DNA from: Chthonomonas calidirosea T49
GTDB lineage: Bacteria; Armatimonadota; Chthonomonadetes; Chthonomonadales; Chthonomonadaceae
Assembly: GCF_000427095.1 (NCBI RefSeq)
Contig: NC_021487.1
Location: 2,146,633-2,191,232 of the forward strand
Length of the DNA: 44,600 nt
Direction: 5' to 3'
Under the pieces are notes generated by a model. The model did no database searches. It was given only the letters and a program-made list of their open reading frames with translations, and was not told the origin of the DNA. A program made the position numbers and the translations under genes. Numbering within the stretch: the stretch's first letter is position 1; the number at the start of each line of letters is the position of its first letter. Below are positions 1-44,600 of the stretch, one piece after another.

Positions 1-891
1 CCCCCTCCTTTTTCGCTCCAGCCAAAGAGAGGGAAGGTGCCCTGGGCGTTGCCCGAGGCCCGGTTGGACTGCCCTTTGCCCAAAGAGACGAGAGGGTTCC
101 AGGGGCCTTCCGGGCCCGGGGTAGGCGGCCGAGGCGGAGAACCCGTGGAGAGAGCTTGGGCCCTTTGAGCGCTTTTGAGGGAAGCCCCCCCAAAAACAGC
201 GGCGCCGGGGCTAGCGAGGGGGGGGGGGGGGAACTGGGGGCGTGGGATTCCCCCCGAACGAGCCAAAGGTTTCGGGGGGTTTCCCCCTTCGGGGGGGGGG
301 GGGGACACTCCCTTCTCCCTGTTGCAGCTTCTTGTTGCGTTTGTTGTGGTTAGCCATTGTTTGAGTTCTCCTTTTTCAGGAAGCTTTGAAAGGGTTTATG
401 CCAAGAGGGCTGGGGAGGCCTCTCAAAAGGGGCTAGAGGTTAGAGGGGTCTTCTCAGGAGCCTCAGAATGGCCACAGGGAAAGCGTTATAGATTTGTAAG
501 GGAAGTGAGGGATATAGAGGCAGCTCACTTACAAAGTAAGTATAACACACAGGGTGCGAAGTTGTCAAGGGTTTTTTGGGCAAAATAGAAAAGATTTTTT
601 GTGAGAGATTTTTTTAAATGGCGTGAGTGGAAGACGAGGTCGCTATTCTGAACTGGATTAGGAAGCTTACTGGGCATGGAACGCGGATGTTCTTACAGCC
701 CGCCATCGGAGCGTTAAACGAGGGTAGAGAGGACTTGCGATGCGCACGGAAGGGTTGCCATAACGTCGCGCCGCCGACAGAAGAGGATATTGGGGGCCGG
801 CTCGCGTATAAGCAGTACGAAATGTGGCACTGTCTCTGCCGATCTTGCCGTCGTTACTAACTTCTCCCATCAGCTGAAGAAAGGAATAGGT
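1..891. other. G-rich, purine-skewed region without a supported gene
   Basis: I see no convincing gene here. The first 350 bases are strongly G-rich on the + strand, with two uninterrupted runs of 14 G (218-231 and 291-304). A 9-bp hairpin (250-258 with 271-279) is followed directly by a C5-TTCG-G5 hairpin (283-296), which has a cUUCGg tetraloop. From 360 to 620 the strand stays purine-rich, with a 7-bp stem (503-509 with 524-530) and three T runs (about 570-575, 595-600, 609-615). Open frames cross the G runs but give Gly/Arg/Pro-rich translations with no recognisable family. The region could hold an unrecognised structured RNA, decayed DNA, or poorly assembled sequence at a contig edge. Confidence 0.5.
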
Positions 892-1464
892 ATGGCCTTC
901 CCGCGATCTCAACTCATTTGCACCTCTATTTCCCTAGCGCTTCTGTCGCTCTCGTGCCGAGCTCGAGCCGACAAGCCCTTCGACCATCAGATGTGGCAGT
1001 TTCTTTCGGGCACCGGAAACGTGATCTACTTGACCACCGGCGTGGGGTTGCCATTGCTAACCGATGGACACCTTGGCTGGAACCACACGCTGCGTGTGGC
1101 CGACGCGGTGGGCACCAGCGTGCTCTTGTGTGAGGGGCTTAAGGCACTTATTCGCGAAAAACGACCGGATAGCAACGCACACGACAGCTTTCCTAGCGGA
1201 CATGCTACCGCTGCCTTCGCTGTAGCGACCACCGAGAGCGCTCTGCACCCCGATCAAACCCCCTACTGGTTCGCCGGCGCTGCCCTCATTGCGGCTTCCC
1301 GTGTGGGACTGCACCGGCATACCGTTGGCGATGTACTGGCCGGCGCCGCGCTGGGCTATGGCATTGCGCGTTGGGAGGTCGCCTCTCCAAGGGGGTTGCT
1401 CCTCGCTCCCTGGATACGCCCTGAACGCCATGTCTATGGTCTCACGCTCTCGGCTTCCTTCTAG
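892..1464 (+). CDS. PAP2-family phosphatase, exported
   Basis: This is a membrane-associated or secreted acid phosphatase of the PAP2 superfamily, whose members dephosphorylate lipid phosphates such as undecaprenyl pyrophosphate or phosphatidate. All three signature motifs are visible: K84-x6-R91-P92 (KALIREKRP), P101-SGH104, and S136-R137-x5-H143-x3-D147, with H143 the likely nucleophile. The product is 190 residues, the usual size. I chose ATG 892 rather than an upstream in-frame ATG at 790 because AGGAATAGG lies just before it and it yields a clean signal peptide ending around CRARA. The frame upstream of 892 has no family resemblance. The substrate is not readable from sequence; bactoprenyl recycling or lipid turnover are both possible. 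Confidence 0.85.
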   Translation: MAFPRSQLICTSISLALLSLSCRARADKPFDHQMWQFLSGTGNVIYLTTGVGLPLLTDGHLGWNHTLRVADAVGTSVLLCEGLKALIREKRPDSNAHDSFPSGHATAAFAVATTESALHPDQTPYWFAGAALIAASRVGLHRHTVGDVLAGAALGYGIARWEVASPRGLLLAPWIRPERHVYGLTLSASF

Positions 1465-1496
1465 CGCTGTTTTTCCAGCCTCCTCTTGCGTAGTTA

Positions 1497-1505
1497 TGCT
1501 ACAAT
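1497..1505 (+). promoter_or_regulatory. Extended -10 promoter candidate for mutS2
   Basis: TGC-TACAAT is an extended -10 element (TGn plus five of six -10 bases) located 37 bp before the mutS2 ATG. No good -35 is visible, as expected for extended -10 promoters. Position and spacing are the only support. Confidence 0.35.
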
Positions 1506-1541
1506 AGCAGATCGTTTATCGTATCTTAGGGCGGAAAGTCT

Positions 1542-3914
1542 ATGATAGACCAACACGCACTCCAAGTTCTGGAGTATCCGAAAATTCGTGACCGACTTGC
1601 GGCCCACACCTCCAACGCCGTGGGTCGCGATTTCGCCTTAGAGCTAGAGCCGCTGTCTTATCCGGAAACGGTGGTTCGGCGCCTGCAGGAAACGCGCGAA
1701 GCGCGCTGGCTACGCGACACCACAAGCGGCCTCCCTTTAGGAGGCATCTTCGACGTTCGCGAAGCCCTTGAACGCGCCCGCCTTCAGGTGCGATTGACCG
1801 GTAAAGAGCTGGTAGACATCCGGTCCACTATCGTTGCCGCCCATCGCCTACGAGCCTTTCTGCTTGACCGCCGCGAGAACGTGCCCCTACTGGCCGAAAT
1901 GGCCGCCAATCTTCCGTTGTTCCCCCACATTGACAGCCGCATCGAGGCCGCCCTCACAGAGACCGGAGAGGTACGTGACACCGCATCAACGGAGCTTGCC
2001 CGTATTCGTCACCAAATGAGGGTCACGCACAACCGCCTGATGGACCGACTGCAGTCCATTGTAACCAGCGAACGGTATCGCCCCTTCTTGCAAGACAGCA
2101 TCATCACCTTACGTGAAGGGCGTTACTGCCTTCCGGTGAAGGCGGAGCATGCGCGTGCGTTCGGTGGCATCGTTCACGACACAAGCCAGTCCGGTGCCAC
2201 GGTGTTTATCGAGCCGGAGGTTACCATCTCTTTGGGGAACGAACTGAAGCAGCTATCCCTCGAAGAAGAGCACGAGGTAGACCGAATTTTGCGCGAGCTT
2301 TCTCGGATGGTTGGCGATCGCCACACCGAGTTGCAGCGCATGATCTCTATTCTCGGTCATCTCGATCTAGTTCATGCCAAAGCGATTCTTGCCGAAGAGA
2401 TGCGCGCGATAGAGCCGCGGTTGAATCGAAGAGGCGTGGTGAAACTGCGCAAAGCACGCCATCCGCTGCTCACAGGGAATGTGGTGCCCATAGATTTTGA
2501 GATAGGGGAACGATGCACGGTTGTGTTGATCACCGGCCCGAACACAGGAGGGAAAACGGTGACCCTCAAAACCATCGGATTGCTCACCCTCATGACCTTG
2601 GCGGGGCTCCAAATCCCTGCGGAGGAGGGCACCGAAATCGCGCTGTTCGAGCAGGTTTTTGCCGACATCGGCGATGAGCAGGATATTCAGCAGAACCTCT
2701 CGACTTTCAGCGCCCACCTCAAAAACATCGTTCACATCCTTGAACACCTGGTCAGCAACTCGCTTGTTCTGCTGGATGAGATAGGGGCTGGAACCGATCC
2801 GGCGGAGGGGGCAGCCCTGGCCAAAGCGATTTTGGAGTATCTTCGAGAGAGAGAAGCGCGGGTGGTGGCAACCACACACTACGGAGAGTTAAAGGAGTAT
2901 GCCTTTTCAACGCCCGGCGTGGAGAACGCCTCGGTGGAGTTCGATCGAGAGACGCTCTCGCCAACCTATCGTGTGTTGCAAGGGGTTCCTGGCTCCTCGC
3001 ATGCCTTCACCATTGCGGCTCGCTTAGGCTTGCCAGAAGAGATACTCCAGCAGGCGCGCGCTTCCCTTTCAAAACGGGAGGTCGAAGCCTCGCAGCTCAT
3101 TGAGCAGCTGGAGCAGAGCCGCCGTAACGCCGCCATCGCGGAACAAGCGGCTATGGCCGCCCGTGCAGAGGCGGAACGCGCACGCGCCGAGTATCAGGAA
3201 CGGGTACGGCAAGTTGCCGAAGTCCAAAGAACGGTTCGCCAGCAAGCCCAGGAGGAGGCGAGACGCATTCTCTCGCACGCCTCCGAGAAGGCCGAAAACA
3301 TCTTAAAAGAGCTACAGCGCCTGAACCGAGGGGCCCGAAAGGGCGCGAGCGCACGCCAAAAATTGAAAGCGTTGCGTGAAGAGGTCTATGCCGCCCTTGA
3401 ACCTGCCCCCATAGAACCCACCGAGCCGGCGCCAGCCCACCACGTCTATCGTCGAGGCGACTGGGTGCGTATTCCGGCGCTTCAGCTGGAGGCACAAGTG
3501 CTTGAAGAGCCGAAGAACGGAGAGGTCGTTGTGCAAGTGGGAGCGATGCGCGCCACATTCCCCGTGGATCAACTGCGCCCTCTGACGAAAGCGCCTACAA
3601 CACAACCCTCTCCCACTTCACATACGACATCAAGCGCTTCTGAGATAGCCTTACGTAAAGCGCTTCAGATCGCACCGGAGCTAACTTTGCTGGCCATGCG
3701 GGTAGACGAGGCGCTTTCTCTATTGGAACGCTACCTCGATGATGCCTATGCCGCCGGGCTTGACAAAGTACGTATAATCCATGGGAAGGGAACCGGTGCC
3801 TTACGAAGAGCCGTTCATCAGTTTTTGACCGACCATCCTTTGGTAGCTTCCTACCGGCTTGGCACCGCTGAGGAAGGCGGCGATGGGGTGACCATTGTGG
3901 AGCTAAAAGGCTAG
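1542..3914 (+). CDS. mutS2: Endonuclease MutS2
   Basis: MutS2 is a MutS-family ATPase with a C-terminal Smr nuclease domain. It suppresses homologous recombination and, in Bacillus, acts on collided ribosomes. The 790-residue length fits the family. The N-terminal core and clamp helices (about 1-310) lead into the ATPase with Walker A GPNTGGKT near residue 332 and a Walker B-type LVLLDEIGAGTDP segment. The conserved TTHYGELKEYA and ENASVEFD stretches follow. A long charged coiled coil (about 510-620) precedes a KOW-like segment and the Smr domain (about 717-790), which carries the diagnostic IIHGKGTGALR. There is no mismatch-recognition domain I, which separates it from MutS1. The ATG is preceded by a purine-rich GGGCGGAAAG site. 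Confidence 0.96.
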   Translation: MIDQHALQVLEYPKIRDRLAAHTSNAVGRDFALELEPLSYPETVVRRLQETREARWLRDTTSGLPLGGIFDVREALERARLQVRLTGKELVDIRSTIVAAHRLRAFLLDRRENVPLLAEMAANLPLFPHIDSRIEAALTETGEVRDTASTELARIRHQMRVTHNRLMDRLQSIVTSERYRPFLQDSIITLREGRYCLPVKAEHARAFGGIVHDTSQSGATVFIEPEVTISLGNELKQLSLEEEHEVDRILRELSRMVGDRHTELQRMISILGHLDLVHAKAILAEEMRAIEPRLNRRGVVKLRKARHPLLTGNVVPIDFEIGERCTVVLITGPNTGGKTVTLKTIGLLTLMTLAGLQIPAEEGTEIALFEQVFADIGDEQDIQQNLSTFSAHLKNIVHILEHLVSNSLVLLDEIGAGTDPAEGAALAKAILEYLREREARVVATTHYGELKEYAFSTPGVENASVEFDRETLSPTYRVLQGVPGSSHAFTIAARLGLPEEILQQARASLSKREVEASQLIEQLEQSRRNAAIAEQAAMAARAEAERARAEYQERVRQVAEVQRTVRQQAQEEARRILSHASEKAENILKELQRLNRGARKGASARQKLKALREEVYAALEPAPIEPTEPAPAHHVYRRGDWVRIPALQLEAQVLEEPKNGEVVVQVGAMRATFPVDQLRPLTKAPTTQPSPTSHTTSSASEIALRKALQIAPELTLLAMRVDEALSLLERYLDDAYAAGLDKVRIIHGKGTGALRRAVHQFLTDHPLVASYRLGTAEEGGDGVTIVELKG

Positions 3915-3945
3915 GAGAAACGCAAATTACATGAGGAGCTAGGAA

Positions 3946-4236
3946 ATGGGATGGGAATGGTGGCTTGCATTAGCCCTCACCGGTTTTGTCATTGGAGGAG
4001 TAACCGCATGGGCAACGGGCGGCCTGAGAGTCTTTTTGTATACCCTCGCCGTACCGATCGTTCTGCTGATAGCGCATCTCTTTTTCTCCCGATATGCCCC
4101 GCCGACCTACCTGCTTTGGGTGGGGTTGGAATATCTGCTGATGATCGTTATGGCCTGTTGCGGTGACTATCTCTTCGGCTTGAGGCTCGGTCGCAACGGG
4201 CCGGACGGCTATCGGCACGATTCGGTAGGCCATTAG
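3946..4236 (+). CDS. Small membrane protein, three predicted TM segments
   Basis: I do not recognise this 96-residue protein. It is very hydrophobic, with apparent membrane segments at about 5-25, 27-47 and 55-77, and ends in a short polar Gly/Arg/His tail. A good Shine-Dalgarno (GAGGAGCTAGGAA) precedes the ATG, and the gene lies 31 bp after mutS2 on the same strand, so the two are probably cotranscribed. Its last four bases overlap the end of the convergent DUF3866 gene. It could be a membrane anchor or a YtpI/AtpI-like small protein, but nothing specific supports either. Confidence 0.7.
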   Translation: MGWEWWLALALTGFVIGGVTAWATGGLRVFLYTLAVPIVLLIAHLFFSRYAPPTYLLWVGLEYLLMIVMACCGDYLFGLRLGRNGPDGYRHDSVGH

Positions 4237-5333
4237 CGTGTGTTGCATACCGATTGGGCTGCTACGACTCCTGCCGCCAGGGCGGTTCGGAAAAAGTAGG
4301 GGTCTTCTTGTGGCTTGCGCCCCATGGTGGTCCAACGATAGGTTGCCATCGCGTTGAAGAGAGCCTCAGTCTCTACCTCCTCCACCATGTGCTTTTCTAA
4401 AATCCCTCTCTGCTGAAGAGTGGTGAGCACGATGTCACGCATGGGGGAAGGCATAACCGACAGGGGCAGCCACACCGAGCCAACCACCAGACGTTCCAGA
4501 ACCATGAGGGTCTGCTGGCTAACACCGTGGTGACGCGGGCGCTTATCTGCAAAGCTAATACGCGGAACGCAGATGGGGCGGCCTTCCAGGGCAGTGGCCG
4601 CATTCAAGGCGAGGCTTTGGTCTACTCCAGAGAACCCCAATGCGGTCTGTGTACCGGCGTTTCCCGGCCCTTGGCAAACGAGAATAACATCGGCAGACGC
4701 CACCTGTCTTGCCGCCTGCAAGGCCGAGTAGAGGTTGATGGCCTCATAATCGCCTCCAAAAGCCTGCCCACAGGTGATCGTCGTCTGCAGTAAACCGCTC
4801 TGTTTCAGCTCCCTCACCAGATGGCTCCAGGCAATAGGCAAGGCAGCGCTATCCGTCATGATGTAGGCGACACGTCCACCATATCCTCGCTCTTTGAAAA
4901 CCGCATGCACAGCGAAGCAGACCGGGCCGATCTGACTGTGCAGACCGCAGCAGACCACAGGAGTCCCCTGAAGCGGGCTAAACGATTCGAGGAGCGAATG
5001 AAATGGGCTTTCCGGCGCCTCCACCGCCAGCACCGGCGTTTGGATTGGGGTATAACGCAGCTTGATGAGATGCCCTGGGGGCTCATCCTCCAGCTCGCGC
5101 CCCACGATTCCCACCACAAAATCGTAGCCGCCGGTTCCCAAATCAAGCTCCACGGCCACCGTATTCAGCAAGACGCGCTCGCCAACCTGTGCGGTACCGT
5201 TGAGCGCCTTGTAGTTGATCGCTTTTCTCGGTGGCATATTTTCATCCGCCGAGATAGGCCGCACCGCAAGCACCTGCAGATCGGGGTCATCAGAAAGAAC
5301 CGCTTCCACTCGGCCTTCCGTACGGAACAACAT
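4233..5333 (-). CDS. DUF3866 family protein
   Basis: This 366-residue protein matches from memory the DUF3866 family, best known from actinobacteria and of unknown function. Family-like features are the early VGERVLLNTVAVELDLGTGG stretch, PPGHLIKLRYTPIQTPVL, the GTPVVCCGLHSQIGPV segment and a C-terminal VCQGPGNAGTQTALGFSG region. The Gly-rich motifs suggest a nucleotide- or cofactor-binding fold, but that is inference. It is the last gene of the minus-strand run, beginning 5 bp after the SIS gene stops, so the two are surely cotranscribed. A family role in sugar metabolism is suggested only by these neighbours. There is no signal peptide or membrane segment. Confidence 0.8.
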   Translation of the reverse strand: MLFRTEGRVEAVLSDDPDLQVLAVRPISADENMPPRKAINYKALNGTAQVGERVLLNTVAVELDLGTGGYDFVVGIVGRELEDEPPGHLIKLRYTPIQTPVLAVEAPESPFHSLLESFSPLQGTPVVCCGLHSQIGPVCFAVHAVFKERGYGGRVAYIMTDSAALPIAWSHLVRELKQSGLLQTTITCGQAFGGDYEAINLYSALQAARQVASADVILVCQGPGNAGTQTALGFSGVDQSLALNAATALEGRPICVPRISFADKRPRHHGVSQQTLMVLERLVVGSVWLPLSVMPSPMRDIVLTTLQQRGILEKHMVEEVETEALFNAMATYRWTTMGRKPQEDPYFFRTALAAGVVAAQSVCNTR

Positions 5334-5338
5334 GGCTG

Positions 5339-6376
5339 TCAGCGTGTAACGGTCACCTTATTAAGACCGCGCGGGCTATCAGGATTGTAACCACGGGCGA
5401 GGGCAAGCCGACACGCCCATAGCTGGCCGGCAACGATGTAGAGCAGCGGGCTAAGCCGTTCGTCAATATCTATTGGAATGCGAATGGGGCATCGAGCAAA
5501 CTCTAGGAGCTCCGGCGACCGTGCAAAGATGATCATTTCTGCGGCACGCTCCTGCAGCTTCCGGGCTAACTCCCACATAAAAGGATAGGCACGACCGTCT
5601 GGGGCATAGAGGAAGGTGGGAAACCCCTCGTGGATCATGGCTATGGGCCCGTGGAGGAAGTCGGCGCCCGAGTAGGGCTTTGCCACCAGATAGCTCGTCT
5701 CCGTCATCTTGAGAGCGGCCTCTAATGCGGTGGCCTGATTGATGCCACGTGCCAGCACGGCGCACTCTTGAATGTAACGGTAGCGTTCGACGGCCGCCTC
5801 AATCTGCGAGTCCAACGGCAGCACCTGATGCATGTGCTTTGGTATCTCGCGGAGCTCGTTCAAAAGGGAGGTTTCCTCGGCCCAATGTCCGGCCAACAGC
5901 GCGATGAGGGCAAGCGTTGTTGTATAGGTTTTTGTGGCCGCCACCGCCCTCTCCACCCCGGCATGACATAGTAGAACATACTCGCTTTGGTTTGCTAACG
6001 GCGAATCGGCCACGTTGGTGATGCAAGCTGTTAGCGCCCCGCCTGCCCGAGCAGAAGCCAGCGTCTGAACCACATCCTCCGCCTGCCCCGACTGCGATAT
6101 GCCTAAAACCAGGCATCGTTCTAATCGCAACTTCGCTTCATAGAGGGTAAACACCGAGGGCGCCGCAAGGGCGACCGGAATGCCACAAACGATCTCGATA
6201 AGGTATTTCGCGTAGGTGGCGGCGTTGTCGGAGGTGCCGCGAGCGGCGATGACCACGTAACGTACATCCTGCTGTTTCAACTCTTTCACGAGCTTCCGGA
6301 TGGCGGCATCGCCTTGTTGAACCGCGGTGGCAACGGCCTCCGGCTGCTCGTAAATCTCTTCCAACATAAAGACCAT
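5339..6376 (-). CDS. Double-SIS sugar-phosphate isomerase/deaminase (GlmS isomerase-half-like)
   Basis: The 345-residue protein consists of two SIS (sugar isomerase) domains and corresponds to the C-terminal isomerase half of glucosamine-6-phosphate synthase without the glutaminase domain. SIS 1 shows AARGTSDNAATYAKYL and GISQSGQAEDVVQTL, typical phosphosugar-binding motifs, then AATKTYTTTLALIALL. SIS 2 carries the GADFLHGP segment. The C-terminus (DSPRGLNKVTVTR) matches the GlmS-type tail. Stand-alone proteins of this kind act as glucosamine-6-phosphate deaminases (NagB-II/GlmD) or AgaS-like enzymes. AGGAG nine bases before the ATG supports this start. It lies between an acetyltransferase and a DUF3866 gene in a run that also contains a mannitol-1-phosphate-dehydrogenase-like gene, which suggests amino-sugar or polyol catabolism. 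Confidence 0.88.
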   Translation of the reverse strand: MVFMLEEIYEQPEAVATAVQQGDAAIRKLVKELKQQDVRYVVIAARGTSDNAATYAKYLIEIVCGIPVALAAPSVFTLYEAKLRLERCLVLGISQSGQAEDVVQTLASARAGGALTACITNVADSPLANQSEYVLLCHAGVERAVAATKTYTTTLALIALLAGHWAEETSLLNELREIPKHMHQVLPLDSQIEAAVERYRYIQECAVLARGINQATALEAALKMTETSYLVAKPYSGADFLHGPIAMIHEGFPTFLYAPDGRAYPFMWELARKLQERAAEMIIFARSPELLEFARCPIRIPIDIDERLSPLLYIVAGQLWACRLALARGYNPDSPRGLNKVTVTR

Positions 6377-6406
6377 TCTCTATCTCTCCTACCTAGGGGG
6401 ATGCGT

Positions 6407-7609
6407 CTAAAAACCGTCGGCTCGGTAGAAAACGGGCGCCTTTCCTCGAGGAAACAGGGCCTCTAAGAAGCGTCGTTGCGCTCCATCTTCCGTAACGTGA
6501 TGAGGGCGTACTGTGCCGAAAAGCAGCTGAAAGAAATGAACCTGAGGTAAAACCCCTTCGCCCTCTTCCATCCGCCTCAAGATCAACGCCTCGCCAGCCC
6601 CTTCTAAAGAGATCGGCCCATAAGGTGTTTCAAAACTCACCCGACCTGCCGGGCATCCCTGCTCGATCCATCTCTGCTCGAAGCGGGGCAGAAGCTTTTG
6701 AAACAGCTCGGTTCGATGCAACAGTCGCAACATCCCGCTGCGATGATAGCCGGGAATAGGCTTCTCTAAAATCCGCTCAAGGGCGGAGCAGACCTCTGGA
6801 TCCAAGGCGATATGTGCGCGAAGAAAGCCGATCTCCTCTTGCCAGCATAGGGTCGCCAGCAAGTTAAACAGCGCCTGTTCTGCCTGTGCGCTTGCCATAT
6901 CGGCCAAGCCGATTTCACGAACCTCGCCATATCTCTGCCCTTCCCGCTCAAACGTGCTGTAACAGAGATAGGCAATCACGTGCCCTTCTCTGTCAAGACC
7001 CACGAGCACTTCTTTCGGATCGCGCTCTTCAGAAAGACCTATCCAATAGCTCCAATAGCTCTGGGTTCTCTCTAAGGTAAGAGGTCGGTAGCGATTATAG
7101 CTGGCGTAAATGGCGCGAATGATGGGTAAGTCGTCGGCGCGGGCGGCACGCACACCGATATCGGCAGAACCAGAAGGCAAGGGCTGCCTAACAGCGCCCT
7201 CGACCTCCGGAAGAGGAAAAACGGTATATCCGATGCGCTCGTAGTAGCCGGGAATGCCCGTGCTAAGCGCGGAGAAATCCATTCCCTCCGCCTCCATGAT
7301 TGCCAAGGCTCTTTTGAGGCAAGCTGTGTTGTAGCCCTGACCACGATACTCTGGCAAGGTAGCCACATTGGCTAGGCCCCCCATCGTCAACCATATCTCC
7401 CCGCAAGCCACTTTGCGCCGTACGATCTGAACAGCACTCACGATTTTGCCATCGAGCACGCCTACCTGCGTATAGTGCGGCAGCCAGGTTTCGTCTGCAT
7501 AGAGATAGCGATGAAAGAAACCACGTCCATTTTCTGACCATACACGGCACCACAAATCCAAACAGGCCTCTCTCTCCTCCGGCCGCACGGCACGAACTTC
7601 AAACCCCAT
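6407..7609 (-). CDS. GNAT acetyltransferase, Eis-like (GNAT plus SCP2-type C-terminus)
   Basis: The product is a 400-residue N-acetyltransferase. The N-terminal GNAT domain has the acetyl-CoA motif PEYRGQGYNTACLKRAL and the beta5 segment STGIPGYYERIGYTVFP. Length and layout match the Eis-like family, which has a second degenerate GNAT domain and a C-terminal SCP2-like domain (here about 300-390, around VSFETPYGPISLEGAGEALI). Members acetylate amines, including aminoglycosides and protein lysines, but the substrate here is unknown. The start codon overlaps the end of the upstream dehydrogenase gene by 11 bp, with AAAGGAGAG inside that gene's 3' end, indicating translational coupling. Amino-sugar acetylation would fit the SIS neighbour, but this is inference. 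Confidence 0.82.
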   Translation of the reverse strand: MGFEVRAVRPEEREACLDLWCRVWSENGRGFFHRYLYADETWLPHYTQVGVLDGKIVSAVQIVRRKVACGEIWLTMGGLANVATLPEYRGQGYNTACLKRALAIMEAEGMDFSALSTGIPGYYERIGYTVFPLPEVEGAVRQPLPSGSADIGVRAARADDLPIIRAIYASYNRYRPLTLERTQSYWSYWIGLSEERDPKEVLVGLDREGHVIAYLCYSTFEREGQRYGEVREIGLADMASAQAEQALFNLLATLCWQEEIGFLRAHIALDPEVCSALERILEKPIPGYHRSGMLRLLHRTELFQKLLPRFEQRWIEQGCPAGRVSFETPYGPISLEGAGEALILRRMEEGEGVLPQVHFFQLLFGTVRPHHVTEDGAQRRFLEALFPRGKAPVFYRADGF

Positions 7610-8819
7610 CGGTGGTTCTCTCCTTTAGTAGAGAATAGTAGCGCAAAATGGCCTCTCCCAAAGGCTCTGTGGCTGCGATATGGCAGTGAGCCTCTAGAAA
7701 AGTCGCTACTCCTTCCAGATCAATACGTTCTTGAAGCGCTCTAGCGGAAACGTCGTTTGGGTGGGCATAGTGCAGCGCTGCCGCAATCGCGTAGGCACCG
7801 TGATCGGGGAATATCTGATGCCGCAAACACAGCCGAGCGGCGCCCACCAAGCGATCCTCTGGGGCGAGCTTGCGCAGGGGGTCACGTGCAAGACGATCAC
7901 AGGTGTCGCCGAGCGCTGGGTTTGCAATGCGCCTCAACAGCTCCTCTTCGTAGGCACGCTGCTCCAAAAGATCAAACCCATGTTGTTTCACCAACGCCAT
8001 GCCGGTCTCTTCCATCAGTCCCCTAATGCGCGCCAAAATCGTGGTGTCTTTAAGGGCATCGGCGGCGTATGTATAGCCTTTAAGCCAGCCGATATAGCCT
8101 AAAGCAGCATGGGCGGCATTATGAGAATAGAGTTTACGCTCCATATGGGCTTGAAAATTATCCACAAGTTCAAGCCCGGAGATGGAGGGTAGTTCTCCAA
8201 CCACCGCATTTTTGTCGGCCGGTAGGCGGTGGTAGCTCTCTGCTCGAATATAGAGGGGATCGGCAGCGCGCTCCTCAGGAGAAGGGATCGGGATCATGCG
8301 GCTCACAACGGTGGGCACAAAGCCGGTGCGTTGGAGTATTGGATCGCGAACCTCTTGCGGTAGGTGCTGAGACACCGCTTCGCGTAAAACGTTATCGGCT
8401 CGATAGAGATTTTCGCACAATAGGATGTTCACGGGCGGACGCTGAAGTTCATAGCGCTTTACAAGCCCCAAAGCGATGAGGGGGGCGATATGTTGTAGAG
8501 CGGCTGCACCCACAGCGGTACAGAGCACAGAGGCGCGGGCTATCTCCGAGGCGATCTCTTCGTGCTGACTGGTGTGCAGCGCCCTCACCGGCGCTATCTG
8601 TAGGGGCGTTGAGGCGGTATCCTTCTCATTTCCAGAAGCAGCCGCAGCGTCAGGGATAGGGATAAGACAAAGAGGATAAGAACGACGTGCATTTAAAAGC
8701 TCCACGATAGTGGAATTAACTTCTACGAACACCACCTCCATACCGCTTTCCCAAAAGAGCTGCGCCAAAAACCCCCGGCCAACATTTCCTGCACCGAATT
8801 GAATTGCGATGGATGCCAT
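7599..8819 (-). CDS. Mannitol-1-phosphate 5-dehydrogenase-like oxidoreductase
   Basis: A polyol-specific long-chain dehydrogenase related to MtlD, which interconverts mannitol 1-phosphate and fructose 6-phosphate with NAD. The N-terminal Rossmann motif is IQFGAGNVGRGFLAQLF (residues about 6-22). The catalytic K-x4-N-x2-H pattern is present as KLYSHNAAHAALGYIGWLKG. Length is 406 residues. The open frame continues 72 codons upstream, but those codons lie inside the preceding gene. I place the start at ATG 8819 because GGAG lies seven bases before it and the Rossmann fold begins immediately. It follows the flavoprotein gene by 4 bp. No PTS component is nearby, so import of mannitol by this locus is not indicated, and a related sugar acid or polyol phosphate substrate is possible. 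Confidence 0.87.
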   Translation of the reverse strand: MASIAIQFGAGNVGRGFLAQLFWESGMEVVFVEVNSTIVELLNARRSYPLCLIPIPDAAAASGNEKDTASTPLQIAPVRALHTSQHEEIASEIARASVLCTAVGAAALQHIAPLIALGLVKRYELQRPPVNILLCENLYRADNVLREAVSQHLPQEVRDPILQRTGFVPTVVSRMIPIPSPEERAADPLYIRAESYHRLPADKNAVVGELPSISGLELVDNFQAHMERKLYSHNAAHAALGYIGWLKGYTYAADALKDTTILARIRGLMEETGMALVKQHGFDLLEQRAYEEELLRRIANPALGDTCDRLARDPLRKLAPEDRLVGAARLCLRHQIFPDHGAYAIAAALHYAHPNDVSARALQERIDLEGVATFLEAHCHIAATEPLGEAILRYYSLLKERTTDGV

Positions 8820-8823
8820 AGGC

Positions 8824-10107
8824 TTACTCCAATATCTCCAGATCGCGCAATCGGCGACTATAGGGACCACCGCGCTCAAGGGCCATGGCTTGACGAATGC
8901 GCCGGATAACACGGCGCGATATCTCGGGGAAGGTAAGCTCGCCCGCCAAGATGCGGACGGCCGTGCGCGTGGCGTAAGGCCGTAGAATTCCGTGCCGATA
9001 GCAGAAGCCTGGCCAGCGATAGAAAAAGCGCGCAAACCTCAGGGCATCGTCGAAATTGGCGCGAAACGCCTTACCAATGGCCTCGGTATAGGCCGCTGTG
9101 CGCCCCTCAATGATCGCCTCTGCCGCAATCGAGCCGCTCTTGATGGCTGAGTAGATGCCATCGCCAAAAAACGGATTGATGAGCCCCGCAGCATCTCCCA
9201 CCAACAGAATGTTCGCACGATGGTTTTGCACCGTGTCTAGCCCATTCCAGATAGGCAACGGATGGGCATGAAAAACCAGCTCCTCTTCCCGATACGGCAC
9301 GTTAAGATAGCGCAGGTAGTCTAGAATCGTTTTTCGCAGTTCGGCACGTAGATTCGGGTCGCCATGCACACTTAAGCCCTTTGGCCGAAAACAGCCGGCC
9401 CCAACGTTGAGATGATCTTCTTTTGGGAAGACCCAAGCGTAGCCGCCCTGCACCACCCCAAACTCTAAATGGGCTATTTCTGGGCGCAGGTCTTCGTGGC
9501 CTTCACCCCATCGGTGAGGCACCTCTACCTCGATGGCGATGGCGATGGCACGTTCGCTTCTTAAACCTACTTGGCGCGCCACCACACCGTTTGCGCCGTC
9601 GGCCCCTATTAAGAAATCACAGGTAGCGCTCCACATACCCGTCTCACCCTCTGCAGTAACGCAAATAGGGCCTCTATCCCCACACTCTACACGGCGCACC
9701 GTTAGGGCATCGCGCAGTTCGGCTCCGGCGCGGGCAGCCCGTTGGGCCAGCGCGTTGTCAAAGATAGAACGTTGCACCATCCAAAGCTCAAGGTCGGCCG
9801 AGCTATCCTCGTCTGCGGGTCCGTGGTTAAGAGGGGCGAGGTAGGGGGTAGCAAAGCGAAATGTGTGGCGCAGATAGCGCACCTTCGCTTCCACAAAGGT
9901 CTCCGGTGCTAGATCTTGGGCGACATCTATTTGCAAAAGTTGACGTACCGTGATGGGCATGCCACCACCACAGGTTTTATGGCGTGGCAGCTTGCGACGT
10001 TCCAAAAGGGCCACGCGGACTCCGTGACGTGCCAGCTCCCATGCGGCTGTTGTCCCTGCTGGACCAGCACCTACCACAATAGCATCGTAATGTGCGTTGT
10101 GCCTCAT
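8824..10107 (-). CDS. Geranylgeranyl reductase family FAD-dependent oxidoreductase
   Basis: A 427-residue flavoprotein of the GGR/PHBH-like family, which saturates isoprenoid chains of quinones, lipids or carotenoids, or oxidises related substrates. The N-terminal FAD-binding GxGxxG reads AIVVGAGPAGTTAAWELA and is followed by LLERRKLPRHKTCGGGMP, a stretch typical of GGR proteins. A second FAD contact, ILLVGDAAGLINPFFGDGI, is present in the middle, and WVFPKEDHLNVGAG precedes it. The C-terminus has the expected helical region. It is 33 bp downstream of an exported barrel-like protein and 4 bp upstream of the dehydrogenase gene. Neither neighbour identifies the substrate; menaquinone or membrane-lipid modification are plausible in a thermophile. 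Confidence 0.88.
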   Translation of the reverse strand: MRHNAHYDAIVVGAGPAGTTAAWELARHGVRVALLERRKLPRHKTCGGGMPITVRQLLQIDVAQDLAPETFVEAKVRYLRHTFRFATPYLAPLNHGPADEDSSADLELWMVQRSIFDNALAQRAARAGAELRDALTVRRVECGDRGPICVTAEGETGMWSATCDFLIGADGANGVVARQVGLRSERAIAIAIEVEVPHRWGEGHEDLRPEIAHLEFGVVQGGYAWVFPKEDHLNVGAGCFRPKGLSVHGDPNLRAELRKTILDYLRYLNVPYREEELVFHAHPLPIWNGLDTVQNHRANILLVGDAAGLINPFFGDGIYSAIKSGSIAAEAIIEGRTAAYTEAIGKAFRANFDDALRFARFFYRWPGFCYRHGILRPYATRTAVRILAGELTFPEISRRVIRRIRQAMALERGGPYSRRLRDLEILE

Positions 10108-10140
10108 CCTGTGCTCCTTTTAAATGGTGGCATATTCTTC

Positions 10141-11481
10141 TTATCTGTCCGTGGTCTGTTGAGTTAAGCGTTCCTCATTGGGCGCGATATCCGCCGTATT
10201 CGTCCCTTCTGCCGGAGATTTCGGCTTGAAGAAGTCGTAGGTAACCACCTGTACATACTGCCCGGGCCCGGCGCGGTCGTGAAACCAGCGGCTATCTAAG
10301 GAGGTGTGCGGGCTTACCAGAGCTTCGGCTTGCAGATACCATGGCTCCTCACGCACCACACATCGAACCCCCGGTCCGCTTGTCTGCCCCCACGACTCCA
10401 ATCGAAACTCGTACTCGTTGCGTACAAGCCCCTGTACATCGAGAGTGCGTATGCGAACGGCACGCACCTGCCCTACCAAGACATCGCCGTGCGCTGGCTT
10501 TTTATCCTCATTGAGGAGTAGGTGCAGGATAGGAATTTGGGCAGTGAACCCTTCCGGTCGTCGTGAATAGTCAATGTCGTAACGCCCAAAAACACGCGTT
10601 ACCGGCCCAGGCCGAAACTGAATTGCAATACCGGTAAAATCGGGTTCGGAGCGCTTGTGTTCGTAGAAGAGCCCCACATTGAACTCGCCGATCTGTTTGC
10701 CTAAATAGACGTTATAGCCTGGCTCCCCTGGTTGGCCTACAGGATAGCGCCGCACAGCGAGGTCGCCGGCACGCGTCTCAAAGCGCCAGCCGTCGCCAAA
10801 ATGGGTTCGATAGAACGCATATGCCTCGATAACCGTCCCCTTCGGGTTGTCGCCATGGCTAAACCCGGCGGCGCGCCCAGTCCAATGGGCTCCCCAACCC
10901 CCATAGGAGGCCACCTCTCCCTCCAGCACGATAGACCGATAGTCGCTCTCCGCATGCGAAATGTAGAGATCGCGATTGTCCGGAACCGTGTCAAAAAGCG
11001 CTATGGCATCGGGGAAAGGGAAGTGAAGGTAGCGTACGTGCCCTATTCGCAAACTCACTCCCCCCTCCATATGGTGCCCTCGGTACTGATCGTAAGCTTC
11101 CAGATAGAACTCATCGGGTATCACCTGGGCGAACTTGTTGTTATTCCTTTTACGAAACTCCAGGCGTGCCCGCAAGCCAGGTAGTAGGTCTACGAATCCG
11201 CCAAAGATAAGGTTTTGAAAAGTAAAGCGGTCCGACCAGGCTTTCACACCAATCGAAAGATCAAAATAGCCGCGCCATGGGCCGATGAAGTCCGTATGCC
11301 AACCGTAGTGGGGTGGCTTCATGAGACCACTTGGGTTTATCTCCGGTTCGAGGGTTGTGGTATAGGGCAACGGTGTGGAAGGATAGTGGAGATCACCGGT
11401 TGTCTGGGCGCGAGCTCGATAGAGCGAGGAGAGAAGCACAAAACCCATAAAAAAGCGCCAAAAAGGGCGGCGTAACGCCAT
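10141..11481 (-). CDS. Exported, probable outer-membrane beta-barrel protein
   Basis: I do not recognise a family. The 446-residue protein has an N-terminal signal peptide (Arg-rich start, hydrophobic FFMGFVLLSSLY, cleavage near ARAQ). The body is rich in aromatic residues and alternating polar/hydrophobic stretches, for example RGYFDLSIGVKAW, LRARLEFRKRNNNKF, VSLRIGHVRYLHF, NVGLFYEHKRSEPDF and VTRVFGRYDIDYSRR. These resemble amphipathic strands of an outer-membrane barrel, and the strand-turn-strand spacing runs along most of the length. The C-terminal 30 residues are polar and disordered. This fits a diderm organism. It lies within the minus-strand gene run, 39 bp after the ADP-ribosylglycohydrolase. 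Alternatives are a porin-like channel or a large soluble beta-protein. Confidence 0.6.
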   Translation of the reverse strand: MALRRPFWRFFMGFVLLSSLYRARAQTTGDLHYPSTPLPYTTTLEPEINPSGLMKPPHYGWHTDFIGPWRGYFDLSIGVKAWSDRFTFQNLIFGGFVDLLPGLRARLEFRKRNNNKFAQVIPDEFYLEAYDQYRGHHMEGGVSLRIGHVRYLHFPFPDAIALFDTVPDNRDLYISHAESDYRSIVLEGEVASYGGWGAHWTGRAAGFSHGDNPKGTVIEAYAFYRTHFGDGWRFETRAGDLAVRRYPVGQPGEPGYNVYLGKQIGEFNVGLFYEHKRSEPDFTGIAIQFRPGPVTRVFGRYDIDYSRRPEGFTAQIPILHLLLNEDKKPAHGDVLVGQVRAVRIRTLDVQGLVRNEYEFRLESWGQTSGPGVRCVVREEPWYLQAEALVSPHTSLDSRWFHDRAGPGQYVQVVTYDFFKPKSPAEGTNTADIAPNEERLTQQTTDR

Positions 11482-11520
11482 AGAGCAAGCCTCCTAAGAG
11501 ATTGAGGTGGAGTTTTTAGT

Positions 11521-13668
11521 TTACCACTTGGTATTGCCCACATCCGGCATGAGACGGCCTTCTTGGTCGGCAAAAAGCAGGGCAAAGGCAAAGGGGTCTT
11601 TGCCACGCACCCATTTCACCAGCACGCGATTGGACCCCTGACGCAAAAGCACATCCACTCCCCAGACGCTACCGATAGGGGTGGGGCGAAATGGACGTCG
11701 TTCAAACCGCGCCAACACCCTTTGCCCATTCAGCCAAACCTTAACGCCGCTGTTGGTTGCCGCAACGAGCCGCGCGGGGCGCTCCGAGGGAACATATACG
11801 GTTGTCTGCCCGTAGCAGACGCCCGGGGAGCCATGAAAGAGAGGCTCAAGGTCTAAGACCAGTTCCGGAAAACTCCGACGCTCCCATCGCACGATCTGGC
11901 CAAGCCGCCCTGTGTAGGTCTCATAGAGTTCCGGTCGGCTCTCCGGCGCATAGACCCGGTCGAACCCTTCGGTTTCGGAATTTTCGAAGGTTCCCACAAC
12001 CCACCAGCAGGAAGCTCCAGGAACAAGGAACTGTGCCGATAGAGACGCTTCGCCCGACTCCGGTAGAAGCGCGATGGTAAGCGGGTTTACTATCTCAATA
12101 ACCCCCTGACCACTAGGGACAGCAAGGGTGAACGTCGTCTGCAGCCGCCCTTGGGGGGCGATGACTTGGCGGCTTCCAAAACCGGGTGGCATGGTGATCT
12201 GCCACCCAGATGGCGCCATCACTTGTACTTTTCCGATGAAGGGCTCCTGGCTTTGGTTGGCTATCGCCAACTGGAACGATTTGGGTTGAAGGTGGGATAC
12301 CGCGAGAACCTCACCTGCGTCCAGCGAGAGGAGATAAGGCCCTACGCGCCGCTCCATGAGGTAGGGAGGATAGACAAGCAGGGGCTTGACGAGACGATTA
12401 TCGGCCCACGCGATGGCCTGGGTTACATCGGTAACAGCTGTGGCACTACGAGGCGTAGACGGATCGGGTGAAAGGTCGGTCTCTTTCACGGTTGGGGTAG
12501 GTTCGCTTGAGGACGATGGCGGGTTTTCCTCCGAGAGCTCAACGACAGCTTCTTGAGGTGGTTGTTCGTTTAAGCCCACGTCGGCTGCAGAGGAGGCCTG
12601 CCCTTCAGAGGCTGCGTTGGAGGGCACTGGCGAGGAATCTGTTGGCGATTCTGCTGTCTCTTCAATCAGGGCGAGATGAGGCACATAGGTCTCGATGAAG
12701 TGTGTTCCCACGGTGGCGAGCCGTTCCGCTATGTCGTGAAGAGAGCTAGGTACAGGAAGCTGGCGCAGACCCGGCCCTGGAATGAACATCTCTCCTAGGG
12801 GCTGTTTCCAAAGCTCAGGTAGTTGGTCGTAACCATACAAGATGCCCTTAACCGCGCCTATGGCTCCTCCCACAAACTCCGTGTCGTAGCCACAATTTAC
12901 AGCGTTACACAGGGCCGTTTCAAAATCTTGAAAGCCGTAAAGCAGCCCGATCGTAAAGAACCCTATATTTTGGGCCGCGTCAGAAAAGTTTGGGTCGCCA
13001 ACCTCTTTAAGAACGGCCTCACGTGCCGCCAACCACCCTTGTGCCCGAAAGGCCGCGTCGAGCACCGCTTTCACGGCGCGCGCCACACGACAGTGACGGG
13101 GGATCATGGCCAGCCCAATAACGCATAGAGCTCGTGGCTCGGTGAGAAAAAAGGCAGCGCTGCCCAGCGCTGCCAAAAACATGGCAGCCCAAACGCCCTC
13201 CATTCCGTGGTCTATGCGCGCATCGCGAGCGGCAAATGCAGCGGCCACTTGCGGTGCCCCCGGTAAAAGCAGAGCCCAGATGTCGGCGCGCAGAGCGCCT
13301 CCTGTGCTGTTGTGAAACCAGTTGGAGTAGGTGCCCGAAGCGGGAGGCTCTAAACCACGCGCCCAGTTCCATTGAGCGTAGCCGAACTCGTCTTGCCAAT
13401 AGTCTAGGTGGCTTTGCCAAGCCTTCATGAGATCGGCATCGGTTACACCGGTACCCACTTTTTCGAGGGTATCGAGCCAGACGACCGAAAAGTCGAGTCC
13501 AACCCCCGCTGCATGCTGGGCAGGGATCGGGTTATAGTAGCGTAAGTTGGAGGGCACGGTGCGCCCACGAACGACAATTCCCAAGGTTACACCGGCGCAT
13601 TTTCCCCACCAAGCTCCTTTCACCTTGTCGAAATACGCCTTTTTCGTTAGCGTGAGCGCTGCAGGCAT
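11521..13668 (-). CDS. ADP-ribosylglycohydrolase-like domain fused to C-terminal beta domains
   Basis: The first 330 residues resemble ADP-ribosylglycohydrolases, which hydrolyse ADP-ribosyl linkages or related N-glycosidic bonds. The family start motif KGAWWGKCAGVTLG is at about residues 15-28. The metal-binding helix appears as NCGYDTEFVGGAIGAVKGILYG, where DTE replaces the usual DTD. The usual early DDT motif is replaced by GLDFSVVWLDTL. A Ser/Pro/Glu-rich linker (about 345-420) connects to two beta-rich parts. The last one (about 590-710), with GVKVWLNGQRVL and LRQGSNRVLVKWV, resembles carbohydrate- or PA14-like modules of planctomycete and armatimonad proteins. Total length is 715 residues, more than twice a stand-alone glycohydrolase. 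No signal peptide is evident. Given the altered motifs, the activity is unproven. Confidence 0.78.
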   Translation of the reverse strand: MPAALTLTKKAYFDKVKGAWWGKCAGVTLGIVVRGRTVPSNLRYYNPIPAQHAAGVGLDFSVVWLDTLEKVGTGVTDADLMKAWQSHLDYWQDEFGYAQWNWARGLEPPASGTYSNWFHNSTGGALRADIWALLLPGAPQVAAAFAARDARIDHGMEGVWAAMFLAALGSAAFFLTEPRALCVIGLAMIPRHCRVARAVKAVLDAAFRAQGWLAAREAVLKEVGDPNFSDAAQNIGFFTIGLLYGFQDFETALCNAVNCGYDTEFVGGAIGAVKGILYGYDQLPELWKQPLGEMFIPGPGLRQLPVPSSLHDIAERLATVGTHFIETYVPHLALIEETAESPTDSSPVPSNAASEGQASSAADVGLNEQPPQEAVVELSEENPPSSSSEPTPTVKETDLSPDPSTPRSATAVTDVTQAIAWADNRLVKPLLVYPPYLMERRVGPYLLSLDAGEVLAVSHLQPKSFQLAIANQSQEPFIGKVQVMAPSGWQITMPPGFGSRQVIAPQGRLQTTFTLAVPSGQGVIEIVNPLTIALLPESGEASLSAQFLVPGASCWWVVGTFENSETEGFDRVYAPESRPELYETYTGRLGQIVRWERRSFPELVLDLEPLFHGSPGVCYGQTTVYVPSERPARLVAATNSGVKVWLNGQRVLARFERRPFRPTPIGSVWGVDVLLRQGSNRVLVKWVRGKDPFAFALLFADQEGRLMPDVGNTKW

Positions 13669-13688
13669 CTACGATCTCCTCCTACGGG

Positions 13689-16475
13689 CTAACCGGTGTT
13701 GCGTAGCCCCGCCGCTATACCGTTGATGGTGGCCGCGATAGCGTAGTCGAGATCCTCTTGATCTGCCGCCGCCTCCGGCTGCAACGCACGTTTTCGACGC
13801 AACAGCTCTACCTGGATGAGGCTCATGGGGTCTACGTAGGGGTTGCGCAGGCGGATGGAGGCGGCGAGAGTGGGGTTTTCTTCTAAAAGCGTACGTTGAC
13901 CGGTGATGCGCAGCACCATTTGAGCCGTGCGATGGAACTCCTCCATAATCAGGTTATAGACACGCTCCGCAAGCGCCCTATCCTTTACCAAAGAGGCGTA
14001 GCGCCAGGCGATGTTGGGGTCTCCTTTGGCAAGTCCGGTCTCCACATTGCGGATCATATCCTCAAACAGAGGAAACTTGCGCATCATTGTCTGCAGCAGC
14101 GCTTCGTGGTTAGGGTTCGCCTGGATAAACTGTTCTAAGGCATAGCCCACCCCAAAGTAAGCCGGCAACACATGTCGGCTTTGCATCCATCCGAACACCC
14201 AAGGAATGGCGCGTAGGTCTTCCAGGTTTCGTTTTTCGCTTCGCCGTGGTGGACGGGAAGCGATACGGGCATGGGCCAGCTCCTCAACAGGGGTGGCCTG
14301 CTCATAGTAAGTGAGAACCTCTGGATTCTCTGCGATGTGCTTCCGATAAAAGGCAAATGCCTTCTGCGACATCCACTCCATGGCGGCCTCCCACTCCGGC
14401 TCGATCACGGCTCCCCACCCACCGGCTCTGGTCAGCGCCTCTAAGGCAGCGGCCACCATAAGCTCCAGGTTGCGCTCGGCGATCTGTTCGTCAGCATACT
14501 TCCAATTGAGTACCTCACCCTGCTCGGTAATGCGAATGGAGCCGAGAAAGGCATGCGGAGGCTGGGCGGTAATGGCCCGATGGGTTGGCCCTCCTCCACG
14601 CCCCACGGTGCCACCTCTCCCGTGAAACAGGCGTAGCCGTACGTTACACTCCGCTGCAACCTGATGTAAAGCTCGATGCGCTTTAAAGATCTCCCATGTG
14701 GAGGTGAGCATGCCGCCATCCTTGTTCGAGTCGGAATAGCCGAGCATGACTTCTTGCTGACGCCCCCATGTATCGAGGAGACGAGAATACTCTGGAGAAC
14801 TCCAAAGCTCCCTGCAAATCTGCGGCGCGTTCCGAAGGTCTTGAATGGTTTCAAAGAGAGGCACCGGCATCAGACCGGGGTCATCGCCTTCGGCCTCAAC
14901 GCGAATGCCACAGCTACGTGCAAGCCAAATGGTATTCCAAATGTCTTGCACGCTGGTGGCTCCGCTGATCACGTAGGCCCGAATAGCTTGCGGCGGATAC
15001 TTGCGTTTTAGGGCGGCGACGGCTCGAAGCGTGTCCAACAGTTGTATGGTTTGTGAGGAGGGCGGAGGAATCTCGCCCACTTGGGTGGAAGCAGCTTGGG
15101 CTAGCTCCTGAATAGCTTTAGCGTGAACGCGTGCATGCTGGCGCAGGTCCAGCGTGTGCAGATGAAAGCCAAAAGTGTCTACCTGTCTTATGAGCGGGTC
15201 GAGATAGAGGCGGGCAAGCTGCTGGGCCTTGTTAGCCTGCAGGCTGTCACGAACGAGAAGCAGATCGGCCTTGAAAGCCTCGGCGTTAGGATAAGCTATG
15301 GAGGCATCACCAGCAAGAACGGCACGAAGCCTTTGGGCCACATAGCTTAGGAAGAAGCGGTAAACCTCCTCTCGCGATCGGGCGCGAGCCTGCTTCTCCT
15401 CCAACGGATGTTGCTGCTCGTAGCGTGCCAAAGCCTCTGTGAGCGCATGCGAAACGCCCGCCTGTCTTACAGAAAGACTGAGGCGCGCTATTAATCCCTC
15501 TATCTGCTGCAGATAGTGATCCAAAATAATCTGTCGTGCCATTTCGAGGGCATCCTGAACAGTGCCCCCATGCACATAGGGGTTGCCATCTCCATCCCCT
15601 CCAATCCAGCTGCCAAATCGTAGCACGGTGGGCAGCTGGGAGGGCGTTAGGGCAACACCGTAAACCCGTTGAAAGGCCTCGGCCAGGCCCTCATAAAATC
15701 GTGGCAGGGTGGTGAAGAGGGACGTTGGGTAGTAGTCGAGTCCCATGCGTATCTCATCTTGAACCGTTGGAGCCCGCCGGCGCACCTCATCGGTCTGCCA
15801 GAGCTCGGTGATCGCCGCGGCGATCAAGCCCTCGCGCTCGCGCGCCTCCGCATCGGTCAGGGGAAGCCAGTCGATCCGTTCGATCTGCGTGGCGATTTGA
15901 CGGCGTTTATACAACACGGTGCGGCGTGCCACCTCGGTTGGGTGCGCCGTAAATGTGGGGATCACCTCCACTTTGCTGAGATACTCCAACGCTTCCTGAG
16001 CCCCAATGCCCCCTCTTTTCATGCGCAAGAGGGTTCCCTCCATCGATCCGGGTTGGGGAACGTGATTCGGCGCAACACGGGCCGCACGTAAACGCCTTTT
16101 GCGGTGGTTCGCCTCCGCCAAATTCGTTAGCTCAAAGTAGATAGAGAACGCTTTGGTAACCTGGTAGGCACGGGATACCGAGAGAGAACGAATGCACGCC
16201 TCCATGGCCGCGAGAGCGTCTTCCGCGCTTTCGCCCGCTTGCAGTCTTTCACGATAACCAATAGCCGTTTGGCGCAGCGTCTCTACCGTGTCGTACAGAG
16301 AGGGGTCGGCCTGCTCCTTCAGCGTCCATCCCAATAGGCGGCCAAGGCAGCGGACATCGCGGCGCAGCGGCGCAAACTTTTTTTCTGGGTCGTCGGTTAA
16401 TAGCTCTTCGAGTCGTGCGTGCTGATCTTCGGCGCTCCAAAGCGGACGGGGCTGTTCCTGAGAAATCTCTTCCAT
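13689..16475 (-). CDS. ppc: Phosphoenolpyruvate carboxylase
   Basis: PEP carboxylase adds bicarbonate to phosphoenolpyruvate to give oxaloacetate, replenishing the TCA cycle. The 928-residue length fits. Diagnostic motifs are TFTAHPTEVARRTVL with the catalytic His at about residue 178, GSWIGGDGDGNPYV, MLGYSDSNKDGGMLTSTW, the Gly-rich loop FHGRGGTVGRGGGPTHRAI at about 617-635, and the C-terminal LRNPYVDPMSLIQVELL ending in RNTG, the tetrapeptide tail of the family. The ATG has no strong Shine-Dalgarno. The gene sits 56 bp after the aminopeptidase gene and 20 bp before the glycohydrolase gene on the same strand. Allosteric regulation is expected from the family but not readable here. Confidence 0.97.
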   Translation of the reverse strand: MEEISQEQPRPLWSAEDQHARLEELLTDDPEKKFAPLRRDVRCLGRLLGWTLKEQADPSLYDTVETLRQTAIGYRERLQAGESAEDALAAMEACIRSLSVSRAYQVTKAFSIYFELTNLAEANHRKRRLRAARVAPNHVPQPGSMEGTLLRMKRGGIGAQEALEYLSKVEVIPTFTAHPTEVARRTVLYKRRQIATQIERIDWLPLTDAEAREREGLIAAAITELWQTDEVRRRAPTVQDEIRMGLDYYPTSLFTTLPRFYEGLAEAFQRVYGVALTPSQLPTVLRFGSWIGGDGDGNPYVHGGTVQDALEMARQIILDHYLQQIEGLIARLSLSVRQAGVSHALTEALARYEQQHPLEEKQARARSREEVYRFFLSYVAQRLRAVLAGDASIAYPNAEAFKADLLLVRDSLQANKAQQLARLYLDPLIRQVDTFGFHLHTLDLRQHARVHAKAIQELAQAASTQVGEIPPPSSQTIQLLDTLRAVAALKRKYPPQAIRAYVISGATSVQDIWNTIWLARSCGIRVEAEGDDPGLMPVPLFETIQDLRNAPQICRELWSSPEYSRLLDTWGRQQEVMLGYSDSNKDGGMLTSTWEIFKAHRALHQVAAECNVRLRLFHGRGGTVGRGGGPTHRAITAQPPHAFLGSIRITEQGEVLNWKYADEQIAERNLELMVAAALEALTRAGGWGAVIEPEWEAAMEWMSQKAFAFYRKHIAENPEVLTYYEQATPVEELAHARIASRPPRRSEKRNLEDLRAIPWVFGWMQSRHVLPAYFGVGYALEQFIQANPNHEALLQTMMRKFPLFEDMIRNVETGLAKGDPNIAWRYASLVKDRALAERVYNLIMEEFHRTAQMVLRITGQRTLLEENPTLAASIRLRNPYVDPMSLIQVELLRRKRALQPEAAADQEDLDYAIAATINGIAAGLRNTG

Positions 16476-16531
16476 GTCTATTGATCTTACTGCTTTTCTG
16501 CCCTTTTTACAAGGGCTGCCATCTTACAAAT

Positions 16532-17857
16532 CTATTCCAACTCCGCGTCAACGGAAAGCGCATTGCCTAGTTCCCGCAGCCCCGATTCGGTTACCAGATA
16601 GTCGTTTTCCAAACGCACCCCGATTCTCTCCTCTGGAAGATAGATACCGGGCTCGAGGGTAAAAACCGCGCCGGGTTGCAACGGTTCGTAGCGTTCTCCC
16701 ACATCATGCACATCGAGCCCTAGATGATGCCCTGCCCCATGCGGCATAAAGGTGTCCATCGTCCGCTCTTCGCCGTGCGCATCGGGAGCTCGCAAGGGAT
16801 GATCTTTCAGAAACGCTTTACAGCGCATATTCAGATCGTCTAGCGAGTCGACCCCGGGGCGATAGGAGCTAACCAGGTATTTCAGAGCAGCGGCCACAAG
16901 CCCATATATCTCACGCTGGCGTTCGGAGGGTTTACCCCCTACAATGAAGGTGCGCGTAAGGTCGGCTGTGTAGGCTCTTACCTGCGCCCCGATATCCACA
17001 ACGACGGTTTCGCCGTTTTCCATGCGCTTGTTGTTGTTCGTGTAGTGGAGGATCGTGGCGTTAATGCCGCTGCCGATGATAGGGGCAAAGCCTAAGTTCG
17101 CTCCATGGCGCCGAAAGGTGTGAAGCACCTCGGCCTCGACCTCATATTCGTAGCGCCCATCTCCTTCATGAATGAGATTGCGTGCGGCGCGGAGGGCTGC
17201 ATCGGTAATGGCGATGGCCTGCTCGATGCACTCTATTTCTGCGGGCGATTTGATCATACGCAGTTTTGCTAGTCCTGGGCCGAGGTCGCGAAACTGCGCC
17301 GTCGGTGCCATCTGGCGAATGCGCTCGATAAGCGCATAATCCGGTGAAAACCGCGCATCCTCGCCATAGGGTGCAACAACGTAGAGCGTTGGGCAGTACG
17401 ACAGCCACGTGGTTAGCAGCCCCCAAAGACGGCCTGCCTCTAACGTCGCCTCGATGCCGGTAAGCTTCTGGGTCTCCTCCCCAGGGCCGAGTTGGGGGCC
17501 TGTCCAAAGCTCCCAGGAGGGATTGCGGGCAGGCAGAAAAAGGATTTCTCGCACCTGTTTGCTCAGACCCGTATTCCCCGCTTGTGGAGGCAAGCCATCC
17601 GGCAGCATCGCAAGAAAAGCTCCTGGCGTCTGCACACCGGTGAGGTAGTAGAAGGCACTATTCTGCCGATAGGGTAGAGGCCCTCTAAACTCTCTCTCTG
17701 TGGCGCCGCGCACCAGCACGATACCATCCGGATAGGTTTCGCGTAAGGCTTTGCGACGCTTACGGAACTCCTCTACCGGGAAATCATCCAACGGTAGAGG
17801 AGGCGTATAGACCAGCTTTTGAGAAGCGGGATCCGAAGGCGGATTCGAGACGATCAT
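16532..17857 (-). CDS. pepP: M24B metallopeptidase, Xaa-Pro aminopeptidase
   Basis: Aminopeptidase P removes N-terminal residues preceding proline. The 441-residue protein has the AMP_N domain (about 20-170, with RGATEREFRGPLPYRQNSAF and YYLTGVQTPGAFL) followed by the pita-bread catalytic domain. The five metal ligands can be identified in order: two Asp in DIGAQVRAYTADLTRTF, His in GAGHHLGLDVHD, Glu in FTLEPGIYLP, and Glu in IGVRLENDYLV. It starts 9 bp after the phytanoyl-CoA dioxygenase-like gene stops, so the two are probably cotranscribed. The symbol is a family-level assignment; a Xaa-Pro dipeptidase specificity cannot be excluded from sequence alone. Confidence 0.92.
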   Translation of the reverse strand: MIVSNPPSDPASQKLVYTPPLPLDDFPVEEFRKRRKALRETYPDGIVLVRGATEREFRGPLPYRQNSAFYYLTGVQTPGAFLAMLPDGLPPQAGNTGLSKQVREILFLPARNPSWELWTGPQLGPGEETQKLTGIEATLEAGRLWGLLTTWLSYCPTLYVVAPYGEDARFSPDYALIERIRQMAPTAQFRDLGPGLAKLRMIKSPAEIECIEQAIAITDAALRAARNLIHEGDGRYEYEVEAEVLHTFRRHGANLGFAPIIGSGINATILHYTNNNKRMENGETVVVDIGAQVRAYTADLTRTFIVGGKPSERQREIYGLVAAALKYLVSSYRPGVDSLDDLNMRCKAFLKDHPLRAPDAHGEERTMDTFMPHGAGHHLGLDVHDVGERYEPLQPGAVFTLEPGIYLPEERIGVRLENDYLVTESGLRELGNALSVDAELE

Positions 17858-17866
17858 GTTTTTGCG

Positions 17867-18640
17867 CTACTCTTGCCAGGCGGCTTTGCCCGAGGCGGTT
17901 GGGTCTATCCCGCGCAGCATCATGCCCTGCCCTCGAGAGAGATGCACCATCTGCGTGGGCTTATCGGTGGGATCGCGCATCTGCACCAAGAGAGTGGTAC
18001 GTGCTTCGTTGCTGGTATTTAGTCCGGAGCCGTGAATGGTTAGGTAGCTAAAGAAAAGCACATCGCCCGCTTCCGCCGGGCAGGGAACGGCGCTCTCGAT
18101 GGGGTATTGCTCGAAGGGCAGATGCCAACCGCCCTCTGGATTATGCTCCAGCAGGCCTAACTTATGGCTGCCAGGAACCACACGCACGCAGCCCTTTTCA
18201 ATGGGTGCGTCATCGAAATGGATAATGGCCGCGATCATGGTGTGGCGCTCATGGGGGAAATAAGGAGCATCCTGGTGCATAGGGAACGGCGCCCCTTTCT
18301 CCGGCGGCTTGATAAACATCTTGGTGTGGTGAAGCTGCACGTTAGGCGAGCCGATGATCTCGGCGGCTGCATCGGTTAGGCGCGGGTCGGTAATGAGACG
18401 GGTGAAGAGGGCATCGTAGAACTGCACATCATGGCAATGCAGCACCACCGTCTTCTCCGCACCGGCGACCGCCTGCTTGGCACTGCCCCAAGTGGCATCT
18501 ATGTTGCGCATGGCGCTGAGGCGCTCGGCCAAGGCATGGCAGGCCTTGCGATAGAGAGCCGCCTCTTCTTGAGTCAACAATCTTTTCACCAGCAGATAGC
18601 CGTTCTCCCGATAAAAGTCAAGCTGTTCGGGCGTCAACAT
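17867..18640 (-). CDS. Phytanoyl-CoA dioxygenase family protein
   Basis: A non-haem Fe(II)/2-oxoglutarate-dependent oxygenase fold of about 257 residues. The iron-binding triad is visible as H122-x-D124 in MHQDAPYFPHERH and a distal His near residue 203 in YLTIHGSGLN. The Arg in NEARTTLLVQMR, about eight residues on, fits the 2-oxoglutarate salt bridge. VVPGSHKLG is another family hallmark. The frame extends 16 codons upstream, but ATG 18640 is preceded nine bases earlier by a perfect AAGGAGG and begins the family-typical LTPEQLDFYRENGYLLVK. Bacterial members hydroxylate diverse small molecules, so the substrate is unknown. It is the first gene of the ten-gene minus-strand run. Confidence 0.9.
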   Translation of the reverse strand: MLTPEQLDFYRENGYLLVKRLLTQEEAALYRKACHALAERLSAMRNIDATWGSAKQAVAGAEKTVVLHCHDVQFYDALFTRLITDPRLTDAAAEIIGSPNVQLHHTKMFIKPPEKGAPFPMHQDAPYFPHERHTMIAAIIHFDDAPIEKGCVRVVPGSHKLGLLEHNPEGGWHLPFEQYPIESAVPCPAEAGDVLFFSYLTIHGSGLNTSNEARTTLLVQMRDPTDKPTQMVHLSRGQGMMLRGIDPTASGKAAWQE

Positions 18641-18762
18641 GGTTTTCAACCTCCTTAAGTTGGCTCCCTTCTTGGGTAGGAGCCTCACTCACCTGCACTC
18701 TTTTGTTACTTCGCGTTTGCTCTAAAAATTTCCTGCTTCGCCCTTACAATCCTCTGTTCCCA

Positions 18763-18828
18763 TAACGATAGGGCACGCAAAATTTGTAAAACTAGTATTT
18801 TTATCGTTTTATTTAACATTATCGTTAG
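18763..18828. promoter_or_regulatory. Three copies of a TATCGTT motif in an AT-rich intergenic stretch
   Basis: The 277-bp gap between the dioxygenase gene and the PEP-CTERM pseudogene contains AACGATA (18764-18770), TTATCGTT (18801-18808) and TTATCGTTAG (18819-18828), one inverted relative to the other two. A TATACT hexamer follows at 18831. They could be operator half-sites for either divergent gene, or chance in AT-rich DNA. Confidence 0.25.
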
Positions 18829-18917
18829 AATATACTTTAATATAGGGCGATGTAGGTTGTTGTAGCGCCAAGATTTTGCAGTATAGCTTCACCCAATAAA
18901 AATGTTTGGAGGAACAG

Positions 18918-19497
18918 ATGCATCTTAAGACCTTGTGTAGATTGCCGTGCACCTTTGCAGTTATAGGTTGCTCGATAGCGGTGGCTCATGCATAGAGCTA
19001 CAGCTCTTTTACAAACGTGGGATCGATTCACGGTATCACTCTCAACAAAACGGTATCCGATGGGGTTGCCTCCTACACGCTCTCCCTAGCGCCCAACGCC
19101 GGCTACGGCAACACCACCATCACGAACATCTTTGGCTTTTTTGAACTGTTCGACAACCCCGTCTCTTCCGTGATTCCCTCTAATTATACGACACCAAGCG
19201 GATGGAGTGAAAAGACGATCTTCACGGGCATAATACCACTGGCCAGATGTTTGGATACGAAAACAATAATAAAAGCAATGCGGTTACTCCAAGTAACTCG
19301 GTAAGTGGGTTTGAGTTTCTAGATACACCCGCCCCGAGCAGCTTTGGCTTCCATATAACCGCAGGCAATGGAAAACCTACTACATCAAAGGCTCCCTCAC
19401 CTCCACTCCGGAGGCCTCGTCGCTGGCGGGTCTTGGCGCCCTTCTCTGCAGCGGTGGGCTTTTTGTTGTTCGTCGCAAACTGCGTCGAACAGCCTAA
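18918..19497 (+). pseudogene. Disrupted PEP-CTERM exported protein gene
   Basis: The remains of a secreted protein with a C-terminal PEP-CTERM sorting signal can be read by joining three frames. GGAGGA precedes ATG 18918 and a signal peptide (about MHLKTLCRLPCTFAVIGCSI, ending AVAHA). An in-frame TAG at 18993-18995 falls exactly at the expected cleavage site. The same frame continues as SYSSFTNVGSIHGITLNKTV. Near 19226 the reading frame must shift to give GHNTTGQMFGYENNN and GFEFLDTPAPSSFGF. Near 19370 it must shift again to give YYIKGSLTSTPEASSLAG, then LGALLCSGGLFVVRRKLRR and a stop at 19495. The last part has the Pro-Glu motif, hydrophobic helix and Arg cluster of PEP-CTERM domains, which are normally processed by an exosortase. 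Three independent lesions argue for a true pseudogene. Confidence 0.82.
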
Positions 19498-19504
19498 GTT
19501 CTTC

Positions 19505-19546
19505 GCGCGTCGAGTGTGTCCGGACGCACTCGACGCGCCTTTTTCT
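19505..19546 (+). terminator. Strong intrinsic terminator after the PEP-CTERM pseudogene
   Basis: GCGCGTCGAGTG (19505-19516) pairs perfectly with CACTCGACGCGC (19527-19538), with further pairing inside the loop, and TTTTT follows at 19540-19544. It lies 8 bp after the pseudogene stop and is intact although the gene is not. Confidence 0.85.
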
Positions 19547-19622
19547 CTCGACAACTATCATTCCCCTAGCTTGCCTTCCTCGCACACGGAGAGGCCAAGA
19601 AGATAACCGTGTCTGGTTCTGG

Positions 19623-19628
19623 TAGAAT
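19623..19628 (+). promoter_or_regulatory. Extended -10 element upstream of the lactonase gene
   Basis: TGG-TAGAAT gives an extended -10 (TG one base before a five-of-six match) 22 bp before the lactonase start. The upstream gene ends in a terminator, so a promoter is needed here. No clear -35 is seen. Confidence 0.35.
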
Positions 19629-19650
19629 CCCCTAAAAAGGAGCACGTGCT

Positions 19651-20709
19651 ATGATGCGAATCTATGTTGGCACCTATAGCGGGCAGATCGGGTTACTTGA
19701 ACTCTCAGAGGCAGGCAAGATCACCGCGCAACGCAGCATTGCCGGTCCGGAAGCGCCGGCATTTCTCTGCCTGCACCCGAACAAGCAGACCCTCTACGCT
19801 CTCAGCGAGACGCGGCCGGGGCGCATTACCGCCTACACGTTGGAACCGGCTACAGGTGAACTACGGTTCAAGAACGCTCAAGCCCTCTCCGGGGCCTACA
19901 CATGCCACCTCTCCGTAGACCCAATGGGACGGATGCTGTTTGCGGCGTCTTACGGAAGCGGGCATGTGCATCTGCTGCCCTTAGCCGCAGATGGCGCCCT
20001 CTTGCCCGAAGCCGCCAGCATTCACCATGAGGGCCGTGGGGCACACCCCGATCGGCAGGAAGGACCGCATGTCCATTGTACGGTTCCTCACCCGCAACAA
20101 CCTTACCTTTTCGTGGCCGATTTAGGTGTCGATCGGGTCTTTGTCTATCGTATTGACCGCCAGAAAGCTCTGCTTGAACCTCACAGCCAAGCCACCTTAC
20201 CAGTGGGGGCGGGGCCGCGCCATATCGCCATCCACCCAAACGGCCGCTTTCTGTATGTGATCAACGAGTTAAATTCCACGGTCACCCACTTTCTCTTTGA
20301 TGCAGAGAAAGGCGTGCTTCTTCCCACCAACACCCACCCCACCATACCCTCCTCACACGTCGGTGAGAACTACCCTTCCGAAGTGGCTCTATCGCCGGAT
20401 GGGCGCTTTCTCTACGGAGCCAATCGAGGGCACAATAGCCTAGCTGTTTTTCAGATAGAGGAAGCGACCGGTCAATTATCACCGCTAGGCCATGTGGCAG
20501 TAGAGGGCGATTGGCCTCGTCATTTTGCCATCTCTCCCGACGGACGATGGCTTGTAGTGGCCAACCAAAAGAGCAACAACGTGGTGTTTTTCCACCGCGA
20601 TCGAGAGACGGGCATGCCCCAGCCTCTAAACCGACATGTAGCTCTCGCAGCGCCAAGTTGCATTCTCTTTCTTTCGTTGGAGAGCAACGGAGATATCGCT
20701 GCAGGTTAG
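19651..20709 (+). CDS. Lactonase family beta-propeller protein (6-phosphogluconolactonase type)
   Basis: A 352-residue seven-bladed beta-propeller of the YbhE/Pgl lactonase family. Members hydrolyse 6-phosphogluconolactone in the oxidative pentose phosphate pathway or act on related lactones. The N-terminus MMRIYVGTYSGQ is typical. Repeats of about 45-50 residues recur, marked by blade motifs such as APAFLCLHPNKQTLYALSE, GPRHIAIHPNGRFLYVINE, YPSEVALSPDGRFLYGANR and WPRHFAISPDGRWLVVANQ. EGPHVHCTVPHPQQPYLFVA contains conserved His residues of the putative active site. GGAG lies eight bases before ATG 19651, preferred over the ATG three bases later. There is no signal peptide, so it is likely cytoplasmic. 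It stands alone between a terminator and a convergent gene. Confidence 0.87.
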   Translation: MMRIYVGTYSGQIGLLELSEAGKITAQRSIAGPEAPAFLCLHPNKQTLYALSETRPGRITAYTLEPATGELRFKNAQALSGAYTCHLSVDPMGRMLFAASYGSGHVHLLPLAADGALLPEAASIHHEGRGAHPDRQEGPHVHCTVPHPQQPYLFVADLGVDRVFVYRIDRQKALLEPHSQATLPVGAGPRHIAIHPNGRFLYVINELNSTVTHFLFDAEKGVLLPTNTHPTIPSSHVGENYPSEVALSPDGRFLYGANRGHNSLAVFQIEEATGQLSPLGHVAVEGDWPRHFAISPDGRWLVVANQKSNNVVFFHRDRETGMPQPLNRHVALAAPSCILFLSLESNGDIAAG

Positions 20710-20747
20710 GCTAGAGGGACTGAGGCAGAACCAGAATCAACCACAGC

Positions 20748-21821
20748 TTAACTTTGCTGGTCCGCCTCTTTAGGCGGTGGAGGGAAATCGGTCAGATAGA
20801 CTCGGTCGGCTTCGGGGCAAAGCCAAATGCGCAGGCGATTTCCCTGTCGCTCATAAGTTTCGAGGGGCCGCCACTGTTCTTTGCCGTCACCAACGAAAAC
20901 CGGGACAGACCGCTTAATCTCTTCCGGCAAGCAGGCTTCTAGCTCCACATCCACCCCCTTGGCCCAGTAAAGGCCGATGGCAAAGAGCCGATCATCTTCT
21001 CTATTGGGAAGAATGTCGAAGCGACCGCGAGCGCGGAGAGGCCGACCGTGCCAATCTCGCTCCGTTTCAATAAGCGGGTTTGCTACCTGCGCTTTTTCGA
21101 TGCGGAGGTCTTTCCCCGAAAAGTCCGTTTCGAGAGCAACCGGTGGATAGGCCCATCCGTAGGGGCATTCCGTTTTGCCAACCCGCACCGCCCAAGCGGA
21201 ATCGCCCCATGAGTAGTGCCAGTATTCGTCGCGGCAGTTGGAAAAACCGGCATTCAGCATGGCTTCGACCATCATCATGCGGTTTCGTTTGGCTTCTAGG
21301 CCTATCTTGTCCGACCACGTATAGGCCGCTTCCCATCCTTTGGTGGGCGCGATCATATCCAGGGGGTTGCCGTCGGGGCCGAGCAGCCCCACATCCACCG
21401 CGCCGCCCGTGCAGTGCCCTGGGGGTGCCTTCTGATCGTAGGGTGCAAAGTACTTGTTCGTTGCCCGTCGCAATGCGGAGAGCGGCCAGTTGGGATGCTC
21501 CTCCTGCATGCGCTTAAAAAAGCTATCCCACCCGCTCTTCTGCATGTCGAGCGTTCGCAGACAGGTGCTAACGCGCAGCTTGTAGCCCGGCGGCAACGAG
21601 GCCTGGGCGCGATTCAGCATATCGGCTACGGTACGGCGTAAGTAGGGGCATAGATGAGGCGATAAAACCACGTCGGGACAGTGGATGCGAACATCAACGA
21701 GAGGCTCTCGCTCCGTCCATGGTTTATCTAGCTCCAAGATACGCACCCTATTGAGAGCCGCAATAGGCTCCGGAGCGCCAAGTTTTCGGCTTCGGCGGCT
21801 TGAGGTAGAAGAGGATGTCAC
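20748..21821 (-). CDS. D-alanyl-D-alanine dipeptidase-like protein (peptidase M15D, VanX family)
   Basis: A zinc dipeptidase fold related to VanX/DdpX. The zinc and catalytic residues are all recognisable: H136 and D143 in GHCTGGAVDVG, then E199 and H202 in DEYWHYSWGD. The N-terminal part contains RVSTCLRTLDMQ, equivalent to the substrate-binding Arg segment. The protein is 357 residues, whereas VanX is about 200. The extra C-terminal 110 residues include GRFDILPNREDDRLFAIGLY and may be a separate beta domain. The start is GTG, with GGAG six bases upstream inside the end of the preceding gene. No vanH or vanA neighbours exist, so a role in peptidoglycan recycling or dipeptide use is more likely than vancomycin resistance. 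Confidence 0.83.
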   Translation of the reverse strand: MTSSSTSSRRSRKLGAPEPIAALNRVRILELDKPWTEREPLVDVRIHCPDVVLSPHLCPYLRRTVADMLNRAQASLPPGYKLRVSTCLRTLDMQKSGWDSFFKRMQEEHPNWPLSALRRATNKYFAPYDQKAPPGHCTGGAVDVGLLGPDGNPLDMIAPTKGWEAAYTWSDKIGLEAKRNRMMMVEAMLNAGFSNCRDEYWHYSWGDSAWAVRVGKTECPYGWAYPPVALETDFSGKDLRIEKAQVANPLIETERDWHGRPLRARGRFDILPNREDDRLFAIGLYWAKGVDVELEACLPEEIKRSVPVFVGDGKEQWRPLETYERQGNRLRIWLCPEADRVYLTDFPPPPKEADQQS

Positions 21822-21824
21822 ACC

Positions 21825-22181
21825 CTACTCCTCCTCATCCTCGTCGTCTTCTTCGTCCTCGCCATCCTCCTCTTCAAAATCCTCCAAAGGCCCGGAGCTA
21901 TCCGTATAGCGACTGATCTCCTCGCCACGAAAAACATGGGCGACGAAATCCTCCCTATCAAAACGAGGGAGATAGGAGGAGACGATATCGTCGTCTATCT
22001 GGGCGAGCAACTCCTCCTCTTCGGCAACGCTGAGGTCCACCTCAAAGATGATGGTCGCATGGATGGTGTCGTTCGCGTAATGGATGTCTGCCTGGCCGAT
22101 ACGGCGTTCACCATCCCATATCAGGAATATCTCGGAAGATTGGGTACGTACGATGCGCGTTAATTTAAAAGATGTCTCCAC
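21825..22181 (-). CDS. Unknown protein with a strongly acidic C-terminal tail
   Basis: I do not recognise this 118-residue protein. Residues 1-95 look like a small alpha/beta domain (LTRIVRTQSSEIFLIWDG and IHATIIFEVDLS, suggesting beta strands, then an acidic helix). The last 20 residues are almost entirely Glu and Asp. GTG 22181 is preceded by AGGAAAGAG. It begins 9 bp after the FapA-like gene stops and ends just before the VanX-like gene starts, so the three probably form one transcript. The polyanionic tail could bind cations or a basic partner. It is predicted to be cytoplasmic. Confidence 0.72.
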   Translation of the reverse strand: METSFKLTRIVRTQSSEIFLIWDGERRIGQADIHYANDTIHATIIFEVDLSVAEEEELLAQIDDDIVSSYLPRFDREDFVAHVFRGEEISRYTDSSGPLEDFEEEDGEDEEDDEDEEE

Positions 22182-22190
22182 CGCTCTTTC

Positions 22191-23567
22191 CTAAACAGCG
22201 AGAACCTTCTCTTGCTCCATTTTTAGGGAAGCGCTCCGAACGCGGTTTTCGCCGAACGGCACATAAAACCGACAGTTTTCTGCCGGAGTCCCCAGTACCG
22301 TGATCGCATTCCCTATTTCTATGCGTACCCCTGGATAAGAAGTTCCCGCCACTTGAATGGTCGCATGAACCGATTCCGGCCGGCTGATGCTCAAGCTGCG
22401 CCGTTCCCCATAGAGCATTCGTTGATGCTCCTCCAAGGCTTGAAGCTGATCCTGTAGCTTTTGAACCAGCGTCTGCTTCTCCTCAGGCAGCGCGCGCAAG
22501 CGCAGCGTGCTAAAAGGTTTTAGAGCACGATAGATCGATTCGATGTTGCTCTCGCACATAGCGAGTTCCTCTTCGATCTCTTGGGCGCGTACTTGGTTGT
22601 AACGGCCAGAACTCACCATGACTTCGGTGGGCGTGCCCATAGGAGAACCTAACTGCTGAATCTGTATGCCGGATTGGGCGCAGATAGAGCCACCTACGAT
22701 CTGGGAATCGGGTCCACCCAAAATTTTACCTCGAATATCAACCTGGCAGTTGTTCAGGGTGCCATCCACATAGAGATCTCCTGTCACGACGATCTTGCAG
22801 CCAATCGCGCTATGGAGGTAGAGATCACCATTTACCCGTAGCAAGGAATTGAGGGCACGACCCCGCAGTGAAAGAAAGTTTCCTGAAACGATCCAGGCAC
22901 CTATCGTGTCGCCGACAATAGCAGCCCCATGAGCAAAGCGATGTAAGCCGCCACGCAAAGTGTGATGCACGCGCGAAAACGCACGCACACCCAGTCGGCT
23001 ACCCTGCAGCTCGGCAACCCCCTCGGTGGTGGCGTAGAAATGAAAGCCGTCCTCCGACACGCGAACACAAGGGCCGGGGCGCAGGTCTGCCGGTTTCCCT
23101 GGCTTTGCCTCTATCACACGAATAGGCCAAATAAGCGTCTTCCCCGGCGTGCCCGCACTCGGCGGCACAATGCAGGCAAGCTCCTGACCGGCCTCCACAA
23201 AACGTTCCGGCTCGATGGCAAACCAGTCTACTTGACCGAAACGGTTCTTCGGTAATGGGCGTGTGAGAATCTCCGGTGGGATACGAAAATGGATAACACC
23301 ATCCATCCCGTCCACCGGTAACACCCCTTGGGCGGCAACAAAAGTGAGGGGGTCTTGCCCCAATTGGACGCTATGGACGGCCTCACGGATGGCGCTCTCC
23401 CGAATGCCATAGGTAACCCCTAACTCACGGAATCGCTTCACGATCGCGTCGGCACTGACCGGTTTACCCCCAGGTTCTGGCGGATAGATGGTTACCGTGG
23501 CCTCCGTGTAGTTGTCGTTAAACCGCACCTCGAAACGTCCGTCTCGAATGGCACTGCTTGTAGACAT
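22191..23567 (-). CDS. FapA family protein (DUF342)
   Basis: A 458-residue DUF342/FapA-family protein. FapA-like proteins have an N-terminal domain followed by a right-handed beta-helix resembling bactofilin or MinC; the function is poorly known, with proposed envelope or polymer roles. Here the N-terminal domain (about 1-170) contains VKRFRELGVTYGIRESAIRE and the IPPSAGTPGKTLIWP segment typical of the family. The Gly/Val-rich repeat region (about 190-320) includes LLRVNGDLYLHSAIGCKIVV and TGDLYVDGTLNNCQVDIRGK. A coiled coil (about 335-385) follows, then a short beta C-terminus. The frame opens six codons earlier (23585), but GGGGGAG six bases before ATG 23567 decides for the shorter form. 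Confidence 0.88.
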   Translation of the reverse strand: MSTSSAIRDGRFEVRFNDNYTEATVTIYPPEPGGKPVSADAIVKRFRELGVTYGIRESAIREAVHSVQLGQDPLTFVAAQGVLPVDGMDGVIHFRIPPEILTRPLPKNRFGQVDWFAIEPERFVEAGQELACIVPPSAGTPGKTLIWPIRVIEAKPGKPADLRPGPCVRVSEDGFHFYATTEGVAELQGSRLGVRAFSRVHHTLRGGLHRFAHGAAIVGDTIGAWIVSGNFLSLRGRALNSLLRVNGDLYLHSAIGCKIVVTGDLYVDGTLNNCQVDIRGKILGGPDSQIVGGSICAQSGIQIQQLGSPMGTPTEVMVSSGRYNQVRAQEIEEELAMCESNIESIYRALKPFSTLRLRALPEEKQTLVQKLQDQLQALEEHQRMLYGERRSLSISRPESVHATIQVAGTSYPGVRIEIGNAITVLGTPAENCRFYVPFGENRVRSASLKMEQEKVLAV

Positions 23568-23604
23568 CGTTGTCTCCCCCTTCATTTTTTTGAGACTTCT
23601 TCAC

Positions 23605-23610
23605 ATTATA
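23605..23610 (-). promoter_or_regulatory. Perfect -10 hexamer for the fapA-like operon
   Basis: TATAAT on the minus strand, 37 bp upstream of the FapA-like start codon, in the 129-bp divergent gap before the first GNAT gene. No clear -35 is seen at 16-18 bp. Confidence 0.4.
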
Positions 23611-23696
23611 GGTGCCTGCTTGCAACTCCTTAAGGCAGAAAGCACGTAGTTATACGGTATCTAAACGGTAAAACCCGTAGGACTACCTGAAAGAAG

Positions 23697-24314
23697 ATGG
23701 AAAAAGAGACTCCTTTACAACAAAGAGCAACAGACTTATCCCAGTTAAGGCTTCTCACCGAGCGCCTGCTCTTACGCCCCTTTGTCTTGAGCGATGCGCC
23801 CGAGGTGCAACGCCTAGCAAGCGCCCCGGAAATCGCCGATACGACCTCCAATATCCCTCATCCTTACCCCGAAGGCGCCGAGGAGGCCTGGATAGCCGGG
23901 CATACCGCGCAAATAGCGGCTGGTACGACATACCCCTTCGCCATTATCCTTAGAGAGGGTGAAACCCTCGTGGGAGCTATAGATCTGCGCGTGGAGTGCG
24001 ATCATCACCGAGCGGAGATAGGCTACTGGATCGGAGTACCCTACTGGCGCCAAGGCTATGCTACCGAAGCTGCCCGTCGGGTTATCGCCTTTGGGTTCGA
24101 CGTACTTAACTTGAATCGCATCTACGCCACCTACTTCACGCGCAACCCCGCCTCTCGACGGGTTATGGAGAAGGCGGGAATGCACTTCGAAGGTGTTCTG
24201 CGAGAGTGGATACGAAAAGCCGGCCGTTATGAGGACTGTGGCATCTGTGCCATTCTACGAAAAGATTATAAAGAAGCGGGTAAAATAGGCGAAAATCTCT
24301 CTGTAGCACCATGA
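23697..24314 (+). CDS. GNAT acetyltransferase, RimJ/RimL-like
   Basis: A 205-residue acetyltransferase of the RimJ/RimL group, which modify protein N-termini or small-molecule amines. Characteristic motifs are LTERLLLRPFVLSDAPEVQR at the start, GYWIGVPYWRQGYATEAARR (acetyl-CoA binding), the FDVLNLNRIYATYFTRNPAS stretch, and SRRVMEKAGMHFEGVLRE. The ATG follows a purine-rich GAAAGAAG. Its last codons overlap the next gene through ATGA, indicating translational coupling. Specificity for a ribosomal protein cannot be concluded from sequence. Confidence 0.9.
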   Translation: MEKETPLQQRATDLSQLRLLTERLLLRPFVLSDAPEVQRLASAPEIADTTSNIPHPYPEGAEEAWIAGHTAQIAAGTTYPFAIILREGETLVGAIDLRVECDHHRAEIGYWIGVPYWRQGYATEAARRVIAFGFDVLNLNRIYATYFTRNPASRRVMEKAGMHFEGVLREWIRKAGRYEDCGICAILRKDYKEAGKIGENLSVAP

Positions 24315-25102
24315 ACGCGCTTTGGTGGCTCGATCCTCTTTTGAAACACGAGATTCACTATTTTGCCTTTGCCGGCTCTTCATGGCAAACCGACTGCGCT
24401 TGGTATCTTTTTAGTGAAACCCTCCCTAAATATCACGATGCCAATCGGGCCCTCCGCTTGCGAGATGATGGACGAGGCCCCAGAAAGATACTACAAGAGG
24501 TCGTTGCGGTTTTTAAGCAACATCGTAGATGGCCTATTGTGATAGATATAGATCCTGTGGCCGAAGAACAGGGCTTTCTGGATGCCCTTTTGCGTGAAGG
24601 TGCCCTGCAGAACCGAAGCCGATATCCTCTGTATGCCTATAAGGCTACTCAGCCACCGCTGCCACCATCTCCCCAAGTTTGGGTGGCGGCAGTACCTGCT
24701 TACGATGAAGAGGCTCGACAAATTTGGGTGGAGCTGCAGATATGCGACGAACGCACGGAGGAAGAGCGCCAGTTTTGGCGAGCCGTGGCCGAAGCAGAGT
24801 CCCGTTTTTCTGGGTGTCGGCTCTATCTAGCCTACATCGAGGAGAGCCCGGTAGGGGCTTGCGATCTGTTCTCTATGGATGGATGGGCGCGCATAGATAG
24901 CGTCATCACGCATCCTGAATGGCGCCGACGTGGTGTGGCATCGGCACTTGTAACGCGCGCTATCGCCGATGCCCTTGCCGAAGGCAACCAGCTTGTCTAT
25001 CTCTTCACCGAAGCGGGAGGGCCGGCCGAATCGCTCTATCGGCGGCTTGGTTTTGAGCGTTTGCATGAAGGCCCGCTGCATAGACATCTCCTCCTCGCCT
25101 AA
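24311..25102 (+). CDS. GNAT family acetyltransferase
   Basis: A 263-residue protein whose C-terminal half (about 130-260) is a GNAT domain. The acetyl-CoA motif is ITHPEWRRRGVASALVTRAI, and LYRRLGFERLHEGPL forms the last strands. The N-terminal half (about 1-120) has no clear motif but keeps a similar size to a degenerate GNAT domain. The start codon overlaps the stop of the preceding acetyltransferase gene (ATGA), so the two are coupled and may work in one process. The substrate is unknown. Confidence 0.85.
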   Translation: MNALWWLDPLLKHEIHYFAFAGSSWQTDCAWYLFSETLPKYHDANRALRLRDDGRGPRKILQEVVAVFKQHRRWPIVIDIDPVAEEQGFLDALLREGALQNRSRYPLYAYKATQPPLPPSPQVWVAAVPAYDEEARQIWVELQICDERTEEERQFWRAVAEAESRFSGCRLYLAYIEESPVGACDLFSMDGWARIDSVITHPEWRRRGVASALVTRAIADALAEGNQLVYLFTEAGGPAESLYRRLGFERLHEGPLHRHLLLA

Positions 25103-25123
25103 ATTTGTGCTTTTCGAAAGAAG

Positions 25124-25157
25124 GAATCCGCATTGGATTCGCGCAATTTTTCTTGTG
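25124..25157 (+). terminator. Weak terminator-like hairpin after the GNAT pair
   Basis: GAATCC (25124-25129) pairs with GGATTC (25135-25140) across a 5-base loop. A TTTTT tract follows after seven bases. The stem is short, so termination would be partial. Confidence 0.35.
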
Positions 25158-25227
25158 TATCTTTCTGATCGTTTCTAGCCCTTGGGTGCTCTTGTGGAAG
25201 TTTCTTATTGGCTAGAAGCATCCTGCA

Positions 25228-25317
25228 CGCTCCGCTAGCCGGTTCGGTTAGCATGTAGGGAGCGAAACATGCATAACTCTTCGTGTTTTTGTCTCCGAGC
25301 GCTCACCGTGCGCTCCC
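25228..25317 (+). other. Possible structured leader upstream of the subtilase gene
   Basis: Several pairings compete in the 264-bp gap. GCTAGCC pairs with GGTTAGC (25234-25240 with 25246-25252). GCATGT pairs with ACATGC (25251-25256 with 25267-25272). GAGCGC pairs with GCGCTC (25297-25302 with 25310-25315). The GGGAGCG in the loop of the second hairpin (25258-25264) is complementary to CGCTCCC at 25311-25317, allowing a pseudoknot. No known riboswitch core was recognised. Confidence 0.3.
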
Positions 25318-25366
25318 AAAGTTCTCTATCGCGCAAACCGTTGTTCTCAATTAGGAGGAAGGAAAG

Positions 25367-27397
25367 ATGACACGATCGTTGCAACGAACTTACCGTCGGT
25401 CTTACGTTCGCCTACTGGTGGCTCTGACACTCTGTGGAGCCCTGTTGGGTGGAGCTTACCGTGTAGCAGCTCTCGGCCCGGAGCTGCTGCAGCAGCCTCT
25501 CAGCCTGCCGTTTCACAAGCAGCCGCACCGCCCTCCCCAGCAGATTCTGGTGAAGCTGGCCCCAGGGGTTTCGCCCATCCAGTTCGCAGCGCACTTTAAC
25601 CGAACTGCCAAAATCGCCTTGCTCAAAGCCCACGCTATCGCAGACGGTCAGCCTCCTCTGCGATTCTGCCACTGCAATAAGGTCTTGGGGTGGACGACCT
25701 ACCGATTGCCTTCGCCCTCGGCGCTCAACGCAACGCTTCAACTCCTTCGTAAGCAGCCAGGCGTCCTACGAGCCGAGCCGGACTATCCGGTGGAACTGTG
25801 CAGCACTCCCCTGCCCGACCCGAACGACTACTACTGGAAACGGGTAGATTTGGAACACCTCATTGTGGTGCTCTCAGGCTTGGACACTCCGGATACGGCC
25901 CGCCAAGACGACTCGTCCTACTGGACTTACACCTGGAACCTCGAAACGGTGAACGCCCTTGCCGCTTGGAACATCTACCCTGGCCATTATGAGACGGCTC
26001 AGGAGCGCGCCCAAATCTACCGAAGCAATCCGCTCTCGCCGGCGCTGCCTCGTGTGGCCGTGATTGATAGCGGCATAGATTTTACCCATCCTGATTTTAC
26101 CTATACGGGCAACCCAAGCGGTGGCGTAACAGATGCCGACATCAGCAATGGAGGCCAAATTGATGAGGCGCTCGCCCATACTTTCATTGATGGCGACCAG
26201 GGTGGGGGCGTTACCAACGCCTTCGATGATGTGGGGCATGGCACGAGCCTAGCGGGTATTATTGCGGCAGCGCCGAATAACGGTATCGGCATTCCCGGAC
26301 TGGCCTTCCCTGCTGTTATCGTGCCCATAAAGATCATAGACGCCAATGGGGATGGCTCGGATTCGGATCTGATTGATGCCATCCAATATGCTGCCGATCA
26401 GCACTGTATCGTTATCAATCTCAGCCTTACACTCGATACCACGGACTTTCCGCAGGCACTGCAGGACGCCATTAACTACGCGTGGAACCATGGCTGCCTC
26501 TGTGTGGCCGCTGCCGGTAACGATGGCGACCCTAGCTACCCCATCCTCGCCCGAACACGGCGCTATCCAGCTAGTTGTGACCGTGTGCTTGCTGTGGCCG
26601 CCACAGCCTATGGCGACCCCATCGGACCGGATGGAGAGCCAAACACCGTGCTTGATGAGCATTTGGCCTCTTATAGCAACGATGGGTATGAACTCGGTTG
26701 CGCGGCGCCCGGAGGTGACATCACCGAGTTCTACAACAATAGCCCAAATGGAGCGGATTTAGGGTTAAACCCCATCCAGGAGTACGTGCTTGTGTGGTCC
26801 CTCGCACCGACCTACCAGGTGCTTCTCTCCAACCCCGACCCCAATAATCCCGACGGAGAGTACGCTGCCCTTGGGCTTTATGGACTTGACTATGGCTATC
26901 TGCCTGGCACGTCATTAGCCTGTCCTCATGTCGCCGCTCTAGCAGCCCTCCTAGCAGCACGGTTGGGCATTACTCCCTTCACGCCGAACGCCCCACAGAT
27001 TCTTGTAAACTACATTGAAAGGGGTTGCCATCAGCTGAATAATCGGAGGGATGGAGGATACGACCCCACTTATGGCTATGGGCGCATAGATGCCGCAGCG
27101 ACACTCGCACTTCAAAATGCACGAGGCACGAACGTGGGCGGCATTATGGGACAGGTCACTGTGGATGGCACGCCCTTAGGAAACATTCCGGTGATTGCCC
27201 GTACCGCTGGTTCGAAGCGCGTGTTCTACGCCACCACGGCGCCAGACGGTATGTATCATCTCATCAACTTGCCGCAGGGCAACTACACCGTCACCGCCAT
27301 CGCGTTCCGCCACGGGCGCACCGTGCGGGCCAAAGTGGTTGCCGGATGCGACCAACTCGGGGTTGACCTCGACATCAACATTCCGTTTGCCTTCTGA
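25367..27397 (+). CDS. Secreted subtilisin-like serine protease (S8)
   Basis: A 676-residue exported subtilase. An N-terminal signal segment (RLLVALTLCGALLGGAYRV) is followed by an inhibitor-type propeptide (about 55-150; QILVKLAPGVSPIQFAAHF and LRKQPGVLRAEPDYPVEL). The catalytic triad is clear: Asp near residue 233 in VAVIDSGIDFTHPDF, His near 291 in DVGHGTSLAGIIAA, and Ser near 516 in LPGTSLACPHVAALAALLA. The oxyanion Asn lies in CVAAAGNDGDPSYP. After residue 595 comes a carboxypeptidase-regulatory-like beta domain (GQVTVDGTPLGNIPVIA, DGMYHLINLPQGNYTVTAIA). AGGAGGAAGG precedes the ATG. It is monocistronic and converges on cydB across a strong hairpin. A role in extracellular protein degradation is likely. 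Confidence 0.94.
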   Translation: MTRSLQRTYRRSYVRLLVALTLCGALLGGAYRVAALGPELLQQPLSLPFHKQPHRPPQQILVKLAPGVSPIQFAAHFNRTAKIALLKAHAIADGQPPLRFCHCNKVLGWTTYRLPSPSALNATLQLLRKQPGVLRAEPDYPVELCSTPLPDPNDYYWKRVDLEHLIVVLSGLDTPDTARQDDSSYWTYTWNLETVNALAAWNIYPGHYETAQERAQIYRSNPLSPALPRVAVIDSGIDFTHPDFTYTGNPSGGVTDADISNGGQIDEALAHTFIDGDQGGGVTNAFDDVGHGTSLAGIIAAAPNNGIGIPGLAFPAVIVPIKIIDANGDGSDSDLIDAIQYAADQHCIVINLSLTLDTTDFPQALQDAINYAWNHGCLCVAAAGNDGDPSYPILARTRRYPASCDRVLAVAATAYGDPIGPDGEPNTVLDEHLASYSNDGYELGCAAPGGDITEFYNNSPNGADLGLNPIQEYVLVWSLAPTYQVLLSNPDPNNPDGEYAALGLYGLDYGYLPGTSLACPHVAALAALLAARLGITPFTPNAPQILVNYIERGCHQLNNRRDGGYDPTYGYGRIDAAATLALQNARGTNVGGIMGQVTVDGTPLGNIPVIARTAGSKRVFYATTAPDGMYHLINLPQGNYTVTAIAFRHGRTVRAKVVAGCDQLGVDLDINIPFAF

Positions 27398-27405
27398 GCT
27401 GATAA

Positions 27406-27435
27406 GAGCCAAACGGGGCAATCCCCGTTTGGCTC
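27406..27435. terminator. Hairpin between convergent subtilase and cydB genes
   Basis: GAGCCAAACGGGG pairs perfectly with CCCCGTTTGGCTC around a CAAT loop, a 13-bp stem beginning 8 bp after the protease stop. T tracts are weak on both sides, but position and stability suggest a shared bidirectional terminator. Confidence 0.7.
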
Positions 27436-27457
27436 AGCTCCCTTTGTCGATGAGCCT

Positions 27458-28510
27458 CTAGCCGTAGTGGCTTTGACCGGTTGGGTCTAGCTCTGCCTTA
27501 CCACGAAAGAGGCGGTAAATAGTCGCAAAGTAGAGAATGGCCAAAAGGAAAGCGGGTACCCACCAGAACAAAGCGATGCGCAACGTGCTTGTGCCGTTAG
27601 CGGCATTGTAAATGGTGAGATCGTAGGAGGGGCTTATCGTAGAGTGAAGAACGGTGGGATAAAGCCCCGCCGCCGTGGCCCCCAGCAAACCGACGATAAT
27701 GGCGCAGGAGGCAAGAAATGCCGGCAACTCTCGCTCTTTTTGCAGCGTTATCGGTAAGCTAACAACACCCAGCAAGATCGTCACGGCAAATATCCATGTC
27801 CATGGCCGAGCCACGAGATGCACATAGAGATCGGGCCGAACCGCGTTAGTTGCATAGGTAGTAACAATGCCGAGCACCACCTGAATACCCCAAAGATAGG
27901 GCGCTACAGCACGACATCGTTGTTGCACCAATCCGGCAGTTTTCCAATAGAGGTAAAGGGCACCGTGTAGAGCCAGCGTACAGAGCGCGAAAAGGCCTAC
28001 CAGAACCGTGTACCAGTCGAGCACGCCCGGATGCGAACTAACGCGGAAGTCGGTGAACAGGGGGCCCTCAAAAAAGCCTGTTTGGTTAAGAGGGACTCCA
28101 CGAATAATGCAACCTAGTGCCGCGCCCAGCACAATGGCCATGAGCGTTGAGGAGAAGAAGAGCAGGCCATCCCAAAAGCTGCGCCATAGGAAGTTCGTTT
28201 CGTGCGAGCGCATCTCAATGGAAAGCCCCCTGAGGATAAGCAACCAGAGCGCCATCATAAGCGGAAGGTAGAATCCACTGAAGCCCGCTGCGTAGACGCG
28301 AGAGAAGGCGCACACCAACACACCTCCGCTTGCAAGAAGCCATACTTCATTGCCATCCCAAACCGGCCCAATAGCGGCAATGATCGTTCGGCGCTCCTCA
28401 TCGCTACGAGCCACCCACACATGGAGAATGCCCGCACCGAAATCAAATCCATCTAGCACCACATAGACGATCAGCATCAGGCAAAGCAGAGCGAACCAGA
28501 GCGTGGCCAT
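27458..28510 (-). CDS. cydB: Cytochrome bd ubiquinol oxidase subunit II
   Basis: Subunit II of the bd-type quinol oxidase, an integral membrane protein that forms a heterodimer with CydA and supports oxygen reduction at high affinity. The 350-residue length and repeated hydrophobic helices fit. The family start LVYVVLDGFDFGAGIL-type motif appears as LIVYVVLDGFDFGAGILHVW, followed by the conserved IGPVWDGNEVWLLASGGVL. It starts 14 bp after cydA stops, so they are one transcript. There is no cydX or cydDC gene nearby. Confidence 0.95.
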   Translation of the reverse strand: MATLWFALLCLMLIVYVVLDGFDFGAGILHVWVARSDEERRTIIAAIGPVWDGNEVWLLASGGVLVCAFSRVYAAGFSGFYLPLMMALWLLILRGLSIEMRSHETNFLWRSFWDGLLFFSSTLMAIVLGAALGCIIRGVPLNQTGFFEGPLFTDFRVSSHPGVLDWYTVLVGLFALCTLALHGALYLYWKTAGLVQQRCRAVAPYLWGIQVVLGIVTTYATNAVRPDLYVHLVARPWTWIFAVTILLGVVSLPITLQKERELPAFLASCAIIVGLLGATAAGLYPTVLHSTISPSYDLTIYNAANGTSTLRIALFWWVPAFLLAILYFATIYRLFRGKAELDPTGQSHYG

Positions 28511-28524
28511 TTTTCTCTCCTTTC

Positions 28525-29895
28525 TTAAATCGTAACTGCCGTTCCCGACTCCGGGACAACCGCCTCGCCTGTGGCGGTTAGTGGGCTAGGTCCGTGGGCC
28601 AGCTCGCGGCAAAAGAGATAGAGAAATACGATACCAATAACGAGATATAGCCCCATAAACCCGAGCGTTGAGAAGGCCACATCCCCACCGCTAAGCAGAG
28701 GTGATGTGGCGTGGGCCGTGCGCTGCAGACCGTAGACCACCCACGGCTGCCGCCCCATCTCCGCAGCCACCCACCCCATTGTCGTAGCGATGTAGGGAAA
28801 GGGGAAGCTGCACAGTAGCACCCAAAGTAGGGCACGAGAGGTGTAGAGGCGCCCTTTCCATAACAAAAAGGCAGAAAGCCCCATAAGCGCGATGAAAATC
28901 GTGCCTAAACCTACCATGATATGATAAGCATAGTAGGCCATAATCGCGTTATCCGGCCTCTGGTCGGGTGGAAACGAGTCAAGCCCCCGCACCTCGGCTC
29001 GCGTAGAGCCGTAGGCGAGAAAACTCAGCACATCTGGCACCGTAATGGGGTTTTCGATCTGGCCTGTGCGCTCGTTTGGCTGACCGATGATCACAAGAGG
29101 GGCATGAGCGCTGGTTTTGAAAGCCCCCTCCATCGCGGCTAAAGCGGGCGGTTGATAGCGTGCCAACATCTTTCCCTGTGCATCGCCTGTGGGGAACACC
29201 TGAAGAAGCGAGGAGACAAGACCTGCAACAACGCCCATCTTAAGAAAAACTTTACCGTACTCCTGATGCCTGCCCAGCAGAAGGTAAAGCGCACCCACCG
29301 CCGCAACGGCAAATGAGGCGGTCACCACGGAGGCGCACATGTTGTGCAGATACTCATAGATGGCCCAAGGGTTAAGCACAAAAGCCCAAAAATCCACCAA
29401 TTCAAGCCTTCCATCTGAAGCAAGTCGGTAGCCAACCGGATGCTGCATAAAGGCGTTTGTCGCAATGATGAAGTATCCGGAAAGCCAAGAGCCGAAGAAC
29501 ACCATAAAGGCCGCCAGCAGGTTAATTTTGTTGCCAAACCTGCGCTCGCCAAAGAGGAAAAGCCCAAGAAAGGCCGATTCGGCAAAGAAGGCGAACATGC
29601 CCTCCATGGCGAGAGTATTGCCCACAACGCCTCCGGCAAAGCTAGAGAAGCGCGCCCAGTTGGTGCCAAACTGAAACTCCATGGGAATGCCCGTAACCAC
29701 TCCTATGGCAAAATTGATGCCAAACAGGCGTCCCCAGAAGCGGGCAGCATCGTTATAGTACGTGTTTTTCGTTTTGAGGGCTATCAGCTTGAAGAGCAGG
29801 ATCAGCAAGGCAAGCCCCATGGTGAGCTGTGGAAAGAGGTAGTGATAGGTAATTGTAAATCCAAATTGAAAGCGGTTCCATGCTAAAGCGTTCAT
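28525..29895 (-). CDS. cydA: Cytochrome bd ubiquinol oxidase subunit I
   Basis: Subunit I carries the haems and quinol-oxidising site. The 456-residue protein has the N-terminal WNRFQFGFTITYHYLFPQLT with the His of helix I, IGVVTGIPMEFQFGTNWARF, and AMEGMFAFFAESAFLGLFLF with Glu residues of the proton or oxygen channel. EYLHNMCASVV contains the probable b558 ligand His, and GWVAAEMGRQPW is typical of the family. The length suggests a short Q loop, as in CIO-type oxidases. It follows the universal stress protein gene by 27 bp. Expression under oxygen limitation is expected from the family. Confidence 0.95.
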   Translation of the reverse strand: MNALAWNRFQFGFTITYHYLFPQLTMGLALLILLFKLIALKTKNTYYNDAARFWGRLFGINFAIGVVTGIPMEFQFGTNWARFSSFAGGVVGNTLAMEGMFAFFAESAFLGLFLFGERRFGNKINLLAAFMVFFGSWLSGYFIIATNAFMQHPVGYRLASDGRLELVDFWAFVLNPWAIYEYLHNMCASVVTASFAVAAVGALYLLLGRHQEYGKVFLKMGVVAGLVSSLLQVFPTGDAQGKMLARYQPPALAAMEGAFKTSAHAPLVIIGQPNERTGQIENPITVPDVLSFLAYGSTRAEVRGLDSFPPDQRPDNAIMAYYAYHIMVGLGTIFIALMGLSAFLLWKGRLYTSRALLWVLLCSFPFPYIATTMGWVAAEMGRQPWVVYGLQRTAHATSPLLSGGDVAFSTLGFMGLYLVIGIVFLYLFCRELAHGPSPLTATGEAVVPESGTAVTI

Positions 29896-29922
29896 CTTTT
29901 CCTCCTTATTGGCGAAGCGTGG

Positions 29923-30801
29923 CTACTCTCCGCGGGGAACCACCAGCACCGAACAGGGCGCATGATGCACCACGGCGCGAGAGGTGCTGCCGAGAAAGAG
30001 CGATCGCACTGGGTCAAGCCCTCGACTGCCCACAATAATGAGGTCTTTATCGTTTTCAGCGGCAAATTCCACGATCTCTTGGGCCGGGTTGCCCTCACGA
30101 ATGCGAAAGTGGATCAGCACATCTCTGTCGCCCCGTAACCGCTCAAGTTCCTCTTCAAGCGTTTTCTGAAGCTGGCCCGTATCTATGGGTGCCTCTGCCC
30201 TGCGAGCCAGCCAATGTTTTCGTGTGTCCTTCACATAGAGCGCCGAGAGAGGCACATCGAGCCGATCGGCAAACTCGAAGGCCGTTTCCGTAGCCTTCAC
30301 GGAGTTTGCAGACCCATCGGTGGCCAGAAGCAAAGAGCGAAACTCCACGCGTTGCTTGCGTACCACCAACACGGGAAAATCGTGCTGCTGCAGAACCCCG
30401 CTGGCCACGCTACCGAGTAGGAGCTGCTGCCAACCGCTTAGGCCGCGACTGCCAACGACGATAAGGTCTACCTGGTGCTTTCGAGCCGTGTGCAGTATCT
30501 TTTCGATGGGTGCCCCGATCTCTTGCACAATTTGGCAGGCCACCCCGTATTTCTCAAATACCGGCAGCGCCACATCCTCTACAACCTTGAGGTCTTCGCG
30601 CGCCAGGCGTGCTGCCGTTTCCGCGTCGAGAGCGACCTCGCCTTGGTCGAAAAGACCGTCCGGTATTAACGTATAGGGATAGGGAAAAACGTTCAGCAGG
30701 ATGACGTGGGAGCCAAAAAGTTTTGCCAGGCGAGCCGCACTCTCCGCCGCATGCAGCGCATTTTCAGAGCCATCGTAACCAACGAGAATCGTTTGAAACA
30801 T
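29923..30801 (-). CDS. Universal stress protein, tandem UspA domains
   Basis: A 292-residue cytoplasmic protein made of two Usp domains (about 1-145 and 150-290). Each has the ATP-binding G-x2-G-x9-G(S/T) motif: GSRGLSGWQQLLLGSVASGV in the first and GSRGLDPVRSLFLGSTSRAV in the second. Domain starts are FQTILVGYDGSENALHAAES and RSLLLATDGSANSVKATETA. Tandem Usp proteins bind ATP and are linked to stress or hypoxia responses. It is the first gene of the usp-cydA-cydB unit, which suggests a low-oxygen or energy-stress role. GGGAGGG lies shortly before the ATG. Confidence 0.93.
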   Translation of the reverse strand: MFQTILVGYDGSENALHAAESAARLAKLFGSHVILLNVFPYPYTLIPDGLFDQGEVALDAETAARLAREDLKVVEDVALPVFEKYGVACQIVQEIGAPIEKILHTARKHQVDLIVVGSRGLSGWQQLLLGSVASGVLQQHDFPVLVVRKQRVEFRSLLLATDGSANSVKATETAFEFADRLDVPLSALYVKDTRKHWLARRAEAPIDTGQLQKTLEEELERLRGDRDVLIHFRIREGNPAQEIVEFAAENDKDLIIVGSRGLDPVRSLFLGSTSRAVVHHAPCSVLVVPRGE

Positions 30802-30832
30802 CGTTACCCTCCCGCCATTGATAACAAGATAT

Positions 30833-30859
30833 TACCCTACTTTTATCCATTTTAGGGTA
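30833..30859. promoter_or_regulatory. Inverted repeat in the usp-cydAB / xfp-ackA divergent control region
   Basis: TACCCTA (30833-30839) and TAGGGTA (30853-30859) form a perfect inverted repeat with a 13-bp spacer in the 101-bp region between the two divergent units. Centre-to-centre spacing of 20 bp, about two helical turns, is typical of a dimeric regulator binding site. A TTGATA hexamer (30819-30824) on the + strand may be a -35. No regulator gene lies nearby. Confidence 0.45.
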
Positions 30860-30902
30860 CAGTTTTCTTAAGGATACCCATCATACTGCGAGGTCATAAA
30901 CG

Positions 30903-33278
30903 ATGAAGCGAGCGGTAAAGCAGCAACCACAGCCTGTGCCTCCTGAAGAACTTGAACTACTTGACGCCTACTGGCGGGCGGCAAACTATCTGTCGGTAGG
31001 GCAGATCTATCTGTTGGATAACCCCCTCTTGCGCGAGCCACTGACACCGGAACACATCAAGCCGCGTTTACTTGGGCACTGGGGTACGTCGCCTGGCCTC
31101 AATTTTATCTATGTCCATATGAACCGCCTTATTCGTCTTTACGACCTTAACGCCATTTTCATAACCGGCCCAGGGCACGGCGGCCCAGCCCTCATTGCTA
31201 ACGCCTATCTAGAGGGCACTTATTCAGAGATCTACCCCAATGTTTCGCAAGATGAAGAGGGTCTCAAGAGGCTGTTTAAACAGTTCTCCTTTCCCGGAGG
31301 CGTTCCGAGCCACGTGGCCCCAGAGACACCGGGCTCCATTCATGAAGGGGGTGAACTCGGTTATTCGCTGCTTCATGCCTATGGGGCCGCCTTCGATAAC
31401 CCCGATCTTTTGGTGTGTTGTGTGGTAGGTGATGGAGAGGCGGAAACAGGGTCTTGCGCCACAAGTTGGCACTCTAACAAGTTTCTGAATCCGGTGCGTG
31501 ATGGAGCTGTGCTGCCCATCCTGCATCTAAACGGATATAAGATCTCCGGTCCAACAGTGCTCGGACGCATAGGTTCGGAGGAGCTGATTAAACTGTTTGA
31601 GGGCTATGGCTATCGTCCGTATGTGGTGGAGGGGCATGACCCTCAGATCATGCATCCCCAAATGGCCACTACTTTGGAAAACGTGATTCGCGAGATTCAA
31701 TCTATTCAGGCGGATGCGCGTTCTCGTGGTTTCTCCAAGCGCCCGCATTGGCCGATGATCATCCTGCGTACTCCCAAAGGATGGACGGGCCCTAAAGTTG
31801 TAGATGGGCAACAGGTCGAAGGAACCTTTCGGTCCCATCAGGTTCCGCTGGCCGAGCTCCATCGAAAACCCGAGCACCTCCGCCTTCTAGAAAACTGGCT
31901 GCGTAGCTACAAGCCGGAGGAGCTGTTCGATAAAAAAGGAAGAATCCGTCCGGAGATCGCCGCGTTGGCCCCTCAAGGTGAGCGGCGCATGAGCGCAAAC
32001 CCACACGCTAACGGCGGGACTTTACTGCGCGACCTCCGTATGCCCGACTTTCGAGACTACGCCGTTGACGTAGAGAAGCCGGGCGTTCAACAGGCCGAAT
32101 CCACGCGCGTTCTCGGATGCTTTTTAAGAGATGTCATGAAGAAAAACCTGGAAAGCCGCAACTTCCGCATTATGTGCCCGGATGAAACGGCGTCCAATAG
32201 ACTGCAGGCCGTGTTTGAGGTTACCGACCGAATGACCACCGAGCCCATTTTACCCACCGATGACCATCTCTCGCCGGAAGGAAGAGTGATGGAGGTCTTG
32301 AGCGAGCACATGTGTCAAGGTTGGCTGGAGGGCTATCTTTTAACAGGCCGCCACGGCCTCTTTGCCAGTTATGAGGCCTTTATCCATATTGTGGATTCGA
32401 TGTTCAATCAGCATGCCAAATGGCTGAAAGTTACCCGTGAGTTACCCTGGCGTCGTCCCATCGCCAGCCTAAACTATCTGCTTACCTCTCACGTTTGGCG
32501 TCAAGATCATAATGGCTTTACTCATCAAGACCCCGGTTTCATAGATGTAGTGGTTAACAAAAAGGCCGAGATCGTCCGAGTCTATCTGCCGCCCGATGCT
32601 AATACCCTTCTTTGCGTGATGGACCACTGTTTGCGTAGCAGAAACTATGTTAACGTGGTGATTGCGGGAAAGCATCCAGAGCTGCAGTGGCTCAGCATGA
32701 ACGACGCCATTAAGCACTGCACAGCGGGTGTAAGCATATGGGAGTGGGCCAGCAACGATCAGGGCGGTCAACCTGATGTGGTTATGGCTTGTGCCGGCGA
32801 TGTGCCCACCTTGGAGACACTCGCTGCCGTGGATTGGCTGCGCAAGCATATCCCAGACATCAAAATTCGTGTCGTCAACGTTGTTGACCTTATGACCCTT
32901 CAACCTCCGAGCCTACATCCGCATGGCCTGTCGGATAAGGAGTACGACAGTATCTTTACCACCGACTGTCCTATCATCTTCGCTTTTCACGGCTATCCGT
33001 GGCTGATCCATCGTTTGACCTATCGTCGCACGAACCAACGCCTTCATGTGAGGGGGTATAAAGAGGAGGGCACCATAACGACACCTTTTGATATGTGTGT
33101 GCTCAACGAGCTCGATCGCTTCCACTTGGCTATGGATGTGCTTGATAGGGTTCCACGTCTGCAGGCACATGCCCATCTACGCCAGATGTTGCGCGATAAA
33201 CTGCTAGAGCACAAGGCCTATATTCGTGAATATGGCGATGACCTTCCCGAAGTGAAAAATTGGAGTTGGCCGTGGTAA
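30903..33278 (+). CDS. xfp: D-xylulose 5-phosphate/D-fructose 6-phosphate phosphoketolase
   Basis: A thiamine-diphosphate enzyme that cleaves xylulose 5-phosphate (or fructose 6-phosphate) with phosphate to acetyl phosphate and glyceraldehyde 3-phosphate (or erythrose 4-phosphate). The 791 residues match the family. Motifs in order are [80 protein letters not shown], and the ThDP-binding GDGEAETG starting at residue 176. The C-terminal domain begins at about 610. Only six bases separate it from ackA, so the two genes form a carbon-saving acetate/ATP route. Confidence 0.97.
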
Positions 33279-33284
33279 AAAACG

Positions 33285-34511
33285 ATGAAGGTTCTGGTAC
33301 TGAATGAAGGGTCGAGCAGCCATAAAGCGGCCCTCTATGCCCTACAAACGTTGCCAAAAGACCCATTAGCGCCGATTTGGGAAGGTCGCGTTGTGTGGCA
33401 ACATCCCGAGCGGATGCAGGGCAAAGCGCGCTTGGAAGCGAAAACGGAATCGAAAACCATCCACCGTGAAATAGAGGCTGCCTCTCCCGCTCTGGCAATC
33501 AGGCAGATGTTGCACACAATAGATGAGCTATCGGTGCTTCCCACCCATGAAAAACTTGATGCTGTGGGGCATCGCGTGGTTCATGGTGGGGAAAAGTATT
33601 TCGAACCAACACTGATTACCCACACGGTTAAGCGCGACATTCAACTCGCTGCCGAGTTAGCTCCTCTACACAACACCATAGCCCTAGAGGGCATCCAGGC
33701 AGTGGAGGAACATTTCGGGGAGATACCGCAAATCGCTGTCTTCGATACCTCTTTCCATCGCACTCTGCCGGAGGAGGCCGCGCTTTATGCAGGGCCTTAT
33801 GCATGGAAAGAGCTGGGCTTTCACCGCTATGGGTTCCATGGTATCAGTCATCGCTACGTCACATCGCGTGCAGCCTCTATACTTCGGCGCGATCTGTCTC
33901 CACTGCGGGTTATCTCCTGCCACCTGGGCAACGGATGCTCGCTCGCCGCCGTTCAAAACGGTCGTAGCGTCGCTACAACCATGGGTTTTACCCCCTTGGA
34001 AGGTCTTATGATGGGCACGCGATCCGGTTCCATTGACCCCGGGCTGCTTCTCTATTTGTTGAAGAGAGGCCACTATACCGTTGAAGAGCTAGAACAGGTA
34101 TTAGAGAGGCAATCGGGCCTTTTAGGCATCTCTGGGATCTCGAGCAGCATGCAGGAGATAGAGGCCGCGATGCAGAAAGGCGAACGGCGGGCGGAGCTCG
34201 CGTTTCGTATGTTCGTCCAACGGTTATGTTGGCATATCGGGGCCATGAGCGCTTGTTTGGAGGGACTTGATGTCCTTATCTTTACGGGAGGGATAGGAGA
34301 GAAGTCCCACCGCGTGCGGGAGGCTACCTGCCAACGACTAGCCTTTTTGGGGATAACCCTTGATAAGAACAAAAATATGTCTACAACAGAAGATGAGGAC
34401 ATTGCCGCACCCTCTTCTCCTATCCGCGTTTTGGTTATTCATACGAATGAAGAGTGGGCTATCGCCCAGGCCTGTTGGCAGTTGCTGAACCGAGAAAACG
34501 CCGTAGACTGA
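33285..34511 (+). CDS. ackA: Acetate kinase
   Basis: Acetate kinase converts acetyl phosphate and ADP to acetate and ATP, using the acetyl phosphate produced by the upstream phosphoketolase. The 408-residue protein shows the ASKHA-fold motifs: VLNEGSSSHKAALY (phosphate-1; Glu replaces the common Ala after Asn), HRVVHGGEKYFEP, FDTSFHRTLPEEAALY, YGFHGISHRYV, GFTPLEGLMMGTRSGSIDPG and FTGGIGEKSHRVREA. It has no strong separate Shine-Dalgarno, so translation is likely coupled to xfp. It ends four bases before the convergent glycoside hydrolase-like gene stops, leaving no room for a terminator between them. Confidence 0.96.
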   Translation: MKVLVLNEGSSSHKAALYALQTLPKDPLAPIWEGRVVWQHPERMQGKARLEAKTESKTIHREIEAASPALAIRQMLHTIDELSVLPTHEKLDAVGHRVVHGGEKYFEPTLITHTVKRDIQLAAELAPLHNTIALEGIQAVEEHFGEIPQIAVFDTSFHRTLPEEAALYAGPYAWKELGFHRYGFHGISHRYVTSRAASILRRDLSPLRVISCHLGNGCSLAAVQNGRSVATTMGFTPLEGLMMGTRSGSIDPGLLLYLLKRGHYTVEELEQVLERQSGLLGISGISSSMQEIEAAMQKGERRAELAFRMFVQRLCWHIGAMSACLEGLDVLIFTGGIGEKSHRVREATCQRLAFLGITLDKNKNMSTTEDEDIAAPSSPIRVLVIHTNEEWAIAQACWQLLNRENAVD

Positions 34512-34515
34512 GCGC

Positions 34516-36105
34516 CTATTTTGCCAAAGTTGTAGGCCCTGCTGACCTTAGGCGATCGAGTTGCAGGTTTACCTCCCTCATTCGGCTCACAAGGTCCCAG
34601 CGAGGCCGATCGGCCACGTCCACGAGCCCAAAGGCATAGTTCTCGCCGTACACCTTTTCCGTACCGTGCCCGGGCCCACGACCGGTAATGGGTTCATCCC
34701 GATATTCAAACCACATGAACCCCACACAGTAGGGGTTGTAGGCTGCATCGCGCGCCCACTTTGTATAGAGATCGGCTTCTTGGTTTTCATCCGTCGTTGA
34801 GATGAAATAGCGTCCAAAACCGCGCTGCCCTTGGTAGTAAGGAGGAAAGGAAAACTCGCCGCAGAGAACCGGCTTTTTAGTGGAAGCAAAAAGACCCTCA
34901 AGCCACTGGTCAGCGAAGGTGTTGGCATAGCGGTCGTAGCCGATGACATCGCAATAGGGAGCGATCAATTGCCAATCGCTCGCATTCTGCCACCAGCCAG
35001 GCACGATCCAGAAGCCGAAGTAGAGATGATGGGGGTCTATCTGTTTCACCGTTTTATAGAGAAAGGCATAGTAACTCTTGGCGAAGAACTGACGGAGGGC
35101 TTCTAGGTCGTCTGCGGGTGGGTTGGGCTGGGCGTTATAGAGCGCCTCTCGAGTTGAAGAGGTAACATGCCAAGCGACGGCCATAGCAGCGACATCATTG
35201 TGGTAACGAGTTTTGAGAGCCTCATCCACTAAAGCCCGTTTAGCCGGAACAGCGGCCGGTTTTTGGAGGAGATCTTTGATCTCTTGGGTTGTAATGATTT
35301 CGTCGAACTCGTTTTTGATAGACCATCCCAGAATATAGGGATCGTCACGGCGCGGCGCGATCTGTTGCTGGAGGGATTGGCGGATCTGAGCCTGCACTTT
35401 GGGGTCGAAGATGTCGGGGTGGCGGCCTATGTAGTCTGCAGAATACCCAAGAACCGGAAGGGAGGGAACGTTAGGTAACATCTCTGACCATTTTCCCGCC
35501 CCACAAAATCCCCAATGTTGCAAGCGCTCTATGGCTTCTGAACGCGCTTGTTGCGCCCAATCTGCCCCGAACTTACGGATGAGGTTGGCGGTATCGAAAG
35601 AGAAATATTCGGTTGTATCGCTTCTGTCCCAAGGCGATCTCCCCCAAGCGGGTGCATAGGTCCCAGTTTTTGGAGGTAACCAGACAAACAGGTTTTCTCG
35701 GCCGGTGATGGGCGTGCCGTTAACGAGTGTGGGGACAGTACAGACCCCAGTATAGAAGCACGGATTGCCCTGAGGAGTAACGAGCCACCATTTCCCGTTA
35801 TGTTGCAGCACGTAGTAGAAACCAGTGGCTTTAGCGTGCCAGCCTAGGTCGGTTTCCCCTCCAAAAGGGTCGCGGTGCTGGGGCACCAGCCATTGAGAGC
35901 GCATGAGGCCTTGCTCTTTTGTTAGGGCGGCCTGAAGATCGGCGTCCGTATGGACTTTGCCGGGCCAATCGGTAGGAAGATATTGGCCGAACCGATCGAC
36001 AATGGGGCTATTACCGGGTGCAGGGCTTTGTTGTGCACTCACCGCAAGAGCACAGCTAGCCATAACCAGCGGTATGATAGGCTTCCACACGTTGGCAAAG
36101 AACAT
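34516..36105 (-). CDS. Exported clan GH-A-like glycoside hydrolase
   Basis: A secreted 529-residue protein with a signal peptide (PLVMASCALAVSAQ). Its fold appears to be a TIM-barrel glycosidase of the GH-A clan, close to beta-agarase/GH50- or GH42-like proteins by general pattern. The probable acid/base Glu is in WSIKNEFDEI (about residue 262) and the nucleophile Glu in KPVLCGEFSFPPYYQG (about 417). HNGKWWLVTPQGNPCFYTGV is the entry segment seen in agarase-like proteins. Substrate cannot be assigned; a plant or microbial polysaccharide is likely. Upstream GAAGGAGAAAG supports the ATG. A 9-bp hairpin (36131-36152) lies in its probable leader. Confidence 0.75.
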   Translation of the reverse strand: MFFANVWKPIIPLVMASCALAVSAQQSPAPGNSPIVDRFGQYLPTDWPGKVHTDADLQAALTKEQGLMRSQWLVPQHRDPFGGETDLGWHAKATGFYYVLQHNGKWWLVTPQGNPCFYTGVCTVPTLVNGTPITGRENLFVWLPPKTGTYAPAWGRSPWDRSDTTEYFSFDTANLIRKFGADWAQQARSEAIERLQHWGFCGAGKWSEMLPNVPSLPVLGYSADYIGRHPDIFDPKVQAQIRQSLQQQIAPRRDDPYILGWSIKNEFDEIITTQEIKDLLQKPAAVPAKRALVDEALKTRYHNDVAAMAVAWHVTSSTREALYNAQPNPPADDLEALRQFFAKSYYAFLYKTVKQIDPHHLYFGFWIVPGWWQNASDWQLIAPYCDVIGYDRYANTFADQWLEGLFASTKKPVLCGEFSFPPYYQGQRGFGRYFISTTDENQEADLYTKWARDAAYNPYCVGFMWFEYRDEPITGRGPGHGTEKVYGENYAFGLVDVADRPRWDLVSRMREVNLQLDRLRSAGPTTLAK

Positions 36106-36549
36106 TAGCTTTCTCCTTCGTTGTTTAGCAGGGGCGCAAGGCGTTGCGCCCCCATATTCGCACCTGGTTAGCTGGGCAGGCGGATGGGTTCATAGCCGGC
36201 CTTATTGCCAACTAGACCACAGTAAACCGGTTATACTGCTCGAAGGCCGCTTTGTCTGTCGCGCCAAGGCAAAGCCGCCATCTCTAGCGCGGTCGCTTAG
36301 GTGAAAAGATTTTACCTGAGGTGAGGTTAGTAGAAACGCCCATTTGCCTCACTACTCCGTTTTTATCCTTTTTTGTGACGCCTTCGAAACACCCAAGTCC
36401 CGGAGACCGTCAATCTGCGGTATCCACCATAGTATCGTCGCGCTCTGGAGCACAATAGCAAATACTCCCCTGTTGCAGGCCTCCGCTTATGAAAACATAC
36501 GGCTTTCAGGGTATATTAAGATGTATTTATCCAAAATAAGGTGTCCGAA
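36106..36549. other. Intergenic region with hairpins
   Basis: This 444-bp divergent gap holds no supported gene. GGGGCGCAA pairs with TTGCGCCCC around GGCG (36131-36139 with 36144-36152), within the likely 5' untranslated region of the glycosidase gene. AGGTgAAAA pairs with TTTTACCT (36299-36317). Two T-rich tracts follow (about 36359-36376), and TATATT near 36516 may be a -10 for the downstream membrane protein. Confidence 0.45.
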
Positions 36550-36990
36550 ATGCGTTCCGTCTGGCTTCATTTTTGGTTGCGAAGAGCGGTGGTGCTGTTG
36601 GCTATCTACTGGGCAGGGATGCTCGTCGGGGTATCCTTTCTGGCGACGCTTGCCAAATTTCAGGCGCCTTCCCTCACAATGCCGGTAGCCTTAGATGTGG
36701 GGCGAGCAACCTTCCACCTTTTCAACCGGGTGGAGTGGGGGTGCGCTCTGGCGCTATTGGTGCTTGTGTTCCTAACAGGAAAGAGGCTGCGCTTTCGCCT
36801 TCCTTTAGTCCTTCTCTTAATAGGTCTTCTCGTCCTTCAAACGTTTTGGCTCTTACCGGGGATGGATGCCCGAATCGATCTGCTGTTGCGTGGTCAGCCT
36901 TTGCCCACCGAGAAGCTGAGCCTACACCAAATCTATTTCTATTGTGAACTATTGAAAGGGATTCTTCTCTTTTGGCTTGGATGCAGTTAG
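36550..36990 (+). CDS. Membrane protein, DUF4149-like
   Basis: A 146-residue integral membrane protein with four apparent hydrophobic segments (about 10-32, 55-75, 80-100 and 122-142). The pattern GVSFLATLAKFQAPSLTMPV, followed by ALDVGRATFHLFNRVEW, resembles DUF4149-type proteins of unknown function. I use ATG 36550 because AAGG lies nine bases before it; a GTG three codons upstream (36541) is too close to that site. The gene is alone, between a divergent gap and a strong promoter for the pseudopilin. The family match is from memory and only moderately certain. Confidence 0.68.
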   Translation: MRSVWLHFWLRRAVVLLAIYWAGMLVGVSFLATLAKFQAPSLTMPVALDVGRATFHLFNRVEWGCALALLVLVFLTGKRLRFRLPLVLLLIGLLVLQTFWLLPGMDARIDLLLRGQPLPTEKLSLHQIYFYCELLKGILLFWLGCS

Positions 36991-37037
36991 TCACAACCCT
37001 ATCATTGAAAATAGCTGGGAGAAAGAATACACTGCTC

Positions 37038-37066
37038 TTGACGTAGGCTCGAAGGGGTGTTATAAT
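37038..37066 (+). promoter_or_regulatory. Near-consensus sigma-70 promoter for the pseudopilin operon
   Basis: TTGACG (37038-37043), a 17-bp spacer and perfect TATAAT (37061-37066). Transcription should start near 37073, leaving a leader of about 240 nt before the pseudopilin start at 37315. Confidence 0.8.
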
Positions 37067-37072
37067 ATGAAA

Positions 37073-37314
37073 AATAGGCCTCTGCACCTAGGTGTTCTTT
37101 CTTGCTAGTTGTAAGAGGTAGCAGATCGTCAAAGAAACCCACGTTTCGTTGTGTTTGCCTCGCACCGTAGCGGACAACCGAGGACGGATACCTTCACCAG
37201 AAAGCTGTCTGCTCATCACATCTCCCCATACCTGAGGAGATGAGGCTTTAGGCTTCTCAAAAACGAGGAGCCTTCTGTGCAATCGGTCAAAAACCAAACA
37301 TCTTAGGAGGCAAA
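37073..37314 (+). other. Long structured leader of the pseudopilin mRNA
   Basis: The roughly 240-nt leader includes the palindrome CACCTAGGTG (37085-37094), a CCTCG/CGAGG stem in the middle, and a 9-bp hairpin AGGCTTCTC/GAGGAGCCT (37250-37258 with 37265-37273, one wobble pair) 27 nt before the AGGAGG site. I looked for c-di-GMP riboswitch cores and found none. Function is unknown; mRNA stability or regulated translation are possible. Confidence 0.4.
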
Positions 37315-38280
37315 ATGAAAATGAAACAGATGTTCTCTCACCGTCATGTGCGGACAAAAGACGCAGTGCGAGGGTTTACCCTCATTGAGCTTCTTGTAGT
37401 TATCGCAATCATTGCGATACTTGCAGCGATTCTGTTCCCCGTCTTCGCCCAAGCACGGGAACAGGCCCGCAAAACCGTATGTCTCTCCAACGTTAAGCAG
37501 CTCAACACGGGTGTACAGATGTACATCCAGGATTATGATGAGACGATACCCCTTCTCTGTGGCTCCAACCCTGGGGACAATTCAACGGGCTACAGCTTTG
37601 TCACCTGGCAGGATACCACCCAACCCTACATCAAGAACTACCAACTGATGTTTGATCCAGATGGCTTTTACCAAGGGCACACTATTTACTGGGGACAACC
37701 CGGTCCGCATCAGTATTTCGACTACATGACCTCCTACGGCATCATGGGAAACATTGCCACTATGAATATGCTGACAGGAGGCAACTTCTCTAGTTGGATC
37801 ACGAGAAATAAGCAGTGGATCAATAACTTCGTCCCACCAGGTACCCAATATGATGGGGTGGCCGGCGCTGCAGACCTTGGAGGATTCTGGACTGGTATAG
37901 CAATGGCACGACCAGTGCCGAGTGTCACGATTGCTGCTGTAGCTCGTCCGGCAGAGTACGCTTTTCTCTACGACGCCGGTAACTTCGATGCTTGGCACTT
38001 TACTTTTCCTTCAATTGCCCCGCAAGGTATCGGCTGGTGTGGTGCCTTTACAGACAACAATGGTAATCCATATACCTGGACGTTCTTCGGGCCGAATCCG
38101 CTGCATAATGGAAAGTCAGTGAACACCTGCAATATCAACAATCCGAATACACGCGATTTTGAGCAGGGACTTGCTAACGTCTCGTTCCTAGACGGACATG
38201 CCAAAGCCTTAAAAGGCCCCTCGCTGCTTCGCCTCACCCCAGATAAAACCCATCTCTACTACTTCACTCTCACTCAGTAG
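37315..38280 (+). CDS. Prepilin-type protein with H-X9-DG-like C-terminus (DUF1559 type)
   Basis: A 321-residue pseudopilin-like protein. The class III/type IV prepilin leader ends RG, followed by [20 protein letters not shown], the methylated Phe and Glu5 of pilins. The next stretch, [20 protein letters not shown], and then [20 protein letters not shown], is typical of the large Armatimonadota/Planctomycetes DUF1559 families. The C-terminus ends with [18 protein letters not shown], where the usual H-X9-DG motif has Glu instead of His. AGGAGG precedes ATG 37315. These proteins are thought to be processed by PilD and assembled or displayed at the envelope, but their exact role is unclear. No pilus assembly genes lie in this window. 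Confidence 0.92.
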
Positions 38281-38309
38281 AGAATGACCGGTTCAAATAG
38301 GAGCGAGCG

Positions 38310-38486
38310 ATGAAGAAACAGTTAAGTCCTCTTGTGGCGGTGGTTCTTATTGTGCTTGCGGTTTTGATCGCGGCAGGGGCCCTCTTCTACTTTCTTCGCA
38401 CGCCTTCAGGCCCCGACAACTCTTACATGGCGCGCGAGCACCTGCCGCCACGACGGCCTCCGATTGCGGGTGGAGGCGGTAGATAA
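38310..38486 (+). CDS. Small single-TM protein with proline/glycine tail
   Basis: A 58-residue protein: Lys-rich start (MKKQLSPL), a membrane helix (about 7-29, VAVVLIVLAVLIAAGALFYF), then a short polar segment and an RPP/Gly-rich tail ending GGGGR. AGGAGCGAGCG sits directly before the ATG. It starts 29 bp after the pseudopilin stop and before a strong terminator, so it is the second gene of the pilin transcript. Function is unknown; an assembly partner or anchor of the pseudopilin is an inference from position only. Confidence 0.75.
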   Translation: MKKQLSPLVAVVLIVLAVLIAAGALFYFLRTPSGPDNSYMAREHLPPRRPPIAGGGGR

Positions 38487-38504
38487 CCGTGGGAGGACCT
38501 GCGT

Positions 38505-38534
38505 GGGGGGACCGAAAAAGTTTTCGGTCCCCCC
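38505..38534 (+). terminator. Hairpin terminating the pseudopilin operon
   Basis: GGGGGGACCGAAAA pairs perfectly with TTTTCGGTCCCCCC, a very stable stem 18 bp after the small gene's stop. The 3' T tract is poor, so it may act as an mRNA 3'-end stabiliser as well as a terminator. Confidence 0.7.
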
Positions 38535-38755
38535 ATTCGTACGTTTGCTTATTTGGGTAACTACGATACGACCGCCTACTATGTGAGCCCCTCCTACATT
38601 AGATGGAGTGCCGGCTCTCGACGCAAGCTCCGCCTCTATCGCCGAACGGGGAAAAGGAATAAGCGCCTCAACGTTTGCCATTTTCCTATCTATTATCACT
38701 GCCGCTGCCGACTTTGGGCTAATGTTCCGTCCGAGATACATTCTCGCTGCCTTTC

Positions 38756-38784
38756 TTGACATTTTACTGATTGCCGAGTATACT
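38756..38784 (+). promoter_or_regulatory. Consensus promoter for tRNA-Lys
   Basis: TTGACA (38756-38761), 17-bp spacer, TATACT (38779-38784). Start of transcription near 38791 would leave only a few nucleotides of 5' leader before the tRNA. Confidence 0.85.
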
Positions 38785-38797
38785 TTAAAGTCGGCAA

Positions 38798-38870
<73 letters not shown>

Positions 38871-39014
38871 TTGTTATGTGAGTGGCTTGAAAAAAATAGG
38901 CGATTGACGACCTCATAGCATTGCGGAAGTCCCTTGCGCTGAAATTGGCACCGGATCCACGGCGTTGGTGAGGCTCGCACCAAACAATCCCCATGCCCTG
39001 TACTGCAGAGCGCA

Positions 39015-39045
39015 AGAAGGAGATGGAACCTTTCCATCTTCTTTT
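39015..39045 (+). terminator. Candidate terminator for the tRNA-Lys transcript
   Basis: AGATGGAA (39021-39028) pairs with TTCCATCT (39032-39039) around a three-base loop. Pairing extends outward through G-T and A-T pairs into the CTTTT tail (39041-39045). It lies about 145 nt after the tRNA. Confidence 0.5.
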
Positions 39046-39107
39046 CGAAAAGCATTTCGCCAAGGCCTCACTCACCTCGTTAGGAGTTGGCTTAGATATC
39101 GAAGGCA

Positions 39108-39140
39108 AGGGAGGGGCGAGAAACGTGAACGTCCCTCCCT
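39108..39140. other. Stable hairpin downstream of the secreted GH-A-like gene
   Basis: AGGGAGGGGCG pairs with CGTCCCTCCCT (11 bp, one wobble) around an 11-base loop, 26 bp past the stop of the minus-strand gene. It is flanked by AAAAAA on its right (+ strand), so it lacks a terminator T tail on either strand. It may mark the 3' end of the minus-strand message. Confidence 0.4.
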
Positions 39141-39165
39141 AAAAAAGCTAACGGGCAGCGACTTG

Positions 39166-40515
39166 TTAGTGGGATATTTCTATGATAACCGGATGGTCGC
39201 TTAAAGTCAAGGGAAGATTCCGAACGTTGGTGAGCGTCTGTATGGGATTGGTGCCCACGGTGGGGTCGTAGATTTTTGCGGTAGGAACCGTTTTCTCAAA
39301 CTGCACGCTCACCAAGCTTGTGCCCTCTATCTGTTCATCCCACACCACTAGATCGAAGGTGCCGTTGCTCTTTTGTAGCAGCATATCGTGTACCGTTGCC
39401 GGCTCGTTGGGAATGGCATAGGCGAGCCGGCCGGGGTCATGGAGGACGCCTTGATCGGCTAGGATCGTTGTCAGATTATGAAGATAGACGGCCGCTTTTC
39501 TGGGCGTGTAGTCCGGTCGGTAAAACCCAAACCTCTGATTCCCCGTCTCGTCTACCCTGTCGCGCAAGAGATAGACGGCAGTATAGCTCCAACCGCGCTT
39601 GAACTGGTCGAGATACATGGAAAGCAGGTTCAGGGCATGAACCTCCTCGGTGATCGCGCCTCCGATAAGGGCTCCCGTCTCTGTGGTGACTCGCGGTAGC
39701 GAAAGAAGCTGGGATTCGGTGTAGCCCGGATAGTGATGCGCCCATGTCAGGCCGTACTCCACATAGAGGCCGTCCACTTTACAGGCGGAGGTGGGGTCTG
39801 CGGCGTTCCACGTTTTGTTATCGGCCAGCCCCGGAGCGTTTGGATGGTAGATATAGTTGTGCACATTGGCGAAGTCGGCATATCTTGTGCCGGCAGGCAT
39901 CAGGGTGTTGGCTCCTGGGGGAATCGTAAGGAACTGCAGCCCCACGTTATCCGTTTCCGCTCCGTTTTCAGAGATAGACCAGACAGGGTAGTGTTTCAAT
40001 AAGGGGTCCTTTTTTACGGCTTGGTAGAGGTCTCTTTGAAGTTTCGCTACCGGCAGCCACGAGAGATTTCTGCCACCCTCCTGTCCCTGATAGGTGATTC
40101 CCCAGTTGTTCGGTTCATTAGGCCCTTCAAAGGCTAATAGGGCCCCGGCTTTTGCAAGCTGTTCTCCGGTGATAAGGAGCTTTTTAATGTCGGTGCCACC
40201 GCTGCCGAGCCCCCAACTATAGCGCACGCCGGTCTGTTGATGAAGATAGATCAGTTTATCGAGGGGAGGATTGCCCTCGATGCCGCTGCGTATCCATCGA
40301 ACACCGAGATACCGCACACACTCTATGGTCTTATCGAGAATTTCACCGCGTTGACAGATGGCTGAGTTAACCCCAATGGAGTTTAGAAAGTCGCTATCGC
40401 GCTTTGCCTGGACGCTCGCGGCCCATGCATCGCCTATAGGTGGTAAAAGAGCGGCGAGAGTACAGGAGGCAACGACAAGGCTGCGAAAAAACCGACAGAA
40501 AGCTTGCACGGGCAT
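39166..40515 (-). CDS. Exported glycoside hydrolase-like protein (clan GH-A type barrel)
   Basis: A 449-residue secreted protein with a signal peptide (VVASCTLAALLPPIGDAWA). The early motif SIGVNSAICQRGEILDKTIE, followed by YLGVRWIRSGIEG, is like GH39/GH5-type barrels. The acid/base Glu is probably in FEGPNEPNNWG, and the nucleophile Glu in PRVTTETGALIGG. These are the spacing and motifs of retaining clan-A enzymes. The C-terminal 100 residues are a small beta sandwich (SNGTFDLVVWDEQIEGTS). AAAGGAG lies upstream of the ATG with a slightly long spacer. Substrate is unknown. It is not close in sequence to the other GH-A-like gene of the window. Confidence 0.72.
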   Translation of the reverse strand: MPVQAFCRFFRSLVVASCTLAALLPPIGDAWAASVQAKRDSDFLNSIGVNSAICQRGEILDKTIECVRYLGVRWIRSGIEGNPPLDKLIYLHQQTGVRYSWGLGSGGTDIKKLLITGEQLAKAGALLAFEGPNEPNNWGITYQGQEGGRNLSWLPVAKLQRDLYQAVKKDPLLKHYPVWSISENGAETDNVGLQFLTIPPGANTLMPAGTRYADFANVHNYIYHPNAPGLADNKTWNAADPTSACKVDGLYVEYGLTWAHHYPGYTESQLLSLPRVTTETGALIGGAITEEVHALNLLSMYLDQFKRGWSYTAVYLLRDRVDETGNQRFGFYRPDYTPRKAAVYLHNLTTILADQGVLHDPGRLAYAIPNEPATVHDMLLQKSNGTFDLVVWDEQIEGTSLVSVQFEKTVPTAKIYDPTVGTNPIQTLTNVRNLPLTLSDHPVIIEISH

Positions 40516-40645
40516 GTTTTGTCTGTTCTCCTTTTTTGATACAGCTTCATGTTATTTCGCGCTGCGAGATGCGAATCCTGCCTAGGTAAGAAAGTTCAAC
40601 AAAGGGTAACAAAGTGAGTGTTGATGGCGCCAAAAGGCGGTAGGG

Positions 40646-40675
40646 TTGACAAAAGGAGGCTGTTTATAGTAAACT
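40646..40675 (+). promoter_or_regulatory. Promoter candidate for the G5/3D protein
   Basis: Perfect TTGACA (40646-40651) with TAAACT (40670-40675) at 18 bp. The -10 is a four-of-six match. Confidence 0.5.
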
Positions 40676-40682
40676 GCCCGCC

Positions 40683-40819
40683 AACATCCGGCATTCGGCC
40701 GGATGTTTGTTGCAGCCACACGCGAGGCGGCTCTTATGTCGCTTCCAGTGGCACGCAGATAAGGCATCCGAACGGTGTTCGGGCCATCGGAAAATCCTAC
40801 AGAAAGGAGGGACAGGTTC
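40683..40819 (+). other. Structured 5' leader of the G5/3D gene
   Basis: The leader begins with a 10-bp hairpin AACATCCGGC/GCCGGATGTT around ATTCG (40683-40707). A second stem CCGAAC/GTTCGG (40768-40782) follows 20 nt before the Shine-Dalgarno. Between them lies a tiny open frame of eight codons (40736-40762) behind GAGGCGG. Cell-wall hydrolase genes of this type are often under ydaO (c-di-AMP) riboswitches, but the conserved ydaO core was not found. Confidence 0.4.
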
Positions 40820-41506
40820 TTGGCGACTTCTTCGCCTGTCCGTCGCATCTCCGCGATCGGGGTCATGGCACTCGCCATCGGTGTGGGCGCCACACGGCCA
40901 GGAGACGCGACACCGCGACAAACGGATACTACCACGAGCGCACCTCAAACCTCACAGACGCTCACGAAAACGGTGACGCTCAGGGAACCGATCCCCTATC
41001 CCACCCTCAGGAAGCCGACCTCTCTGCTGCGAAGCGGTACCAGTCGTATTTTGCGTGGTGGAGTGAAAGGCGAAAAAGAGGTGACCTACCGTATCTGGCT
41101 TCGGCCAGACGGCACCGAAATAAAAAGGATTCGCCTCTCAGAGCGTATCCTTAAAAAGCCCGTGCCGGAAGTTGTTCAGGTAGGCATAGCCGCCAAACTT
41201 GCCTCACGCGGCTACTTTTCCGGTAGGCGCGTTCTCATTATGAACGCCACCTACTACTACCCTCATGAGGGCAGCGCTACTGGGCGCGCCAGCACCGGCA
41301 TTAAATGTGGGTACGGTGTGGTGGCCGTAGACCCTCACTACATTCCCTTAGGCACACGTCTCTATATTGAGGGATACGGTTACGCCATCGCTGCCGATGT
41401 CGGCAGCGCTATCAAGGGCAACCGAATCGATCTCTGTATCGACTCGTTGCACAATATCGCCCACATTCGAGACATGCACCACGTGCGCGTCCACATCCTA
41501 AACTGA
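40820..41506 (+). CDS. G5- and 3D-domain cell-wall protein, TTG start
   Basis: A 228-residue exported protein related to YabE/RpfB-type cell-wall factors. After a signal segment (ISAIGVMALAIGVGA) comes a G5-like domain (about 40-120, with TVTLREPIPYPTLRKPTSLL and VKGEKEVTYRIWLRPDG). The 3D domain (about 130-215) has three conserved Asp: GVVAVDPHYIPLGTRLYIEG, then AIAADVGSAIKGNRIDLCID. It is a double-psi beta-barrel as in lytic transglycosylase MltA. I choose TTG 40820 because AAAGGAGGG lies eight bases before it. A GTG 15 codons earlier (40775) keeps the frame but has no ribosome site and lies inside a hairpin. Likely function is peptidoglycan binding or cleavage. Confidence 0.88.
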   Translation: MATSSPVRRISAIGVMALAIGVGATRPGDATPRQTDTTTSAPQTSQTLTKTVTLREPIPYPTLRKPTSLLRSGTSRILRGGVKGEKEVTYRIWLRPDGTEIKRIRLSERILKKPVPEVVQVGIAAKLASRGYFSGRRVLIMNATYYYPHEGSATGRASTGIKCGYGVVAVDPHYIPLGTRLYIEGYGYAIAADVGSAIKGNRIDLCIDSLHNIAHIRDMHHVRVHILN

Positions 41507-41515
41507 GAAAATAGG

Positions 41516-41565
41516 GTCGTCGGGGCCGAAATGGCTGATGACCATCCGGCAGCAGTCCCGGCGAC
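41516..41565 (+). other. Long imperfect hairpin directly before rsmA
   Basis: GTCGTCGGG pairs with CCCGGCGAC (41516-41524 with 41557-41565, one wobble), enclosing GCCG/CGGC and ATGG/CCAT stems. It ends nine bases before the rsmA ATG. A short T/C tract follows. It replaces a visible Shine-Dalgarno, so it may control rsmA translation or end the upstream transcript. Confidence 0.5.
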
Positions 41566-41574
41566 TTCTCCCTA

Positions 41575-42483
41575 ATGCATCCAGAAGATTTTCAGCCTAC
41601 CTCGCTCAACGTCCTTCGAGCTTGGCTACGCGAGCACCGCATTCATCCTAGTAAGCGGTTAGGGCAGAACTTTCTTTTCGATCGCAACACGTTGCAGCGC
41701 ATTCTCCTCGTCGCCGATCTGCGGCCCGAGGAGCCGGTGCTCGAAATCGGCGCCGGTTTTGGGGCATTGACCCAAGCCCTAGCCGAACAGGGCGCAAGGG
41801 TGACCGCCATCGAGGTCGATTCACGGCTTAAGCCACCTCTACAGGCCATTGCTAGCCGCTATCCCACCGTACGCCTTGTTTTTGCCGATTTTCTTGAACT
41901 CGATCTTGATGTTCTCCTCGATATGGCTTTCGGCGTCGGCAGTATCGGCTCGGCGGTCTCCAATATTCCTTATTCCATCTCCACGCCCCTCGTAGAAAGG
42001 CTGCTCTCTCACAAAAACCGTTTCCGCCAAATGATCCTGCTGGTACAGGAGGAGTTTGCCCGGCGGATTGTTGCCAAGCCGGGCAGTAAGGATTACGGAT
42101 CGCTCTCCGTATTTGTACAGTATCATGCAACGGCTGAGATCGCCGGCGTCGTGCCGCGCACGGTCTTCTTTCCGCAACCGGAGGTTCATTCCGCGATTCT
42201 AAAGATCGTGCCGGTCTCGCCAAGCACCCAGCCAGTGGAAAATGAGCGGCGCTTTTTTTCGATCGTGCACGCCGCTTTCGGACAACGTCGTAAAACCCTT
42301 CTGAAGGCTCTCCTCGCTGCCGCTTCACAGATCGGGCTTCCAAACGATCGTGCACGTGTGGCTGCCTGGCTTTCTGCGGCCAAGATCGCACCGGAGAGAC
42401 GCGGCGAAACGCTTTCCCTGGAAGAGTTTGCGCGTCTCGCCAACACCCCTCCGGAGCCGCTTAACTCTCCTGAAGCTCTTTGA
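41575..42483 (+). CDS. rsmA: 16S rRNA (adenine1518/1519-N6)-dimethyltransferase
   Basis: RsmA/KsgA dimethylates two adjacent adenines near the 3' end of 16S rRNA during small-subunit assembly. The 302-residue protein has the family start KRLGQNFLFDRNTLQRIL and the SAM-binding motif VLEIGAGFGALTQALAEQGA. AIEVDSRLKPPLQ and the catalytic VSNIPYSISTPLVERLL (NIPY) follow, with FFPQPEVHSAILKIVP and GQRRKTLLKAL after that. The ATG at 41575 lacks a clear Shine-Dalgarno and follows a hairpin. Its final 23 bp overlap the end of the convergent thrS gene. Confidence 0.95.
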   Translation: MHPEDFQPTSLNVLRAWLREHRIHPSKRLGQNFLFDRNTLQRILLVADLRPEEPVLEIGAGFGALTQALAEQGARVTAIEVDSRLKPPLQAIASRYPTVRLVFADFLELDLDVLLDMAFGVGSIGSAVSNIPYSISTPLVERLLSHKNRFRQMILLVQEEFARRIVAKPGSKDYGSLSVFVQYHATAEIAGVVPRTVFFPQPEVHSAILKIVPVSPSTQPVENERRFFSIVHAAFGQRRKTLLKALLAAASQIGLPNDRARVAAWLSAAKIAPERRGETLSLEEFARLANTPPEPLNSPEAL

Positions 42484-44209
42484 GGTAGGCAATGGTAGCT
42501 TCGATGGAGCGCGCGCCGAGATCGCCCTCCCCATGCTTGCGGATGCTCACCGTTTGGGCTGCCACATCTCTGTCGCCGCAGATAAGCATAATGGGCACCT
42601 TCTGCACCTCGGCATCGCGAATGCGCTTGCCCATCTTCTCGTTACGGCTGTCTATCTCCACCCGGAAGCCCGCTTCCTGAAGGTAGGCCCGAACGCGCTG
42701 TGCATACTCCAAATGCCTATCGGCAATGGGGATAATGGTTACTTGCTGCGGCGCCAGCCAGAAGGGGAAGGCACCCGCATAGTGCTCCAGCAGCAGCCCC
42801 ACCATACGCTCTAAGGAGCCGAACGGCGCGCGATGGATCATGATAGGCCGATGGCGCTGGCCATCCTCCCCCACATACTCTAGCTCGAAGCGCTCTGGAA
42901 GGTTGTAATCTACCTGCACCGTGCCCATCTGCCATTCACGACGTAAGGCATCGCGCACCATGAGGTCGAGTTTCGGGCCGTAGAAAGCGGCGTCACCCTC
43001 CGCGATCTCATAGTCCATGCCGAGGTCTTGTACCGCCTCGATAATGGCGCGTTGGGCTGCCTCCCAATTCTCATCGGAGCCGATATACTTGTCGTCTTTG
43101 GGGTCGCGCACGCCGATTCGCACGCGATACTCTTCTAAGCCTAGGCGTCGCAGCGTGTAAAGCATAAGGTCTACGACACCTTTAAACTCTTCCTTGAGCT
43201 GCTCCGGGGTTACGAAGAGATGGCTATCGTCTTGCGTAAACCCACGCACGCGCAACAGGCCGGTTAGCTCCCCGCTCTGTTCATAGCGATAGACGGTTCC
43301 GAACTCGGCCAAGCGAAGAGGGAGATCGCGATAGGAGCGCAACTCAGAGGCGTAGATCATGATATGATGGGGACAGTTCATCGGTTTGAGAACATAGGTC
43401 TCGTCCTCCTCCTCTCCGCGCATCAGCGGGAACATTTTTGAGTGATAGGTTTGCAGATGGCCGCTACGTTCGTATAGGCGTGCGTTTCCAATATGAGGGG
43501 TTACTACCGGCAAATAGCCGCGACGCGTCTGCTCAGCCTTCATGAACTCCATGAGCGTTTCCCGAAGAACCGCGCCCTTCGGAAGCCATAGCGGCAACCC
43601 AGGCCCTACCTCATGCGAAAACATAAAGAGGCCCAGCTCTCTGCCTAAAACGCGGTGATCGCGTTTCTTTGCCTCTTCTAATCGCTGTAGGTAGTCCTTG
43701 AGCTCCTCTTCGGTCGGCCAAATCGTGCCGTAGATGCGGGTCAGCATCTTATTCTTTTCGTTGCCGCGCCAGTAAGCCCCCGCTGTATGTAGGAGCTTGA
43801 AGTGTTTTAATTTCCCCGTCGATTCCACGTGAGGCCCGCGACAGAGATCTACCCAATCGCCCTGACGGTAGAAGGAGATCTCTTCGTTTTCTGGGATATC
43901 GCGGATCAGCTCCAGCTTATAGGGTTGATCGAGCCGTTTTTCCAGTTCTATCGCCTCCTCGCGGGAAAGCACCTCGCGTTGAATAGGAAGATCACGTGCG
44001 GCGATCTCCCGCATTTTTTCCTCGATCCGCTCCAGATCCTCTTCTCGAATAGGGCACGGCAGCTCAAAATCGTAGTAGAAGCCATCCTCAATAGGCGGGC
44101 CAATGGCATATTTCACGCCTGGAAACAGCTCTCCCACAGCTTGAGCCATGAGATGAGCTGCGCTATGCCGTAACCGATAAAGATCGTCATATTTCGTCTC
44201 GTCCTTCAT
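42461..44209 (-). CDS. thrS: Threonyl-tRNA synthetase, lacking the TGS domain
   Basis: Class II synthetase that charges tRNA-Thr. The 582-residue protein starts directly with the editing (N2/SAD) domain (LRHSAAHLMAQAVGELFPG, then DLCRGPHVESTGKLKHFKLL). It lacks the N-terminal TGS domain of about 60 residues present in E. coli ThrRS (642). The catalytic domain contains the zinc-binding Cys in MNCPHHIMIY, His in FTQDDSHLF, and His in IMIHRAPFGSLERMV. The anticodon-binding domain occupies about 480-582 (VTIIPIADRHLEYAQRVRAY). I place the start at ATG 44209, eight bases after GGAGG; GTG 44215 is too close to that site. Expression is probably controlled by the leader described separately. Confidence 0.95.
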   Translation of the reverse strand: MKDETKYDDLYRLRHSAAHLMAQAVGELFPGVKYAIGPPIEDGFYYDFELPCPIREEDLERIEEKMREIAARDLPIQREVLSREEAIELEKRLDQPYKLELIRDIPENEEISFYRQGDWVDLCRGPHVESTGKLKHFKLLHTAGAYWRGNEKNKMLTRIYGTIWPTEEELKDYLQRLEEAKKRDHRVLGRELGLFMFSHEVGPGLPLWLPKGAVLRETLMEFMKAEQTRRGYLPVVTPHIGNARLYERSGHLQTYHSKMFPLMRGEEEDETYVLKPMNCPHHIMIYASELRSYRDLPLRLAEFGTVYRYEQSGELTGLLRVRGFTQDDSHLFVTPEQLKEEFKGVVDLMLYTLRRLGLEEYRVRIGVRDPKDDKYIGSDENWEAAQRAIIEAVQDLGMDYEIAEGDAAFYGPKLDLMVRDALRREWQMGTVQVDYNLPERFELEYVGEDGQRHRPIMIHRAPFGSLERMVGLLLEHYAGAFPFWLAPQQVTIIPIADRHLEYAQRVRAYLQEAGFRVEIDSRNEKMGKRIRDAEVQKVPIMLICGDRDVAAQTVSIRKHGEGDLGARSIEATIAYLKELQES

Positions 44210-44248
44210 ACTCACTCCTCCTTAACGACGGTGTAGGGTAGAGAAACG

Positions 44249-44280
44249 AAAAAACCGCTTCCGAAAACTTCCGGAAGCGG
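44249..44280 (-). terminator. Intrinsic terminator inside the thrS leader
   Basis: On the minus strand CCGCTTCCG (44280-44272) pairs with CGGAAGCGG (44263-44255) around an 8-base loop, and TTTTTT (44254-44249) follows. It lies 40 bp upstream of the thrS start and downstream of the leader ORF, so it can stop transcription before thrS. Confidence 0.85.
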
Positions 44281-44352
44281 CGCGTTTGCTATCGAGTAGA
44301 GCCTTCCTAACAGGCAAAGCCCTCCCTTCGGCGACGCAAACCCGCGCCGCCG
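44277..44352 (-). promoter_or_regulatory. Antiterminator and competing stems of the thrS leader
   Basis: The segment at 44350-44336 (GCGGCGCGGGTTTGC) can pair with 44289-44277 (GCAAACGCGCCGC): 13 bp with a GG bulge, which captures the first four bases of the terminator stem. The same 5' segment can instead fold locally as CGGCGGCGC/GCGTCGCCG (44352-44344 with 44337-44329), which would free the terminator. A further pairing, 44383-44374 with 44321-44312, covers early leader codons. The leader ORF overlaps all 5' strands. Confidence 0.6.
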
Positions 44353-44393
44353 TGCTTAGTGCTAACAAGTTCTGGCTTCGCCTCCGAAATCAT
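44307..44393 (-). CDS. Putative 28-residue leader peptide upstream of thrS
   Basis: A short open frame, ATG 44393 to TAG 44307, begins MISEAKPELVSTKH and ends GGAGLRRRREGFAC. GGGAGAAG (44405-44398) is a good Shine-Dalgarno. It starts about 25 nt after the predicted transcription start and ends inside a hairpin loop just before the antiterminator 3' strand. It contains only one Thr codon (residue 12), but four consecutive Arg codons (20-23). Position between promoter and terminator, and overlap with alternative stems, suggest that its translation governs thrS attenuation. Confidence 0.6.
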   Translation of the reverse strand: MISEAKPELVSTKHGGAGLRRRREGFAC

Positions 44394-44424
44394 CAAACTT
44401 CTCCCAGTAAAACCCTACGCTGAA

Positions 44425-44430
44425 ATTATA
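44425..44430 (-). promoter_or_regulatory. -10 element of the thrS promoter
   Basis: Perfect TATAAT on the minus strand, about 216 bp before the thrS start and 32 bp before the leader ATG. The -35 region is a T tract and is not a clear hexamer. Confidence 0.65.
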
Positions 44431-44535
44431 CCCCACTGCACCCGCAAAAAAACGATGTTAAAACTGCTAGGGGTTTATGGAATAACGAAGACGTGGGCAG
44501 GCTAAGATCCTTCTCCGCTCTCAATGGCCAGCCTT

Positions 44536-44556
44536 AAAAACGCGGCAGGATGCCGC
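44536..44556 (-). terminator. Terminator for a gene entering from the right edge
   Basis: On the minus strand GCGGCA-TCC-TGCCGC is followed by G and TTTTT. It would end a minus-strand transcript coming from beyond 44600. Stop codons in two frames lie just upstream (TGA at 44570-44568, TAG at 44562-44560), and the third frame stops at 44536-44534, but too little sequence remains to identify the gene. Confidence 0.5.
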
Positions 44557-44600
44557 CATCTAACCCATCAGGGAGGAATTGACACGACAAGATGTTGAAT

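Follow-up and report, generated by a model that had tools for sequence, protein, structure and literature searches.

A probable threonine-responsive leader-peptide attenuator ahead of thrS in Chthonomonas calidirosea and related Armatimonadota

In the current study, we analyzed a 44,600-nt stretch of Chthonomonas calidirosea DNA (the window), which belongs to a genome assembled as a single contig of 3.44 Mb (G000). Its minus strand carries thrS, preceded by a short leader. The leader elements below, from the TATAAT box through the Shine-Dalgarno-like site, the open reading frame (ORF) and the pairings to the terminator, were read directly on that strand; each line also names what the assignment draws on.

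44425..44430, minus strand: TATAAT, -10 box of the predicted thrS promoter, with a weak -35 (sequence)
44398..44405, minus strand: Shine-Dalgarno-like GGGAGAAG of the leader ORF (sequence)
44307..44393, minus strand: leader ORF of 28 codons, MISEAKPELVSTKHGGAGLRRRREGFAC, start ATG at 44393-44391 and stop TAG at 44309-44307 (a homologous ORF occupies this position in 26 of the 29 order genomes)
44358..44384, minus strand: conserved core EAKPELVST, in relatives EASxx[S/L]VxT (codon columns and a six-frame peptide search of 291 genomes)
44358..44360, minus strand: Thr12 codon ACT, proposed sensing codon (Thr in 26/26 leaders; ribosome-roadblock comparison)
44344..44352, minus strand: arm B, forming the 5' side of the in-ORF hairpin and shared in part with the antiterminator 5' arm (covariation)
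44329..44337, minus strand: arm C, 3' arm of the in-ORF hairpin, encoding the first Arg codons (covariation)
44336..44350, minus strand: antiterminator 5' arm GCGGCGCGggTTTGC, that is, B extended into the hairpin loop (own-genome versus swapped pairing)
44277..44289, minus strand: arm D, antiterminator 3' arm GCAAACGCGCCGC (overlaps the terminator stem by five bases)
44249..44281, minus strand: intrinsic terminator with T-run TTTTTT at 44254-44249 (a terminator was also found here independently)
42461..44209, minus strand: thrS, threonyl-tRNA synthetase (ThrRS), the putatively regulated gene (Pfam tRNA-synt_2b, HGTP_anticodon and tRNA_SAD)

The local B:C hairpin (44352-44344 with 44337-44329) has 9 bp, one of them G-U, and the antiterminator (44350-44336 with 44289-44277) pairs over 13 bp around a 2-nt bulge. 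With 12 pairs and a loop of 4, the terminator stem (44281-44254) reaches -19.9 kcal/mol. Because five terminator bases (44281-44277) also belong to the antiterminator, the two structures are mutually exclusive. The leader as a whole folds better than its shuffled versions (z = -4.25; 0/200 shuffles as good). The promoter of the window combines a good -10 with a poor -35 (8/12 matches, equaled by 62/200 shuffles); in 14 of the 25 testable genomes, a promoter with 10 to 12 of 12 matches lies upstream of the leader ORF, which agrees with the transcription start upstream of the leader assumed in the preliminary description. The conserved element ends about 25 to 30 nt upstream of the thrS Shine-Dalgarno sequence. 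In the window ThrRS the editing domain lies near the N terminus, and Pfam detected no TGS domain; in some other families of the phylum the N terminus of ThrRS is longer. Elsewhere in the neighborhood, a second terminator-like hairpin with a T-run lies at 44542-44558 on the minus strand, on the upstream side of the thrS promoter; just outside the window, in or close to a masked stretch, is the start of a flagellin-like reading frame that points away from thrS; and a tRNA gene occupies 38798-38870 on the plus strand (Rfam, 74.7 bits).

thrS was located in 39 of 41 genomes, and its upstream DNA was read without imposing any pattern. A leader ORF precedes it in 26 of the 29 same-order genomes whose upstream DNA could be read, and both competing pairings are kept at these leaders, as are terminators in most; in G010 and two genomes of family f2, the leader ORF is absent upstream of thrS. 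The leader-peptide attenuation proposed for thrS in the preliminary description is supported by the relatives, where ORF and pairings are conserved. Terminators generally follow the leader stop codon by some 20 to 50 nt. Three sister genomes (G022, G023 and G026; leaders L029, L150 and L028) have no convincing intrinsic terminator before thrS; they retain the leader core and the B:D pairing. T-runs are poor in several further genomes of family f3.

The element appears to be specific to thrS: pattern, peptide and covariance-model searches of 291 genomes of the phylum returned none upstream of any other gene. The core pattern matched in 19 of the 291, 18 times at thrS and once within a gene, and in a six-frame peptide search with a consensus-like leader the best ten matches were thrS leaders, that of the window included. 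The covariance model recovered 25 thrS leaders at E values of 1e-8 to 7e-18; these values are not independent evidence, since most of the leaders had trained the model, but the emptiness elsewhere is independent. No Rfam family matched the thrS leader, low-scoring E-value matches being sub-threshold chance, and a search of genome contigs with the exact DNA pattern of arm B was uninformative. The remaining candidates were discarded on inspection. The core-pattern match outside the order (G222) lies inside a gene, a second exact core match in the window genome (C1:609654) is antisense in a hydrolase-like gene, the next two covariance-model matches (G115 and G154) fall inside unrelated reading frames, and the three weak peptide matches that were opened (G248, G093 and G130) are not thrS leaders.

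An ungapped core, E-A-[S]-x-x-[S/L]-V-x-T, is carried by 24 of the 26 leaders, a count that rests partly on anchors that contained the core together with the first two bases, AC, of the Thr codon, although all upstream regions were inspected. Searches that left out the Thr codon, and others with the covariance model, revealed no further thrS leader carrying another codon in its place. Thr is the sole residue invariant in all 26 leaders. It is encoded by ACT in 15, ACC in 6, ACA in 3 and ACG in 2, whereas ACT accounts for 9% of Thr codons in these thrS genes; in ten genomes a second Thr adjoins the invariant one. Where the core has changed, Thr codons are still found: G007 has lost the EAS core and has ACT ACC ACA (Thr-Thr-Thr) at the same place, directly before arm B, and the diverged peptide of G008 contains two Thr codons. 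The window itself, with the prefix EAKPELV, shows a partial loss of the conserved EASxx[S/L]V. Substitutions are conservative in frame (mean BLOSUM62 of 1.05, versus -0.87 and -0.06 in the other frames), and the frame stays open for at least 11 codons beyond the core in all 26 leaders. Certain third positions of the core never vary, namely that of GAG for Glu and that of TCG, which encodes Ser in 36 of 36 cases at two positions, against a 25% share in thrS. Selection on the peptide alone is an insufficient explanation, and the leader core may in addition serve a function of the mRNA or depend on how particular codons are decoded. We also weighed whether an internal Shine-Dalgarno-like GGAGG, located at the Glu codon, might cause a pause, but rejected this because the G preceding GAGG is unconserved.

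The B:C hairpin keeps one register relative to Thr across genomes. Its arms covary, with 85.6% of cells paired, a figure reached by 0 of 500 shuffles and approached by slid versions only as far as 61.7%. The sequence of B:D varies between genomes yet fits within each one: own-genome pairing averages -33.7 kcal/mol versus -26.9 kcal/mol when arms are swapped between genomes (0 of 20,000 permutations). In all 26 genomes B:D is better than the mean of shuffled D arms (mean z of -2.6), if modestly so in some; the antiterminator of the window is one that is modestly better (z of -2.0; 20/500). The mutually exclusive structures described earlier from the window thus hold up as three helices, of which B:C covaries and B:D is genome specific. 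At the level of sequence, the decisive support for these being real structures is comparative: the 26 leaders among 29 genomes, the B:C covariation and the genome-specific B:D pairing.

In sum, a coding-conserved ORF lies between promoter and gene and holds a cognate codon and mutually exclusive helices, which is what a leader-peptide attenuator looks like in sequence. We think it likely, with good confidence, that the thrS leader senses charged tRNA-Thr by way of ribosome-mediated transcription attenuation. The computation shows directly which parts exist, that they are conserved and mutually exclusive, and where the Thr codon lies with respect to the switch; from this we infer translation of the leader ORF, a ribosome waiting at Thr and the transcriptional outcome, which would unfold as follows. 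A ribosome would translate the short ORF while RNA polymerase transcribes the leader. With ample charged tRNA-Thr, it would pass the Thr codon and cover arm B or, alternatively, finish translation and leave B free to close the hairpin with C. In either case B would be unavailable, D would pair with the last arm (E), and the resulting terminator would stop transcription ahead of thrS. When charged tRNA-Thr is scarce, the ribosome would wait with the Thr codon in its A site, masking only the outer bases of B and weakening B:C more than B:D. B and the hairpin loop could then capture D during transcription, no terminator would form, and thrS would be made.

We examined this scheme with a thermodynamic roadblock model in which the ribosome is a masked stretch and energies are those at 37°C, although the organism of the window is presumably a thermophile. 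Across the 26 genomes, the mean antiterminator probability is about 0.6 to 0.7 as long as the A site has not reached Thr; at Thr it is 0.58 with 9 masked downstream bases and 0.33 with 12, and at codons +2 to +10 past Thr, a stretch that contains most of the Arg codons, it is near 0. While the A site is at Thr or earlier, formation of the antiterminator is possible in the majority of genomes. In a comparison of B:D energy with terminator energy, a mask of 10 to 12 nt puts the last permissive codon at Thr itself in 12 to 13 of the 26 genomes; a mask of 9 nt puts it at Thr or one codon later in 19 of 26. With the ribosome at Thr, B:C retains 60% of its energy and B:D 84%, so a wait there should favor B:D. 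For the window alone, the modeled antiterminator probability is only 0.06 to 0.28 with Thr in the A site, 0.65 to 0.70 with the A site two to three codons before Thr, and 0.01 without a ribosome. At equilibrium, with the whole terminator in the calculation, the terminator prevails in many genomes regardless of the ribosome; the switch must therefore be kinetic, the choice being made as the RNA emerges. A ribosome at the leader stop codon leaves the antiterminator unblocked in several genomes, and the OFF state would thus depend on B:C forming first. The preliminary description held that the direction of control could not be deduced. This now seems too pessimistic: because Thr sits at approximately the last position permitting read-through, slow decoding of Thr should turn thrS on, and the cell probably makes more ThrRS when charged threonine tRNA runs low.

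The conservation ahead of the Thr codon bears on a different reading, in which EASxx[S/L]V acts as a nascent peptide in the exit tunnel and stalls the ribosome at or near Thr upon encountering a ligand or translation inhibitor, with tRNA-Thr decoding secondary. Short distances between start codon and Thr, as seen here, resemble those of known arrest peptides. Moreover, residues over eight positions before Thr are conserved, which plain attenuators do not need, and conservation in frame exceeds that in the other frames. Nevertheless, G007 and G008 keep their Thr codons and helices without the motif, the invariant third positions of the core suggest a constraint at the nucleotide level instead, and the only residue that never varies is the very amino acid charged by the downstream synthetase. 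We therefore regard arrest of this kind as rather unlikely. One tentative possibility, to which we would give somewhat less than an even chance, is that EASxx[S/L]V serves charging-dependent attenuation itself, as a nascent-chain or mRNA module sensitizing the ribosome to a single Thr, which would then replace the runs of codons in classical attenuators, and that lineages without the module recover the sensitivity by multiplying their Thr codons; G007 (three Thr codons) and G008 (two) are the cases in point.

The Arg run at the end of the leader peptide had been put forward as a macrolide-like arrest motif, which would make the leader a sensor of macrolide-like drugs or of arginine. LRRRR occurs in the window and LRLR in three relatives, and Arg-Leu-Arg leaders are known among antibiotic-sensing upstream ORFs (PMC8632094). 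For the window by itself, the antiterminator does remain usable (0.67) when the A site holds the fourth Arg (+11) or Glu (+12), but a structure that is permissive there is opposed by the conservation: Arg is found at +11 in only 8 of 26 leaders, and an Arg-X-Arg at the position that would expose the ON state is not conserved among the 26. Stalls at +8 to +10 bring the antiterminator near 0 in the 26 genomes, one excepted (0.12). Arg at +8 (20/26) and +9 (18/26) falls on the CGY-C arm, which forms pairs with GGCG, so the Arg run is largely explained by the hairpin. Arg content varies and is low in G004, G005 and G007, and the gene downstream is thrS rather than a resistance gene. We accordingly consider an Arg-dependent arrest very improbable and have set that earlier suggestion aside. 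As for a structured RNA bound directly by ThrRS or another protein, with the reading frame incidental, the invariant third-position bases of the core would fit and E. coli ThrRS does autoregulate by binding its own leader (PMC2965389), but frame-specific conservative substitutions, synonymous wobble at Ala, Val and Thr, a frame open for at least 11 codons past the core in 26/26, the lack of an Rfam match and a ThrRS in which no TGS domain was found, against an operator of the E. coli type, leave this hardly any probability.

T-boxes, like the attenuator proposed here, sense tRNA charging upstream of synthetase and amino acid genes, but they bind the tRNA directly and without translation. As the preliminary description had noted, thrS has none: the T-box model (RF00230) gave no match there, and the same model finds one to four T-boxes elsewhere in each genome of the order. 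The window genome contains three, and the genes behind them were named by reading their translations. One (L196; G000:C1:1951050-1951320; 90 bits, slightly below the gathering score of 93) precedes a threonine-synthase-like gene, and the other two (L194 and L195) precede valS and ilvB (valyl-tRNA synthetase and acetolactate synthase). This genome would thus apparently sense threonine in two ways, through a T-box at the threonine-synthase gene and through a translating ribosome at thrS. We found no thrS leader peptide in the open literature that we searched, although a 2010 survey of synthetase attenuators by Lopatovskaya (cited in PMC4833913) was outside our coverage; leader attenuation of thrS, or in Armatimonadota, is apparently undescribed there, and we claim novelty provisionally. 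If our reading is correct, leader-peptide attenuation gains a phylum and a gene. The layout is unlike that of the textbook, in that the 5' arm of the in-ORF hairpin is also the antiterminator arm and the proposed sensing codon sits at its edge. In addition, the pairing of a conserved prefix with a single cognate codon makes it directly testable whether nascent-peptide or mRNA context tunes the report of tRNA charging.

Among known systems, thrL of the E. coli thrABC operon combines Thr codons in its leader peptide with alternative helices and a terminator, and the leaders of trpS, leuS and pheST carry stretches of the cognate codon. thrL has eight ACC codons (PMC1183508). It controls threonine synthesis and has many Thr and Ile codons, and informally we noticed no similarity between it and the thrS leader. 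Leader-peptide attenuation of synthetase genes through cognate codons, as proposed here, is shared with the His leader peptides of hisS and hisZ in Bacillus (PMC2965389), with the trpS and leuS attenuators of Streptomyces and with the pheST leader (PMC1262725); however, the hisS leader has a stretch of cognate codons (PMC2965389), whereas the thrS leader has a conserved noncognate motif and one codon. The nearest published relative in kind is uORFC-8-2, found before cysS in Rhodobacterales (PMC8632094). It too is a candidate upstream-ORF attenuator confined to a single order and placed before a synthetase gene, with conserved cognate codons, two stems and a U-run terminator. The two differ in gene and phylum and in where the cognate codons lie: uORFC-8-2 has two tandem Cys codons inside its first stem, while the thrS leader places one invariant Thr just before the stem and precedes it with a conserved eight-residue motif.
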